Assembly (NCBI RefSeq): GCF_000803215.1
Contig: NZ_JSXC01000001.1
Span: 1-64,000, forward strand
Direction: 5' to 3'
Length of the DNA: 64,000 nucleotides
Source: Pectobacterium fontis
Lineage (GTDB): Bacteria; Pseudomonadota; Gammaproteobacteria; Enterobacterales; Enterobacteriaceae
In this document: piece after piece, positions 1 to 64,000 of the stretch
Layout of the letters: every line of letters begins with the position of its first letter
Numbering within the stretch: position 1 is the first letter of the stretch
Made by a program: the position numbers and the translations under genes
Notes under the pieces: model-generated
Seen by the model: the letters and a program-made list of their open reading frames with translations, nothing else
The model's database searches: none
What the model was told of the DNA's origin: nothing

Positions 1-2
1 TC

Positions 3-155
3 TGGTCGCGACTAATACATCTGAGACGGTTAAATCAGGATATCGCCATTATCACCACCGTTGTTGAAGAAATGAAAAAACTGGATTTGTCATCCCCTCA
101 GATCGGATACAACTTCGGCCATAACGCCGAAACGGAAACCTGGACTTTCTTCTAA
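3..155 (+). CDS. Partial hypothetical protein, prophage-side 3' end
   Basis: An open frame enters the window from the left and ends with TAA at 153-155, giving about 50 residues with the C-terminus ETETWTFF. No start is visible because the gene is cut by the window edge. It lies 78 bp upstream of xis on the same strand, so it is probably a prophage early-region gene. I do not recognise the family and assign no function. Confidence 0.4.
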   Translation, partial: WSRLIHLRRLNQDIAIITTVVEEMKKLDLSSPQIGYNFGHNAETETWTFF

Positions 156-233
156 CCTAAGCCCCTTCCTTCTACAGACAAAACGACCAAAACTAGGGCG
201 TGTCTTTGGCATGCTCTTTACAAGGACTGACCA

Positions 234-470
234 ATGGCGCGAATGCTTTTACTCAAGGTGTGGGCAATAGATGAATTCGGTGATGAAAAACCATCGAATA
301 ACACACTATATCGCTATGCCAAGCACCACATGATTTCCCCACCACCGAAAAAAGTTGGACGTAAATGGATGGCGGAAGAAGATGCACGTTTTATCGGAAT
401 GATCTCCGAACCCACAATAAATAAATCAGATAACCCTCTGCTAAAAAGGATTCTTTCAGATGGCCGGTAG
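234..470 (+). CDS. xis: Lambda Xis-like excisionase
   Basis: This 78-aa basic protein resembles lambda-type excisionases. These are small winged-helix DNA-bending proteins that direct the integrase toward excision. The features seen are a helix with TLYRYAKHH, an SPPPKKVGRKW stretch (lambda Xis has a similar PPP-K-GR segment at the wing), and a C-terminal LLKRI motif like the Int-interacting tail of lambda Xis. AAGGA precedes the ATG at good spacing. The last 11 bp overlap the start of int, an arrangement also found in lambda. A second ATG at 243 is possible but has a poorer ribosome site. The family call rests on motif resemblance and gene order. Confidence 0.8.
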   Translation: MARMLLLKVWAIDEFGDEKPSNNTLYRYAKHHMISPPPKKVGRKWMAEEDARFIGMISEPTINKSDNPLLKRILSDGR

Positions 471-1596
471 ACCTCGGAAACATAACATCAAAGTACAAAA
501 TCTATTTTGTTTTACCGACCCGCGAACCAAGCGGGTTTATTGGCAATATAAACACCCTTTAACGGGTAAGAGACATGGACTTGGAACGAATGAGGCTGAC
601 GCTACCGCAATCGCAATAGAAGCCAACCTCCGAATTAGCGAACAGCAGGTGAAGCAGGCATTTGCTATCCGTGAACGCACTATGGCAATTTCAGGGAAAG
701 GTATAACCGTAAGCGGCTGGCTGGAGAAATATAAAACGATTCAAGATGAGAGGCTGAAATCAGGCGATATCAAGTTCAATACTCACAAACAACGTAATAA
801 ACCCATATCTTTATTTAATCAGCACGCGGGAATGAAATTACTCACGGAGGTAGGGGCTAAAGATATTGCAGAAATTTTAGATGACTACAAAGCTAACGGA
901 CAATCACGCATGGCACAGGTAGTTCGCTCCGTCCTCATTGATGTTTTCAAAGAGGCGCAGCATGCTGGTGAAGTTCCTCCTGGTTATAACCCTGCACTTG
1001 CCACCAAGCAGCCACGTAAAAAAATTCAGCGCCAGCGTTTGGATTTGGATGAATGGCAGGCCATTTTTGATGTGGCCGATGCTCAGCATCAATACATGGG
1101 GAACGCCATGCTACTGGCTCTGGTGACGGCTCGACGCTTAGGGGATATTGCCAATATGAAATTTTCAGATATCTGGGATGACCACCTGCATGTTGTTCAA
1201 GAGAAAACAGGTGCCCGGGTTGCCATCCCACTATCACTGAAATCCAATGCCACAGGATGGACGCTGCGCGATGTCATTGCACGGTGCAGAGATTACGTTG
1301 TCAGTCCTCATCTGGTTCACTTCTTTCGCTCAACCTCACAAGCAGAGCGTGGCGCTGCCGTGGCATCCAGAACTATTACAATGCGATTCAGTGCTGCTAG
1401 GGATAAGACGGCGCTTGTGTGGGAAAACGGTACACCGCCGACATTTCACGAACAGCGGTCATTAGCAGAGCGGCTTTATAGGGAGCAAGGTGACGTTGAT
1501 ACTCGAATGCTTCTGGGACATAAATCACAGCAGCAGACAGATAGCTATAACGATGATCGCGGTAAAGATTGGGTAACAATTCAGATTAAAACATGA
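460..1596 (+). CDS. int: Lambda-type tyrosine recombinase (prophage integrase)
   Basis: This 378-aa tyrosine recombinase catalyses site-specific integration and excision of the prophage. The N-terminal 65 residues resemble the lambda Int arm-binding domain, with a DPRTKRVYWQY-type strand followed by an HGLGTNEADA segment. A core-binding domain spans about 80-180 and the catalytic domain about 190-378. All catalytic residues are visible: R226 in ARRLGDI, K249 in QEKTG, H330 and R333 in TFHEQRS, H354 in LLGHKS, and nucleophile Y363 in DSYNDDRG. The C-terminal DDRGKDW is nearly the same as the lambda Int tail. It starts inside the end of xis with AAGGA upstream, and its 3' end faces the 3' end of icd, as for phage 21 and e14. 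It looks intact. Confidence 0.95.
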   Translation: MAGRPRKHNIKVQNLFCFTDPRTKRVYWQYKHPLTGKRHGLGTNEADATAIAIEANLRISEQQVKQAFAIRERTMAISGKGITVSGWLEKYKTIQDERLKSGDIKFNTHKQRNKPISLFNQHAGMKLLTEVGAKDIAEILDDYKANGQSRMAQVVRSVLIDVFKEAQHAGEVPPGYNPALATKQPRKKIQRQRLDLDEWQAIFDVADAQHQYMGNAMLLALVTARRLGDIANMKFSDIWDDHLHVVQEKTGARVAIPLSLKSNATGWTLRDVIARCRDYVVSPHLVHFFRSTSQAERGAAVASRTITMRFSAARDKTALVWENGTPPTFHEQRSLAERLYREQGDVDTRMLLGHKSQQQTDSYNDDRGKDWVTIQIKT

Positions 1597-1735
1597 TAGC
1601 CTCTCACCATGAATGTGGTGATTTTTCACTCTATTTTACTGAGGAATTTTACTGAGATTTTACTGAATGCTTTTTTTGATGTTAAAAATCAGCGAGAGCA
1701 AAGCGCCCCCGCCGATCAATGCGATAACAGAGAGA
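1597..1735. other. Putative prophage attL, P' arm next to icd
   Basis: This is the 139-bp spacer between the int stop and the icd stop. It holds three copies of ATTTTACTGA in the same orientation at 1633-1642, 1646-1655 and 1657-1666. In lambda, the P' arm between int and the core carries three tandem Int arm-binding sites. The position, number and spacing here match that plan, so I infer arm-type sites. The strand-exchange core is probably inside the 3' end of icd, as for phage 21 and e14, but the partner att site lies outside the window and the exact core cannot be set. Confidence 0.65.
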
Positions 1736-2989
1736 TTACATATTATCGATAATATCCTGCGCAAACTCACTACATTTCCGTAGCTTAGCGCCTTCCATCA
1801 GACGTTCGAAATCGTAAGTCACGGTCTTATTCTTGATTGCGCCTTCCATTCCCTTAACAATCAGGTCAGCCGCTTCGAACCATTGCAGGTGACGCAGCAT
1901 CATTTCAGCCGACAGAATAACGGAACCGGGGTTCACTTTATCCTGACCAGCGTATTTCGGTGCTGTACCGTGCGTGGCTTCAAACAGTGCGCATTCGTCA
2001 CCGATATTCGCCCCCGGAGCAATACCGATACCACCAACCTGTGCCGCCAACGCATCGGAAATATAGTCACCGTTCAGGTTCATACAGGCGATGACGTCAT
2101 ATTCAGCAGGGCGCAGCAGGATTTGTTGCAGGAATGCATCGGCGATGACGTCTTTTACCACGATCTCTTTGCCCGTGTTCGGGTTCTTGATTTTCACCCA
2201 CGGGCCGCCGTCGATCAGTTCACCGCCGAATTCTTCGCGCGCGAGCTGGTAGCCCCAGTCTTTAAACGCCCCTTCGGTGAATTTCATGATGTTGCCTTTG
2301 TGCACCAGCGTCACAGAATCACGGTCGTTGGTGATGGCGTATTCAATCGCGGCGCGAACCAGACGTTTGGTGCCTTCTTCAGAACACGGTTTAATGCCGA
2401 TACCACACTGCTCGGGGAAACGGATTTTGTTAACGCCCATTTCTTCGCGCAGGAATTTGATCACTTTGTCTGCTTCAGCGGAACCCGCTTTCCACTCGAT
2501 ACCAGCATAAATGTCTTCGGCGTTTTCGCGGAAGATCACCATGTCGGTCAGTTCAGGCTGTTTAACCGGGCTAGGTGTACCTTCGTAGTAGCGTACCGGA
2601 CGTAGGCAAACATACAGATCCAACTGCTGGCGCAGCGCGACGTTCAGAGAACGGATCCCACCACCAACTGGCGTTGTCAGCGGGCCTTTAATCGCTACAC
2701 GGTATTCACGGATCAAATCCAGCGTCTCGTCTGGCAGCCAAACGTCTTTACCATAGATTTGCGTGGATTTTTCACCCGTATAGATTTCCATCCAGGAAAT
2801 CGCGCGCTTGCCCTGATAGGCTTTCTTCACAGCGGCGTCCACGACGTTGATCATGGCTGGCGTGACATCAATACCAATGCCGTCACCTTCGATAAACGGA
2901 ATGACCGGATTGTTAGGAACAACCAGTTTGCCCTGAGCATCAACCGTGATTTTCTGACCTTCTGTCGGTACAACTACTTTGCTTTCCAT
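1736..2989 (-). CDS. icd: Isocitrate dehydrogenase, NADP-dependent
   Basis: Icd oxidatively decarboxylates isocitrate to 2-oxoglutarate in the TCA cycle, producing NADPH in the cytoplasm. The 417-aa product is near-identical in layout to E. coli Icd (416 aa). It shows IEGDGIG near the N-terminus, the regulatory serine near residue 114 in [13 protein letters not shown] (phosphorylated by AceK in E. coli), and [17 protein letters not shown]. The ATG at 2989 was chosen because AAGGAGAGG lies just upstream and the protein then begins MESKVVVP as in E. coli; an upstream in-frame start would add seven residues. The last codons may have been supplied by prophage integration, since int-linked repeats abut the stop. 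The reading frame is intact. Confidence 0.97.
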
Positions 2990-3086
2990 TAACCTCTCCT
3001 TCGAGCGCAATTTTGTTAATGACTTGTAAGATGCGTGTCAATACTACTTGAATATTTAGCCCGCGCCAATCGTAAACCATTTCGAG

Positions 3087-3092
3087 TATAAT
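3087..3092 (+). promoter_or_regulatory. Putative -10 box of rluE
   Basis: TATAAT lies here. An ATG at 3091, in frame with rluE, overlaps this box and would sit upstream of the transcript start, which argues for the ATG pair at 3118/3121. The -35 region is not clear. Confidence 0.45.
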
Positions 3093-3117
3093 GCTTCTGT
3101 TTTCCGCAACTATAAAG

Positions 3118-3747
3118 ATGATGAATAAATTCCCTGTTAAAAATCACAAAGTTAAACGATTCAGCTCACAGTCGGCAAGAAAAAGGCAGCCTGACGATGT
3201 GCCGCGCCGAATCGTTTTGTTCAATAAGCCCTTCGATGTCTTGCCGCAATTTACTGATGAAGCGGGACGCCGCACGCTGAAAGATTACATTCCGGTTAGC
3301 GATGTTTATGCCGCAGGTCGTCTGGATCGCGACAGCGAAGGTCTGATGATTCTCACTAATGACGGCAAACTTCAGGCGCGCCTGACCCAGCCAACGCAAA
3401 AAACGGCCAAAATTTACTATGTTCAAGTTGAAGGGATTCCTGACGACGCGGCTCTCACGCGCTTTCGTACCGGTCTCGAACTGAATGATGGCAAAACGCT
3501 GCCCGCAGGAGCGGAGATCGTACCGGAACCCGTCTGGCTGTGGCCACGTAACCCGCCCATACGTGAACGCAAAAGCATTCCTGATTGTTGGCTGAAAATC
3601 ACGCTGTATGAAGGGCGTAACCGGCAAGTCCGTCGTATGACCGCGAATATCGGGTATCCTACCCTGCGCCTGATTCGATACGGCATGGCCAATCAAACCT
3701 TGGAAAACCTGTTACCGGGAGAATGGAAGGAGATAGCGGATGTTTAA
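3118..3747 (+). CDS. rluE: 23S rRNA pseudouridine synthase RluE
   Basis: RluE converts U2457 of 23S rRNA to pseudouridine. The protein (about 209 aa) belongs to the RsuA/RluB/E/F family. It has the catalytic-Asp motif [10 protein letters not shown] and the family's C-terminal [12 protein letters not shown] segment. [16 protein letters not shown] is also shared with E. coli RluE. The start is 3118 or 3121, because an upstream ATG at 3091 overlaps a TATAAT promoter box. It lies divergent from icd and overlaps nudJ by 8 bp, the same pairing as in E. coli, which suggests translational coupling. Confidence 0.93.
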
Positions 3748-4186
3748 GCCTCATGTGACAGTCGCCTGTGTGGTTCAGGCCGAAAACCATTTTCTGGTCG
3801 TCGAAGAACGGATTAATGACAAATTACTGTGGAACCAGCCCGCAGGCCATCTGGAAGCTGACGAAACGCTGATTCAGGCAGCGAGCCGTGAATTATGGGA
3901 AGAAACGGGCATTCAGGCCGCACCGCAAAGTTTCTTGCATCTGCACCAATGGATCGCGCCTGACAGTACACCGTTTCTACGCTTTTGTTTCGCACTCGAC
4001 CTGCCTGCAAGGGTCGACACCCAGCCGCACGACAGCGACATCGAGTGCTGCCACTGGCTGAGCGCCGAGGAAATTCTACATTCTCATCAGCTCCGTTCGC
4101 CGCTGGTGGCCGAAAGTATTCGCTGCTACCAGCGGCCCGAGCGCTATCCGCTCACCATTCTGGGCGCGTTTAACTGGCCATTTTAG
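3740..4186 (+). CDS. nudJ: Nudix phosphatase NudJ
   Basis: NudJ hydrolyses nucleoside tri- and diphosphates and, in E. coli, the thiamin precursor HMP-pyrophosphate. The 148-aa protein has a full Nudix box at residues 36-58: G36, E42, then RELWEETG at 50-57. It overlaps the end of rluE by 8 bp and so is likely cotranscribed with it. It is followed by a 136-bp spacer before mnmA. No anomalies were seen. Confidence 0.93.
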
Positions 4187-4322
4187 CTTCTTACTATCCC
4201 TGCCGTCAGCGAGCTACCCCCGCATGACAGGAATAGCGATGCAGCCCTTGGCTCAACATGCTAAAATACGCCGCTTGTTTTTCGCATCAATGCGTCAGTA
4301 AATTTCAGTTCGTGAGACTTTC

Positions 4323-5429
4323 ATGTCAGATAACAGCCAGAAAAAAGTGATTGTCGGTATGTCCGGCGGTGTTGATTCCTCCGTTTCCGCTTACCTGTTA
4401 CAGCAACAGGGCTATCATGTTGAAGGCCTGTTCATGAAGAATTGGGAAGAGGACGACGACACGGAATATTGCTCAGCGGCCACTGACCTTGCCGATGCGC
4501 AGGCGGTTTGCGACAAGCTGGGTATTGAATTACATACCGTTAACTTTGCCGCTGAATATTGGGACAACGTTTTTGAGCTCTTCCTTGAAGAATATAAAGC
4601 GGGCCGCACCCCCAATCCCGATATTCTGTGCAATAAAGAAATCAAATTCAAAGCCTTCCTGGAATTTGCTGCCGAAGATCTCGGGGCGGATTATATCGCG
4701 ACCGGCCACTATGTCCGTCGTCACGATGTTGACGGTAAAAGCCGTTTATTGCGCGGCATGGACGGCAACAAAGACCAGAGCTATTTTCTTTATACGCTAA
4801 GCCATGAACAAATTGCCCAGAGTCTGTTCCCGGTCGGCGAGTTGGAAAAGCCGCAGGTGCGTAAAATTGCTGAAGAACTCGAACTGGCAACCGCCAAAAA
4901 GAAAGACTCTACGGGTATCTGCTTCATCGGCGAGCGCAAATTCACGGATTTCCTGGCACGCTACTTACCTGCACAGCCGGGGCCAATTTTGTCCGTCGAT
5001 GATAACAAACCGATGGGACAGCATCAGGGTCTGATGTACCACACGCTGGGGCAACGCAAAGGGCTGGGCATTGGCGGTGTTAAAGACGGCGGCGACGATC
5101 CCTGGTACGTGGTGGATAAGGATGTCGCTAACAATATTTTGTATGTCGCGCAGGGCCATGAACACCCTCGTCTGATGTCATACGGTTTAATTGCACAACA
5201 GCTACACTGGGTTGATCGTCAGCCGTTAACCGCCGAATTACGTTGTACGGTAAAAACCCGCTACCGTCAGGCGGATATTCCCTGTACCGTCACTCCGCTT
5301 GACGACGATCGCATCACTGTGCGTTTTGATGAACCCGTCGCCGCGGTCACGCCAGGTCAATCCGCTGTTTTTTATTTGGACAACGTTTGCCTTGGTGGCG
5401 GCATCATTGAAGAACGCTTACAGGAGTAA
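4323..5429 (+). CDS. mnmA: tRNA-specific 2-thiouridylase MnmA
   Basis: MnmA puts sulfur on C2 of the wobble uridine in tRNA for Lys, Glu and Gln, using ATP and sulfur relayed from IscS through the Tus system. The 368-aa protein has the PP-loop SGGVDS at 14-19 and two catalytic cysteines: C103 in DILCNKE and C200 in [10 protein letters not shown] (C102 and C199 in E. coli). The C-terminal beta-barrel contains PGQSAVFY. hflD follows after 2 bp, so the two form an operon as in E. coli. Confidence 0.97.
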
Positions 5430-5431
5430 CC

Positions 5432-6067
5432 GTGGCTAAGAATTATTATGAAATCACGCTAGCACTAGCAGGCGTTTGTCAGTCAGCACACGTCGTCCAG
5501 CAGTTAGCCCATACGGGAAACTGCAATAACGCAGTGCTGCATACCTCGCTGAACAGCGTTTTAAACCTCAATCCGGTGTCCACTCTGTCCGTTTACGGCA
5601 ATGACGAGCAAAACCTGAAAGTTGGGCTGGAAACGCTACTGGGTATTCTCAACACGAGTACGAAAGGCCCAGGGGCGGAACTCTCGCGTTATGCGTTCAG
5701 TCTGATTGCGTTAGAACGTAAGCTAAATACAAAGTCTGCCGCGCTTGACGAATTGGGCAAACGCATCGGGCAGTTGGAGCGCCAACTGGAGCATTTTGAA
5801 CTGCTCTCCGACACGATTGTTAGCGCATTGGCCGCAATTTATGTGGATGTCATCAGTACGCTGGGGCCACGTATTCAGGTTACTGGGTCACCGGACGTGC
5901 TGAAAAACAGTCAGGTACAGGCTAAAGTGCGTGCCGTGCTGCTGGCTGGCATCCGCTCTGCGGTGCTCTGGCAACAAATTGGCGGGGGGCGCTTACAGCT
6001 CATGTTCTCACGCAGCAAGCTGGTCAAAGAAGCAAAACAGATATTGGCGCGTTGCCCATCCGTTTGA
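5432..6067 (+). CDS. hflD: High frequency lysogenization protein HflD
   Basis: HflD is a peripheral membrane protein. In E. coli it binds phage lambda CII and lowers lysogeny; its normal cell role is unclear. The 211-aa product is mostly helical, with [19 protein letters not shown] likely a coiled coil around residues 105-125. It starts with GTG at 5432 after CAGGAG and lies 2 bp behind mnmA. E. coli has the order mnmA-hflD-purB, which is kept here. Confidence 0.93.
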
Positions 6068-6168
6068 TGGTATTCTTGCCATGATGGCTGACGCTGGCAC
6101 GACTCAGGCCAGCGTCATAAAAGTCGAGTGTTATGAAACTAATTGTTGTTGAAACCAATTGTTATTGA

Positions 6169-7563
<1,395 letters not shown>

Positions 7564-7593
7564 CGGTTCTCAAACGCGATAGTGTACTTTTTC

Positions 7594-7614
7594 TGGCGGG
7601 CGCCCTGCCCGCCA
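7594..7614 (+). terminator. Putative purB terminator
   Basis: An 8-bp perfect stem (TGGCGGGC with GCCCGCCA) around a 5-nt loop, followed by TTTCTC, lies 30 bp past the purB stop. The short T-run makes it a moderate candidate. Confidence 0.6.
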
Positions 7615-7642
7615 TTTCTCTAATTCCCTGCGATTTCCAGAC

Positions 7643-7676
7643 TGTTTATATCCGGTTTATCCTATCTGTGGATAAT
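7643..7676 (+). promoter_or_regulatory. PhoP box and promoter P1 of phoPQ
   Basis: TGTTTATATCCGGTTTA at 7643-7659 is a direct repeat of the PhoP half-site, TGTTTA-5 bp-GGTTTA. GATAAT at 7671-7676 is the -10, 11 bp downstream. The box replaces the -35, the usual layout of PhoP-activated promoters. It suggests autoregulation of phoPQ under low Mg2+. Confidence 0.8.
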
Positions 7677-7707
7677 TTAGCACATAAAATAAAGGATTCT
7701 CTCTGCG

Positions 7708-7713
7708 TATAAT
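7708..7713 (+). promoter_or_regulatory. Putative constitutive -10 (P2) of phoPQ
   Basis: TATAAT lies here, 76 bp upstream of the phoP start and downstream of the PhoP-dependent promoter. E. coli phoPQ also has a second constitutive promoter. The -35 is weak. Confidence 0.45.
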
Positions 7714-7788
7714 GTAGATACGCGGGGCGAAAAATAGCGTGCATAAACATGTTTCGAATACTCTTTCTATTCGGCAGAGGATATAACG

Positions 7789-8478
7789 ATGCGGATTCTG
7801 GTCGTTGAAGATAATGTATTACTGCGTCACCATTTAACCGTTCAGATGAACGAAATGGGTCATCAGGTTGACGCGGCGTCTGACGCCAAAGAAGCAGATT
7901 ATTTTCTGCATGAAAATACCCCGGACATCGCGATTGTCGACCTCGGCTTGCCCGATGAAGACGGCATGAGCATGATTCGCCGCTGGCGCGCCCATCAGAT
8001 TAAGCTCCCTATTCTGGTGTTAACCGCGCGTGAAAGCTGGCAGGACAAAGTGGCGGTGCTGGAAGCTGGTGCAGACGATTACGTCACCAAACCGTTTCAT
8101 ATGGAAGAAGTGGTGGCGCGGTTGCAGGCACTGATGCGACGCAACAGTGGTCTGGCATCGCAAATCATCAGCCTGCCGCCCTTTGAGATCGATTTATCAC
8201 GCCGCGAGTTGGTGATCCACGATATGCCTATCAAGCTCACCGCATTTGAATACACGATTATCGAAACATTAATTCGTAATAAAAGTAAAGTCGTTAGCAA
8301 AGAGTCGCTGATGTTGCAGTTGTACCCGGATGCAGAGTTACGGGAAAGTCATACCATTGATGTGCTAATGGGCCGATTACGTAAAAAAATTCAGCAGGCG
8401 AATGCCTCCGATGTCATTACCACGGTACGCGGGCAAGGGTATCGTTTTGATATTGATACGCCTTCAGGTTCAGCATGA
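7789..8478 (+). CDS. phoP: Response regulator PhoP (PehR type)
   Basis: PhoP is an OmpR/PhoB-family response regulator that controls Mg2+ homeostasis, envelope and virulence genes. In soft-rot bacteria its homolog PehR controls endopolygalacturonase production. The 229-aa protein has a receiver domain at 1-112 with acidic pocket E7/D8, phosphoacceptor D51, T79 and K101, and a winged-helix DNA-binding domain at about 125-222 ending GQGYRFD. AGAGG precedes the ATG. The stop overlaps the phoQ start by 4 bp (ATGA). A PhoP box upstream indicates autoregulation. Confidence 0.96.
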
Positions 8479-9929
8479 GTGATAAGAGGCTGCCTTTTTC
8501 ACTTCGCATTCGTTTTTTATTAGCGACAGCGGCCATCGTACTGGCATTGTCGTTAGCCTATGGCATCGTCGCCATTATCGGCTACAGCGTCAACTTCGAC
8601 AAAACTTCATTCCGCCTGCTACGCGGTGAAAGTAATCTCTATTACAGCCTCGCGCAGTGGCGAGACAGCCAGTTGACTATCGTTACGCCTCCCGATGTTG
8701 ACATCAACTTTCCTACACTGGTGTTGATATACGATGAGCATGGCAACATGCTCTGGCGTGAAAAGCACGTTCCCGAGTTGGAAGCGCTCATCAAGCCGGA
8801 ATGGCTGAATAAGACAGCCTACCACGAATTAGATACCGATGCCGATACCAGCAGCGCGGTACTCACAGGCAATACCTTACTGCTGGGCAGTCTGCGAACG
8901 CTAAATGGCGCACATAGCAATACGCTCACACACTCCATCGCCGTGAACGTTTACCCGAAAACCGATCGCCTCCCCTCCATCACCATTGTGGTGGTTGACC
9001 GTATTCCACAGGAACTGCAACAGGAAGACGTGGTGTGGGAGTGGTTCAGCTACGTGTTGATCGCCAACCTTCTGCTGGCGCTGCCTCTGCTTTGGTTAGG
9101 CGCTCACTGGAGTCTGCGCCCTATTCAGCATTTGGTAAAACAGATCGCGGAGCTGGAAAAAGGTACACGCGATCAACTGGATGAAAATCCGCCGCGCGAG
9201 TTGTTCAGTTTGGTGAAAAACCTGAATATCCTGCTGAACAATGAACGCCAGCGCTATCACAAGTACCGCACGACGCTCACTGACCTCACCCATAGCCTGA
9301 AAACGCCGCTGGCGGTTTTACAGACCACGTTACGTGCGCTGCGTACAGGCAAAGAAATCACCATCGATCAGGCGGAACCTATTATGTTGGCTCAGATCAG
9401 CCGCATCTCGCAGCAGATTGGTTATTATCTGCATCGCGCTAGCGTGCGTTCCGAACATAACTTACTGATACGCGAAGTCCACTCGGTTCCGGCGCTGCTG
9501 GATGGCTTGTGTTCTGCGTTAAACAAGGTGTACCAGCGCAAGGGCGTCGTGTTAACACTCGACATCCCCCCTGAGCTCACCTTCGTGGGTGAGAAGAATG
9601 ATTTTATGGAAGTACTGGGCAATATTCTTGATAACGCCTGTAAATACTGTCTGGAGTTTGTCGAAATTAGCGTGCAATACTCCGATCACAAACTGCATCT
9701 GATTATCGATGATGATGGCCCCGGCATCCCCGAGAGTAAGCGTGAAATGATTTTCCTGCGTGGGCAACGCGCTGACCGTATGCGTCCCGGACAAGGTATC
9801 GGCCTGGCCGTCGCCGCCGAAATTATCGAGCAATATCAGGGCAAAATTCTGATCAGCGACAGCGCACTGGGTGGTGCGCGCGTCGAAGCCATCTTTCCCC
9901 GCCAAAACCTGAGCCAGAATGAGGGGTGA
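8475..9929 (+). CDS. phoQ: Sensor histidine kinase PhoQ (PehS type)
   Basis: PhoQ is an inner-membrane sensor kinase that phosphorylates PhoP in response to Mg2+, acid and cationic peptides. The 484-aa protein has TM1 at about 14-37, a periplasmic sensor at about 40-190, TM2 at about 191-210, a HAMP region, phosphoacceptor H273 in [11 protein letters not shown], and ATPase boxes N (NILDNACKY), G1 (DDGPGIP) and G2 (GQGIGLAV). The periplasmic stretch at 143-150 reads LNGAHSNT where E. coli has the acidic EDDDDAE patch, and the residues around it align well. The Mg2+ and peptide response may therefore differ. It is translationally coupled to phoP. Confidence 0.96.
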
Positions 9930-10062
9930 AAGGCGGTACAGCACGCAGTGCTTTCCGCTATACTTATCGCCACAATACGGATTGTTTTAAGATACTGATT
10001 ATTTCAAAAAATCATATCTTAAAGAACAGTCATTTCCTCAAAAACGAGTTTCTGGAAACAGT

Positions 10063-11184
10063 ATGGACTATCAGCTCAATCTCGACTGGCAGGATTTTTT
10101 AGCGAACTACTGGCAAAAACGTCCTCTCCTGATCAAAGGCGGTTTCACGAATTTTATTGACCCGATCTCCCCAGACGAACTTGCCGGTCTGGCTCTGGAA
10201 AATGAGATAGATAGCCGATTGGTCAGCCATCAAAATGGTCGCTGGCAGGTGAGCCACGGTCCTTTCGAGAGCTACGACCATCTGGGGGAAAGTAACTGGT
10301 CGCTGTTGGTACAAGCCGTTGATCACTGGCATGAACCTTCTTCCGCGTTGATGCAGCCATTTAGAAAACTGCCAGACTGGCGCACCGATGACTTGATGAT
10401 TTCGTTTTCTGTTCCCGGTGGTGGCGTAGGGCCGCATCTGGATCAATACGATGTTTTCATCATTCAGGGAACAGGACGTCGCCGCTGGCGCATCGGTGAA
10501 AAAATACCGATGAAACAGCATTGCCCGCATCCCGACCTGCTTCAGGTCGATCCGTTTGATGCCATTATTGATGAAGAGCTGGAGCCGGGTGATATCATCT
10601 ATATTCCACCGGGTTTCCCGCACGAAGGCTATTCTCTGGAAAACGCGCTGAACTACTCCGTCGGTTTCCGTGCGCCAAACACCCGCGAATTGGTCAGCGG
10701 CTTTGCGGATTATGTGCTTTCGCGTGAACTCGGTAGCCATCGTTATAGCGATCCCGATATCCCCCCCCGTGCGCATATCGCCAGTGTGCTGCCGCAGGAG
10801 TTGGATGCGCTGCAAAAAATGATGTTGGATCTGGTGCAGCAGCCGGAGCATTTCCAGAACTGGTTTGGTGAATTTATTTCTCAATCTCGTCATGAACTTG
10901 ACCTCTCACCACCAGAACCGCCTTATCAGGCCGGTGAAGTGTATGAGTATTTGCAACAGGGTGAACCACTGCGTCGTTTAGGCGGCCTGCGGGTCATCTG
11001 CGTTGGGGATAGCTGCTTCGTTAACGGGGAGAAAGTGAACAGCACGCATAAGGCGGCGCTGTTTGCGTTGGCTGAGCACCCGACTATTGATGCGGAACGG
11101 CTGGGTGACGCATTGGAAGATCCCTCTTTCCTCGCGCAGCTTACCGTACTGATTAACAGCGGTTATTGGTACTTTGCGGATTAA
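10063..11184 (+). CDS. roxA: 50S ribosomal protein L16 arginine hydroxylase RoxA
   Basis: RoxA (YcfD) is an Fe(II)/2-oxoglutarate oxygenase that hydroxylates a conserved arginine of ribosomal protein L16. The 373-aa protein has the JmjC-type iron ligands H125 and D127 in PHLDQYD, and a third histidine in PPGFPHEGYS near residue 187. A C-terminal winged-helix dimerisation region follows. It sits between phoQ and pepT as in E. coli. A perfect hairpin follows its stop. Confidence 0.94.
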   Translation: MDYQLNLDWQDFLANYWQKRPLLIKGGFTNFIDPISPDELAGLALENEIDSRLVSHQNGRWQVSHGPFESYDHLGESNWSLLVQAVDHWHEPSSALMQPFRKLPDWRTDDLMISFSVPGGGVGPHLDQYDVFIIQGTGRRRWRIGEKIPMKQHCPHPDLLQVDPFDAIIDEELEPGDIIYIPPGFPHEGYSLENALNYSVGFRAPNTRELVSGFADYVLSRELGSHRYSDPDIPPRAHIASVLPQELDALQKMMLDLVQQPEHFQNWFGEFISQSRHELDLSPPEPPYQAGEVYEYLQQGEPLRRLGGLRVICVGDSCFVNGEKVNSTHKAALFALAEHPTIDAERLGDALEDPSFLAQLTVLINSGYWYFAD

Positions 11185-11214
11185 GGCCAAACTTGAATCA
11201 TTATTAGTACAAAG

Positions 11215-11239
11215 ATAAGGCGGGAATGTCCCGCCTTAT
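11215..11239. terminator. Bidirectional terminator between roxA and pepT
   Basis: A perfect 11-bp inverted repeat (ATAAGGCGGGA, 3-nt loop, TCCCGCCTTAT) lies in the 78-bp gap between two convergent genes. The T-runs are short on both sides, so strength is uncertain. Confidence 0.7.
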
Positions 11240-11262
11240 TCATCTCTGAAAAATGGAAACAC

Positions 11263-12495
11263 TTACGGCTTCGCACGCAGCGCCGTCAGTTCTGCAATAC
11301 GCATAATTACAGAAACCGCCTTTTCCATTCCTTCCAGCGTGACAAATTCATGTTTGCCGTGATAGTTGTAGCCACCGGTAAACAGATTTGGGCACGGTAG
11401 CCCCTGAAATGATAGATGTGCGCCATCAGTACCGCCGCGAATTGGCTTCATATTCGTTTCGATGTCGCAGTCCTGCATCGCCTGCTGTGCCAGCGCGATA
11501 ATATGCGGATGCTGCTCAACCTGCTCACGCATGTTGTAATAGGTATCGGTGAGCGTGACTTCAATGTAGCAATCTGGATGCAGCCCCGCGCCGACCGTTT
11601 CCGCAATATCCAGCATCGTTTGTTTACGCTGTTCAAAGCCATTACGGTCGAAATCCCGTACGATATAGTGCAAATCGGCACGCTCCACAGAACCTTTCAT
11701 AGTGTGAAGATGATAGAACCCCTGATAGCCGTCCGTCTGCTCCGGTGATTCACTCTCCGGCACATGCTGATGATAGCGCGAGGCCAGCGTCAGCGCGTTC
11801 ACCATCACCCCTTTGGCACTACCGGGGTGAACATTGTTACCGACGATTTTCACCTGAACCGAGGCGGCATTAAAGTTCTCATACTCCAGTTCGCCAACAC
11901 CGCCGCCGTCCACGGTATAGGCCCACTGCGCATTAAAAGCGTTGACATCAAAAAATTGCGCGCCCTTACCAATCTCTTCATCAGGCGTAAAGGCAATACG
12001 GATATCGCCATGCGGTAGCTGGTTTTTTTTCAGACGCACCATGGCGGTAATAATTTCCGCAATCCCCGCTTTATCATCCGCCCCCAGCAGCGTTTTGCCA
12101 TCTGTCGTAATCAGCGTATTCCCCAAGAGCTGATGTAACACCGGGAACATGACGGGTGACAGCACTTCATCTCCCACGCCTAAAGCGATATCGCCGCCGC
12201 GATAGTTTTCCAGAATCTGCGGGTTAACGTTTTTGCCGCTAAAATCCGGCGACGTATCCATATGTGAAAGAAAGCCGATGGCAGGTACTGGCCAGGCAAC
12301 GTTCGCCGGAAGCGTCGCCATCAGGCAGCCGTGTTTGCTCAGCACGATCTGTTCAAATCCCAGTTCGAGCAACTCCTGCTGCAACGCACGCGCCAGCTTC
12401 ATCTGGCCATCGGTACTCGGCACCTGCCGGACACCGGATTTAGACTGTGTATCAAACGAAACATAGGTCAAAAATCTGTCGAGTAATTTATCCAT
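11263..12495 (-). CDS. pepT: Peptidase T (tripeptide aminopeptidase)
   Basis: PepT is a zinc M20-family aminopeptidase that removes the N-terminal residue from tripeptides in the cytoplasm. The 410-aa protein has the metal ligand H78 with D80 in SHMDTSPD, a second metal site in [12 protein letters not shown], and the catalytic Glu pair in [10 protein letters not shown]. The C-terminal ligand is in [13 protein letters not shown]. It is divergent from potABCD, as in E. coli. I saw no clear FNR site upstream. Confidence 0.96.
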
Positions 12496-12864
12496 CTTAT
12501 TTATGCCCCCTGAACTCTGAAAAGCATTATGGATAGGGCTATCCCGGTAGATATTGCGTCAAGTCAGTTTTTTTCCGATTTAACAAACCTCAAGACCAGA
12601 ATTCAGGCCAAAAAGCCGCAGACGTGTCACGAAGAGTGTACAAATCAGGTAACAATCAAGAAACATGCTTGTTAATTCACTGGCTGATCGCCACCATTCC
12701 CACCGCCATCGGCAGGATGTGAAGTCACACAAGTTGGCGTTAGGAAGTGTTTCCCGTAAAATGCCGCCCTTAACTGCGCACGCTGTCTAAAAGGTGATAA
12801 CCCTTGGTCGATCGCAACAGAGATACCGTTGTTCGGCCAAATCAGGAAATAGATCTATACCGCA
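12496..12864. other. pepT-potA divergent intergenic region
   Basis: This 369-bp region contains the promoters for pepT (reverse) and potABCD (forward). A 14-bp perfect palindrome, GGATAGGGCTATCC, lies at 12531-12544, close upstream of pepT, and could be an operator. I found no ORF with a credible ribosome site and no sigma-70 promoter that I would assign with confidence. Confidence 0.5.
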
Positions 12865-13980
12865 ATGAAAGAAAACTCTCTGGCTGTGCCGGTCGTTGAA
12901 TTGCTCAACGTCCATAAAGGCTTTGATGGCAAAGACATCATCTCGCATTTTAATCTCACCATTAATAACGGTGAGTTTCTGACCATTCTCGGGCCATCCG
13001 GCTGTGGCAAAACCACCGTATTGCGCCTGATTGCGGGTCTGGAAACGGTCGATAGCGGCAACATTATGCTGGAAAAGCAGGATATTACCCACCAGCCCGC
13101 CGAACAGCGACACGTTAATACCGTATTTCAAAGCTACGCCCTATTCCCCCATCTCAGCGTGTTTGAGAACGTGGCATTTGGTTTGCGCATGCAGAAAACA
13201 CCCGCTGCGGATATTGCACCACGCGTGATGGAAGCACTGAAAATGGTGCAGTTGGAAGATTTGGCGCAGCGTCGCCCACACCAACTCTCCGGCGGTCAGC
13301 AACAGCGAGTGGCCATCGCCCGTGCCGTCGTCAATCAGCCGAAAGTACTGCTGCTGGATGAATCCCTGTCTGCGCTCGATTATAAACTGCGCAAACAAAT
13401 GCAAAACGAGCTGAAGGCGCTGCAACGCAAACTGGGTATCACCTTTATTTTCGTCACCCACGATCAGGAAGAAGCGCTGACGATGTCCGATCGCATCGTG
13501 GTGATGCGCGATGGACGCATTGAGCAAGACGGCACGCCGCGTGAAATCTATGAAGAGCCGAAAAACCTGTTCGTCGCCAGCTTTATCGGTGAGATCAATA
13601 TCTTTGATGCCATCGTGCTGGAACGGCTAGACAACCAGCGGGTGCGCGCTCAGGTGGAGGGCCATGAGTGTACGATCACCGTCAACTTTCCGGTCACCGT
13701 CGGCCAGCACCTCAACGTGCTCCTACGACCGGAAGATTTACGTGTCGAGGAGCTGGGCGACGGCATGCCAACGGAAGGGATGGTGGGTTACGTGCGTGAA
13801 CGCAACTATAAAGGCATGACGCTGGAATCCAACATTGAGTTGGAAAACGGCAAGATGGTCATGGTCAGCGAGTTCTTTAACGAAGACGATCCTGACTTCG
13901 ATCATTCACTCAACCAGAAAGTCGACGTCACTTGGGTGGAAAGTTGGGAGGTCGTCCTGCACGATGAAGAAGTCGCGTAA
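12865..13980 (+). CDS. potA: Spermidine/putrescine ABC transporter ATPase PotA
   Basis: PotA is the ATPase of the polyamine importer PotABCD. The 371-aa protein has Walker [10 protein letters not shown], signature LSGGQQQR, Walker B LLLDES, the H-loop in FVTHDQEEA, and a C-terminal TOBE-like domain from about 290. It begins a four-gene operon and its end overlaps potB by 17 bp. The order potA-B-C-D is as in E. coli. Confidence 0.97.
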
Positions 13981-14824
13981 ACGCTTTCAAAACACCATTA
14001 TCACCCTCATCGTTGCCTGGCTGGTGCTGTTTGTTTTCCTGCCTAACCTGATGATCATCGCAACCAGTTTTCTGACGCGCGATGACACGCATTTCGTCAG
14101 CCTGATCTTCACGCTGGAAAATTATACGCGGCTGGCCGATCCGCTTTATGCTTCTGTCCTGCTGCATTCGCTGAATATGGCCGTTATCGCCACGCTCTGC
14201 TGCCTGCTGCTGGGCTATCCGTTTGCCTTTATTCTGGCACGCTTACCGAAAAAAATTCAGCCGCTGATGCTGTTTCTGCTGATTGTGCCGTTTTGGACCA
14301 ACTCGCTGATCCGCATTTACGGGCTGAAAATCTTTCTTAGCACACGCGGTCATCTGAATGAGTTTCTGCTCTGGACTGGCCTTATCGATACACCGCTGCG
14401 GATGATGTACACCTCGGAAGCCGTGATTCTTGGCCTGATTTATATCCTGCTGCCTTTCATGGTGCTACCGCTCTACTCCAGCATTGAAAAGCTGGATAAA
14501 GCCTACCTTGAAGCCGCCCGCGATCTCGGCGCCACTAAATGGCAAGCCTTTATTCGCGTGGTGATCCCGCTCACCATGCCGGGGATTATCGCGGGGTGCC
14601 TGCTGGTGCTGCTGCCAGCCATGGGGCTATTTTTCGTCGCCGACCTGATGGGCGGTGCCAAGAATTTGCTGATCGGTAACGTCATTAAAAGCCAGTTCCT
14701 CAATATCCGCGATTGGCCGTTTGGTGCCGCCACCAGTATCTGTCTGACGCTGATCATGGGCGTGCTGCTGTTTATCTACTACCGCACTGCTCGCCTGCTG
14801 AACAAAAAAGGAGAGCTGGAATGA
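13964..14824 (+). CDS. potB: Spermidine/putrescine ABC permease PotB
   Basis: PotB is one of two inner-membrane channel subunits of the PotABCD polyamine importer. The product is 286 aa with six predicted membrane segments and the ABC-permease EAA loop ([14 protein letters not shown]). The ATG at 13964 was chosen because it gives the normal N-terminus [10 protein letters not shown]; longer in-frame starts lie inside potA. It overlaps potA by 17 bp and shares ATGA with potC. Confidence 0.95.
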
Positions 14825-15597
14825 TCGGACGTTTACTCCGCGGTGGATTGATGTCCATCATTTATGCTTACCTCTACATCCCGATCGTCATTTTGATCGT
14901 GAATTCGTTTAATCAGGCGCGTTTTGGCATCAACTGGCAGGGATTTACGCTGGACTGGTATCGGCTGCTGATGAACAACGATAGCCTGCTTCAGGCTGCA
15001 CAGCACTCGCTGACGATGGCCGTGTTTTCGGCGACCTTCGCCACGCTGATCGGTTCCCTGACGGCCGTTGCGTTGTACCGCTACCGCTTTCGCGGCAAGC
15101 CGTTCGTCGGCGGTATGCTATTCGTGGTGATGATGTCACCGGATATCGTGATGGCGATCTCGCTGCTGGTGCTGTTCATGCTGCTAGGCATCTCGCTGGG
15201 ATTCTGGTCGCTGCTGTTTTCCCACATCACGTTCTGCCTGCCGTTCGTGGTCGTGACCGTCTATTCGCGTCTGAAAGGGTTTGACGTACGGATGCTGGAA
15301 GCCGCGCGTGATTTGGGCGCCAGCGAAGTGATTATCCTGCGTAAAATTATTCTCCCGCTGGCCATGCCAGCCGTGGCGGCCAGTTGGCTACTCAGCTTCA
15401 CGCTGTCAATGGATGACGTGGTGGTGTCCTCGTTTGTCACCGGACCGGCGTATGAAATTCTGCCGTTGAAGATTTACTCGATGGTGAAGGTCGGCGTCTC
15501 CCCTGAAGTCAACGCGCTGGCGACGATTTTACTTATTCTGTCGCTCGTGCTGGTGCTCAGTAGCCAACTGATTTTACGCGACCGCACCGGAAAATAA
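14821..15597 (+). CDS. potC: Spermidine/putrescine ABC permease PotC
   Basis: PotC is the second membrane channel subunit of the polyamine importer. The product is 258 aa with about six membrane segments and the EAA loop [14 protein letters not shown]. The ATG at 14821 shares bases with the potB stop (ATGA) and is preceded by GGAG at 14812. It is slightly shorter than E. coli PotC. Confidence 0.95.
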   Translation: MIGRLLRGGLMSIIYAYLYIPIVILIVNSFNQARFGINWQGFTLDWYRLLMNNDSLLQAAQHSLTMAVFSATFATLIGSLTAVALYRYRFRGKPFVGGMLFVVMMSPDIVMAISLLVLFMLLGISLGFWSLLFSHITFCLPFVVVTVYSRLKGFDVRMLEAARDLGASEVIILRKIILPLAMPAVAASWLLSFTLSMDDVVVSSFVTGPAYEILPLKIYSMVKVGVSPEVNALATILLILSLVLVLSSQLILRDRTGK

Positions 15598-15686
15598 GGC
15601 GGCCGCTTGCGCGATGAATACTGTTATTTTCATATCTGCTGATATCAGTGGGTATTTCCTTTGGGACCTGTAAGGAGGTAAACATA

Positions 15687-16730
15687 ATGAAAACGTGGCC
15701 ACACCTACTGGCAGCCTGCGCGCTGGCGTTTGGCATCAGCACCGCCAACGCTAACGATGGCAAAACGCTCTATTTCTATAACTGGACCGAATACGTACCG
15801 CCGGGCCTGTTGGAGCAGTTCACCAAAGAAACGGGTATCAAGGTGATTTACTCCACCTATGAATCCAACGAGAGTATGTATGCCAAGCTAAAAACCTATA
15901 AGGATGGCGCTTACGATCTGGTCGTACCGTCAACCTATTTTATTTCCAAAATGAGCAAAGAAGGTATGCTGCAAAAGATTGATACCCGCAAGCTCAGCAA
16001 TTTCCATAACCTCGATCCGAACCTGCTGCACAAATCCTTCGATCCGAACAACGACTACTCGGTTCCCTATATCTGGGGGGCGACGGCAATTGGCATCAAT
16101 CATGACGTTATCGACCCCGCCAGCGTCACTGGCTGGGCCGATTTGTGGGATGTGAAGTACAAAAACAGCCTGCTGTTGACGGACGACGCGCGTGAGGTGT
16201 TCCAAATTGCCCTGCGTAAGCTGGGTTACTCCGCCAACACCACCGACCCCAAAGAGATCGAAGCAGCCTATAAAGAACTGCAAGCCCTGATGCCGAACGT
16301 GCTGACCTTCAACTCGGACAACCCCGGTAACCCGTTCATCGAGGGTGAAGTGAATCTGGGTATGGTATGGAACGGCTCGGCTTACGTCGCGCGTCAGGCG
16401 GGCACACCGCTGGAGGTTATCTGGCCAAAAGAAGGCGGCATCTTCTGGATGGACAGTCTGGCGATTCCGGCCAACGCCAAAAACGTTGACGGCGCGATGA
16501 AGCTCATCGACTTCCTGCTACGCCCGGAAGTCGCCGCACAGGTGGCGGAAACCATCGGTTATCCAACGCCAAATCTGGCAGCGAAAAAATTACTGCCGCC
16601 GGAGGTTTCAGGAGACAAAACGCTGTATCCGGATGACGACACTATCGCCAAAGGCGAGTGGCAGAACGACGTTGGCAGCGCCAGCACGCTGTACGAAACC
16701 TATTTCCAGCAGCTCAAAGCGGGTCGTTAA
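15687..16730 (+). CDS. potD: Spermidine/putrescine-binding periplasmic protein PotD
   Basis: PotD binds spermidine (and putrescine) in the periplasm and delivers it to PotBC. The product is 347 aa. A signal peptide covers about 1-22, with predicted cleavage after ISTANA, followed by the family start LYFYNWTEYVPPG. It has the conserved FIEGEVNLGMVWNGSA segment and ends AGR. TAAGGAGGT sits just upstream of the ATG at 15687, a strong ribosome site. It is the last gene of the operon. Confidence 0.96.
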   Translation: MKTWPHLLAACALAFGISTANANDGKTLYFYNWTEYVPPGLLEQFTKETGIKVIYSTYESNESMYAKLKTYKDGAYDLVVPSTYFISKMSKEGMLQKIDTRKLSNFHNLDPNLLHKSFDPNNDYSVPYIWGATAIGINHDVIDPASVTGWADLWDVKYKNSLLLTDDAREVFQIALRKLGYSANTTDPKEIEAAYKELQALMPNVLTFNSDNPGNPFIEGEVNLGMVWNGSAYVARQAGTPLEVIWPKEGGIFWMDSLAIPANAKNVDGAMKLIDFLLRPEVAAQVAETIGYPTPNLAAKKLLPPEVSGDKTLYPDDDTIAKGEWQNDVGSASTLYETYFQQLKAGR

Positions 16731-16752
16731 TCGCGATTAATCACAACAGCGT

Positions 16753-16783
16753 CCATTATCACCTGGCGAGCGGTGGTAATGGA
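16753..16783 (+). terminator. Hairpin after potD, possible operon terminator
   Basis: CCATTATCACC at 16753-16763 pairs with GGTGGTAATGG at 16772-16782, with one G-T wobble. It starts 22 bp past the potD stop. There is no T-run, so it may be a 3'-end-protecting hairpin rather than a terminator. Its right arm is also the left end of the repeat element. Confidence 0.4.
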
Positions 16784-16951
16784 TAGATCGTAAAGACGCT
16801 GTGAAAACGTCCTTGTACGCTCGGTTTGCGCAGGTATGAATCTCATCCCTGAGATTCACCCTTTCAGGGCCGCCGCTCGCGACGTTCAAAAACGTTCCTG
16901 ACGTTTTTGTCCCTGGCGCAAACGCTTTACTCTTCTATTCCATTACCACCG
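16771..16951. repeat. Palindromic intergenic repeat (MITE-like)
   Basis: This 181-bp element is bounded by a 13-bp perfect inverted repeat: CGGTGGTAATGGA at 16771-16783 and TCCATTACCACCG at 16939-16951. Inner sequence is partly self-complementary (GTAAAG and CTTTAC flanks, GCGC, and AAAAACGTTCCTGACGTTTT). It is non-coding. Size and structure fit a miniature or ERIC-like repeat. No second copy was seen in this window, so its repeat nature is inferred from structure. Confidence 0.5.
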
Positions 16952-17127
16952 TTTTAATTTCACAGATAATTTTATCGACAGCTTTAGAAACCTTATTGCT
17001 TCACAGCATCACAAGCCATCAAATTGACAGCCAAAAGCATTATTCTGACGGGATTAGGAAAATAATGGCGTGTTGCTTATTCTATAATGATTCCACACTC
17101 ATCAGAATCACCATAAGGAGCACCACC

Positions 17128-17760
17128 ATGTTACAACTCTTTAGCCACAGTTTTCAGGACGGTGACGCTATCCCCGGCCAGTTCGCCTTTGCCGTACCGG
17201 ATGAACAGGCGCATCTTGCACTGTCTTCTAACCACAACCCTCACCTTGGCTGGCGTGGCGCACCGCAAGGAACACAGTCTTTTGTGTTGATCTGTCACGA
17301 TCCTGATGTACCCAGCCGGGGGGATGATGTGAATCAGGAAGGTCGCGAGGTGAGCGCCTCTTTGCCACGCGTTGATTTCCATCATTGGCTATTATTGGAT
17401 ATTCCGGCCAGCGTCAGTGAAATTCCCGCCGCTTCACATTCTGAAGGCATTACCCCACGAGGGAAATCCGGTCCGACTGCACCTGACGGACTCCGTCATG
17501 GTATTAACGATTACACCGCCTGGTTTGCCAGCGACGAGCAGATGAAAGGCACCTATTTTGGCTATGATGGCCCCTGCCCACCGTGGAACGATACTCTCAC
17601 CCATCATTACATCTTCACCCTTTATGCCCTCGCAACGCCTGCTTTGGCGATAGAAGGCGAACTTAACGGGGCAAATGTCCGTGCTGCGCTGGCTAACGTG
17701 CCAGTATTGGCGGAAGCCAAACTCACCGGACTGTATACGCTCAATCCCACACTGTTATGA
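17128..17760 (+). CDS. YbhB/YbcL (PEBP) family protein
   Basis: This 210-aa protein belongs to the phosphatidylethanolamine-binding-protein family (bacterial YbhB/YbcL group). The fold has an anion-binding pocket, and the physiological ligand in bacteria is mostly unknown. Family motifs seen are the CHDPDVPSR segment near residue 55, HHWLLLDIP near 87, and YFGYDGPCPPWNDTLTHHY with HHYIFTLYAL near 160. AAGGAG precedes the ATG at 17128. An AraC-type regulator follows 34 bp later on the same strand and may control it. No signal peptide is seen, so it is likely cytoplasmic. Confidence 0.88.
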   Translation: MLQLFSHSFQDGDAIPGQFAFAVPDEQAHLALSSNHNPHLGWRGAPQGTQSFVLICHDPDVPSRGDDVNQEGREVSASLPRVDFHHWLLLDIPASVSEIPAASHSEGITPRGKSGPTAPDGLRHGINDYTAWFASDEQMKGTYFGYDGPCPPWNDTLTHHYIFTLYALATPALAIEGELNGANVRAALANVPVLAEAKLTGLYTLNPTLL

Positions 17761-17794
17761 GAATAACAAGTTCTGGGAATGATGGGCTATACGT

Positions 17795-18655
17795 GTGACC
17801 GCCTTATGCCCCAGTTATCAGCCTCTCAGTACAGAGGCTGACTGGATATTGCCATCAGGCCAGCCGATCCAGCGTTATGGCCTGTGCGCACTAGCGCAAC
17901 CTTACTTGCGTACCGCGCAGCAGACCCCACGCTTCCCTTTCTATGAAGCTACGCTTCTGCTGGTTCTCTCTGGTCAACTGACTATCCGCGAGCAAAGCGA
18001 AACAACGGTTATTGACACACCGTCGCAGCTTTGTCTGATTACGCCGGATGCCAATGCCGATCTGACAAAAACCCCCGGCGGTCATAATGCCGTCTTTCGG
18101 TCACTCTTTCTGACGTTTTCATCCACGCTTTTAGCACGTTTTCATCGTCATTATCCTGATGAAATAGCTCCCGTGCTGCGCCCGTCCCCCTTCACGCCTC
18201 TCGCACTGGATGATGACCTCATCAGGACATTGCAGCATCTGGTTGGAGGGATTACAGATAACACGCTCACGGCATCACGCCTCGAACTTCGGTTAATGGA
18301 TATGCTGCTGGCGCTGTCAGAGCGGGGATACCATTTTGGTACGCCGCCGCTGCCCGGCATTTCCACCCAACTGCGCATGCTTATCAGCGAGGAGCCGGAT
18401 CGCCACTGGACAGCGCAGTATGCTGGCCGCCTGCTGGCAATGAGTGAGGCCACGCTGCGCCGCAGATTATCTGCCGAGCAAACTCGTTTTGACGTGCTGT
18501 TGCTGGAAACGCGCTTGCAACATGCGATGATGCTGGTACAGACGACGTCATGGAGTATTCAGCGTCTGGCAGAGGCCTGTGGGTATCAATCTTCGGCACG
18601 TTTTTCCGAGCGGTTTAAAGCCCGTTTTGGCTGTTCGCCAACCAAAATTCGTTAA
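17795..18655 (+). CDS. AraC-family transcriptional regulator
   Basis: This 286-aa regulator has an N-terminal sensing region (about 1-170) with the strand-rich LLLVLSGQLTIREQSE expected of a cupin-like domain. Its C-terminal AraC/XylS DNA-binding domain (about 185-286) carries two helix-turn-helix motifs: the first around YAGRLLAMSEATLRRRL, the second around RLAEACGYQSSARFSERF, ending GCSPTKIR. The start is GTG at 17795 with no strong ribosome site, so the N-terminus is uncertain. Its likely target is the adjacent PEBP gene, by proximity only. Confidence 0.85.
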   Translation: MTALCPSYQPLSTEADWILPSGQPIQRYGLCALAQPYLRTAQQTPRFPFYEATLLLVLSGQLTIREQSETTVIDTPSQLCLITPDANADLTKTPGGHNAVFRSLFLTFSSTLLARFHRHYPDEIAPVLRPSPFTPLALDDDLIRTLQHLVGGITDNTLTASRLELRLMDMLLALSERGYHFGTPPLPGISTQLRMLISEEPDRHWTAQYAGRLLAMSEATLRRRLSAEQTRFDVLLLETRLQHAMMLVQTTSWSIQRLAEACGYQSSARFSERFKARFGCSPTKIR

Positions 18656-18716
18656 TGTGCGATTTACGGTACAGCGCGGCTATTCTGTCTCACGCAAAGC
18701 CAGCACATAAAAAATA

Positions 18717-18748
18717 AAGCGCCCTGTCGGATAACCCACAGGGCGCTT
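18717..18748 (-). terminator. prc terminator
   Basis: A perfect 11-bp stem, AAGCGCCCTGT with ACAGGGCGCTT around a 10-nt loop, lies 30 bp past the prc stop. On the reverse strand it is followed by TTATTTTTTATG, giving a good Rho-independent terminator. It may also stop forward transcripts from the AraC gene. Confidence 0.85.
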
Positions 18749-18778
18749 GATGATTTCAATCTCACCGATCGTAGCGTA

Positions 18779-20794
18779 TTACTCTTTCTGTTCCTGCGCT
18801 AAATCATTAGCGATTTTTACCGTCTCATCCAGATAAGGATCGGGAGCCTGATAATCTTTCGGCAGATCTTCCAATGTTTTGAGCGGTTTCTTACCTTCTT
18901 TCGCCAGTCGATCGTTAATCCGATTCAGGCGCATCGCTTCATCATCGTCATTTTCTTTCTCGCGCTGAACGAGGTTGAGCGAGACGAGATTGCGCTTATC
19001 CTTCATCGCGTTGTAACGGGCGATATCTTGCGCGACATACTGGAACTCAGGATCTTTGGCAATGCGCTCCTGATGGTGCTCATTCAGCGCGCTAATCAGC
19101 GCCTTCAGATCGCCGCTCTTGGTGTAGCTGGCCGCTTTAATGCTGTCCCACGGTAGCGCGTTGTCTTCAAACTTCTCGCCAGTATCGACCGTCTCCGTGC
19201 CAGTAGGCATCATCACGTCAGGCGTTACGCCTTTCATCTGCGTACTGCCGCCGTCAATACGATAGAACTTCTGAATCGTATACTGAACAGAACCCAGCGC
19301 AGGCCAGTCAGGGCGCAGCATCTGATCGTAAATACGATTCAGCGAACGATACTGCTGTACAGTGCCTTTACCAAACGTCGGTTCACCCACGATCAAGGCG
19401 CGACCATAATCCTGCATAGCCGCCGCGAAAATCTCGGAAGCAGAAGCACTGAAGCGATCGACCAATACCACCAGCGGGCCTTTGTAATACACAATGCCGT
19501 CAGTGTCGCTGTCTTCACGCACTTTGCCATTATTATCACGTACCTGAACCACCGGGCCGCTTGGAATAAACAGGCCGGAAAGCCCTACCGCTTCCGTCAG
19601 CGCGCCGCCGCCGTTAGTCCGTAAGTCAATCACAATGCTGCTGACGTTCTGTTTTTCCAATTTCTGGAGCTGAACTTTGACGTCATCCGTCAGGCCGACA
19701 TAAAAGCCGGGGATATCCAGCACGCCGACTTTATCCTTGCCAACCGTCTTAACAGACATTTTCACCGCACGGTCTTCAAGACGAATACGTTCGCGCGTTA
19801 ACGTGACGATACGGGTTTTCGTGCCTTTACCCGCAGGCAGGATTTCCAGACGCACTTTACTGCCTTTCGGTCCTTTGATCAGCGCGACCACATCGTCCAG
19901 ACGCCAGCCGATCACATCGACCATCGGCTTGCCATTTTGACCAACGCCAACGACACGGTCGCCGACGGTAATATTTTTACTCTTCGCCGCCGGACCACCA
20001 GGCACCATAGAGTTAATCATGGTGTAATCGTCATCCATTTGTAATACCGCGCCAATCCCTTCGAGCGACAGGCTCATTTCGGTATTGAATTGCTCGGTGT
20101 TACGCGGTGACAGGTAGCTGGTATGCGGGTCAATTTCACGCGCAAAGGCGTTCATGACAAGTTGGAAAACATCTTCGCTGTTGCTCTGTGCCAAACGGCG
20201 GATCGCAAACTGGTAACGCTTGGTCAGCGTTTCTTTGATGTCTTTATCATCTTTGCCGGTCAGCTTTAGGCTGAGCCAGTCATATTTGACCTTGGCATCC
20301 CACAGGCGGTTAAGTTCCCCCGTATTCTGCGGCCAGGGCGCTTTGCTGCGATCAAGCTCAAACGTTTCATTGCTCGTCAGATCCACCGGTTTATCCAGCA
20401 GTGACAAGGCATATTGGAAACGCTCAAACCGGCGCTTCTGCGCCAGATTATACAGCGCGTAAGGAATGTCTAACTGACCGGATTTCAGCGCATCGCCCAA
20501 TTGGGCTTTCTGCCCGGAAAATTGCGCCACGTCCGAGGCCAACAGCACATTGTGGCTGTAGTCCAACATGTTGAGATAGCGGTTAAATATCTTCTCAGAG
20601 AACTGCGCATCCAGCATAAACTGGCGATAGTGCGAACGCAGGAAACGTGAGGCCACCCGGTCGCTAACGGTGGCATGCTGAGGTTCCTGATGGAGCTGAG
20701 GAATCTGCTCAACGCGCGTAATATTTTCATTTGCAAAACTCGAGCCCGCCAGCAGTAAACCTGCGATGGCGGTGATTCTGACTAAGTTGTTCAT
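18779..20794 (-). CDS. prc: Carboxy-terminal protease Prc (Tsp)
   Basis: Prc is a periplasmic S41 serine protease that trims FtsI and degrades ssrA-tagged proteins and MepS, with NlpI as partner in E. coli. The product is 671 aa with a signal peptide at about 1-20 (cleavage after GSSFA). A PDZ domain with SLEGIGAVLQMDDDY begins near 230. The catalytic Ser/Lys dyad lies in FSASASEIF and TFGKGTV. The ATG at 20794 gives a normal signal peptide; longer in-frame starts run into the proQ end. proQ ends 19 bp upstream, so the two are cotranscribed as in E. coli. Confidence 0.96.
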   Translation of the reverse strand: MNNLVRITAIAGLLLAGSSFANENITRVEQIPQLHQEPQHATVSDRVASRFLRSHYRQFMLDAQFSEKIFNRYLNMLDYSHNVLLASDVAQFSGQKAQLGDALKSGQLDIPYALYNLAQKRRFERFQYALSLLDKPVDLTSNETFELDRSKAPWPQNTGELNRLWDAKVKYDWLSLKLTGKDDKDIKETLTKRYQFAIRRLAQSNSEDVFQLVMNAFAREIDPHTSYLSPRNTEQFNTEMSLSLEGIGAVLQMDDDYTMINSMVPGGPAAKSKNITVGDRVVGVGQNGKPMVDVIGWRLDDVVALIKGPKGSKVRLEILPAGKGTKTRIVTLTRERIRLEDRAVKMSVKTVGKDKVGVLDIPGFYVGLTDDVKVQLQKLEKQNVSSIVIDLRTNGGGALTEAVGLSGLFIPSGPVVQVRDNNGKVREDSDTDGIVYYKGPLVVLVDRFSASASEIFAAAMQDYGRALIVGEPTFGKGTVQQYRSLNRIYDQMLRPDWPALGSVQYTIQKFYRIDGGSTQMKGVTPDVMMPTGTETVDTGEKFEDNALPWDSIKAASYTKSGDLKALISALNEHHQERIAKDPEFQYVAQDIARYNAMKDKRNLVSLNLVQREKENDDDEAMRLNRINDRLAKEGKKPLKTLEDLPKDYQAPDPYLDETVKIANDLAQEQKE

Positions 20795-20813
20795 GCCCAG
20801 GTTGGCCTCCGTA

Positions 20814-21581
20814 TCAGAACTGCAAATGTTCTGCGCGTACAATCATTGCCAGTCCAGAAGCCAATTGTACTCTGACTTCGCCTTTGGCAATTTCAAGCAC
20901 GGTGGCGTCCATGGCGTCTTTGCCAGCTCTGACTTTGATTTCCTGACCGATTTGCAGTTTGGAAACATCCGTAACCGCAACCCGCTGACGCTCATTGCTG
21001 GCAGATTCTGCCTGACGCGCTTGAGCATTCGCTGATTGCTGAGAAGAGGACTGCGATTGGTCGGAAGACGGTTTACGTGGTGCACGGTGTTGAGACGCAT
21101 TATTTCGAGACGAATTGTTTCGAGATGCACTGTTTTGCGATACATCGCGACGCGGTGCGCGTTTCTGAGCGGGACGAGGGGTACGCGCCGCTTCTGCCGT
21201 TTCTCCGGCTGCTTCACGTTTTTTCGCCTGTTGCTCGGCACGCTGAGCCTGAACTCGCGCTTTCGCTTCTTCCAACTGCGTGCGAGCATGATCAACATGC
21301 TGCTGTTCCAACTCACCACATGGATTACCATCCAGATCCACACGTTGGGCACCCAATTTTACACCATACAGATACCGCCAGCTTGAGGTGTAAAGGCGCA
21401 GTGCAGAGCGCAATTGCGTCTTACTGACGTTATCAGACTCCGGTACACGCTCAACAAGATCCTGAAAGATACCGATCTTTAACGGACGCGTTTCGCCTTC
21501 AAGGGTGAAACAAAGCGGGAACCGCGCAGCCAAAAAGGCAATGACTTCTTTACTACTGTTCAACTTAGGTTGATTTTCCAT
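20814..21581 (-). CDS. proQ: RNA chaperone ProQ
   Basis: ProQ is a global RNA-binding protein that stabilises small RNAs and mRNA 3' ends; it also affects ProP levels in E. coli. The 255-aa product has an N-terminal FinO/ProQ domain (about 5-120, with LKIGIFQDL and [14 protein letters not shown]), a basic low-complexity linker (about 120-200) and a C-terminal Tudor-like domain (about 205-255, [13 protein letters not shown] to VRAEHLQF). The linker is longer than in E. coli and contains a near repeat, [11 protein letters not shown]. prc follows 19 bp downstream. Confidence 0.95.
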
Positions 21582-21665
21582 GAAATTTCCTGATTACAAC
21601 GGGTTTGCCAACCGACGCAGGCATGAACAGGCGTCATTATAATGACGCCATCGGCAATTGCCACG

Positions 21666-22172
21666 TTAACCTTGTCTCAACGTGAGAGAATTGATGAATG
21701 TCATCACATCACTCGCTTCCAGTTGAGCACAAAGTACGCTAACTACGGCCTTCAGCCCTTCTTCATCATCCGCGTCGAAACGCTGATAAAGGGGACTGTC
21801 AATATCCAGAACGCCAATCGTTTGCCCGTTAACAACAAGCGGTAGCACGATTTCCGCATTACTCGCGGCATCACAGGCGATATGACCAGAGAACGCATGG
21901 ACATCATCCACACGCTGAATGCGATTTTCAGCTATCGCAGTACCACATACACCTTTACCCACCGGAATACGCACACAGGCAACCTTGCCTTGAAAGGGTC
22001 CCAGGAAAAGTGTGTCGTTATCTAACAAGTAAAAACCTGCCCAGTTAACCCCATCCAAACGCTCGAACAGCAGCGCACTGCTGTTTGATAACATCGTAAT
22101 AAAACGGTTTTCATCCGCGATAAGCGATGACATATCGCGAATGAGATCCTGATAAAATTCTTGTTTGTTCAT
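21666..22172 (-). CDS. msrC: Free methionine-(R)-sulfoxide reductase MsrC
   Basis: MsrC (YebR) reduces free methionine R-sulfoxide. The 168-aa protein is a single GAF domain. The cysteines used in the E. coli enzyme are all present: in GKVACVRI, GKGVCGTA and HIACDAAS. The ATG at 22172 gives the normal start MNKQEFYQDL; an upstream in-frame extension has no family match. It is a separate unit from proQ, with an 84-bp gap, and is divergent from letA. Confidence 0.93.
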   Translation of the reverse strand: MNKQEFYQDLIRDMSSLIADENRFITMLSNSSALLFERLDGVNWAGFYLLDNDTLFLGPFQGKVACVRIPVGKGVCGTAIAENRIQRVDDVHAFSGHIACDAASNAEIVLPLVVNGQTIGVLDIDSPLYQRFDADDEEGLKAVVSVLCAQLEASDVMTFINSLTLRQG

Positions 22173-22462
22173 AAAGTATATCGTTGTCTTTTCAAAACCA
22201 TGCGGATCGATCCCACACAAACTGCATAAGCCTCTATTACAGAATGCCATAAGATGAACGCCTTCGCGCGGAGAATCATCCGCTTTACGGTATCGTTACC
22301 GTGCATATCGTGCTACTTCCACCTACAAAATAATATAGAGCAACGATCAGAGCCTTATTATCAATTTATCATTCAGTTAGCCTTCAGTTACACTAAATAG
22401 CTGTGAATACGTTATCCATCGTGAATATAACGGGACTCAATGCCAACCGGATCGCAGGAAAG

Positions 22463-23743
22463 ATGAAAATACAGAATATAGCCAGCCCTGCGCCGTATCC
22501 TTCTCCCCGTCCACCGTTAGCCGATGGTACGAAAAAGGCGGTATCGACTATCGATCGCTACCACCGCTGCCCGGAATGCGATGCCTTTTTTGCCCTGCCG
22601 TCGTTGAAGCGAAACCAGACGGCAAACTGCCCACGCTGCGATGCCAAAGTCAGCTCCGGCAGAGACTGGTTCATTTCCCGGCTTGCAGCAATGGCCGTGG
22701 CCATGTTGGTACTCATGCCGTTCGCGTTCACTGAACCGTTGATCAGCATTCGTCTGCTCGGCGTCACCATCAATGCCAGTCTGTTTGAAGGTATTTGGCA
22801 AATTACTCGACAAGGGCACCCGCTCACGGCAAGCATGGTCGCCTTTTGTACTGTCGGCGCACCGCTCACGCTGGTTTTTTCTCTGCTATACCTGTTTTTT
22901 GCCCCGCGGATCGGTATGAACCTGCGCCCCATCCTGCTCATGTTGCAACGGCTAAAAGAGTGGATGATGCTGGATATTTATCTGGTCGGCATGGCTGTCG
23001 CTGCAATCAAAGTCCGTGAATTCGCGGATGTTCAGGTTGGTAGCGGGTTGGTCGCTTTTCTCGCGCTCATGATCTTAAGCCTGCTGACGCTTATTCACTT
23101 AAATACCGACCAGCTTTGGCAACGGTTTTATCCGCGCATGAGGCCATTGATTTCACCAGAACGCTATCGCATCTGCCTGTCCTGCCATTTCACCAGTTCG
23201 CCTGATAATCGAGGACGCTGCCCCCGTTGTCATATCCCGCTTCGTTTACGCCAGCGGCAAAGCCTGCAAAAATCCTGGGCAGCACTCATTGCGTCCATCA
23301 TTTTACTGTTCCCCGCGAATCTGTTGCCCATATCGATTATTTATGTCAACGGCGCACGCACAGAAGACACCATCTTCTCCGGCATTCTTTCACTCGCCGC
23401 AGGGAATATTCCGGTCGCGCTGGTGGTGTTTATCGCGAGTATCCTGGTGCCATTGACTAAAGTAACTGTGTTATTCGGGCTGCTGCTGAGTATCCATCTT
23501 CGGTCAGAAAGCAGCATAATGATGCGTATGAAGATGCTACGTGTTATTCGTTGGATCGGTCGCTGGTCCATGCTCGATTTATTTGTGATCGCTCTGACGA
23601 TGTCACTCGTCAACCGCGATCAACTCCTCGCCTTTACCATGGGGCCCGCTGCGTTTTACTTTGGTGCAGCGGTGATTCTCACTATCCTTGCTGTCGAATG
23701 GCTGGATAGCCGACTGATGTGGGATAACACTGATGTGGAATAA
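22463..23743 (+). CDS. letA: Lipid-transport membrane protein LetA (YebS, PqiA family)
   Basis: LetA is the inner-membrane partner of the LetB tunnel in inter-membrane lipid transport. The protein (about 426 aa) has two zinc ribbons, CPECDAFF with CPRCDAK near residues 38-64 and CLSCHF with CPRCHIPL near 240-262, and two sets of membrane helices. The ATG at 22463, with AGGAAAG upstream, gives 426 aa against 427 in E. coli; a GTG at 22403 would add 20 residues and has no ribosome site. letB starts 2 bp after the stop. Confidence 0.92.
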
Positions 23744-23745
23744 CA

Positions 23746-26385
23746 ATGCAAGATAATACGTCTGGAACACCAACGGAAGCGACGGTGAAAAACAAGCGTC
23801 GCCTGTCGCCGTTTTGGCTGCTACCGCTGATTGCGCTGATGATTGCAGGTTGGCTGATTTACACCAATCAGCAGGAGCGAGGCGCGACGGTGACCATTGA
23901 TTTCGTCTCCGCCGACGGTATTGTCGCCGGGCGTACGCCCGTGCGCTATCAGGGGGTGGAAGTCGGCACGGTACAGAATATCAAGTTGAGCGAGGATCTG
24001 CGTACCATACAGGTTGAAGCCAGCATCAAAAGCGATATGAAGGAAGCCCTGCGCAGCGGGACGCAATTCTGGCTGGTTACCCCTAAAGCCTCTCTTGCTG
24101 GCGTATCAGGATTGGATGCGCTGGTGGGCGGTAACTACATCGGTATGATGCCCGGCTCCGGCGATCCCCAAGAGCACTTTTCCGCACTGGATACCCAGCC
24201 TAAATACCGTGTGAATACGGGAGAATTACTGATTCATCTCCATGCCGATGACCTTGGGTCATTGAATACCGGATCGCTGGTTTACTACCGTAAAATTCCA
24301 GTAGGGAAAGTCTACGACTACACTGTTTCTCAGGATCGCCGCGGTGTGATGATTGACGTACTGGTTGAACGCCGTTTTACCCATCTGGTGAAGAAGAATA
24401 GTCGCTTCTGGAATGTGTCCGGTTTTAACGCAGATATCAGCGTCAGCGGCGCAAAAGTTGAGATGGAGAATCTGGCGGCCTTGGTTAACGGTGCGATTGC
24501 GTTCGATTCGCCGGAAGAGAGCGAGGACGCGAGTGCCGAACAATCTTACCGCCTCTACCCCGATCTGGCACAGAGCCAGCGCGGGGTGAAGATCACGCTG
24601 GATTTACCGTCGGGCGATAGCCTATCCGAAGGGCGCACACCGTTGATGTATCAAGGGCTGGAAGTTGGCACGCTGAATAAAATCATCCTGAACCCAGATG
24701 ATGGTAAGGTCAGCGGGGAACTGATCATCGATCCTTCCGTGGTGTCACTGATGCGCGAAGGCACGCGTATTGAACTCAGCAAACCGCAATTTTCGCTCAG
24801 TGACCTGAATGTGTCACGCCTGCTCAGCGGCCCGACGCTGACGCTCATCCCCGGTGAAGGCGAACCACGCCAGCATTTTGCCGTGCTGGACAGCGGGCAA
24901 CAGCAACTCGCCCAGCCCGGCGCGCTTTCTATTCAGCTTACAGCAGCACAGAGCTATGGCATTGATAGCGGTCAACCTGTGTTGTTACACGGCGTACAGA
25001 TCGGTCAGGTCGTGAAGCGCACGCTGGATGAACAAGGCGTCAGCTTTATTTTGGTGATCGAGCCGCGATATCGTCAGTTATTGCATCGTGACAGCACATT
25101 CATCGTTAACAGCCGCGTGAATGTGAAGATGGGGCTGGATGGGATTCAAGTGCTGGGTGCCAGTGCACAAGAGTGGATCAGCGGCGGTATTCAGGTTTTA
25201 CCAGGCAGCAAAGGTGATGTTCAGGCGCGCTACCCGCTGTTCAGCGATCTCGAAAAAGCCGAAGAAGGCATTCGCGGTTCTGCCCCTTCACCAACCCTCA
25301 CGCTGGTGACCGATAGCCTGCCGGATATTCAGGACGGTTCCATCGTGCTGTATCGTAAATTCCAGGTCGGCGAAATCATGCGGGTGCGTCCCAAAGCGGA
25401 TACCTTTGAGGTTGATGTTTATATTCGTCCCGAACATCGCAAGTTGCTGACAGAAAACAGTGTGTTCTGGGCAGAAGGCGGCGCACGCGTGCAATTAAAC
25501 ACCTCGGGTCTGACTGTGCAGGCTTCCCCGCTGAATCGGGCGCTGAAGGGGGCAATCAGTTTTGATAATCTGGAAGGCGCACCGGAAATTAAGGGCGGCA
25601 AACGTGTCCTGTACAACAACGAGACAGCGGCACGCGCCGTGGGAAGCCGCATCATTCTGCGCACCTACGATGCCAGTAAACTCGCGCCGGGTATGCCAAT
25701 CCGCTATCTGGGTATCGATATCGGCCAGTTGGATTCGCTGAAACTGTCCGAACAGCGTAATGAGGTGCTGGTTCAGGCCGTACTCTATCCTGAATATGTA
25801 CGTAACTTTGCCCGTTCTGGGACGCGCTTTTCCGTCGTCACGCCGGAAATTTCCGCCGCAGGGGTGAATCATCTGGAGACACTGTTCCAGCCGTATATCA
25901 ACGTCGAACCGGGCAACGGCAGCGTAACGCGCAATTTTGAGCTACAGCAGGCCACCATCTCCGATTCTCGCTATCAGGACGGCCTGAACATCAGCGTTGA
26001 TGCGCCGGAAGCCGGCGCGTTGCAGGTCGGTACGCCAGTGCTATTCCGTGGCATCGAGGTGGGTACGGTAACCGGGCTGTCACTTGGCACGCTTTCCGAT
26101 CGTATCGCTGTGTCGCTGCGTATCAGCAAACGCTATCAGCATTTGGTGCGCGACAATTCCGTATTCTGGTTGGCTTCTGGTTATAATCTGGAGTTCGGCC
26201 TGACGGGCGGTGTCATCAAGAGCGGAACCTTCCAGCAGTTCATTCGCGGTGGTATCGCTTTCGCCACGCCGCCGAGTACGCCGCTAGCTCCCAAAGCGCA
26301 GGAAGGAAAACACTTCTTGCTGAGGAACGAAGAGCCTAAAGAGTGGCGACAATGGGGTACGGCAATTCCGACGCCCCAACAATAA
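23746..26385 (+). CDS. letB: MCE-domain lipid tunnel protein LetB (YebT)
   Basis: LetB spans the periplasm as a stack of MCE rings and moves lipids between the membranes. The 879-aa product has one N-terminal membrane segment (about 23-40) followed by seven MCE domains. Their conserved strands begin near residues 47 (GRTPVRYQGVEVGTV), 157, 284, 393, 515, 634 and 745 (GTPVLFRGIEVGTV). E. coli LetB also has seven. It is coupled to letA with a 2-bp gap, and a hairpin follows the stop. Confidence 0.96.
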   Translation: MQDNTSGTPTEATVKNKRRLSPFWLLPLIALMIAGWLIYTNQQERGATVTIDFVSADGIVAGRTPVRYQGVEVGTVQNIKLSEDLRTIQVEASIKSDMKEALRSGTQFWLVTPKASLAGVSGLDALVGGNYIGMMPGSGDPQEHFSALDTQPKYRVNTGELLIHLHADDLGSLNTGSLVYYRKIPVGKVYDYTVSQDRRGVMIDVLVERRFTHLVKKNSRFWNVSGFNADISVSGAKVEMENLAALVNGAIAFDSPEESEDASAEQSYRLYPDLAQSQRGVKITLDLPSGDSLSEGRTPLMYQGLEVGTLNKIILNPDDGKVSGELIIDPSVVSLMREGTRIELSKPQFSLSDLNVSRLLSGPTLTLIPGEGEPRQHFAVLDSGQQQLAQPGALSIQLTAAQSYGIDSGQPVLLHGVQIGQVVKRTLDEQGVSFILVIEPRYRQLLHRDSTFIVNSRVNVKMGLDGIQVLGASAQEWISGGIQVLPGSKGDVQARYPLFSDLEKAEEGIRGSAPSPTLTLVTDSLPDIQDGSIVLYRKFQVGEIMRVRPKADTFEVDVYIRPEHRKLLTENSVFWAEGGARVQLNTSGLTVQASPLNRALKGAISFDNLEGAPEIKGGKRVLYNNETAARAVGSRIILRTYDASKLAPGMPIRYLGIDIGQLDSLKLSEQRNEVLVQAVLYPEYVRNFARSGTRFSVVTPEISAAGVNHLETLFQPYINVEPGNGSVTRNFELQQATISDSRYQDGLNISVDAPEAGALQVGTPVLFRGIEVGTVTGLSLGTLSDRIAVSLRISKRYQHLVRDNSVFWLASGYNLEFGLTGGVIKSGTFQQFIRGGIAFATPPSTPLAPKAQEGKHFLLRNEEPKEWRQWGTAIPTPQQ

Positions 26386-26403
26386 TTAGCGTTCACATCT
26401 GAC

Positions 26404-26423
26404 AGGGCGGCAAGCGTCGCCCT
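26404..26423 (+). terminator. Putative letB terminator
   Basis: A 6-bp GC-rich stem (AGGGCG with CGCCCT) begins 19 bp after the letB stop and is followed by ATCGTTTT. Moderate strength. Confidence 0.55.
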
Positions 26424-26512
26424 ATCGTTTTCACGCTATCGATGAAAGATCCGTGCTACACTGCGCCGCTTCTTCCCCTCGTTTGACTGAATAACCTGTA
26501 CGGAACCACGTC

Positions 26513-27967
26513 GTGGCAAAATTTACCCCAGCCAACCTGCCTGCTGAATTTCTCGACACGATGCGGGACATCATGCCTTCATCGCTGTCGATGGAAGATT
26601 TCATCGCCGCTTGCCAGCGCCCGTTACGCCGGAGCATCCGCGTCAATACATTAAAAATCAGTGTTGATGATTTTCTTCAACTCGTGCAGCCCTATGGCTG
26701 GCAGCTTGAACCGATCCCCTGGTGTCAGGAAGGATTCTGGCTGCTGAATGCAGAAGAGGAAAACACGCGGTTAGGCAATACGCTGGAACACTTGAGCGGG
26801 CTATTCTACATTCAGGAAGCCAGTTCTATGCTGCCTGTCAGCGCCCTGTTTCATCGTAACGATGCACTGGAAACGGTTTTGGATGTCGCGGCTGCACCAG
26901 GTTCCAAAACGACGCAGATCGCAGCACGGATGAATAATCAAGGGGCCATCATCGCCAACGAGTATTCAGCCAGTCGGGTAAAAGTGCTACATGCCAACAT
27001 CAGCCGCTGCGGCGTCAGCAATACTGCGATGACGCACTTCGACGGGCGCGTTTTCGGTGCCGCACTGCCGGAATATTTTGATGCGATACTGCTGGATGCC
27101 CCGTGTTCAGGTGAAGGTGTCGTACGTAAGGATCCGGCGGCGATGAGCCACTGGTCACAAGAAAGTATTACCGACATTGCCGCTACACAGCGTGACCTGA
27201 TTCTGAGCGCGTTCCATGCCCTGAAGCCGGGCGGCGTGATGATTTATTCCACCTGTACGCTGAATAGTCAGGAGAATCAGCAGGTCTGTCATTGGCTACA
27301 GGCACAGTTCCCTGATGCATGCGAATTCGAATCGTTAGGCGACCTCTTTGCCGACGCTGAACGCGCCACAACGGAAGACGGTTTCCTGCACGTTTTCCCG
27401 CAAATTTACGACAGCGAAGGCTTCTTTGTTGCCCGTTTGCGGAAGACAGCCAGCGTACCGCCACTGCCGCGTCCTGGCTATAAAGTGGGTAAATTCCCGT
27501 TCTCTCCCGTCGCGCCCAAAGATTGCACGTTACTCACACAGGCAGCACGTAAGCAAGGTATCCACTGGGATGAGACGCAACTTCAGTTGTGGCAGCGTGA
27601 TAACGAGATCTGGCTTTTCCCTACAGCGCTGACCTCCGCTTTTGGCAATATCAAATTCTCACGGATTGGTATTAAACTCGCCGAACGCTTCCCTAAAGGT
27701 TTCCGCTGGCAGCATGAAGCGATTATCGCGCTGGCCGATCCGCATGCGAACAATGCCTACGCCCTGACCGAGCGTATCGCCTGTGAGTGGTTTCAGGGCA
27801 AAGATAGCTACCCGGATCCGCTTCCTACTGCGGATGAGTTGATTTTAACTTACCAGAGCACGCCCGTTGGCCTGGCAAAACGCATCAGCAGCAGGATAAA
27901 AAACAGCCTACCGCGCGACTTAGTACGGGATGGCGCGTCTTCTGCACAGCCGCGTTCTAAAGCATAA
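26513..27967 (+). CDS. rsmF: 16S rRNA m5C1407 methyltransferase RsmF
   Basis: RsmF methylates C1407 of 16S rRNA using SAM. The 484-aa protein has the SAM-binding motif [14 protein letters not shown], the motif IV cysteine in [11 protein letters not shown] and the catalytic motif VI cysteine in [12 protein letters not shown], followed by a C-terminal RNA-binding extension. It starts with GTG at 26513. The order letA-letB-rsmF-yebW is close to E. coli, but yebV is not present. Confidence 0.95.
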
Positions 27968-28092
27968 CTGCGGTTTCTGCATCAGGTGGCGATAAAACCA
28001 CCTGATGAACCGCCCGTCTCTCCTTTCCCCGCTGATTCTCATCTACAATTATTCTGACAGATAGTGAAGGTCGGTAATGTCTGGAGAGCATC

Positions 28093-28284
28093 ATGTTTGC
28101 ATTAGTGATATTTGTTTGTTACCTCGGGCATGGCTGCGATGATTTGGTCGCTGGCGCCTACAACACCGAAGCGCAATGTCTACAAGCGATGGACGAACAG
28201 CGCCTGCGCCGCGCGGGCTGCTTCCCCATCGAGGAGTACATTGATGGCTTCTGGATCCCCGCCCAGGAGTACGCTGATTTCTAG
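28093..28284 (+). CDS. yebW: Small protein YebW (DUF1482)
   Basis: This 63-aa protein matches E. coli YebW along its length (FVCYL, GC-DD, YNTE-QC, CFPIE, DGFW-PAQEY-DF). Four cysteines at positions 9, 15, 29 and 43 are a visible feature. The function is unknown. GGAGAG precedes the ATG. It is followed after 19 bp by a convergent extensin-like gene. Confidence 0.9.
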   Translation: MFALVIFVCYLGHGCDDLVAGAYNTEAQCLQAMDEQRLRRAGCFPIEEYIDGFWIPAQEYADF

Positions 28285-28303
28285 CTTTCCCACCTGACTC
28301 ATC

Positions 28304-29005
28304 TCATCGACATACGCCAAAACCGTGCATGCCAAAGTGAAAGTGATTCGCATGTGCGGCGTTGTATTCCGGCCCCAGCGAGTTACCGAAAAAGCGACAG
28401 CTTTCCCTGAACGTGGTGCGCAAATAGCTCCCGCGATCGTCCGTTGCCGACCACTGATTCAGGACGCTAACCTGCCGTCCATCAGCAAGACGAAAGGCAG
28501 CGATATCCCACGCGTCAGCCGTCGCATGTTCACTCAAACGCCCTTCCGGCCGATGATAGACATTGCGACAAGCGTAGCTACCCATATGCTCAATACGTGC
28601 CAACGACGTACCAAGAGCCTGAGCCTGCGGCACCGCGACCTGCGCCACAAACATCGTGCTACTCAGCGCCAATGGGCAACTTGCCAGAAAGCTGGAACTG
28701 AGCGTGACGGTGCCAAAACCTTGCACTCGCACGGGCGACGCCACCGGGCATTGCCCACTGATATCATTGGCCTCGGAGAAACGTAACCATCCGTTTTCCT
28801 GCGCCTGTTTTAATACCGCCAGGCAGGCTTCAGAATCGCTGGCGACAGATTTCATTTTCAGTCGGGTAATAAACGTGGGTGGGTCATCGACAGACAGCGG
28901 AGAGAAGGGATCGTAACCGGGGGGAAGTTGACGCAAGATCCAGGGAGACAGAGCCACGAATACCCCGAGTATCACCGCAACGATCAACCATCCCCGCATC
29001 AGCAT
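28304..29005 (-). CDS. Extensin-like C-terminal domain protein, membrane anchored
   Basis: This 233-aa protein has one N-terminal membrane segment (about 5-25) and then a periplasmic Extensin-like C-terminal domain, related in fold to M15 D-Ala-D-Ala peptidases. Motifs seen are LSEHATADAWDIAAF near residue 158 (a histidine and aspartate as in M15-type metal sites), the late HANHFHFGMH segment, and several cysteines. A cell-wall role is plausible from the fold, but substrate and function are unknown. The start is ATG at 29005, with a second ATG at 28999. Confidence 0.8.
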   Translation of the reverse strand: MLMRGWLIVAVILGVFVALSPWILRQLPPGYDPFSPLSVDDPPTFITRLKMKSVASDSEACLAVLKQAQENGWLRFSEANDISGQCPVASPVRVQGFGTVTLSSSFLASCPLALSSTMFVAQVAVPQAQALGTSLARIEHMGSYACRNVYHRPEGRLSEHATADAWDIAAFRLADGRQVSVLNQWSATDDRGSYLRTTFRESCRFFGNSLGPEYNAAHANHFHFGMHGFGVCR

Positions 29006-29369
29006 GTGTCCCCCGATTATTTTCTTCTCCTGAAGAATATTATGCTATTAATGCGAATTCGGTCGTTTTCAGCCGCTCAATAGCCGCATCGCTTCTTTAC
29101 CCACACCCTGCTTTTTGCAATACGCTTTGCATCGTCGCCATCAGACGGTTGGCTGAAATCTGCATATCTCTTCCCTTCATCGACTACTTTATGATGCACA
29201 GAGTTCATCCTACTGCGGAACAGGACTGAATGGCACAACCAATAAAGAACAATATTTTTGAAAAAGAATAACAAATCTCTCTGATATTCATTGCCAGAGC
29301 ATGGCGCTATCATTCTTCACATCAAGGCAAACAGCCTAATTAACCCAATAAAACGTGAAGGAATAAATC
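29006..29369. other. Intergenic region, extensin-like gene to DUF1471 gene
   Basis: This 364-bp region lies between divergent genes. On the reverse strand a short frame starts ATG (MQISANRLMATM) near 29166 and runs into a stop, while a neighbouring frame continues as GVGKEAMRLLSG. This could be a decayed gene but is too short to call. The rest is AT-rich and presumably holds both promoters. Confidence 0.35.
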
Positions 29370-29597
29370 ATGAAAAGCATCAAAAATTTTATCGCAGTTA
29401 TCGCACTTTCTACTTTATCTTTCGGCGCGTTTGCTGCACAAGAAATCGCGACGGTTTCTGTTAGCGGTGTAAAAACGTTAGACGCTTTCGAAGCACAGGT
29501 CGCTCAAAAAGCGAAAAAAGCGGGTGCGTCGTCATATCATATCGTTTCCGCAACAGGTAACGATCAATTACGCGGCACCGCGATTTTGTACAAATAA
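29370..29597 (+). CDS. DUF1471 (YhcN/BhsA/McbA-like) periplasmic protein
   Basis: This 75-aa protein has a signal peptide (about 1-22, cleavage after FGAFA) and a single DUF1471 domain, seen as AKKAGASSYHIVSATGN and RGTAILYK. Members such as BhsA, McbA and YhcN are periplasmic stress proteins affecting biofilm and stress resistance. AAGGA precedes the ATG. A hairpin at 29614-29629 follows. It stands alone, and its exact role here is unknown. Confidence 0.9.
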   Translation: MKSIKNFIAVIALSTLSFGAFAAQEIATVSVSGVKTLDAFEAQVAQKAKKAGASSYHIVSATGNDQLRGTAILYK

Positions 29598-29613
29598 TCG
29601 TGCCAGACGTCAG

Positions 29614-29629
29614 GGAGCCTCAGGGCTCC
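29614..29629 (+). terminator. Hairpin after the DUF1471 gene
   Basis: A GGAGCC/GGCTCC stem with a 4-nt loop starts 16 bp after the stop. It is GC-rich but the T content downstream is low, so it is a weak terminator candidate. Confidence 0.4.
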
Positions 29630-29787
29630 TCTGTCGTATGACTCGCAACCCTGTTCCCGCCTAGCCTTTCTGTATCTCGTTCAATGTAGTCGCCATCCCC
29701 CCCATCCAATAATGAAGAGTTATTAATCATTATACGTCATCAAAGATGATAGGCTGACCTTAATACAAGTCTTTCATGGATATCTCG

Positions 29788-30096
29788 ATGAAAAGGACGC
29801 TCTTCGTCATTTTACTGTCTACCGCATTCTCTTTCACTACTCAGTCAGTATCGTCCTATCAGTATGATCATGATGGGGATAACCAGAGAACAAGGAAAAT
29901 AAAAACAGAAGGTCGAAAACAAAAAGAAAATCGATTTGTTTGCGATGGCAGACAATATTGTAGCCAGATGAATTCCAGAGAAGAGGCCTCTTTTTTCATT
30001 CAAAACTGTCCGAATACGAAAATGGACGGTGATAATGATGGGATTCCTTGCGAAAACGACTCACGTTTTTCCCCAATTAAACCCTGGCAGCGTTAA
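29788..30096 (+). CDS. Secreted Excalibur calcium-binding-domain protein
   Basis: This protein of about 102 aa starts with a signal-peptide-like segment (MKRTLFVILLSTAFSF) and ends with an Excalibur domain: CDGRQYCSQM, then the calcium-loop motif DGDNDGIPCEND. The middle (about 25-50) is charged and low complexity. An ATG at 29776 would add four residues; neither start has a strong ribosome site. Excalibur domains bind Ca2+ extracellularly and often accompany nuclease or wall-related proteins. Here it is a stand-alone gene convergent with a cold-shock gene. Function unknown. Confidence 0.8.
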   Translation: MKRTLFVILLSTAFSFTTQSVSSYQYDHDGDNQRTRKIKTEGRKQKENRFVCDGRQYCSQMNSREEASFFIQNCPNTKMDGDNDGIPCENDSRFSPIKPWQR

Positions 30097-30217
30097 CTAC
30101 CTTATAAGCATATTGTGCTTCATGAATTTAAAAAATGCGCGATTGAAAAATCGCAGTTTAGTGACACCCAAAGCTTGAAGTATAAAAAATTCCGCAGCAA
30201 ATCAAGATACTTGATAA

Positions 30218-30248
30218 ACAAAAACCCCCAGCATTACGCCAGGGGTTC
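30218..30248 (-). terminator. Rho-independent terminator of the csp gene
   Basis: On the reverse strand AACCCC pairs with GGGGTT (30223-30228 with 30242-30247), and the stem is followed by TTTTT. It lies about 100 nt past the csp stop. It also faces the Excalibur gene and could serve both. Confidence 0.7.
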
Positions 30249-30348
30249 TCAGCATTTTTCTTGACTGCTCAGGTTTAACCCATCATCGGTATCGCAAGAA
30301 AGATATCACTTTAATTTTTATAGTACTGCTTTATTACAACGCTGCTTT

Positions 30349-30561
30349 TTATAATGCAACAACGTTGCCAGCAGCCGGGCCTTTCTGACCATTTTCAATG
30401 GTGAACTCAACCTTTTGGCCTTCGTCCAGCGTTTTGAAATCGTTGCTCTGGATAGCAGAGAAATGTACGAATACATCTTTGCTGCCGTTATCAGGAGTAA
30501 TGAAACCAAAACCTTTACCCGCGTCAAACCATTTTACTAAACCAGTCATTTTATTAGACAT
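30349..30561 (-). CDS. CspA-type cold shock protein
   Basis: This 70-aa single cold-shock domain is an RNA chaperone that unwinds RNA at low temperature. RNP1 (KGFGFI) and RNP2 (VFVHFSAI) are both present. Sequence ([20 protein letters not shown]) and length are closest to E. coli CspA, CspB and CspG. The ATG at 30561 follows AAGGTAA, the typical csp ribosome site. The 161-nt leader contains a cspA-like cold box, so cold induction is expected. I do not assign a paralog letter. Confidence 0.95.
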
Positions 30562-30722
30562 AGAAATTACCTTAATTTGTATAGCGCCTTCCGGCAAATA
30601 GGGCCTGTGCACAGAATTTAATTAGCAACGATAAGAAGGCTCAAAAGAAGGGATATCTATGGATAGCACTTGGAAATGAGAACTGCTTTACTAAACTGCT
30701 TTTAGGTCTGCGAATCAAACCG
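30562..30722 (-). promoter_or_regulatory. cspA-like 5' leader with cold box
   Basis: The leader is about 161 nt, near the 159 nt of E. coli cspA. The cold box TGATTCGCAGACC lies at 30705-30717 near the 5' end and is followed by AAAGCAGTTTAGTAAAGCA, very close to E. coli cspA. The 3' part has GCCGGAAGGC just upstream of AAGGTAA, as in cspA. In E. coli this leader refolds in the cold to expose the start site. Confidence 0.85.
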
Positions 30723-30729
30723 ACAGCCC

Positions 30730-30758
30730 ATTAACGCATGTATAAATATCTTTAGCAA
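30730..30758 (-). promoter_or_regulatory. Promoter of the csp gene
   Basis: On the reverse strand, -35 TTGCTA (30753-30758), a 17-bp spacer and -10 GTTAAT (30730-30735). An AT-rich stretch upstream could be an UP element. The transcript would start near 30722, giving the cspA-length leader. Confidence 0.7.
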
Positions 30759-30879
30759 GGTATTTATTTTTTAATTGTTTAAAGACCCTATCCGAGACTA
30801 AATTCACTGTTACTGAAAAATGTAACATCACGAAGATAGCGGTTTAGACGCTGTTTTTCATTCGTTGACGCCTTAAATC

Positions 30880-30978
30880 AAAAAAAGACCGAATACGATT
30901 CCTGTATTCGGTCTAGGGAAATGGCTCTTGGGAGAGCCGTGCGCTAAAAGTTGGCATTTATACAAGCTGTACTAGCCC
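30880..30978 (-). ncRNA. sdsR: SdsR (RyeB) small RNA
   Basis: Reading the reverse strand, TGCCAACTTTTAGCGCACGG, then GGCTCT-CCC-AAGAGCCATTTCCCT and a terminator stem GACCGAATAC/GTATTCGGTC followed by seven Ts match E. coli SdsR nearly base for base. SdsR is an RpoS-dependent, Hfq- and ProQ-binding small RNA that represses ompD, mutS and other mRNAs. The 5' end is set near 30978 by alignment with the remembered E. coli RNA. In E. coli it also lies next to yebY and is covered by antisense SraC; I cannot confirm SraC here. Confidence 0.9.
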
Positions 30979-31116
30979 TGTAGATTGAAGCTTAGCCAAC
31001 TCCAGCGCGTTTTCCAGTTTCAGGTTGCTCGCAATTATCACAAATGGAACAGATTTCACACTTTATGTTAACCACAAAGAATCAAATAATTAACATTAAC
31101 AAACAAATCAATCACT

Positions 31117-31473
31117 TCATGATTTGGCATCTGGCTGACACAGTTGCTCGGCACGTTCGATAAATGGCTGGAGGCTTTTTTTCTGACCGGGATGTTTAGG
31201 ATCGTCCAACCAAATGGCGTCTATCGGCTGCGCGCTCACCTGCCCGGACTTCATCTGCGCAATAGCCACATCATTCAACGGATATTGCATCAGCGTCCCG
31301 GTATGCAAAGCGTACAGCGCATTACCAGGGCGACAAATCAATTGAACCTCTTCACGCGTGAAAGCCCAGCGTTCGCCGTACTCCAGTCGGCTGATATTTG
31401 CCAATTTAGCGGCGGCAAAAGCATTCACAGAAAGTGAGGTCAGCACGATAGATAACAAAAATTTCTTCATCAT
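31117..31473 (-). CDS. yebY: YebY family periplasmic protein (DUF2511)
   Basis: This 118-aa protein has a signal peptide (about 1-21, cleavage near NAFAA) and matches E. coli Yeb[48 protein letters not shown]. Two cysteines (in LICRPG and EQLCQP) may form a disulfide. Function unknown. The start MMKKF at 31473 was chosen because it gives the signal peptide; the upstream extension has no match. It sits beside sdsR as in E. coli. Confidence 0.88.
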
Positions 31474-31674
31474 GGTATTCCCGACATACGTATTCAGACA
31501 ATGATGTGTGTGAGTTTTGAGCCTTATCCGAATCAGAGAAAGACAGCACAAACCTTATAAAACAGAATGTTGTATATCACGACTGACGCGATCATAACGA
31601 CAGCGAAGGATGAAGTCGAGCATGAAGTCAGGAATCACATCGACAGCGCAGTGTAGGCAGACGTTTCAGAAGGG

Positions 31675-31710
31675 ATAACGCGGGATACCGTAATCCTTAT
31701 CCCGCGTTAT
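31675..31710 (-). terminator. ftnA terminator
   Basis: A perfect 12-bp stem (ATAACGCGGGAT with ATCCCGCGTTAT, 12-nt loop) begins 22 bp past the ftnA stop. The T-run on the reverse strand is poor, but the stem is strong. Confidence 0.65.
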
Positions 31711-31732
31711 TTATTGGTCGACAGGAATGCCG

Positions 31733-32239
31733 TTAGGCTGATGGAGCCGCCGCAGACATTTTTTTCAGATCTTGATCGATGAAGAACAGGCCACCTTCGC
31801 TGGCTTTGACCAACGCCAGTTTGTCCAGAATAGAGCGGAACAGTTTCTCTTCTTCATGCTGCTCGGCAACGTACCATTGCAGGAAATTGAATGTAGAGTA
31901 ATCCTGTAACGCCATCGCCGCATGTGCCAGCTCATTAATCTTTGCTGTAATCAACTGCTCGTGTTCATAGGTCAGTTTGAAGACATCAGCCAATGAATCG
32001 AAATCAATAGGCGGTGCCTCAATCGCACCTAACACAGGCAGGCTTCCGGTATCATCCAGATAGTCAAACAGACGCTGCATGTGCTGCATTTCTTCTTGAG
32101 AGTGCGTCTTCAGGAAACTGGAAGCCCCTTCAAAACCTTTGTCACCGCACCATGCACTCATTTGCAGATACAAATTGGCGGAATAAAACTCCAGATTAAG
32201 TTGCTCGTTCAGTTTCTGAATCATTTCTTTTTTTAACAT
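31733..32239 (-). CDS. ftnA: Ferritin FtnA
   Basis: FtnA stores iron as a ferric core inside a 24-subunit shell. The 168-aa protein is a four-helix bundle with ferroxidase ligands in [11 protein letters not shown] (E17, Y24), HSQEEMQHM (E50, H53) and the [11 protein letters not shown] segment (E130-type site). It has the length of E. coli FtnA. It is divergent from a yecJ-like gene. The shared 372-bp upstream region contains several Fur-like boxes. Confidence 0.96.
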
Positions 32240-32611
32240 TTTAACTCCCTATTTTTCTGGCAGGTGAAATTATTTAGCGCATTATGCCTGAAAAAATAAA
32301 ATAAAAAACACTTTATTAACACCAATCGAATGAAAACAAAATAACCATTAAAAACAATAGGTTAAATTTAAATTTATTGATATTCATTATCAATTGAGAA
32401 TGAATTTTAATAAATTATTGCGAATCATTTTTATTATCAAATAATAACAAAAACGATCTGGGATAGTGATATATATTGGTATTAAAAATGATTCCCATTC
32501 CGTAATGGGAATCATAAACATCCACATAGAAAGGCGAACACTTGCCATTTTCTTGTTGCTACTTTACCGTGGCACGCATCAGTGTGTGGTCAATAGGCAG
32601 GAGAAAGCGGT
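32240..32611. other. AT-rich ftnA-yecJ divergent control region
   Basis: This 372-bp region is strongly AT-rich and carries at least four Fur-like sites between 32378 and 32497. It also contains A- and T-tracts typical of H-NS-bound DNA. A frame through 32466-32780 exists, but overlaps the yecJ start in another frame and has no family match. I see no other gene. Confidence 0.6.
32378..32497. promoter_or_regulatory. Cluster of Fur-box-like sites
   Basis: TGATATTCATTATCA at 32378-32392 matches the 7-1-7 Fur consensus at 13 of 14 positions. Weaker copies lie at 32395-32409 (TGAGAATGAATTTTA), 32419-32433 (TGCGAATCATTTTTA) and 32483-32497 (reverse strand TGGGAATCATTTTTA), each 10 of 14. The first is about 140 bp upstream of the ftnA start. 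Confidence 0.65.
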
Positions 32612-32842
32612 ATGGGACATAATCTGGCAGAACTGTCCAAAGAGGAAATGGATAAAGTTAACGTCGATTTGGCGGCGTCAGGCGTTGCCTTCAAAGAACG
32701 TTACAATATGCCGGTCATTCCAGAGGCCGTTGAGAGAGAACAACCCGAACACCTGCGCAATTACTTTCGTGAACGCGTGATGTTTTATCGTCAACGCTCG
32801 CTACAGTTCTCGCGTTTACCCTACGAACCCAAGGCTAAATAG
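32612..32842 (+). CDS. yecJ: YecJ-like small protein (DUF2766)
   Basis: This 76-aa soluble, highly charged protein resembles the YecJ/DUF2766 family, which lies near ftnA in E. coli. Visible features are [23 protein letters not shown] and a C-terminal [21 protein letters not shown] precedes the ATG. Function unknown. A hairpin at 32868-32892 follows. The family name is from memory of neighbourhood and sequence. Confidence 0.7.
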
Positions 32843-32867
32843 CCTATCCCATCATTCCAGTCTGCGC

Positions 32868-32892
32868 CCGTGGAAAACATCTCTTTCCACGG
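32868..32892 (+). terminator. Putative yecJ terminator
   Basis: A 9-bp perfect stem (CCGTGGAAA with TTTCCACGG, 7-nt loop), followed by TTTACATT, lies 26 bp past the stop. Confidence 0.6.
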
Positions 32893-32997
32893 TTTACATT
32901 CTTACACAGCAAAAATGATTTTTCGCTTGCATATCGCCCAGCACAGGAGGTTAATGGAGTGGCAACCTAACCTTTTATTTATCAAGCGAGGCAGGAT

Positions 32998-33108
32998 ATG
33001 AGTAAAGGACTGGATAGCAAAAAGAACAGTAAGAAGAAGCCGCTAAAAACGGCGGCTGAAAAACGAGCGGATAAAAGAGCAAAGAAAACGCAGGCTGATA
33101 TTACCTAA
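32998..33108 (+). CDS. Very small basic protein (36 aa)
   Basis: ATG at 32998 opens 36 codons to TAA at 33106. The product is hydrophilic, with 13 Lys and 2 Arg and no Cys, Trp or aromatic residues: SKKNSKKKPLKTAAEKRADK in the middle, then RAKKTQADIT. GAGG and AGGA sit 6 and 2 bp upstream of the ATG. A separate hairpin (33158-33183) follows. Its composition suggests RNA or nucleic-acid binding, but that is inference. I recall similar lysine-rich micro-ORFs in enterobacteria without assigned function. Confidence 0.55.
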   Translation: MSKGLDSKKNSKKKPLKTAAEKRADKRAKKTQADIT

Positions 33109-33157
33109 GCACTGATAATCGACACCTTGATAACCAAAGTAATACGCCATGCCGATC

Positions 33158-33183
33158 GGGTAAACCCGAAAATGGGTTTACCC
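33158..33183. terminator. Hairpin between the 36-aa ORF and ptrB
   Basis: A perfect 10-bp stem (GGGTAAACCC with GGGTTTACCC, 6-nt loop) lies 22 bp before the ptrB stop. It lies between convergent units, so it probably serves both, though neither side has a good T-run. Confidence 0.55.
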
Positions 33184-33204
33184 TCATAGCCGCAGTTTTT
33201 AGCC

Positions 33205-35256
33205 TTATTCCTCGCCTTCCTCCATCTTTGCAAGCACCATCAGCAAGAAAGCATATTCCAGCGCAATATCATCATAACGTTTGAAACGACCGGATTTCCC
33301 GCCGTGCCCGGCGTCCATATCGGTGTATAGCAGTACGAGGCGCTCATCCATTTTGACTTCCCGCAATTTCGCCACCCACTTCGCCGGCTCCCAATACTGC
33401 ACCTGAGAATCGTGTAAGCCAGTAGTCACCAACAAATGCGGGTAACGCTGTGCAGTAACGCCGTCATAGGGGCTATATTGTTTGATGTAGTCATAGTAGA
33501 TTTGGGCATTCGGGTCGCCCCACTCATCATACTCTCCGGTCGTCAACGGAATCGACTCATCCAACATCGTCGTCAGCACATCAACAAAGGGAACCTGAGC
33601 GACCGCGCCTTTGAACAGATCGGGTGCCATGTTCACTACCGCACCCATCAATAATCCACCAGCACTGCCTCCCATGGCGAACATGTTTTTCCTGTCGCCG
33701 TAGCCCTTTTCTATCAATGCCTGAGACACATCAATGAAATCCGTGAAGGAGTGCATTTTATTGAGCAACCGGCCATCGTCATACCACTGCTGCCCCAATT
33801 CCCCCCCACCACGAATATGCGTTAAGGCAAAGACAAACCCTCTATCCAGCAGACTCAGGCGGCTCACACTGAAATCGGGATCCAGACTATGGCTATAAGC
33901 GCCATAGCCGTAAACCAATAGGGGATTCTGACCGGGGCGGAAATGATCGCGGTGATAAACAAGGGAAACCGGCACCTCGACACCATCACGAACCGTGATC
34001 CATAGACGTTCGCTCCGGTAATTATCCGAAGAAAAATCTTTCACTTCAGCTTGTTTAAGTAACTGCTGTTCGCCCGTATCCAGATTCAGTTCATACTGCG
34101 TGCTGGGGGTTGTCATGGATGAATAGCCATACCGCATCAATGCCGTGTCTGGCGTAGGGTTGTACGACAGCCACGTTACGTAGCTCGCGTCATTAAAGGC
34201 GATCGTTTTTTCTTCCTGCGTATGCCAGTGAATCTGGCGTAAGCTGGTCAAACCACGCTCTCTTTCTTCCACCACCAGCCAGTCACGGAAAAGTTCAAAA
34301 CCTTCCAACACGCGGCTTTCACTCGGCGCAATCAGCGTTTCAAGCGCGTGTTCATCGGGCTTATCCGAACGGTAAAGACCAAAGTTTTTTCCTTCTCGGT
34401 TGGAACGTAAATAAAACTTACCCTGATAGTGATCGATGCCATATTCGTGATCTTTCCGGCGTGGAATACAGACCTGTGGCACAGCATCCGGGAGCGTCGC
34501 ATCAAGCAATAACACCTCCGTCGTCGTGGTGCTACTAAGATAAAGGGTGATGTAATGCTCTGATGTGGTTTTACTCAGGCTGACATAATAGGTGTCGTCT
34601 TTCTCTTCATACACCAACTCATCCTGCGTCGGATCGCTGCCTAGCCGGTGGCGATAGACCTGATAGGGCAGCAGCGTTTGCGCATGCTTGCGCACGTAGT
34701 AAAGCATCGTTGAATCTGCCGACCATTCAGCACCCGCGGTCACATTCTCGATGACATCCGGTAGCCACTCACCACTGTTCAGATCACGAAAACGTAGTGT
34801 GTACTGCCGACGAGATAAAAAATCCTCCGAAAGTGCCAGCAGCGCGTTGTTCGGACTCATCTCAAGCGCGCCAAGACTGTAAAACTCATGTCCCTCCGCG
34901 CGTTGATTGCCATCCAGCAACGTTTCCCACGTTTCGGTTTCCTGCTCAGGCTGACGCCGATAGATAGCGTACTCTTTATCTGCATCATAGAGGCTTTGGT
35001 AGCGATAGCCTTTTCTGACATATGGCACAGACATATCCGTTGAGGGGATCCGTTTAACCATTTCGTCATACAGCGCTCGTTTACATGCCTCATGAGGCGC
35101 CATGATGGCTTCACTATAGGCGTTTTCCTGCTCCAAATACGCCAACACCTGCGGATCGGCACGCTGGTCATCACGCAGCCAGTAATAGTTGTCGATACGC
35201 GTATCGCCATGTGTACTCATCACATGCGGTCTTTTTTCAGCTTGCGGTGTCTTCAT
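33205..35256 (-). CDS. ptrB: Oligopeptidase B (protease II)
   Basis: PtrB is a cytoplasmic S9A serine peptidase that cleaves small peptides after Arg or Lys. The 683-aa protein has an N-terminal beta-propeller (about 70-400) and a C-terminal alpha/beta hydrolase domain. The nucleophile serine is in [11 protein letters not shown], and the C-terminal catalytic histidine is in [10 protein letters not shown]. It is divergent from purT. Confidence 0.95.
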
Positions 35257-35397
35257 CGCGTCGGATCTCGTTGTCTTGACATAAAATTTTCACTCTGCAA
35301 GAAGAGTGGCACGATTGCTCTGCAATGCCAAGCCACACCGCAGTCTCTTGCTGCGCTTTTGCGCACCGCATTCCAATCCATGCCCTCTTTAATGCGT

Positions 35398-35413
35398 ACG
35401 CAAACGTTTTCGT
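35398..35413 (+). promoter_or_regulatory. PurR operator at the purT promoter
   Basis: ACGCAAACGTTTTCGT matches all fixed positions of ANGCAANCGNTTNCNT and is nearly palindromic. It ends 1 bp before a -10 box TATACT (35415-35420), so bound PurR would block polymerase. purT starts 44 bp downstream. Confidence 0.85.
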
Positions 35414-35456
35414 TTATACTGCGGCCATTTTTCACAACCCGTTCAGGTATAAGGTC

Positions 35457-36635
35457 ATGTTAACGATTGGAACCGCCCTGCGTGCGGATGCTACACGAGT
35501 GATGCTGCTTGGCTCCGGTGAATTAGGCAAAGAAGTAGCGATTGAGTGTCAGCGCCTTGGCATCGAAGTCATTGCGGTCGATCGCTATGCTGATGCGCCC
35601 GCGATGCAAATTGCGCACCGCAGCCACGTCATCAATATGTTGGATGGCGACGCATTAAAAGCGTTAGTTGAAGCCGAGCGTCCTGATTATATCGTGCCGG
35701 AAATTGAAGCCATCGCTACCGACATGCTGGTGATGCTGGAAAAACAGGGGCACCATGTTGTTCCCTGCGCCGAGGCGACACGTCTGACGATGAACCGTGA
35801 AGGAATCCGTCGTTTGGCAGCCGAAACGCTCGGCGTTCCGACCTCCACCTACCGCTTTGCCGACAGCGAAGAGCGCTTTCGTCAGGCCGTAGACGCGATT
35901 GGCTACCCCTGTATTGTTAAACCAGTCATGAGTTCATCGGGAAAAGGACAAAGCCTGATTCGCACCGCTGATCAGGTAGATAAGGCGTGGCATTATGCCC
36001 AACAGGGTGGACGTGCGGGCGGCGGGCGCGTCATCGTGGAGGGATTGGTTAATTTTGACTTTGAGATCACACTGTTAACCATCCATGCAATTGACGGTAT
36101 TCATTTTTGCGCCCCCATCGGCCATCGACAGGAGGATGGCGACTACCGTGAATCCTGGCAGCCACAGCAAATGAGTACGCTGGCACAAGAACGCGCGCAA
36201 AAGATGGCCAGCGATGTCGTGAAAGCGCTCGGTGGCTATGGCCTGTTCGGTGTTGAACTGTTCGTCTGCGGTGACGAGGTTATCTTCAGTGAAGTCTCCC
36301 CTCGACCACATGATACCGGCATGGTGACGATGATTTCTCAGGATCTGTCCGAGTTTGCCCTGCACGTTCGCGCTTTTCTGGGGTTACCTATTGGCACCGT
36401 TCGTCAGTATGGTGCCGCCGCTTCCGCCGTCATTTTACCGGAGTTGGCGAGCAATAACGTACGCTATCAGGGGCTGGAAAGCGCACTACTTCCTCATACG
36501 CAAATTCGCCTGTTTGGCAAGCCGGATATCAGCGGTAAACGTCGTATGGGCGTTGCGTTAGCCAGCGCGGAAACGACGGACGATGCCGTTGAGATTGCTA
36601 AGCGCGTCGCAGCGGGCGTAAAAATCAGCGGTTGA
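35457..36635 (+). CDS. purT: Formate-dependent GAR transformylase PurT
   Basis: PurT makes formyl-glycinamide ribonucleotide from GAR, formate and ATP, an alternative to PurN in purine synthesis. The product is 392 aa, equal to E. coli, with an ATP-grasp fold: [12 protein letters not shown] near the N-terminus, SSSGKGQS near 160, [13 protein letters not shown] near 285. The ATG at 35457 follows AAGG and gives the normal start MLTIGTALR; an upstream extension would run through the promoter. A PurR operator overlaps the promoter. Confidence 0.96.
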
Positions 36636-36725
36636 TGCGTTGATTGCCGTTCGGGTGAGATATCACTGACAGCCTACGGAACGGCAACGACCCGCAGAGG
36701 ACGGACAAGGATGTCAGTCATAAAA

Positions 36726-36750
36726 AAGGCCACTCGCAGTGAGTGGCCTT
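36726..36750 (-). terminator. eda terminator (shared with purT)
   Basis: A perfect 10-bp stem (AAGGCCACTC with GAGTGGCCTT, 5-nt loop) is followed on the reverse strand by TTTTTTATG. It lies 22 bp past the eda stop and between convergent genes. Confidence 0.85.
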
Positions 36751-36771
36751 CGTCATTCAATAATGCGCAAC

Positions 36772-37413
36772 TTAGGCTTTCGCACCGGCAACGGCTTCAC
36801 GCGCCAGTTCGGTAATACGTGCGTAATCGCCGCTTTCCAGCGCGTCGTTCGGCACGAGCCAGGAACCACCCACGCACAGCACGCTTTTCAGCGCCAGATA
36901 GTCACGGTAGTTATTCGGCGTAATGCCACCGGTTGGGCAGAAACGGATTTGAGCAAACGGACCTGCGATCGCCTGGAGCGCTTTCACGCCGCCGTTCGCT
37001 TCCGCTGGGAAGAATTTGAACTCACGTAGGCCGTAATCCATACCCAGCATCAGTTCAGACACGGTGCTGATGCCTGGAATCAACGGAATATTGCCTTCCG
37101 TTGCCGCTTTCAGCAACGGCTCGGTCAGGCCGGGGCTGATAGCAAACTGGGCACCCGCTTCCACTACCGCCGCCAGTTGCTCAGGATTTGTCACCGTACC
37201 CGCGCCTACGATAGCTTCCGGTACTTCTTTCGCAATCGCACGGATCGCGTCGATGGCACAGTCGGTACGCAATGTCAGTTCCAGAACGCGAACGCCGCCC
37301 GCAACTAACGCTTTTGCCATCGGCACCGCGTGTTCCAGTTTGTTGACCACAATCACAGGAACAACAGGACCCGTTGTCAAAATCTGTTCCGCGCTCGTTT
37401 TCCAGTTTTTCAT
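36772..37413 (-). CDS. eda: KDPG/KHG aldolase
   Basis: Eda splits 2-keto-3-deoxy-6-phosphogluconate into pyruvate and glyceraldehyde 3-phosphate. The product is 213 aa, same as E. coli, with [11 protein letters not shown], the catalytic Glu region [11 protein letters not shown], and the Schiff-base lysine in [12 protein letters not shown]. The ATG at 37413 gives [10 protein letters not shown]. No edd gene lies between eda and zwf. In pectin-degrading soft-rot bacteria this enzyme (KdgA) finishes galacturonate breakdown, and I infer that role here. It has its own promoter, since a terminator separates it from zwf. Confidence 0.95.
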
Positions 37414-37450
37414 CAAAAATTATCTCCAGTCATGCCCTAAGGCACCATTA

Positions 37451-37495
37451 ATTATATAGCGCGCCCCTGCCACAGGGATCTGCGTTGCCGCAGAT
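37451..37495 (-). promoter_or_regulatory. eda promoter with adjacent palindrome
   Basis: Reverse-strand TATAAT at 37451-37456 is the likely -10. A perfect 18-bp palindrome, ATCTGCG, 4 bp, CGCAGAT, at 37478-37495 is centred about 33 bp upstream of the -10, around the -35 or just beyond. I do not recognise the regulator; it does not fit the KdgR consensus. Confidence 0.45.
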
Positions 37496-37530
37496 GTCCG
37501 ACCGCACCGTTAGCCATACATTAAAACTGT

Positions 37531-37556
37531 GGAATGCCGGATCTCCTCGGCATTCC
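37531..37556 (-). terminator. zwf terminator
   Basis: A perfect 9-bp stem (GGAATGCCG with CGGCATTCC, 8-nt loop), followed on the reverse strand by ACAGTTTTAA, lies 22 bp past the zwf stop. It separates zwf from eda. Confidence 0.75.
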
Positions 37557-37578
37557 AATCACTGATTTTTATCAAAAA

Positions 37579-39054
37579 TTACTCAAATTCATTCCAGGAA
37601 CGACCATCGCGGGTAATCATCGCCACGGATGCCACTGGCCCCCAGCTTCCAGCCTGATATGGTTTCGGCGCGTCATTGTCCATACCCCATGCATCCATAA
37701 TGGAATCCACCCATTTCCAGGCTTCTTCGACCTCATCACGACGGACAAACAGCGCCTGAATCCCACGCATGGTTTCCAGCAGCAGACGTTCGTAGGCATC
37801 AGCCAAATGTTGTTGATTAAAGGTTTCCGAGAAGCTCAGATCCAGCTTCACCGTTTGTAGGCGATGCTTGTGCTCTAATCCCGGGATTTTATTCAGAATC
37901 TGGATTTCTACGCCTTCATCCGGCTGCAAGCGAATGATCAACTTGTTCTGCGGTAATTGCTGGTAAGAATCATGGAACAGATTCAGCGCAGGGTTCTTAA
38001 AGTACACCACAACTTCGGAACATTTCGTCGGCAGACGTTTACCGGTACGCAGGTAGAACGGCACGCCGGACCAGCGCCAGTCATCAATATCAACACGGAT
38101 CGCAACAAAGGTTTCCGTGCTGCTGCTTTTGTTCGCGCCCTCTTCTTCCAGATAGCCCGGCACCTTATGCCCCTGAACAAAACCAGAGGTATATTGGCCG
38201 CGTACGGTCGTTTCATGCACGTTGGAACGGTCAATGCGACGCAGTGAGCGCAGTACTTTCACTTTCTCATCACGAATGCGATCCGTCGTCAGATCGGACG
38301 GCGGCGACATCGCAATCATCGTCAGAATCTGTAACAGATGGTTCTGGATCATGTCGCGCATCTGGCCGGCTTGATCAAAATAGCCCCAGCGCCCTTCAAT
38401 CCCGACTTCTTCGGCTACCGTGATCTGCACATGGTCGATAGTCCGGTTGTCCCAGTTTGAAGAGAACAGCGAGTTGGCAAAACGTAGCGCCAGCAGGTTC
38501 AGAACGGTCTCTTTACCCAAATAATGGTCGATACGGTAAACCTGACACTCATTGAAAAATTCCGCGACTTGATCGTTAATGACGCGAGAAGACGCCAGAT
38601 CGGTGCCCAATGGCTTTTCCATCACCACTCGTGCAGGCTCTTTATTTAGCCCTGCGGTTCCTAACCCTTTGCAGATGGCACCAAAGGTGCTCGGTGGCAT
38701 AGCAAAATAGTTGATCGTGGTACGATTTTTCTGGTCAAGCATTTTGCCCAGTTTGCTGAAGGCTTTCGTGTCTTCCACATCAAGATTGCAGAAATTCAAC
38801 CGACTGCTTAGCGTTTCCCACAACTTCTCATCAATGGCTTCTTTCATAAAGGTGTCAAGCGCTTCCCGCACGACGCGGGTATACTCCGCTTTATCCCAGT
38901 TCGCACGGCCCACACCGATAATTTTGGTGTCTGCGTGGATGTGGCCTGCTTTTTCCAATTGGTACAGGGAAGGCAGCAATTTACGGCGCGCCAGATCGCC
39001 CTTGGCACCAAAAATAACCAGATCGCACGCTTGGGCTGTTGAAGTTACCGCCAT
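37579..39054 (-). CDS. zwf: Glucose-6-phosphate 1-dehydrogenase
   Basis: Zwf oxidises glucose 6-phosphate to 6-phosphogluconolactone with NADP+, the entry to the pentose phosphate pathway. The product is 491 aa, equal to E. coli, with the dinucleotide-binding [15 protein letters not shown] and active site RIDHYLGKE. The second of two close ATGs (39054) was chosen because GAGGAG then sits 7 bp upstream. A HexR operator lies 23 bp before the start, with hexR divergent on the other side. Confidence 0.97.
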
Positions 39055-39437
39055 GTTCATCTCCTCGTTGCAGGATGCTGTAATTTTATTACAGCGATAA
39101 TGTACTCTTTTTGACTATAGCCAGTAAACCCACCATAAAGATGCCAAATAATGGTCGGCATTGACTGAAAATAAGGTATAAATCGGCTTGTGCAGTGGCT
39201 AAAGTCGCTTATGCATTCGCCCTAAAACGAAATTTTTTGTCGTTTCTGACAGTTGATTACTTTTCTGAAAGTTAGACACATGTCATGTTCTGGCAAAAAA
39301 AGGGATCAACTTCGCGTGTTGCCCTCTGCAACCGCGACAGGGTCGTAGTATATTTTCACGACTTGCATTTTTTCACGTAATACATGCCAGTTGTACCTTT
39401 AGTTGAAATTGGGAAAAACTTACATGGCCCTTGTCGT
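39055..39437. other. zwf-hexR divergent control region
   Basis: This 383-bp region contains the HexR operator close to zwf and, further on, AT-rich sequence expected to hold both promoters. The zwf transcript probably starts at a reverse-strand -10 TACATT (near 39100-39105), just upstream of the operator. No ORF with a plausible ribosome site was seen other than an upstream extension of hexR. Confidence 0.6.
39077..39095. promoter_or_regulatory. HexR operator at the zwf promoter
   Basis: GCTGTAATTTTATTACAGC has 8-bp perfect arms around a 3-bp centre. Its core TGTAATTTTATTACA fits the gamma-proteobacterial HexR motif (TGTAATTAAATTACA-like). It sits between a likely zwf -10 and the ribosome site, a position suited to repression. 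Confidence 0.8.
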
Positions 39438-40307
39438 ATGAATATGCTGGAAAAAATTCAGAGTCACCTGGAGCTCTTGAGCAAATCGGAAAGAAAAGTT
39501 GCTGAAGTGATTCTGGGCACGCCACAAACAGCCATTCACTCCAGCATCGCGACTCTGGCCAAAATGGCCGACGTCAGCGAGCCGACGGTTAATCGTTTCT
39601 GCCGTCGCCTTGAAACGAAAGGTTTTCCTGATTTTAAACTACATCTGGCGCAAAGTCTGGCTAACGGTACGCCCTATGTGAACCGTAACGTTGAAGAAGA
39701 CGACAGCGTTGACGCCTACACCAGTAAAATCTTTGAATCCGCGATGGCTGGCTTAGAGCAGGTAAAATCCAGTTTGGATGTGGCCGCGGTCAATCGCGCC
39801 GTGGACTTGCTGACGCAGGCAAAGAAAATCTCTTTCTTCGGTCTGGGTGCTTCCGCCGCCGTTGCGCATGATGCGATGAACAAATTTTTTCGTTTCAATA
39901 TCCCCGTCGTTTATTTTGATGACATCGTGATGCAGCGTATGAGTTGCATGAATTCCAGCGATGGCGATGTCGTGGTATTGATCTCCCACACTGGCAGAAC
40001 CAAAAGCCTGGTCGAAATGGCGCAGTTGGCACGCGAGAATGATGCAACGGTGATTGCTATCACCTCTGACGGCACACCTCTAGCGCGTGAAGCCTCGCTA
40101 GCCTTACGGCTTGACGTGCCAGAAGATACCGATGTTTATATGCCAATGGTGTCGCGCCTCGCTCAGTTGACGTTGATCGACGTTCTGGCGACGGGGTTCA
40201 CGCTGCGCCGTGGGGAAAAATTTCGTGATAACCTGAAACGGGTCAAAGAGGCCTTGCGCGAATCGCGCTTTGATAAAGATGAGCGATTGATGAATCCCTT
40301 CAGGTAA
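39438..40307 (+). CDS. hexR: Central-carbon regulator HexR (RpiR family)
   Basis: HexR represses or activates central carbon genes (zwf, eda, gap, pyk and others) and is relieved by KDPG. The product is 289 aa with an N-terminal RpiR-type helix-turn-helix (about 20-65, SEPTVNRFCRRL) and a C-terminal SIS sugar-phosphate domain (about 120-260, FFGLGASAAVAHDA and VVLISHTGRTKSL). The ATG at 39438 gives the E. coli-like start MNMLEKIQSHLELLSKSERK. It is divergent from zwf and upstream of pykA. Confidence 0.96.
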   Translation: MNMLEKIQSHLELLSKSERKVAEVILGTPQTAIHSSIATLAKMADVSEPTVNRFCRRLETKGFPDFKLHLAQSLANGTPYVNRNVEEDDSVDAYTSKIFESAMAGLEQVKSSLDVAAVNRAVDLLTQAKKISFFGLGASAAVAHDAMNKFFRFNIPVVYFDDIVMQRMSCMNSSDGDVVVLISHTGRTKSLVEMAQLARENDATVIAITSDGTPLAREASLALRLDVPEDTDVYMPMVSRLAQLTLIDVLATGFTLRRGEKFRDNLKRVKEALRESRFDKDERLMNPFR

Positions 40308-40565
40308 TAGAGAAGTTTTAGATTGTGCTTTGTGTTTTAGTTATGCCAATAAAAATGAGCGATATCATCTACCCGCCTCATCCCAATATAGCCATAGACT
40401 GTGGGCAGGGAAAGAGGATGGGAATGGCCTGTACAGTATGATAATCAGACTCAACACGATGTTCGGATAACGCAGGTGAAATAGTTTTGTTGTAAAGTGA
40501 CATTTTGCACCGTTATTCAACGCTTAATCGCAACACTACAGCTTCACAAGTGAACGGAGTTATAC

Positions 40566-42008
40566 ATGTCCAGACGGCTCAGAAGAACCAAAATTGTCAC
40601 CACCCTGGGGCCCGCTACCGACCGCGATAATAATCTCGAAAAGATTATCAGTGCGGGCGCTAACGTAGTACGCATGAATTTTTCTCACGGCACACCAGAA
40701 GACCATCAATTACGTGCCAACAAAGTGCGCGAAATTGCGGCTAAATTAGGCCGCCACGTTGCCATTCTTGGCGATCTACAGGGTCCAAAAATTCGGGTTT
40801 CAACCTTCAAAGAAGGTAAAATTTTCCTGAATGTCGGCGATAAATTCTTGCTGGATGCCAATTTAGCGAAAGGCGAAGGCGATAAAGAAAAAGTGGGGAT
40901 CGATTACAAAGGCTTACCGAGCGATGTGGTGCCTGGCGATATCCTGTTACTGGATGACGGGCGCGTACAGTTGAAAGTGCTTCAGGTTGAAGGCCTAAAA
41001 GTGTACACCGAAGTCACCGTTGGCGGGCCGCTGTCTAACAACAAAGGCATCAACAAGCTTGGTGGCGGTTTGTCTGCCGAAGCGCTAACGGAAAAAGATA
41101 AAGCCGACATTATTACCGCTGCCAAAATTGGCGTCGACTATCTGGCGGTCTCTTTCCCCCGTACCGGTGAAGATCTCAACTACGCACGTCGACTGGCACG
41201 CGATGCGGGCTGTAACGCTAAGATCGTGTCAAAAGTCGAACGTGCCGAAGCCGTTTGTTCAGATGCAGCAATGGATGACATTATTCTGGCTTCCGATGTG
41301 GTCATGGTAGCGAGGGGCGATCTGGGCGTTGAAATCGGCGATCCTGAGCTGGTAGGTATTCAGAAGAAATTGATTCTCCGCGCCCGCCAGTTGAACCGTG
41401 CGGTGATTACCGCTACGCAGATGATGGAGTCGATGATCACCAACCCGATGCCAACACGCGCCGAGGTGATGGACGTCGCTAACGCCGTACTCGATGGCAC
41501 CGATGCAGTTATGCTGTCAGCAGAAACCGCCGCCGGTCAATATCCGGCGGAAACCGTCGCCGCCATGGCGAAAGTGTGTTTAGGCGCGGAGAAAATTCCA
41601 AGTATCAATGTCTCCAAGCACCGCCTCGACGTGCAGTTTGACAACACGGAAGAATCCATCGCGATGTCAGCGATGTACGCCGCGAATCACCTGAAAGGGG
41701 TGACAGCGTTGATCGCCATGACGGAATCAGGCCGTACTGCGCTGATGATGTCCCGTATCAGTTCTGGGCTGCCGATTTTCGCGATGTCTCGCCATGAGCA
41801 GACGTTGAACCTGACAGCACTCTATCGTGGTGTTACACCCGTGCATTTCGATAGCTACACGGACGGCGTAGCAGCCGCGAATGATGCGGTGATTCGACTG
41901 CGCGATAAAGGATTCCTGATGTCTGGGGATCTGGTTATCGTCACACAGGGCGACATCATGGGCACCGTTGGCACCACTAACACGATCCGCATCCTACGCG
42001 TGGAATAA
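40566..42008 (+). CDS. pykA: Pyruvate kinase II
   Basis: PykA makes pyruvate and ATP from phosphoenolpyruvate and ADP; the E. coli enzyme is AMP-activated. The 480-aa product has [12 protein letters not shown], the ATP/metal loop MNFSHGT, the active-site [12 protein letters not shown] segment with the catalytic lysine region [11 protein letters not shown], and a C-terminal allosteric domain. A 258-bp gap separates it from hexR. Confidence 0.97.
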
Positions 42009-42056
42009 TCCTCACCATAATCTCCCGCTCTATGGCGGATGATTAAGACAGCAAAA

Positions 42057-42085
42057 AGCCGGACAATTTCTCGTCCGGCTTTTTT
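42057..42085. terminator. Bidirectional terminator between pykA and lpxM
   Basis: A perfect 8-bp stem (AGCCGGAC with GTCCGGCT, 8-nt loop) is flanked by A5 on the left and T6 on the right, so it works on both strands. It sits between convergent genes. Confidence 0.9.
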
Positions 42086-42111
42086 ATGAATACCGCTATC
42101 GATTATTCATT

Positions 42112-43089
42112 TCACTTCAGATTACGATACAAATCGTCCCGACAATAGGGTTCAATCTCACCCGGTTTACGGGTTTTCAACAGTTTCAGGATCCAGGTGT
42201 ACTGCTCAGGGTTAGGCCTGACCAGAATCTCCACTTCTTCATTCATACGCCGTGCAATGTAGGCGTCGTCTGCGTCTGCCAAATCATCCATAGGTGGACG
42301 AATAAACACATCCAGGCAGCCGTCTTTTGCGTTGTATACCGGGAAAAGCGGCACAATGTCGGCGCGGCACACTTTCATCAACCGCCCGACGGCGGGCAAC
42401 GTTGCCTTATAGGTCGCAAAGAAATCAACAAATTCGCTGTGCTCAGGGCCGTGATCCTGATCGGGCAAATAATAGCCCCAACACCCTGATCGCACGGAGC
42501 TGATAAACGGTTTGATGCCGTCGTTACGAGCATGGATCCGGCCACCGAAGCGACGACGTAACCGATTCCACCAGTAATCCACCAACGCATTCTTCTGATT
42601 ATGGAACATAGCTGCCATGCGTTGCCCGCGCGAGGTCAGCAACATCGCAGGGATATCTACCCCCCAACCGTGCGGAACCAGGAAAATCACATTCTTCTCT
42701 TGATCTTTAAAGCGATCCAAAATCTCTTCGCCATGCCAGCGCACAAATTTTTCGATTTTTTTGGGATCACGAATACCCACTTCCACCATCATGATCATCG
42801 ACTGAGGGGCTGTCGCAAACATGTCATCAATGATGGCTTCACGCTGTGCCTCCGTTAATTCCGGCATGCAGTACAGCAGGTTAATGCGGGCACGACGACG
42901 GGCGCCTTTTGATACTCTCCCGACAAAACGCCCTAGCCCACCCAGCACTGGGTTTCTTAATCGGGCAGGAATATAGGCAGCAAGAGCCATTACACCAACG
43001 CCTAACCAAACGCCCCAATAGCGCGGATGAAAAAAGGCGCGTTGAAATTGGGGGATAAATTCAGCGTTCGATTTTTTTTCTTTTTCCAT
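42112..43089 (-). CDS. lpxM: Lipid A myristoyltransferase LpxM
   Basis: LpxM (MsbB) adds the last acyl chain to lipid A at the inner-membrane face. The 325-aa protein has one N-terminal membrane segment (about 25-45) and the acyltransferase HX4D motif in VPHGWGVDIPAM, plus ARNDGIKPFI and LPDQDHGPEHSEF. The ATG at 43089 gives MEKEKKSNAEF, in line with E. coli. mepM lies upstream on the same strand. Confidence 0.95.
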   Translation of the reverse strand: MEKEKKSNAEFIPQFQRAFFHPRYWGVWLGVGVMALAAYIPARLRNPVLGGLGRFVGRVSKGARRRARINLLYCMPELTEAQREAIIDDMFATAPQSMIMMVEVGIRDPKKIEKFVRWHGEEILDRFKDQEKNVIFLVPHGWGVDIPAMLLTSRGQRMAAMFHNQKNALVDYWWNRLRRRFGGRIHARNDGIKPFISSVRSGCWGYYLPDQDHGPEHSEFVDFFATYKATLPAVGRLMKVCRADIVPLFPVYNAKDGCLDVFIRPPMDDLADADDAYIARRMNEEVEILVRPNPEQYTWILKLLKTRKPGEIEPYCRDDLYRNLK

Positions 43090-43264
43090 GCCTAAACTCT
43101 TCAGATCAATCAATAAACATAATCATAATTGCCGCTCAGCGTTTCGCAAAATCTCTGATAATCGCCTAAAAACACGCCAGCTTGACAACAAAAAATCAGG
43201 AACCTGTATTCTACAAATGAAAATGCCGGCAGCAAGCCACCGGCATAGCGCACAGCCGTAATAA

Positions 43265-44590
43265 TTAATCAAACTTAAGCTGCGGCACCACTTCCTTCAC
43301 CTGCGCCAGATAATCACGACGTTCTTTACCCGCCAGCCCTTCAGAGCGCGGCAGTTTAGCCGTTAGCGGGTTGACCGCCTGCTGGTTGATCCAGAATTCA
43401 TAGTGCAGGTGTGGCCCCGTTGAGCGTCCGGTGTTACCAGATAACCCGATACGATCGCCACGTTTCACTTTTTGCCCTGGGTTAACCAAAATGCGATGCA
43501 GGTGCATGTAGCGCGTGGTGTACTGGCGACCATGACGAATCGCGACATAATTTCCCGCCGCACCGCTGCGCTTCGCAATCACCACTTCACCATCCCCGAC
43601 GGCCAGAACTGGTGAGCCTACCGGCATAGAAAAATCGACACCTTTATGCGGTGCGACACGCCCCGTCACCGGATTCAAACGACGCGGATTGAAGTTGGAG
43701 GAAATACGGAATTGCTTCATGGTGGGGAAACGCATAAAGCCGCGCATCAAACCGGAACCTTCGCGGTCGTAGAACTTACCGTCTTCCGCGCGAATAGCGT
43801 AATAATCTTTGCCACCAGTATTCAGGCGAACCCCGACCAGTTCGCTCTGTTCACTTTTGCCATCGAGCATTTCACGCGACATCAGAACCGAGAACGTGTC
43901 GTCTTTGCGTAGCTTACGGAAATCTAACTGCCATTGCAGCGCCTTGATCACCTCACGCACTTCTGAGCTGGTTAAACCGGCGTTTTTCGCGCTGGTGACA
44001 AAGCTGCCATTGACTCTGCCATTCAGGACGCTGTTGCGCCACTCGCCTTTCAGCGTCTCAATACGCTCTTTGAAATCGGCACCAACACGCTCATAAATAC
44101 GTGTTTCACGGCGGGACATCTGCCAGGTCAAACTTTGCAGTGCGCCATCTTCGCCCAAAACCCATGAAATTTGCTGACCGACTTTCAGGTTACGCAAATC
44201 TTTATTCTGTTCAGCGAGCTGGGTAACATCCGCGATTTCGATACCGTACTGCGTCAAAATGCTGCCTAAGGTATCGCCCGTAGAAACCACGTACTCATGT
44301 ACGCCGCCTTCATCGGCAGCCTTATCATCATCCAGTTCATCTTGTGGAATATCGTCATCTGGCGAGGGTTGGTCTATCGGTTCACTAGCTTCAGGCGTTA
44401 ACGTGCGCAGTTGATTGGTTTCCAGGTCGATATCTTTCACGATAACGGGTGCATCATCGACATGGGGGTAAACAAAAGGCCGCCAAACTGCAACGGCCAA
44501 TGTCACAACAGTAAGCGACCCCAGCATGATGCGGTGGGGCCGTGGTAAGCTGTTATACGCCAGAGCGATAGTTCGGACTATCTGCTGCAC
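43265..44590 (-). CDS. mepM: Murein DD-endopeptidase MepM
   Basis: MepM cuts peptidoglycan crosslinks so that new strands can be inserted. The 441-aa protein has one N-terminal membrane segment (about 20-38), an acidic stretch (about 55-95), a LysM domain (about 98-145, YVVSTGDTLGSIL), and a C-terminal M23 domain (about 310-410) with metal ligands in HKGVDFSMP and GPHLHYEFW. znuA lies 12 bp upstream on the same strand, so the two are probably cotranscribed. mepM is followed by lpxM. Confidence 0.95.
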   Translation of the reverse strand: MQQIVRTIALAYNSLPRPHRIMLGSLTVVTLAVAVWRPFVYPHVDDAPVIVKDIDLETNQLRTLTPEASEPIDQPSPDDDIPQDELDDDKAADEGGVHEYVVSTGDTLGSILTQYGIEIADVTQLAEQNKDLRNLKVGQQISWVLGEDGALQSLTWQMSRRETRIYERVGADFKERIETLKGEWRNSVLNGRVNGSFVTSAKNAGLTSSEVREVIKALQWQLDFRKLRKDDTFSVLMSREMLDGKSEQSELVGVRLNTGGKDYYAIRAEDGKFYDREGSGLMRGFMRFPTMKQFRISSNFNPRRLNPVTGRVAPHKGVDFSMPVGSPVLAVGDGEVVIAKRSGAAGNYVAIRHGRQYTTRYMHLHRILVNPGQKVKRGDRIGLSGNTGRSTGPHLHYEFWINQQAVNPLTAKLPRSEGLAGKERRDYLAQVKEVVPQLKFD

Positions 44591-44602
44591 TTATTCGTAT
44601 CC

Positions 44603-45604
44603 TCATGATTTTTCCTCCAGACAGCTCACATACTGGTTCGATAGCTGCAACAAGAAATCGGCATAACTATCTCTACCCAGTGCAATATTGCTTCCCAATG
44701 GATCGAGCACACCCGAGCGCACGTCGGTTCCCTTGGCAACAGCATTAATAACGGCTGGCCTGAATTGTGGTTCAGCAAAAACGCATACGGCTTTATGCTC
44801 AACCAACTGTGTTCGTATTTGATGTAAACGCTGTGCACCGGGTTGGATTTCAGGGTTAAGAGTAAAGTAACCCAGGGGACTTAACCCGTAGTGTTTCTCA
44901 AAATAGCCATAGGCATCATGGAACACGAAATAGCCTTTTCCCTGCACAGGCGCTAGCATCTTAACAATTTTTTCATCTGCTTGCGCGATTTTATCCGTGA
45001 AATAAAGCAGATTCGCGTCTAGTTTGTCCTTATTCTGAGGCATAAGTTCCAATAATTTTGCATGAATGGCGATTGCCGCCTGTTTTGTCATCTCCGGCGA
45101 CAGCCAAATATGCATATTGTACTCGCCATGGTGATGACCATCGTCGCCATCATCCTGATCACTATGACCGTGTTCGTGGCCTTTTTCATGGTCATCATGC
45201 GCGTGTTCATGGCCATTCTCATGATCGTGTCCGGCCTCTTTTTCCAGTTCGGATTGAATCACAGGGAGCGCGGAAAGTGTAATCTGCTTTGCCGATGAAA
45301 TTTTCTCTAGCGGCTTGCCGAGAAAAGCTTCCATTTCCGGCCCAACCCAAATCACCAGTTCGGCAGACTGTAAACGCTGGACATCAGACGGGCGCAAGGC
45401 ATAATCGTGGGGCGACGCCCCATCAGGTAACAAAACCTCAGTTGGCGTCACGCCATCGGCAATAGCCGATGCAATGAATCCCAAAGGACGGATTGAAGTA
45501 ATGACCGCAGCGGATGCCGCGCTGATTGACATCCCGCTCGCGAGGAGCGCGCTGGCAACAAACACACTTTTTAACCATTTTTTTTGCTGAATAGATTGCT
45601 GCAT
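44603..45604 (-). CDS. znuA: Zinc ABC transporter substrate-binding protein ZnuA
   Basis: ZnuA binds zinc in the periplasm and delivers it to ZnuBC. The product is 333 aa with a signal peptide (about 1-33) and metal-binding histidines in SPHDYAL, YNMHIW and VFHDAYG, and an acidic ligand in VFAEPQF. Between about 130 and 165 it has a His/Asp/Glu-rich loop with some 14 histidines, longer than the E. coli loop. The ATG is at 45604. It is divergent from znuCB across a Zur operator. Confidence 0.95.
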
Positions 45605-45639
45605 GAAAGTCGATCCCATCGATTTTTATCGTGTTGTTT

Positions 45640-45652
45640 GTTATATTATAAC
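45640..45652. promoter_or_regulatory. Zur operator between znuA and znuC
   Basis: GTTATATTATAAC is a perfect palindrome around one base and matches the core of the Zur consensus (TGTTATANTATAACA, 14 of 15 including the left T). It lies between divergent znuA and znuC, so one dimer site would control both. Confidence 0.85.
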
Positions 45653-45680
45653 GTTACATGGGTTATGCAAACCAAATTAT

Positions 45681-46439
45681 ATGTCCATATTGGTATCACT
45701 TAATACTATTTCCGTTACCTTTGGCAGCCGGAAAGTTCTGTCAGATATCTCTCTGACCTTGCAGGCGGGCCGAATTCTGACGCTGCTGGGGCCAAATGGC
45801 GCGGGGAAATCAACGCTAGTGCGTGTAGTTTTAGGGCTACTCTCCCCGACTTCCGGTTCTCTGGTTCGGGATCCTGCACTGCGTATCGGCTACGTTCCAC
45901 AGAAATTGCATCTGGATACCACGCTGCCGTTGACCGTTAGCCGCTTTATGCAACTGCGCCCCGACGTGAAAAAGCAGGATATTTTACCCGCGCTTAAGCG
46001 CGTTCAGGCTGCACACCTGCTGGAACAGCCGATGCAGAAACTCTCCGGCGGCGAAACCCAACGTGTGCTGCTGGCTCGCGCACTGCTCAATCAGCCACAG
46101 CTTCTGGTACTGGATGAACCAACACAGGGTGTCGACGTGAATGGGCAACTGGCGCTGTACGATCTCATTAACCAACTGCGACAAGAATTCAACTGCGGTG
46201 TGCTGATGGTGTCGCACGATCTGCATCTGGTGATGGCAAAAACCGATGAAGTTCTGTGTCTTAATCAGCATGTTTGCTGCTCCGGCACGCCTGAAGTCGT
46301 TTCTCTTCACCCTGAGTTTTTAGCCATGTTCGGTCACCGCGGCGCGGAGCAATTGGCGATTTATCGCCATCATCATAATCATCGTCACGATCTGCAAGGG
46401 CGTATCATTTTGAAAAGACAAGGTGGAAACGACGCATGA
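45681..46439 (+). CDS. znuC: Zinc ABC transporter ATPase ZnuC
   Basis: ZnuC is the ATPase of the high-affinity zinc importer. The product is 252 aa with Walker [10 protein letters not shown], signature LSGGETQR, Walker B LLVLDEPT, and a histidine-rich C-terminal tail ([10 protein letters not shown]). The ATG at 45681 was chosen because it gives the family start [12 protein letters not shown]; upstream codons run through the Zur box. It overlaps znuB by 4 bp. Confidence 0.96.
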
Positions 46440-47221
46440 TTGAATTGTTGTTTCCCGGCTGGCTAGCGGGGATTTTGCTGGCGATTGCGGCAGGGCCGCT
46501 TGGTTCGTTCGTTGTCTGGCGGCGGATGTCTTACTTTGGCGATACGCTGGCTCACGCTTCTTTACTCGGTGTCGCTTTCGGTCTGTTGCTGAACATCAAC
46601 CTGTTTGCAGCCGTCATTGCCGTGACGCTCATGCTGGCTCTGGGGCTTGTGTGGCTGGAGCGGCGTCCCTATCTGGCCGTCGATACGTTACTTGGCATCA
46701 TGGCACACAGCGCGCTGTCGTTGGGGCTGGTTGTGGTGAGCCTGATGAACAATGTGCGCGTGGATTTGATGGCTTACCTGTTTGGCGATTTGCTCTCCGT
46801 CACGACCGAAGATCTGTGGATTATCGCCGCGGGCGTTATCGTTGTCATCGCCATTATGCGCTGGCAATGGCGCGCGCTGCTTTCCATGACGATTAGCCCG
46901 GAACTGGCGCACGTCGATGGCGTGAAATTGCAACGCACGAAACTGCTATTAATGCTGACCACCGCGCTAACCATTGGCATCGCCATGAAATTTGTTGGGG
47001 CGTTGATCATCACGTCATTGCTCATCATTCCCGCCGCCAGTGCCAGACGGTTTGCAAGGACGCCGGAACAAATGGCAGGCTACGCGATTATAGTCGGGAT
47101 GATCGCGGTGACGGGAGGTTTAGCTTTTTCAGCGGGATATAATACACCTGCGGGGCCATCCGTGGTGCTATGTGCATCATTGGTTTTTATCCTGAGTCTG
47201 CTGAAAAAACAGCCCGTCTAA
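46436..47221 (+). CDS. znuB: Zinc ABC transporter permease ZnuB
   Basis: ZnuB is the membrane channel of the zinc importer. The 261-aa protein has about eight hydrophobic segments; [17 protein letters not shown] marks the ATPase-contact region. It overlaps znuC (ATGA). A GC-rich hairpin at 47240-47259 follows, between convergent znuB and ruvB. Confidence 0.95.
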
Positions 47222-47239
47222 CTCAGGCTCTACGTCAGT

Positions 47240-47259
47240 GGGAGGCCGAATGGCCTCCC
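47240..47259. terminator. Hairpin between znuB and ruvB
   Basis: An 8-bp perfect stem (GGGAGGCC with GGCCTCCC, 4-nt loop) lies between convergent genes. T-runs are poor, so strength is uncertain. Confidence 0.6.
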
Positions 47260-47272
47260 CGCTTATCTCACT

Positions 47273-48277
47273 CTATTCTTCCCGCGTTAAACCAAAATGC
47301 CGATAGGCATGCTGCGTCGCCATGCGACCGCGCGGTGTACGCTGGATGAACCCTTGCTGGATCAGAAACGGTTCCAGCACGTCTTCAATGGTTTCGCGCT
47401 CTTCGCCAATCGCTGCCGCTAAATTATCCAACCCGACGGGGCCACCCATGAATTTATCGATGATCGCCAACAGCAGCTTACGGTCCATGTAGTCAAAGCC
47501 TTCGGTATCCACCGCCAGCATATCGAGCGCCTGCGTCGCTACTTCACCAGTAATCGCGCCCTCCGACTTCACTTCAGAGAAATCACGTACCCGTCGTAAT
47601 AATCGGTTGGCAATACGTGGCGTACCACGCGATCGACGTGCGACTTCAAGCGCGCCATCTGACGTCAGATCCAGCCCTAAACACTGCGCACTGCGGCCAA
47701 CGATATACTGCAAATCGGCGACATTATAAAATTCCAGGCGCTGCACAATGCCAAAACGATCGCGTAGCGGTGAGGTTAACGAGCCTGCGCGCGTCGTTGC
47801 ACCAATCAGCGTGAAAGGGGGTAAATCGAGCTTGATCGAACGGGCGGCAGGCCCTTCGCCGATCATAATATCCAACTGATAATCTTCCATCGCCGGATAC
47901 AGCACTTCTTCCACCACAGGCGACAGACGGTGGATTTCATCAATGAACAGCACATCATGTGGTTCAAGGTTCGTCAGCAGCGCAGCGAGATCGCCGGCTT
48001 TTTCCAACACTGGCCCCGATGTCGTGCGCATATTCACGCCCATTTCATTAGCGACAATGTTCGCCAGCGTCGTTTTTCCCAGACCGGGAGGACCAAAAAT
48101 CAGCAAATGATCCAGCGCATCTCCACGTTTACGGGCAGCCTGAATAAAAATCTCCATCTGCTCACGTACCTGTGGCTGCCCCACGTACTCGCTCAGCAGC
48201 TTAGGCCTCATCGCACGATCAAGAAACTCTTCTTCGGGAACGGCGTCAGCAGAAATCAAACGATCGGCTTCTATCAT
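47273..48277 (-). CDS. ruvB: Holliday junction helicase motor RuvB
   Basis: RuvB is the AAA+ ring that drives branch migration of Holliday junctions with RuvA. The product is 334 aa with Walker [10 protein letters not shown], Walker [10 protein letters not shown], sensor 1 IGATTRAG, and a C-terminal winged helix (about 255-330). The ATG at 48277 gives the start MIEADRLIS; it sits 7 bp after the ruvA stop. Confidence 0.97.
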
Positions 48278-48284
48278 GAGTACC

Positions 48285-48902
48285 TCACAGCGCCGCGCGC
48301 AGTGCATCCCTAATCAGGGTTTCACAATCAGCATCAGGACGCGCAATCTTGGAAATCATGCGGCTGGCTTCCTGCGGTTTATAGCCCAAGGCAATCAGTG
48401 CCGCAGCGGCTTCTGTCTCAGGATCACCCGCGCGCGGCTCTGTGGTAGCAGGAGATGCCAGCGGAATATCACTGACCGGATTAAACAGATCGCCGCTCAA
48501 GCCCTTGAAGCGATCTTTCATTTCAACGACCAGTCTTTCCGCCGTTTTCTTACCTACCCCAGGGAGTTTAACCAGCGCGCTGATTTCTTCGCGCTCCACG
48601 GCACTGACAAACTGCGTTGCCGACATCCCGGAAAGGATTGCCAGCGCCAGTTTCGGCCCCACGCCATTCACTTTGATCAGCTCACGGAACAGCGCCCTCT
48701 CCTGCTTATCATTAAAGCCGAACAGCAGTTGCGCATCTTCACGGACAACAAAGTGGGTAAAAATAATCGCTTCCTGATTGAGTTCAGGGAGTTCGTAAAA
48801 GCACGTCATCGGCATATGGACTTCATAACCCACGCCGTTAGCTTCTATCAGCACCTGCGGCGGCTGTTTTTCCAGAATAATGCCTCTGAGACGACCTATC
48901 AC
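48285..48902 (-). CDS. ruvA: Holliday junction-binding protein RuvA
   Basis: RuvA forms a tetramer that holds the four arms of a Holliday junction and loads RuvB. The 205-aa product has an OB fold (1-62), two HhH motifs ([11 protein letters not shown] and [11 protein letters not shown]) and a C-terminal RuvB-contact domain. A LexA operator and a sigma-70 promoter lie upstream, so ruvAB is SOS-regulated. Confidence 0.96.
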
Positions 48903-48948
48903 GTTGCGCTTCCTTTTACGTAGGGAATGAATGGCTTGAAGTATGACG

Positions 48949-48977
48949 AGTATATAACATAAAAAAGGCTGGATGAA
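48949..48977 (-). promoter_or_regulatory. Promoter of ruvAB
   Basis: On the reverse strand, -35 TTCATC (48972-48977), a 17-bp spacer and -10 TATACT (48949-48954). The LexA box covers the -35. Confidence 0.65.
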
Positions 48978-48986
48978 TATCCAGCC
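48961..48986 (-). terminator. ruvC terminator overlapping the LexA box
   Basis: A perfect 8-bp stem (GGCTGGAT with ATCCAGCC, 4-nt loop) is followed on the reverse strand by TTTTTT. It lies 8 bp past the ruvC stop and fits a classic Rho-independent terminator. Confidence 0.8.
48969..48984. promoter_or_regulatory. LexA (SOS) operator of ruvAB
   Basis: CTGGATGAATATCCAG fits the LexA pattern CTG-N10-CAG with A/T-rich centre and resembles the E. coli ruvA operator. It overlaps the ruvAB -35. It also lies inside the hairpin that looks like the ruvC terminator. Confidence 0.8.
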
Positions 48987-48993
48987 TCCTGTT

Positions 48994-49515
48994 TCAGCGC
49001 AATCGTCCTGCCAGCGGGTTTGCTTTCGTCACCGCCGTACGCAGTAGGTTTTGGCTAAAGTGGCAATGCGTAATGGCAATCGCCAGCGCATCGGCGGCGT
49101 CGGCCTGTGGGCTGGCCGACAGCTTCAGCAGTGAACGAACCATATGTTGCACCTGCTTTTTATCCGCTGCCCCCGTTCCTACCACGGTTTGCTTGACCAA
49201 CCGCGCGGCATACTCAAACACTGGCAGATCCTGATTCACCCCAGCGACGATAGCCACACCGCGCGCCTGCCCCAGCTTCAAGGCTGAATCGGGGTTTTTC
49301 GCCATGAAAATCTGCTCAATCGCCATACAATCCGGGCGAAATTGCGTAATGATTTCACTGACGCCTGCGTAAATCAGCTTAAGCCGCGTAGGCATATCAT
49401 CCACCACGGTGCGGATGCAACCGCTACCGAGATACGTCAGATGACGCCCCTGCTGGCGGATAATGCCATAGCCCGTCACACGCGAACCGGGGTCAATGCC
49501 GACTATGATTGTCAT
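48994..49515 (-). CDS. ruvC: Holliday junction resolvase RuvC
   Basis: RuvC cuts Holliday junctions made mobile by RuvAB. The 173-aa product has catalytic acids D7 in [13 protein letters not shown]66 in MAIEQIF, and the late acidic pair in [13 protein letters not shown]. It is separated from ruvA by a terminator and promoter, so it is expressed with yebC rather than with ruvAB. Confidence 0.96.
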
Positions 49516-49595
49516 GATGCTACGATTATCATCGTGCCGCTCCGCCGATTCGCCCGCCTGAATAGCGATTTCTGTTGTGCATTACCGACCTGCCA

Positions 49596-50339
49596 TTACA
49601 GCAGTTCAGCCACCTCATCGGAGATCTCACCGTTGTGGTAAACCTCCTGCACATCGTCGCAGTCTTCCAGCATGTCGATCAAACGCATCAGTTTCGGTGC
49701 CGTTTCTGCATCCATGTCGGCTTTGGTGGACGGAATCATCGAAACTTCAGCAGACTCCGCTTTCAGGCCAGCCGCATCCAACGCATCCTTCACGTTACCG
49801 AATGTTTCCCACGGCGTGAAGACGTCAATCGCACCATCGTCATACGTCACGACGTCATCGGCGCCCGCTTCCAGCGCCGCGTCCATCACCGCATCTTCAT
49901 CCAGACCTGGCGCGTAAGAAATAACGCCTTTTTTGGTGAAGAGATAGGAAACGGAACCATCCGTCCCCAGATTACCGCCAGTTTTCGTAAAGGCGTGGCG
50001 CACTTCAGACACGGTACGGTTACGGTTATCACTCAGGCATTCCACCATGACAGCCGTGCCACCTGGGCCATAGCCTTCATAAATGATGGTTTCCATGTTG
50101 GCATCTTCATCACCGCCGACACCACGGGCAATCGCACGGTTCAGGGTATCGCGCGTCATGTTGTTGGACAGAGCTTTATCGATCGCGGCGCGCAGACGGG
50201 GGTTAGACCCAGGATCGCCACCGCCCAGACGGGCTGCGGTAACCAGTTCGCGGATAATCTTGGTAAAAATTTTACCGCGTTTGGCATCCTGTGCTGCTTT
50301 ACGATGCTTTGTGTTCGCCCACTTACTATGACCTGCCAT
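49596..50339 (-). CDS. yebC: YebC/PmpR (TACO1) family protein
   Basis: YebC-family proteins were described as transcription regulators, and more recent work ties this family to translation of difficult peptide stretches. The 247-aa product has the family start [21 protein letters not shown] and the segment [11 protein letters not shown]-like ([18 protein letters not shown]). It lies in the aspS-nudB-yebC-ruvC order known from E. coli. Confidence 0.94.
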
Positions 50340-50362
50340 AAAAATCTCCGAAAAAAGCCTGT

Positions 50363-50806
50363 TCAGGCCGGATAAATAACAAATTCCTCAATCGCCTGCC
50401 GGTTGCTCCAGGATTTGGTCAGTTGTGCCGCCTGCGGCACATCCAACCACTGGTAGGCAAGATGCTCGGATAATTGCACCTCGCGCTCAGCAGGTAACGC
50501 CAGACAAAACCAGTGTTCGGTATTGTGCGTCACCCCCGGCGCATAGCGACGTCTCAAATGCGCAAATAGCTCAAACTCAATACAGCGCTGACAGTCAAAG
50601 AGTGATAACGCTTCCGCGGATATATCAATGTTAACTTCTTCTTTGACTTCACGCTGTGCGGCATATGGCGCCGTTTCCCCTTCTTCTATGCTGCCGGTTA
50701 CCGACTGCCAGAATTCAGGATCGTCACGCCGCTGCAACATCAGCACCCGCCCGGTATCACGGGCATAGATCACCACCAGAACCGAAACGGGTCGCTTGTA
50801 TACCAT
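50363..50806 (-). CDS. nudB: Dihydroneopterin triphosphate pyrophosphatase NudB
   Basis: NudB removes pyrophosphate from dihydroneopterin triphosphate in folate synthesis. The product is 147 aa with a Nudix box [21 protein letters not shown]. The ATG at 50806, right after the aspS stop, gives [14 protein letters not shown], like E. coli; an ATG at 50830 would add eight residues and overlap aspS. Confidence 0.93.
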
Positions 50807-50807
50807 C

Positions 50808-52604
50808 TTATTCGTTCTCGGATTTTCCATCCTGAGCCGCTTTCCCTTTCACAACCACCGCAATAGCCAGTTCTTCCAGCGAAGCCGGGTTGGCAAGGCT
50901 TGGCGCTTCTGTCATCAGACAGGCTGCCGCTGTCGTTTTCGGGAAGGCGATAACGTCACGAATGTTATCGGTGCCCGTCAGCAACATCACCAGGCGGTCA
51001 AGACCAAACGCCAGACCCGCATGCGGTGGCGTACCGTATTTCAGCGCGTCCAGCAGGAAGCCAAACTTCTCACGCTGTTCTTGTTCGGTAATGCCCAGAA
51101 TGCCGAACACGGTTTGCTGCATCTCACCCTTGTGAATACGCACGGATCCGCCGCCCACTTCATATCCGTTAATCACCATGTCATAGGCGTTGGCAATCGC
51201 TGAAACTGGATTGGCAGCCAGTTCAGAAGACAGCATGTCGCGCGGTGCGGTAAACGGATGGTGCATCGCCGCCAGACCACCTTCGCCATCTTCCTCAAAC
51301 ATCGGGAAATCGACGACCCACAGCGGTTCCCAGCTATCGTCTTTCGTCAGGCTCAGATCGCGCCCCAGCTTGAGACGCAGCGCACCCAGCGCATCGGTCA
51401 CCACTTTCGCACTGTCGGCACCAAAGAACAGGATGTCGCCATCTTGCGCCGCCGTGCGATCCAACAATGCAGCCAGTTTGTCTTCATTCAGGAATTTCGC
51501 TACCGGGCTTTGTACGCCTTCCAGCCCCTTGGCACGCTCGTTGACCTTGATATAAGCCAGACCTTTTGCACCATAGATTTCAATAAACTTGCCGTATTCA
51601 TCAATTTGCTTACGGCTCAGTTGTGCGCCGCCCGGTACGCGGATCGCGGCAACGCGGCCTTTAGCATCGTTTGCCGGGCCAGAGAATACTTTGAAGTCGA
51701 TATCTTTAACCAGATCGGCAACGTCAACCAGTTCCAGCGGGTTACGCAGATCCGGTTTGTCGGAACCGAAACGGCGCATCGCTTCCGCGAACGTCATGAT
51801 CGGGAAATCGCCCAGATCGACGCCTTTGACGTCCAGCCACAGTTCACGCACCAGTTTCTCCATCACTTCACGCACCTGTGGTGCAGTCATGAAAGAGGTT
51901 TCCACGTCGATCTGGGTAAATTCAGGCTGTCTGTCAGCACGTAAATCTTCGTCACGGAAACATTTAACGATCTGATAATAGCGATCAAAACCGGACATCA
52001 TCAGCAACTGTTTGAACAACTGTGGGGACTGCGGCAGCGCATAAAATTTGCCTTTATGTACGCGGCTCGGCACCAGATAGTCACGCGCGCCTTCCGGCGT
52101 TGCTTTGGTCAGCATCGGCGTTTCGATATCCAGGAAACCGTGGTCATCCATAAAGCGGCGCACAAAGCTGGTGATACGCGCACGCGTTTTCAGGCGCTGC
52201 GCCATTTCAGGACGACGCAAATCCAGATAGCGGTACTTCAGACGCGCTTCTTCAGTGTTGGTTTGGTTGGAATCCAGCGGCAGCGCTTCAGAACGGTTAA
52301 TAATCGTCAATGCGCTGGCAAAAATCTCAACTTCACCCGTCGCCATATCTTTGTTGACTTGGCTTTCTGGACGGGCGCGAACCACGCCGGTAAGTTGGAT
52401 GCAGAACTCGTTACGCAGTTCGGACGCCAGGTTAAATGCATCTTGACGGTCCGGGTCAAAAAATACCTGAACCAGCCCTTCGCGGTCACGCATATCAATA
52501 AAAATCAAACCACCCAGATCGCGGCGGCGGTTAACCCAACCGCACAATGTCACTTCCTGGCCCACATGGGACGAATTCAACTGCCCGCAATAATTAGTAC
52601 GCAT
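50808..52604 (-). CDS. aspS: Aspartyl-tRNA synthetase
   Basis: AspRS charges tRNA-Asp. The 598-aa class II enzyme has an N-terminal OB anticodon-binding domain (about 1-105), motif 2 ([18 protein letters not shown]), a bacterial GAD insertion (about 290-420) and motif 3 ([13 protein letters not shown]). The ATG at 52604 follows AAGGA at good spacing. It is the first gene of the aspS-nudB-yebC-ruvC group. Confidence 0.97.
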
Positions 52605-53005
52605 CACGATGTCCTTTTACGCATCCGCCAGCTCACACGTTTTCACGGCTCACAGCACAAAAACAGTGGTATTTTCGCTGCGCGGTATGGTTTTTCTGGG
52701 TTACTGTCCGGTGAAAAAAGGCGGCTATTATAAAGGATAATAGTCAGAACGATAAGTATGAAGGTAACGCTCTGCGACGCAGTCGCCTACTCTTTTTACG
52801 AAATTTCCTTCTCGGTTAACGAAATGTTCACCAATCAGCGTCACGTTGTTGCAAAACAGATCGCCGTAGTTAAACTGGCTCTCACTCTGCCTCAATAGAA
52901 GAGATGGTGTGTGTCGTACCATCGCGTTATTACAAATTCGCGTAGCCTGGATAACGACGCGATAATCGACACCACCTTATTGCGGTTCAATAAAATGACG
53001 GTGCC
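52605..53005. other. aspS-yecE intergenic region
   Basis: This region is about 400 bp between divergent genes. E. coli has yecD here, and nothing like it is seen. A 64-codon reverse frame (52728-52922) has no ribosome site or recognised motif. The rest should hold the two promoters. Confidence 0.5.
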
Positions 53006-53008
53006 ATG

Positions 53009-53821
53009 ATGTACATCGGATTACCACAATGGCAACACTCGGCATGGAGTCGACTGGGACTCAACGATCTTGCCGACTACAGCCGCTACTTTACCTGCGT
53101 TGAAGGCAACACCACCTTTTATGCACTGCCCTCACCCGAGGTGGTCAGGCGCTGGCGTGATATGACGCACGATGACTTTCGTTTTTGCTTCAAGTTTCCC
53201 TCAACGATCAGTCACAACGCCGCCTTACAGAACTGTGATAGCGATGTATGCCTTTTTTATCAATGTCTTGCCCCCATTGAGCATCGTATCGGGCAGCTAT
53301 GGTTACAGCTTCCTGCCGTCTTCAGCCCAACGCAATTACCCGTATTGTGGCGTTTTCTTGACGCTTTACCGCAGGAGTTTAGCTATGGCGTGGAAGTCCG
53401 TCATCCCCTGTTTTTTGCCAAAGGTGATGAGGAGCGTGCGCTGAATCAGGGACTACAGCAGCGTGGCATCAACCGCGTGATCCTCGACAGCCGTCCGGTT
53501 CATCACGCGGCGCCAGACAGCGCGGCCATGCGTGAAGCGCAGCGTAAAAAACCTCGTGTGCCAGTACACGCCGTGTTGACTGCGACACAGCCGTTGATTC
53601 GCTTTATCGGTAGCGAAACTGAGGAGGAAAATTTGCGCTGGTTCGAGTCATGGCGTAATAAATTACCCCTGTGGCGTGAGGCAACCCCTTTCTTCTTTAT
53701 TCATACACCGGATATCGGTGATGCCCCGCCGCTGGCACAACTGCTTTGGCCATTACTCGCCGAGATCGATCCGACATTTCCCCCTAAGCCAAACTGGCCG
53801 CAACAGGCAACGCTCTTTTAA
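53009..53821 (+). CDS. yecE: DUF72 family protein YecE
   Basis: This 270-aa TIM-barrel-like DUF72 protein closely follows E. coli YecE: MYIGLPQWQHSAW, CVEGNTTFYALPSPE, FCFKFPSTISH, GVEVRHPLFFAKG, RVILDSRPVH, KKPRVPVHAVLTAT. The biochemical role is unknown. The start is 53006 or 53009 (tandem ATGs). Confidence 0.9.
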   Translation: MYIGLPQWQHSAWSRLGLNDLADYSRYFTCVEGNTTFYALPSPEVVRRWRDMTHDDFRFCFKFPSTISHNAALQNCDSDVCLFYQCLAPIEHRIGQLWLQLPAVFSPTQLPVLWRFLDALPQEFSYGVEVRHPLFFAKGDEERALNQGLQQRGINRVILDSRPVHHAAPDSAAMREAQRKKPRVPVHAVLTATQPLIRFIGSETEEENLRWFESWRNKLPLWREATPFFFIHTPDIGDAPPLAQLLWPLLAEIDPTFPPKPNWPQQATLF

Positions 53822-53976
53822 CGTACAGAATTGGACGATGCATTAGTTCATTTAGTTATAAATAACTGTATAACGTAATCCATTTCCGCTAAAAAAGTCT
53901 GCCTTTACAGGCGACAGTGGCGTGAGGTAAAGCTATTATTCTGCAAGCCGTTTTCGGTTAGGTCACGGAGTAAAAA

Positions 53977-54372
53977 ATGGTCAGTGCGCTCTATATCGTG
54001 CTCGGCGCAATCTTGTTGATAAAGCTGTCGATTGATGTTGTGAAACTCAGAATGCAGTATCGCGTCGCGTATGGTGACGGTGGATTTTATGAATTGCAAA
54101 CGGCGATCCGGGTACATGGCAATGCGGTGGAGTATATTCCGATTGCGGCGATTCTGCTGGTGCTGATGGAAATGAACGGCGCGCTTATCATCATGATCCA
54201 TTTTTGCGGTATTTTATTGATTACCGGACGTTTAGTTCATTACTATGGTCTCCGGCACCGCGAATTCGGCTGGCGACGCTCGGGCATGGCGGCAACCTAC
54301 GCCGCGATCATCCTAATGATCGCCGCAAATCTCTATTATCTCCCCTGGGATCTGGTTTTCACGCTGTATTGA
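53977..54372 (+). CDS. yecN: MAPEG family membrane protein YecN
   Basis: This 131-aa integral membrane protein has four hydrophobic segments. MAPEG features are seen, with RVHGNAVEYIPIAAILL and LHYYGLRHRE-type loops (LVHYYGLRHREFGW). Eukaryotic MAPEG members are glutathione-dependent enzymes; the bacterial YecN role is unknown. It is in the usual place before cmoA. Confidence 0.9.
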   Translation: MVSALYIVLGAILLIKLSIDVVKLRMQYRVAYGDGGFYELQTAIRVHGNAVEYIPIAAILLVLMEMNGALIIMIHFCGILLITGRLVHYYGLRHREFGWRRSGMAATYAAIILMIAANLYYLPWDLVFTLY

Positions 54373-54474
54373 TATAACACGCATCCCCTTTCTCTCGGAC
54401 GCATGCGCATTCTGCGTCCAGAAAGTAAATACGATCGCCTCACACGAGGTGAAGGTCATGCCGTATTCTGCTAG

Positions 54475-56237
<1,763 letters not shown>

Positions 56238-56323
56238 CCTATGGCTTATCAGATAGGAGGTAAGATCCCCTCACCTCCTATCACACCACGCTACCTACCG
56301 CTGCACATTTCTGTTCTGCACCT

Positions 56324-57628
56324 CTATAGGTTATTTGACTTTGCTAACGCAGTAAGCTCGCAGCGACGTATCACGATTTTTATCATCCAATAACATAGGC
56401 TCGCGCCCAGTAATGCGTTGAATGCCGGAATCCCAATGTCGCTATATAAACCAACGCCACCTCCTATCAGGCTGGCGATAAGCGCAGGCCATCCAATATT
56501 TTCAGCTTTTTCGGGTAATTCTCCACGCAGACGGCTGTCATCCAGCAACGCACGGCTGCTTCGTAGGACGTAGTAATCAATCAGCATGACCCCAATCACG
56601 GGCGGGAAAAACACACCAAGCAGCGTCAGAAAGTCCACAAAACAATCCAAGATCCCCATAACTGACAGCGTGGTGCCAACGGCGCCAATCAGTAGCGTGA
56701 TTGATTTGTAACCCATCTTGCGCCCCCACATGCCTTCTATTGCATTAGAGACACCTAACGTCGACGAATACAGATTGATATCATTAATACGCAACGTCGA
56801 GACAACGACCGCAATCAACCCAATGCCACCCGCCGCTTGCGACATAATACTAACGATATCGGCTGTATTAAGAGCGCGAGCGATCAGGATAGCCAATCCG
56901 TTGATCAAAAATTCACCAACAATGATTGTCGACATAATGATCCAGAAGACATGGCGACCGCTGCGAACATAGCGCGTCAAATCTGGCGTCATCAGTGTAG
57001 CCACAATACAACCACCCACCACCATGGTGGCACCGGCGCTCACTGAAATCGTCTCCGCGCCGCCCACACCTTGTAATAACTCGCTGAAATTATGCCCAGT
57101 GAGGGTCATAACTGAAATGTAGCCCACGACCAGAATAAACAACGGGACAGCAATACTGGCCGTATATCGCAGCGCTTTAAAACCAAACGTCACCAACAGC
57201 GTTAAGCACCCCCCCGATAACGCAGCAGACCAGCCGAATCCTAATCGATCGCCCAAGGCAAAATTCAACGATTGCGCAAACACCGCATTTTGCACCCCAA
57301 ACCACCCGATAAGACTCACCGCGATGATTAACCCGATCAATACCGAACCCAAACGCCCAAACCCACACCATCGAGCCAGCAAGCTCCCTGAAATCCCTTC
57401 CCGCATCCCGGCATAGCCAATGCCGAGAGTCACAACACCGAAAATAGCACTACCGATGACGATAGATAAAAAGGCATCATCCAGCGACATCGAATGTCCA
57501 AGTACCGCTCCGAGCATGAACTGATCCAATGCCGTCAGCATACCAAGATAGACCAGAGCAACATGCAGTACGGGCATTTTCGCCGTCACAGGCACGCGAC
57601 TCACCGAGTAATCGTTATTACTTTCCAT
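56324..57628 (-). CDS. NCS1-family cytosine/purine permease (CodB-like)
   Basis: This 434-aa membrane protein has about 12 hydrophobic segments and looks like the NCS1 nucleobase transporters. Features are the N-terminal MLTALDQFMLGAVLGHSM, GYAGMREGISGSLLARWCGFG (the family's G-rich TM2-3 segment), TPDLTRYVRS and LGVFFPPVIGVMLIDYY. The likely substrate is cytosine or a related base or vitamin; I cannot tell which. GAGAG precedes the ATG at 57628. No deaminase gene is adjacent, unlike codBA. It lies where E. coli has torYZ. Confidence 0.82.
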   Translation of the reverse strand: MESNNDYSVSRVPVTAKMPVLHVALVYLGMLTALDQFMLGAVLGHSMSLDDAFLSIVIGSAIFGVVTLGIGYAGMREGISGSLLARWCGFGRLGSVLIGLIIAVSLIGWFGVQNAVFAQSLNFALGDRLGFGWSAALSGGCLTLLVTFGFKALRYTASIAVPLFILVVGYISVMTLTGHNFSELLQGVGGAETISVSAGATMVVGGCIVATLMTPDLTRYVRSGRHVFWIIMSTIIVGEFLINGLAILIARALNTADIVSIMSQAAGGIGLIAVVVSTLRINDINLYSSTLGVSNAIEGMWGRKMGYKSITLLIGAVGTTLSVMGILDCFVDFLTLLGVFFPPVIGVMLIDYYVLRSSRALLDDSRLRGELPEKAENIGWPALIASLIGGGVGLYSDIGIPAFNALLGASLCYWMIKIVIRRCELTALAKSNNL

Positions 57629-58005
57629 TTCTCTCTGTCGTCCGTTTATAAAGAGATCGAGCCTTGAACGAGGAAAGCTGGCGGAATATAGCCATGCAAT
57701 CCCTTCTGGTAGCAATATTCTTCACATTGCCTGAAATTATGTATCCCTAATCCAAATCTTTTATCCCCCAAGGCTCTCGAAGGTGATCCAACATCGTTAT
57801 TATTTCGCCTAAATTATTCATACCTTATCCTTAGTTAAAAACGACGGTACACTTTATAATAAATTGATTGTCGTTACATAGAGTTGTAACGACTCTTTTT
57901 CTATTCCTTCAAACTGGATATGATTATTTTTCGCAGAAAATAAAACATACGTTGTTATTTAATAACTAATTAGCAAGATAATAAATTAAAGGGAGAAATC
58001 ACGCT
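57629..58005. other. Intergenic region upstream of the permease and the Ner-like fragment
   Basis: This 377-bp AT-rich region holds a forward TATAAT (57855-57860). Ten bases on is a perfect 8-bp hairpin, GTCGTTAC (57870-57877) with GTAACGAC (57885-57892), followed by TCTTTTT. The same bases also allow an alternative AGAGT/ACTCT stem. This could be a terminator or leader hairpin. No ORF was found. Confidence 0.5.
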
Positions 58006-58140
58006 ATGGAAAGCGCAAAAGACTGGCATCGGGCTGATATTATTGCAAAAACGAAGAAAAAGGGAACATCGATAGCCGAAGTATCGCGTAAGGTAGGATT
58101 ACGTTCTTCTACACTGGCTAACTTTTATTTTATTATTTGA
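58006..58140 (+). pseudogene. Truncated Ner/SfsB-like DNA-binding protein
   Basis: ATG at 58006 opens 44 codons to TGA at 58138. The N-terminus (MESAKDWHRADIIAKTKKKG, then TSIAEVSRKVGLRSSTLANF) matches the helix-turn-helix start of E. coli SfsB/Nlp and phage Ner regulators, such as E. coli MES-DWHPADIIA--RKKGTS. Those proteins run to about 75-92 aa. Here the frame ends right after the recognition helix with YFII, so the gene is truncated, either by a mutation or by loss of its 3' end. GGGAG lies 11 bp upstream. It may be a relic of a phage-derived regulator. Confidence 0.7.
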
Positions 58141-58183
58141 CGTCCAAGCAACGACCTTAAAATTAAAACCGATTGATGTATAC

Positions 58184-58211
58184 AAAAAAAGCCCCAGCAA
58201 CACGCTGGGGC
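58184..58211 (-). terminator. cutC terminator
   Basis: A perfect 8-bp stem (GCCCCAGC with GCTGGGGC, 5-nt loop) is followed on the reverse strand by seven Ts. It lies 94 bp past the cutC stop. Confidence 0.85.
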
Positions 58212-58304
58212 CTGGTACTTGCCATGCATACCTACTGATATGCGGCGCGGCAAAATTGAAGAATGACGACATCGTGTTTATCGAAATACCGTAACATACT
58301 GATA

Positions 58305-59063
58305 TTATGACACATACTGCATTACGCGATCCGTGCTGACCGCCCGTTTCATGGCGGCAACCACATCACCATCTACACAATACTGGCTAAATTCGTCGAC
58401 TTCCGTATCAGAGCACATCGACACACCAATTTTACGATAACGCATCGGGGATGGCGTCCACTGACCCGCAGAACTGTGCAGTTCCTGGATCCCAGCCTGC
58501 TGAAATTTGTGCACGTTAGTCAGTCGCACACCTGAACCCGCCATAATAATTGGACCACGGCTAACCTGTGTTAGTTCACGTAATAACCATAACCCATTTT
58601 CTGCTGTTTGCTGCTGCCCAGAAGTTAATATACGTGAGACCCCCAAATCGGTGAGTTGTTCCAGTGCAACATATGGATTCAGGCACATATCGAACGCACG
58701 ATGGAAAGTCACCGCCATACCCTGAGCCGCCGCCATAATTTCACGCATTCTAGGCAAATCAATATGTCCTTCCTCATTAAGCACGCCGACAACGATACCA
58801 GGGAACCCCATCTCACGAATCTGTTCAATATCATATTTGATGGCTGCATATTCCGTTGCGCTATAGCAAAAGTCGCCCCCTCGCGGGCGCACAATCGGGT
58901 GAACAGGAATCACGATCTTTTCACGCGCACCCCGTAGTGTGCCGTAGGATGGTGTTAATCCGCCTTCTCGCTGTCCTGCACAGAGTTCAATTCTGTCAGC
59001 CCCAGACTGCGCTGCCGTTATCGCACAATCAACGCTATAGCAGCACACTTCCAATTTCGTCAT
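58305..59063 (-). CDS. cutC: Copper homeostasis protein CutC
   Basis: This 252-aa TIM-barrel protein of the CutC family was linked to copper tolerance, but that link is disputed in E. coli. Motifs are [54 protein letters not shown] and [10 protein letters not shown]. Conserved cysteines are present. The ATG at 59063 has GGAGG upstream. It keeps the E. coli order cutC-yecM-argS. Confidence 0.92.
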
Positions 59064-59339
59064 CACACCTCCTCCATGTAAATTCCAAGAGTACTTTTCT
59101 TAATTATCGAAGGATCGACGACTCATCACGCCGATTAACGTAATAACTATGGCATTCGCATTCATATTGTGAGGAGACGGGAGTCACAATGAACACGATA
59201 CATCGCCGAAATAAACATGACATAAACCACAGTTTTATTAATCTCTTCCGTATAAAAGGACATTGGCATAAATAACACGTTATCTTTTAAGCCCACACTA
59301 CCCCTGACGATTATTCTACGTGCGGGCTATCCGCGGTTT

Positions 59340-59888
59340 TCATTGCGATGGTATTTCGCTCGCTATCACATCTCGTATATCAACTGAGTGAAACTTTATT
59401 GTCACTTTCCCGTTGGTTACTGCCAGCGTTGGATTAGGAATTCGCTCTCTTTCGCCTTGCGGAGAACTGAATTTAAGCTTGATGCCTGGCGTGCGCAGCG
59501 CCTCATCAGATAAGCAGGCCAGTGCACGCTGATGCAACGTTTCCACATCGCCAGGCAGCACCAGTTCCACATGCTCCCAGCCTTCATGCGGATAAAACTT
59601 TTTCCCTGGCCACGGCAGCTCGATACACGCAACCTGCCAGGGGCCGAATGCGAGGGCATGATCCAATATAAACAAGCAGATTGGACGACCATTGATGTGG
59701 TTTTCAGACAACAGACTACCGACGTTCAGTAACGCCGTTTTCCATGATTCCGCTGTCGTATTCTGATGGCAACGCAGTGAAATATGGTCAGCATGAAATG
59801 CGCTCAAATCCAGTTGAAGTACATTAGCTAATTCCTGTATCTCTTGCTCAAAACGTGCTAAATCCGTTATCAAATCATGAGGTAACAT
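59340..59888 (-). CDS. yecM: YecM family VOC-fold protein
   Basis: This 182-aa protein matches E. coli YecM: FHADHISLRCHQN, LLSENHINGRPICLF, ELPWPGKKFYPHEGWEHVELVLPG, IPNPTLAVTNGKVTIKFH. It has the VOC (glyoxalase-like) fold with possible metal ligands (H and E in ADHISLR and EHVELV). Function unknown. The ATG at 59888 was chosen over a GTG at 59900 that lies too close to GAGGAG. Confidence 0.88.
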   Translation of the reverse strand: MLPHDLITDLARFEQEIQELANVLQLDLSAFHADHISLRCHQNTTAESWKTALLNVGSLLSENHINGRPICLFILDHALAFGPWQVACIELPWPGKKFYPHEGWEHVELVLPGDVETLHQRALACLSDEALRTPGIKLKFSSPQGERERIPNPTLAVTNGKVTIKFHSVDIRDVIASEIPSQ

Positions 59889-60211
59889 ATCGGGTAACAC
59901 TCCTCGCCGCTGGTTGCATTATCAATAACCCTATCAGCGATGAGAATATCACATCCTTTACACATTCTAATTAAATTCTACTTTTTCCTCCGGTACATTT
60001 ATTTACACCTTCGTTATGTCAAGCGCATTAAATGCAAAGAAAACGTAACTATATTGTTTAGTGAATAAACGTAAAAATTCTTATCCCACGTTAATTTACA
60101 ATACGTCTCGTAATTTATTCTGGGATGAATCTTAAATAAGGTCGTCCCTATTGTACGCCTAATAGGAAAAGTATAGATTTAGGAAGTAAATAATAACGTT
60201 GAGATATCATT
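59889..60211. other. yecM upstream and small-ORF promoter region
   Basis: A 323-bp AT-rich region with no gene seen. An imperfect hairpin (CCTATT with AATAGG, near 60146-60165) and the promoters for yecM and for the 39-aa ORF are expected here. Confidence 0.4.
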
Positions 60212-60331
60212 ATGGTCTTACTCATTATCTCCATCGCGCTTCTTGCTATTGCCGCGTATGCTATTTTTCGTCATTTTAAAACTAGGAACTCACATAAAAT
60301 TGGGGTAAATAATCGATCCAAAAAACGTTAA
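60212..60331 (+). CDS. Small single-membrane-segment protein (39 aa)
   Basis: ATG at 60212 opens 39 codons to TAA at 60329. Residues 2-20 form one hydrophobic helix (VLLIISIALLAIAAYAIF) and the rest is basic (RHFKTRNSHK to NNRSKKR), so the C-terminus should face the cytoplasm. The ribosome site is weak (TTGAG about 10 bp upstream). A small hairpin followed by a long T-rich run (60354-60386) lies just after the stop. The layout fits enterobacterial small membrane proteins. I do not recognise a family. Confidence 0.5.
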   Translation: MVLLIISIALLAIAAYAIFRHFKTRNSHKIGVNNRSKKR

Positions 60332-60353
60332 GACCGCGATTTGTATTTATTTT

Positions 60354-60386
60354 CATGCCGCATAAAGCATGCGTTTTCTTTTTTTC
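60354..60386 (+). terminator. Putative terminator of the 39-aa ORF
   Basis: CATGC pairs with GCATG (8-nt loop) and is followed by CGTTTTCTTTTTTT. The stem is short but the T-run is strong. It lies 23 bp past the ORF stop. Confidence 0.5.
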
Positions 60387-60547
60387 ATGTGTGCCTCACC
60401 TTGTTTTTCATATCACTTCCCCCTTTGTTTCCCTCACCGCCGGTGAGTGTTTTTTCACCTGAACATTCCTTTGCCTTTCCCCGTCTGCTGACGAGGAAAG
60501 GCAAATATGGTATAAGCAAGGCTTAATTTTTTATTTAAGGTAAACCG

Positions 60548-62278
60548 GTGAATATTCAGGCTCTTCTCTCCGAAAAAGTTAGCCAGGCGTTAACCGCCGC
60601 GGGCGCGCCAGCAGACAGCGAAGCTCAGATTCGTCAGTCGGCAAAAGCACAGTTTGGTGATTATCAGGCCAATGGCGTCATGGCTGTGGCAAAGAAGCTG
60701 GGCATGCCACCACGACAATTGGCCGAAAAAGTCGTCCAGCTTTTGGCTCTGGAGGGCATTGCGGAAAAAACAGAAATCGCCGGCCCGGGATTTATTAATA
60801 TTTTCCTCGATAAACAGTGGGTTGCGAGCCAGGTTGAGAATGCGCTGAATGCGCCGAAACTGGGTTTATCCCCCGTTGAACCACAAACGATCGTGATTGA
60901 TTACTCCGCTCCTAACGTTGCTAAGGAAATGCACGTCGGCCACCTGCGTTCAACCATCATTGGTGATGCCGCAGCCCGCACGCTGGAGTTTTTAGGCCAC
61001 AACGTCATCCGTGCTAATCACGTTGGCGACTGGGGCACGCAATTCGGTATGCTGATTGCCTACCTTGAAAAAATGCAAAACGAAAGCGCGAATGAGATGG
61101 ACTTGTCCGATCTGGAAGCGTTTTATCGTGAAGCCAAGAAGCACTATGACGACGATGCCGAGTTCGCTGAACGCGCGCGCGGTTACGTGGTGAAATTGCA
61201 GGGCGGCGATGAATATTGCCGTCAGATGTGGCGCAAGCTCGTCGACATCACCATGACGCAGAACCAGATCAACTATGAACGCCTCAATGTCACGCTGACC
61301 AAACAGGATGTGATGGGCGAAAGCCTGTATAACAGCATGCTCCCAGGCATCGTTGCCGACCTGAAAGCAAAAGGTCTGGCCGTTGAGAGCGAAGGCGCAA
61401 CGGTCGTTTTCCTTGATGAATATAAAAACAAGGAAGGCGAACCGATGGGCGTCATCATCCAGAAAAAGGATGGCGGTTACCTCTACACCACCACAGATAT
61501 CGCCTGTGCCAAATACCGTTATGAAACCCTGAATGCCGATCGTGTGCTTTACTACATCGACTCTCGTCAACACCAGCATTTGATGCAGGCCTGGACCATC
61601 GTGCGTAAAGCGGGTTACGTGCCTGATTCTGTCAGCCTCGAACACCATATGTTCGGCATGATGCTGGGCAAAGACGGTAAGCCTTTCAAAACGCGCGCAG
61701 GCGGAACAATCAAGCTGTCGGATCTGTTGGATGAAGCCTACGATCGCGCCCTGAAGCTCATCGCAGAGAAAAACCCACAGATGGAAAGCGATGAGTTAAC
61801 CGCGCTGGCGAAAGTAGTTTCTATCGGTGCGATCAAGTATGCCGACCTGTCGAAAAGCCGCACTACGGACTACGTTTTCGATTGGGACAACATGCTGGCG
61901 TTTGAAGGCAATACCGCGCCGTATATGCAATACGCTTATACGCGTGTCGCGTCCATTTTCAAACGTGCGGGAATACAGGAAGACAGCCTAACACAGCCGA
62001 TTACACTGCTCGACGAGCGCGAATATGCCCTTGCCACGCGCCTGCTGCAATTTGAAGAAACCATCACCACCGTCGCCCGTGAAGGCACACCGCATGTGAT
62101 GTGTAGCTATCTGTACGATTTGGCTGGCCTGTTCTCCGGTTTCTACGAGCACTGCCCGATTCTCAATGCCGACAGTGACGACGTGCGTCAGAGCCGTCTG
62201 AAACTGGCGCGACTCACAGCGAAAACGTTGAAGCAAGGTCTGGATACGCTGGGCATCGACACCGTCGAAAAGATGTAG
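60548..62278 (+). CDS. argS: Arginyl-tRNA synthetase
   Basis: ArgRS charges tRNA-Arg. The 576-aa class I enzyme has an N-terminal Add-1 domain, the HIGH-type motif [11 protein letters not shown] near residue 131, and the segment [20 protein letters not shown] in place of a canonical KMSKS, as usual in bacterial ArgRS. A C-terminal anticodon domain follows. It starts with GTG at 60548 after TAAGGT. A strong hairpin follows. Confidence 0.97.
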
Positions 62279-62310
62279 TTATCTATCGACTGAAAATCTA
62301 TTCATTGAAA

Positions 62311-62346
62311 AAAACGCCATTGGTGCTACCACCAATGGCGTTTTTT
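62311..62346. terminator. Bidirectional terminator between argS and murJ
   Basis: A perfect 14-bp stem (AAAACGCCATTGGT with ACCAATGGCGTTTT, 6-nt loop), with A-run before and T-run after, lies between convergent genes. Confidence 0.9.
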
Positions 62347-62368
62347 ATTCCACCATGACTGAGCGCTG

Positions 62369-63904
62369 TTACACGCTACGACGAGCGAAATCCCGAGGGC
62401 GAAATCCCAACAGCGCCAGCGTAGCGAAGTAGGAACCCGCTCCCGCGACCACCACCAGCAGCAAACGCAGGATCCGCATCGTCATATTGCCGTCATCCCA
62501 CGCGGGCATACACCAGAGCATACCGAGTAACACCAGCGACATCACGATAACCGCAGCCAGCAGACGCACCAGAAAACGCATCCACCCCGGCTGTGGCTGG
62601 AAAATATCCTGTTTACGCAATTGCCAATACAGCAGCCCCGCATTCAGACAGGAGGCCAGGCCGATGGACAACGCCAGCCCCGCATGTTGCAGTGGGCCGA
62701 TAAAGATCAGGTTCATGATTTGCGTCATAATCAGCGTAACCATCGCTATTTTTACTGGCGTCTTGATATCCTGCCGGGAATAGAAACCGGGTACTAACAC
62801 TTTGACGACAATTAATCCCATCAGACCTACCGAGTAGGCAATCAGCGCCCGTTGCGTCATTAACGCATCAACGGCGCTAAATTTGCCGTACTGGAACAGC
62901 GACACCGTTAAGGGCTTAGCCAAAATACCGAGAGCGACCGCACTCGGCAGCGCCAACAGAAAACACAGGCGTAGTCCCCAATCCATCAGACGGGAATACT
63001 CCTCATGGTTGCCACTGGCAAAACTCTTCGCCAGCGACGGAAGTAAAATCGTTCCCAATGCCACGCCCAGAACCCCGGAAGGAAATTCCATCAGACGATC
63101 CGCGTAGTACATCCATGACACCGCCCCTTCGCTGAGAAAGGAGGCGAAAATAGTGTTGATGATCAGCGAAATCTGGCTAACCGACACGCCTAACACCGCC
63201 GGCCCCATCAGCTTCATCACCCGCCAGACGCTCGGATCACGCCATTTAAGGCGCGGTAATACCAACATGCCAATCTTTTTCAGATGCGGCAATTGGTAGC
63301 CAAGTTGCAGTAAACCGCCAACCAATACGGCCCAGGCTAGCGCCATTACGGGTGGGTTAAAATACGGTGCGGCAAACAGCGAGAAGCCAATCATGCTGAC
63401 GTTAAGCAGCGTCGGTGCAAATGCTGGCACCGAGAAACGATTCCAGGTGTTCAATACCGAACCGACCATTGAGGTCAATGAGATCAGTAGGATATAGGGA
63501 AAGGTGATCCTTAATAGATCCGAGGTCAGTTCAAAGCGATCCGGCGTCGCGGCAAAACCAGGAGCCGTTACCATAATGACCCAAGGTGCGGCCACCATAC
63601 CCGCCACGGTGACCAACGCCAGAATCAGCGTCAGCATCCCAGAGACATAGGCGAGAAACGTCCTCGTGGCTTCATCGCCCTGCTGGCTTTTATATTCAGC
63701 GAGGATGGGGACAAAAGCCTGTGAGAATGCGCCTTCCGCAAAAATTCGTCGCAGCAGATTGGGCAGTTTGAACGCCACAAAGAAGGCGTCCGTCGCCATA
63801 CCAGCACCAAAAATACGGGCGACGATCGCATCGCGCACAAACCCTAAAACGCGCGATATCATGGTCATGGAACTGACAGCAGCCAGTGATTTAAGTAAGT
63901 TCAT
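62369..63904 (-). CDS. murJ: Lipid II flippase MurJ
   Basis: MurJ (MviN) flips lipid II across the inner membrane for peptidoglycan synthesis. The 511-aa protein has about 14 membrane segments. Conserved parts are [46 protein letters not shown] with the functional arginines, and [26 protein letters not shown]. It is convergent with argS. In many Enterobacterales the flagellar flg cluster lies next to murJ, and would be beyond the right edge here. Confidence 0.96.
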
Positions 63905-64000
63905 TCGATTATATTCTGAACGGTTCAGGACAGATCATTAACCCGTTAAGGTCATCCTGATTGCGAGGTGCGACTAGTCTACGCATTGCGCATGTAATAG

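Follow-up and report, generated by a model that had tools for sequence, protein, structure and literature searches.

The window, the whole 64,000-nt stretch of the Pectobacterium fontis contig that was analysed, carries on its minus strand the genes yebC, ruvC, ruvA and ruvB in this order, each recognised by an NCBIfam model above its cut-off (Table 1). The nearest named RuvA is that of P. betavasculorum, at 97%. A gap of 91 nt separates ruvC from ruvA, and the palindrome considered here lies within it. A model search also finds lexA in the genome (275.4 bits), and a LexA-type box precedes the gene by 30 nt. Two other regions, G000:C28:8807-9154 and G000:C38:24026-24391, match the LexA model over its C-terminal part, with scores below the cut-off, and are perhaps UmuD-like; a LexA-type site (C28:8717-8732) is found about 75 nt upstream of the former.

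Table 1. Genes and predicted elements around the ruvC–ruvA gap. Column counts for the outer arms and the T tract refer to 118 distinct ruvC-adjacent sequences of the family.
Feature	Position	Strand	Basis
yebC, upstream of ruvC	49596..50339	-	NF001030, 375.4 bits vs cut-off 243
ruvC	48994..49515	-	TIGR00228, 263.8 bits vs cut-off 100.65
6-nt spacer, ruvC stop codon to hairpin	48988..48993	-	sequence
Left outer arm AGG, outside the LexA core	48985..48987	-	G at -1 in 111/118, at -2 in 104/118
LexA operator core (predicted), CTG-N10-CAG, CTGGATATTCATCCAG on minus strand	48969..48984	.	dyad; E. coli ruvA box, 14/16
Predicted terminator hairpin AGGCTGGAT-ATTC-ATCCAGCCT, 9 bp, 4-nt loop	48966..48987	-	-14.0 kcal/mol alone
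Right outer arm CCT	48966..48968	-	C at +1 in 115/118, at +2 in 99/118
T6 tract behind hairpin	48961..48966	-	columns +3 to +8 are T in 111-118 of 118
Predicted extended -10 of ruvAB promoter, conserved register, TG-T-TATATA	48951..48959	-	TGnTAnA in 85/118
-10 of the original prediction, TATACT, 2 nt downstream of the conserved register	48949..48954	-	sequence
ruvA, GTG start	48285..48902	-	TIGR00084, 217.9 bits vs cut-off 85
ruvB	47273..48277	-	NF000868, 542.1 bits vs cut-off 282

From the stop codon of ruvC onwards, the minus strand reads TGA AACAGG AGG CTGGATATTCATCCAG CCT TTTTT ATG T TATATA CTCG. The core of the palindrome begins 9 nt past the stop codon and is framed by GC-rich arms and a run of T, as AGG-CTGGATATTCATCCAG-CCTTTTTT; on the plus strand the same element appears as AAAAAA (48961-48966) followed by GGCTGGATGAATATCCAGCC (48967-48986). 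The first T of the T6 tract pairs within the hairpin, and the tract also lies inside the spacer of the ruvA promoter. The sequence, the fold and the coordinates of the dyad confirm the original prediction of a palindrome, a minus-strand T-run and a CTG-N10-CAG motif at 48949-48986. The 16-bp core together with CCTTTTTT is identical in all 25 genomes of the genus, and ruvC ends 9 nt upstream of it in 24 of them. One locus of the same genus (L004, genome G126) has 127 extra nucleotides between the ruvC stop codon and the box; its left arm is down to one pair while CC is kept in the right arm, and the insert itself yielded no terminator-like hairpin.

Counting motifs alone was rejected as evidence for the element. 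CTG-N10-CAG is frequent in the window (28 occurrences observed, 12.2 expected), and a lax terminator scan did hardly better than its shuffles, with four sites in 3 kb and 2.9 +/- 2.0, respectively. A stem of 9 bp with a 4-nt loop and at least five T in eight bases occurs at nine strand-places in the window, two of which are one site read on both strands. Elsewhere in the window, the segment 62317-62346 forms a 9-bp hairpin that has a T-rich tail on each strand and looks like a two-way terminator. The bare motif is thus weak by itself, and the site rises above chance because of its dyad, its position and its conservation. The 43-nt minus-strand RNA, taken with its flanks, folds at -17.4 kcal/mol (z = -4.76), and none of 200 shuffles was as good.

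As a DNA site, the core resembles a known LexA box. Table 4 of PMC3009722 gives TTCGCTGGATATCTATCCAGCATTT in front of ruvA as the LexA-like motif of one of the UV-induced E. coli genes, and the window core agrees with it at 14 of 16 bases. The core lies 66 nt from the start of ruvA, in the predicted promoter of a DNA-repair gene. It is kept at the orthologous position in all 80 named loci, these being the best 80 of 518 relatives, and the ruvA box persists in many genomes in which ruvC lies far off or was not found in the stretch. The 20-mer LexA consensus TACTGTATATATATACAGTA has no match with up to three mismatches anywhere in the window, and the fourth core position is G/C in place of T/A. 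This poor fit is not taken to exclude a LexA operator, because the listed E. coli ruvA box departs from the 20-mer likewise. Family f27 (L024-L026 and L168-L171) has a canonical CTGT..ACAG box at ruvA in seven of seven loci, where ruvC either lies at a distance of 82 to 1063 nt or was not found, as if the CTGG..CCAG form seen elsewhere favoured the hairpin.

Behind the core, the columns of the 118 distinct ruvC-adjacent sequences of the family read CCTTTTTTATGnTATAAR. The original prediction had placed a promoter at TTCATC-17-TATACT; such a promoter can be read from the letters, but the register conserved among the 118 sequences is TG-T-TATATA, 2 nt upstream. A simple promoter scan listed no site in either register. 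The candidate -35 hexamers are poor, and an extended -10 promoter would therefore fit the region. Whichever -10 register is taken, the operator covers the -35 region.

As an RNA signal, the palindrome has a direction. A U-tract follows the hairpin only on the side facing away from ruvC, where T6 is found, and the other strand continues with CCTGTTTCAG. Among 18 published E. coli LexA boxes the ruvA box gives the most stable fold (-10.6 kcal/mol), followed by polB on the other strand (-9.4 kcal/mol) and recA (-8.7 kcal/mol). None of 15 other LexA-like sites in the genome, which derive from 17 matched places including two without a locus and some of which may be chance matches, has a T-run of at least five or a fold under -8.7 kcal/mol.

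The position of the hairpin relative to the stop codon bears on its strength. In E. coli, translating ribosomes almost completely repressed a test terminator placed several bp behind a stop codon, and in the same tR2 test system termination rose to about 0.9 beyond 30 bp, ribosomes being reported to hinder the folding of the hairpin (part of PMC4824070). The hairpin of the window starts 6 nt past the ruvC stop codon, so that a translating ribosome should often block its folding and read-through would be expected. Across 76 genomes with adjacent ruvC, the stop-to-hairpin spacing has a median of 9 nt, with 48 genomes at no more than 15 nt and 13 at 27 nt or above (arms capped at three pairs in this count). 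The 'good terminator' of the original prediction does have a stable GC-rich hairpin and a U-tract, but its strength is put in doubt by a stop codon 6 nt away (PMC4824070). Termination of ruvC transcripts is probably partial, translation-dependent and leaky. The main text of a Dickeya dadantii transcript map (PMC9239193) does not mention ruvA, ruvB, ruvC or LexA.

The core itself cannot separate the two roles, because LexA and the hairpin both need the core palindrome. The GC arms outside it can, because the LexA consensus is flanked by TA (PMC8072944, in part), in place of the GG and CC found here, and a terminator wants strong closing pairs. We handled 223 loci, 127 of them in the window's family by group code; we take the codes f1, f9 and f21 to stand for Enterobacteriaceae, Pasteurellaceae and Vibrionaceae, respectively. 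Exclusion of 22 loci of the genus (L032-L053), of the near-duplicates L003 and L084, and of six loci that failed a filter left 97 genomes. The filter asked for CTG-N10-CAG with at least six of eight dyad pairs, and it also removed four of nine f21 loci. Two of the loci filtered out of the family show a box and would fit the reading, L115 with ruvC adjacent and arms present, and L094 with ruvC not found and arms absent; the others (L126, L146, L163 and L165) have no box.

The arms tend to follow the position of ruvC. At least two outer pairs are present in 68 of the 76 genomes with ruvC no more than 60 nt upstream, against nine of 21 displaced genomes, in which ruvC is more than 60 nt upstream or was not found (Fisher p = 2e-5). 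The choice of 60 nt as the limit was made once the data had been seen; five of the 21 displaced rows lie at 63-97 nt, and L141, counted as displaced with ruvC not found, stops at a contig edge. Hairpin energies also differ between adjacent and displaced members of the 97 genomes (p = 4e-6). We examined relatedness on a ruvAB tree of 110 rows, obtained by a quick search on ruvAB DNA and comprising the best 80 of 518 relatives, E. coli K-12, the window and 28 further rows; its raw proportions are no survey, because 15 of the 28 further rows were picked for a displaced ruvC. Among 12 independent pairs, arm loss goes with displacement in 8.4 and against it in 0.0, with no difference in 3.6 (median p = 0.008). 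Since an upstream insertion replaces the left arm mechanically, the right arm was also taken alone: 5.8 pairs go with displacement, 0.0 against and 6.2 show no difference (median p = 0.03, range 0.016-0.22), and four of 200 random pairings had one pair in the opposite direction. With displacement redefined as more than 200 nt or not found, six of eight independent pairs go with the reading and none against (p = 0.03).

Substitutions within the arms point the same way at one position. Outer pair 2 is GC in 95, GT in 9 and AT in 8 of the 118 sequences, and none of 5000 shuffles, which ignore relatedness, matches the observed pairing; covariation at outer pairs 1, 3 and 4 is not above shuffles in the same 118 sequences. 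A strand test on the adjacent genomes of the family, with five events only, gave four GU, no AC and one other change, which leans in the expected direction; results elsewhere were mixed. The T-run had been expected to mark the terminator and was dropped as such a mark: it is no shorter in displaced genomes (Mann-Whitney p = 0.55, Fisher p = 0.46). Being equally long when ruvC is displaced, it is no proof of termination by itself and may serve the promoter.

Named genomes illustrate the contrast. The box of Klebsiella pneumoniae lies 12 nt from ruvC and has three outer pairs, and five Citrobacter loci at 12 nt have three or four, against none in Citrobacter FP75, where the distance is 2317 nt. 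Among Yersinia, Y. similis (40 nt) and Y. frederiksenii (38 nt) have three outer pairs each, and Y. rohdei, with ruvC 199 nt off, has none. E. coli K-12 differs from the window in that yebB and yobI stand between ruvC and ruvA; its box stands 811 nt past the end of ruvC and retains one outer pair, against three in K. pneumoniae, and another hairpin lies behind ruvC. On that strand yobI is the gene upstream of the box, 71 nt away, and the residual E. coli hairpin might serve yobI. A scan with a lax T criterion, run without shuffles, found that a different hairpin, more stable than -16 kcal/mol, starts no more than 8 nt past the ruvC stop codon in five of seven named displaced genomes (E. coli K-12, E. 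whittamii, Escherichia EC7003, a Pseudocitrobacter and Citrobacter FP75) and in three of 16 further ones. The same scan found no replacement hairpin behind ruvC in Y. rohdei and in five of the 16 further displaced genomes, and the others gave weak candidates only.

There are also exceptions. Eight of the 76 genomes have fewer than two outer pairs despite an adjacent ruvC, the named ones being four Providencia, two Rouxiella and Edaphovirga. Outside the family, f2 genomes, in which ruvC lies at 30-89 nt, show weak hairpins (-3.8 to -4.1 kcal/mol), and long stems occur in some genomes of f21 and f10 though ruvC is far off or was not found. In family f9 (L204-L211 and L055), the ruvC stop codon directly abuts a LexA-type box (distance 0) in nine of 12 loci, and in the abutting loci the outer pairs are AA/TT and the T-rich tail is broken.

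Judged from the sequence and its variation among relatives, it is quite probable that the palindrome both serves LexA as its operator at the ruvAB promoter and ends, as an intrinsic terminator, the transcript that carries ruvC, and a conserved operator-terminator of this kind is probably real. The idea of one palindrome with two roles, put forward in the original prediction, gains from comparison, through the match to the E. coli box and the arms kept beside ruvC, but the coupling by LexA that went with it does not. The site might instead be an operator only, with a palindrome that folds on paper, a T-run that is promoter spacer, and a single ruvC-ruvAB transcript supplemented by an SOS promoter in front of ruvAB. 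Core and T-run do persist where ruvC is far away, as in E. coli; the stop-codon spacing disfavours termination (PMC4824070, in part); and part of PMC3323433 describes ruvCAB as an ancestral operon whose inner LexA site is presumed to mark a secondary promoter. We nevertheless regard this account as unlikely, in view of GC arms that lie outside the core, persist next to ruvC and are frequently lost where ruvC is distant, of the covariation at pair 2, of flanks that are GG and CC where the LexA consensus has TA, and of the 15 other LexA-like sites of the genome, which show neither the T-run nor the fold.

The converse, a terminator that ends ruvC at a palindrome where LexA is inactive, appears extremely improbable. 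It can draw on the G/C at the fourth core position and on the unmatched 20-mer consensus, as well as on Salmonella, where ruvA was not among the genes raised by nalidixic acid and so was added by hand, according to a passage of PMC8072944. Against it stand the near identity to an E. coli ruvA box listed among UV-induced genes (PMC3009722, Table 4), the persistence of the core where ruvC is absent from the stretch, and a V. cholerae table in PMC5963079, whose entries for ruvA (4.7) and ruvB (4.1) we read as fold induction by mitomycin C. The coupling of the original prediction, in which bound LexA would also halt the polymerase coming from ruvC, so that damage opens promoter and read-through together, is very unlikely, even though the operator does lie in the path of that polymerase. 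The polymerase would reach LexA before the hairpin is made. RNA polymerase extends about 18 bp from its active site to its front edge, so that, with 9 nt between the stop codon and the core, it would stall before it has finished the ruvC stop codon and could not go on to terminate at the U-tract. The core lies within 12 nt of the stop codon in 48 of the 76 adjacent genomes, and such stalls would be costly. A useful coupling through LexA stalling read-through is accordingly unsupported, its geometry being awkward at these general polymerase dimensions.

The operator-terminator that we favour would work as follows. In duplex DNA, a LexA dimer would sit on CTGGATATTCATCCAG, over the -35 region of the TG-TATATA promoter, and would keep ruvAB low until DNA damage, as orthology suggests. 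In RNA, the same bases with the GC-rich arms and U6 would form a hairpin that ends a part of the ruvC transcripts, as fold and evolution indicate; the arms seem to be retained mainly where the element stands directly behind ruvC. A ribosome finishing ruvC may often block the hairpin, allowing some read-through into ruvAB. The net effect would be a ruvCAB operon split into a ruvC unit with a leaky end and a ruvAB unit with its own SOS promoter. A tentative extension, which we think rather improbable, is a three-way switch within about 60 bp. LexA would set the ruvAB promoter, the hairpin would terminate transcription and the ribosome at the ruvC stop codon would gate the hairpin; basal RuvAB would come from read-through tied to RuvC synthesis, with SOS adding a private promoter, and the polymerase arriving from ruvC would also dislodge LexA from its operator, or would start again at the promoter where it had just terminated.

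The element has partial counterparts among known systems. It shares with the E. coli ruvAB SOS box an orthologous CTG-N10-CAG in front of ruvA, 14 of 16 bases and a T-run behind it (PMC3009722, Table 4). In Vibrionaceae, LexA sites in front of ruvAB have been presumed to mark a secondary promoter, and gene insertions split ruvCAB (part of PMC3323433). The LexA site between ruvC and ruvAB is common to that arrangement and the window, but the part of PMC3323433 that treats it does not mention termination, whereas the window has GC arms and T6 beside the ruvC stop codon. Like the tR2 test terminator (PMC4824070, in part), the element has a hairpin and U-tract within several nucleotides of a stop codon and is predicted to be ribosome-sensitive; in contrast to that terminator, its hairpin core is also a predicted binding site for a repressor and belongs to the promoter that follows. 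In the literature searched, which takes in few subscription-journal papers, no account was found of a LexA operator that also acts as a terminator. To our knowledge, LexA boxes are generally treated as DNA sites.

In many genera of one family, a repressor palindrome seems to have gained a second use at the RNA level, which would be a simple way to split an operon while keeping it under SOS control. The dual reading predicts mutations that separate the two functions, and genomes with displaced ruvC offer natural controls. Mutating such a LexA box may alter the 3' end of the upstream gene.
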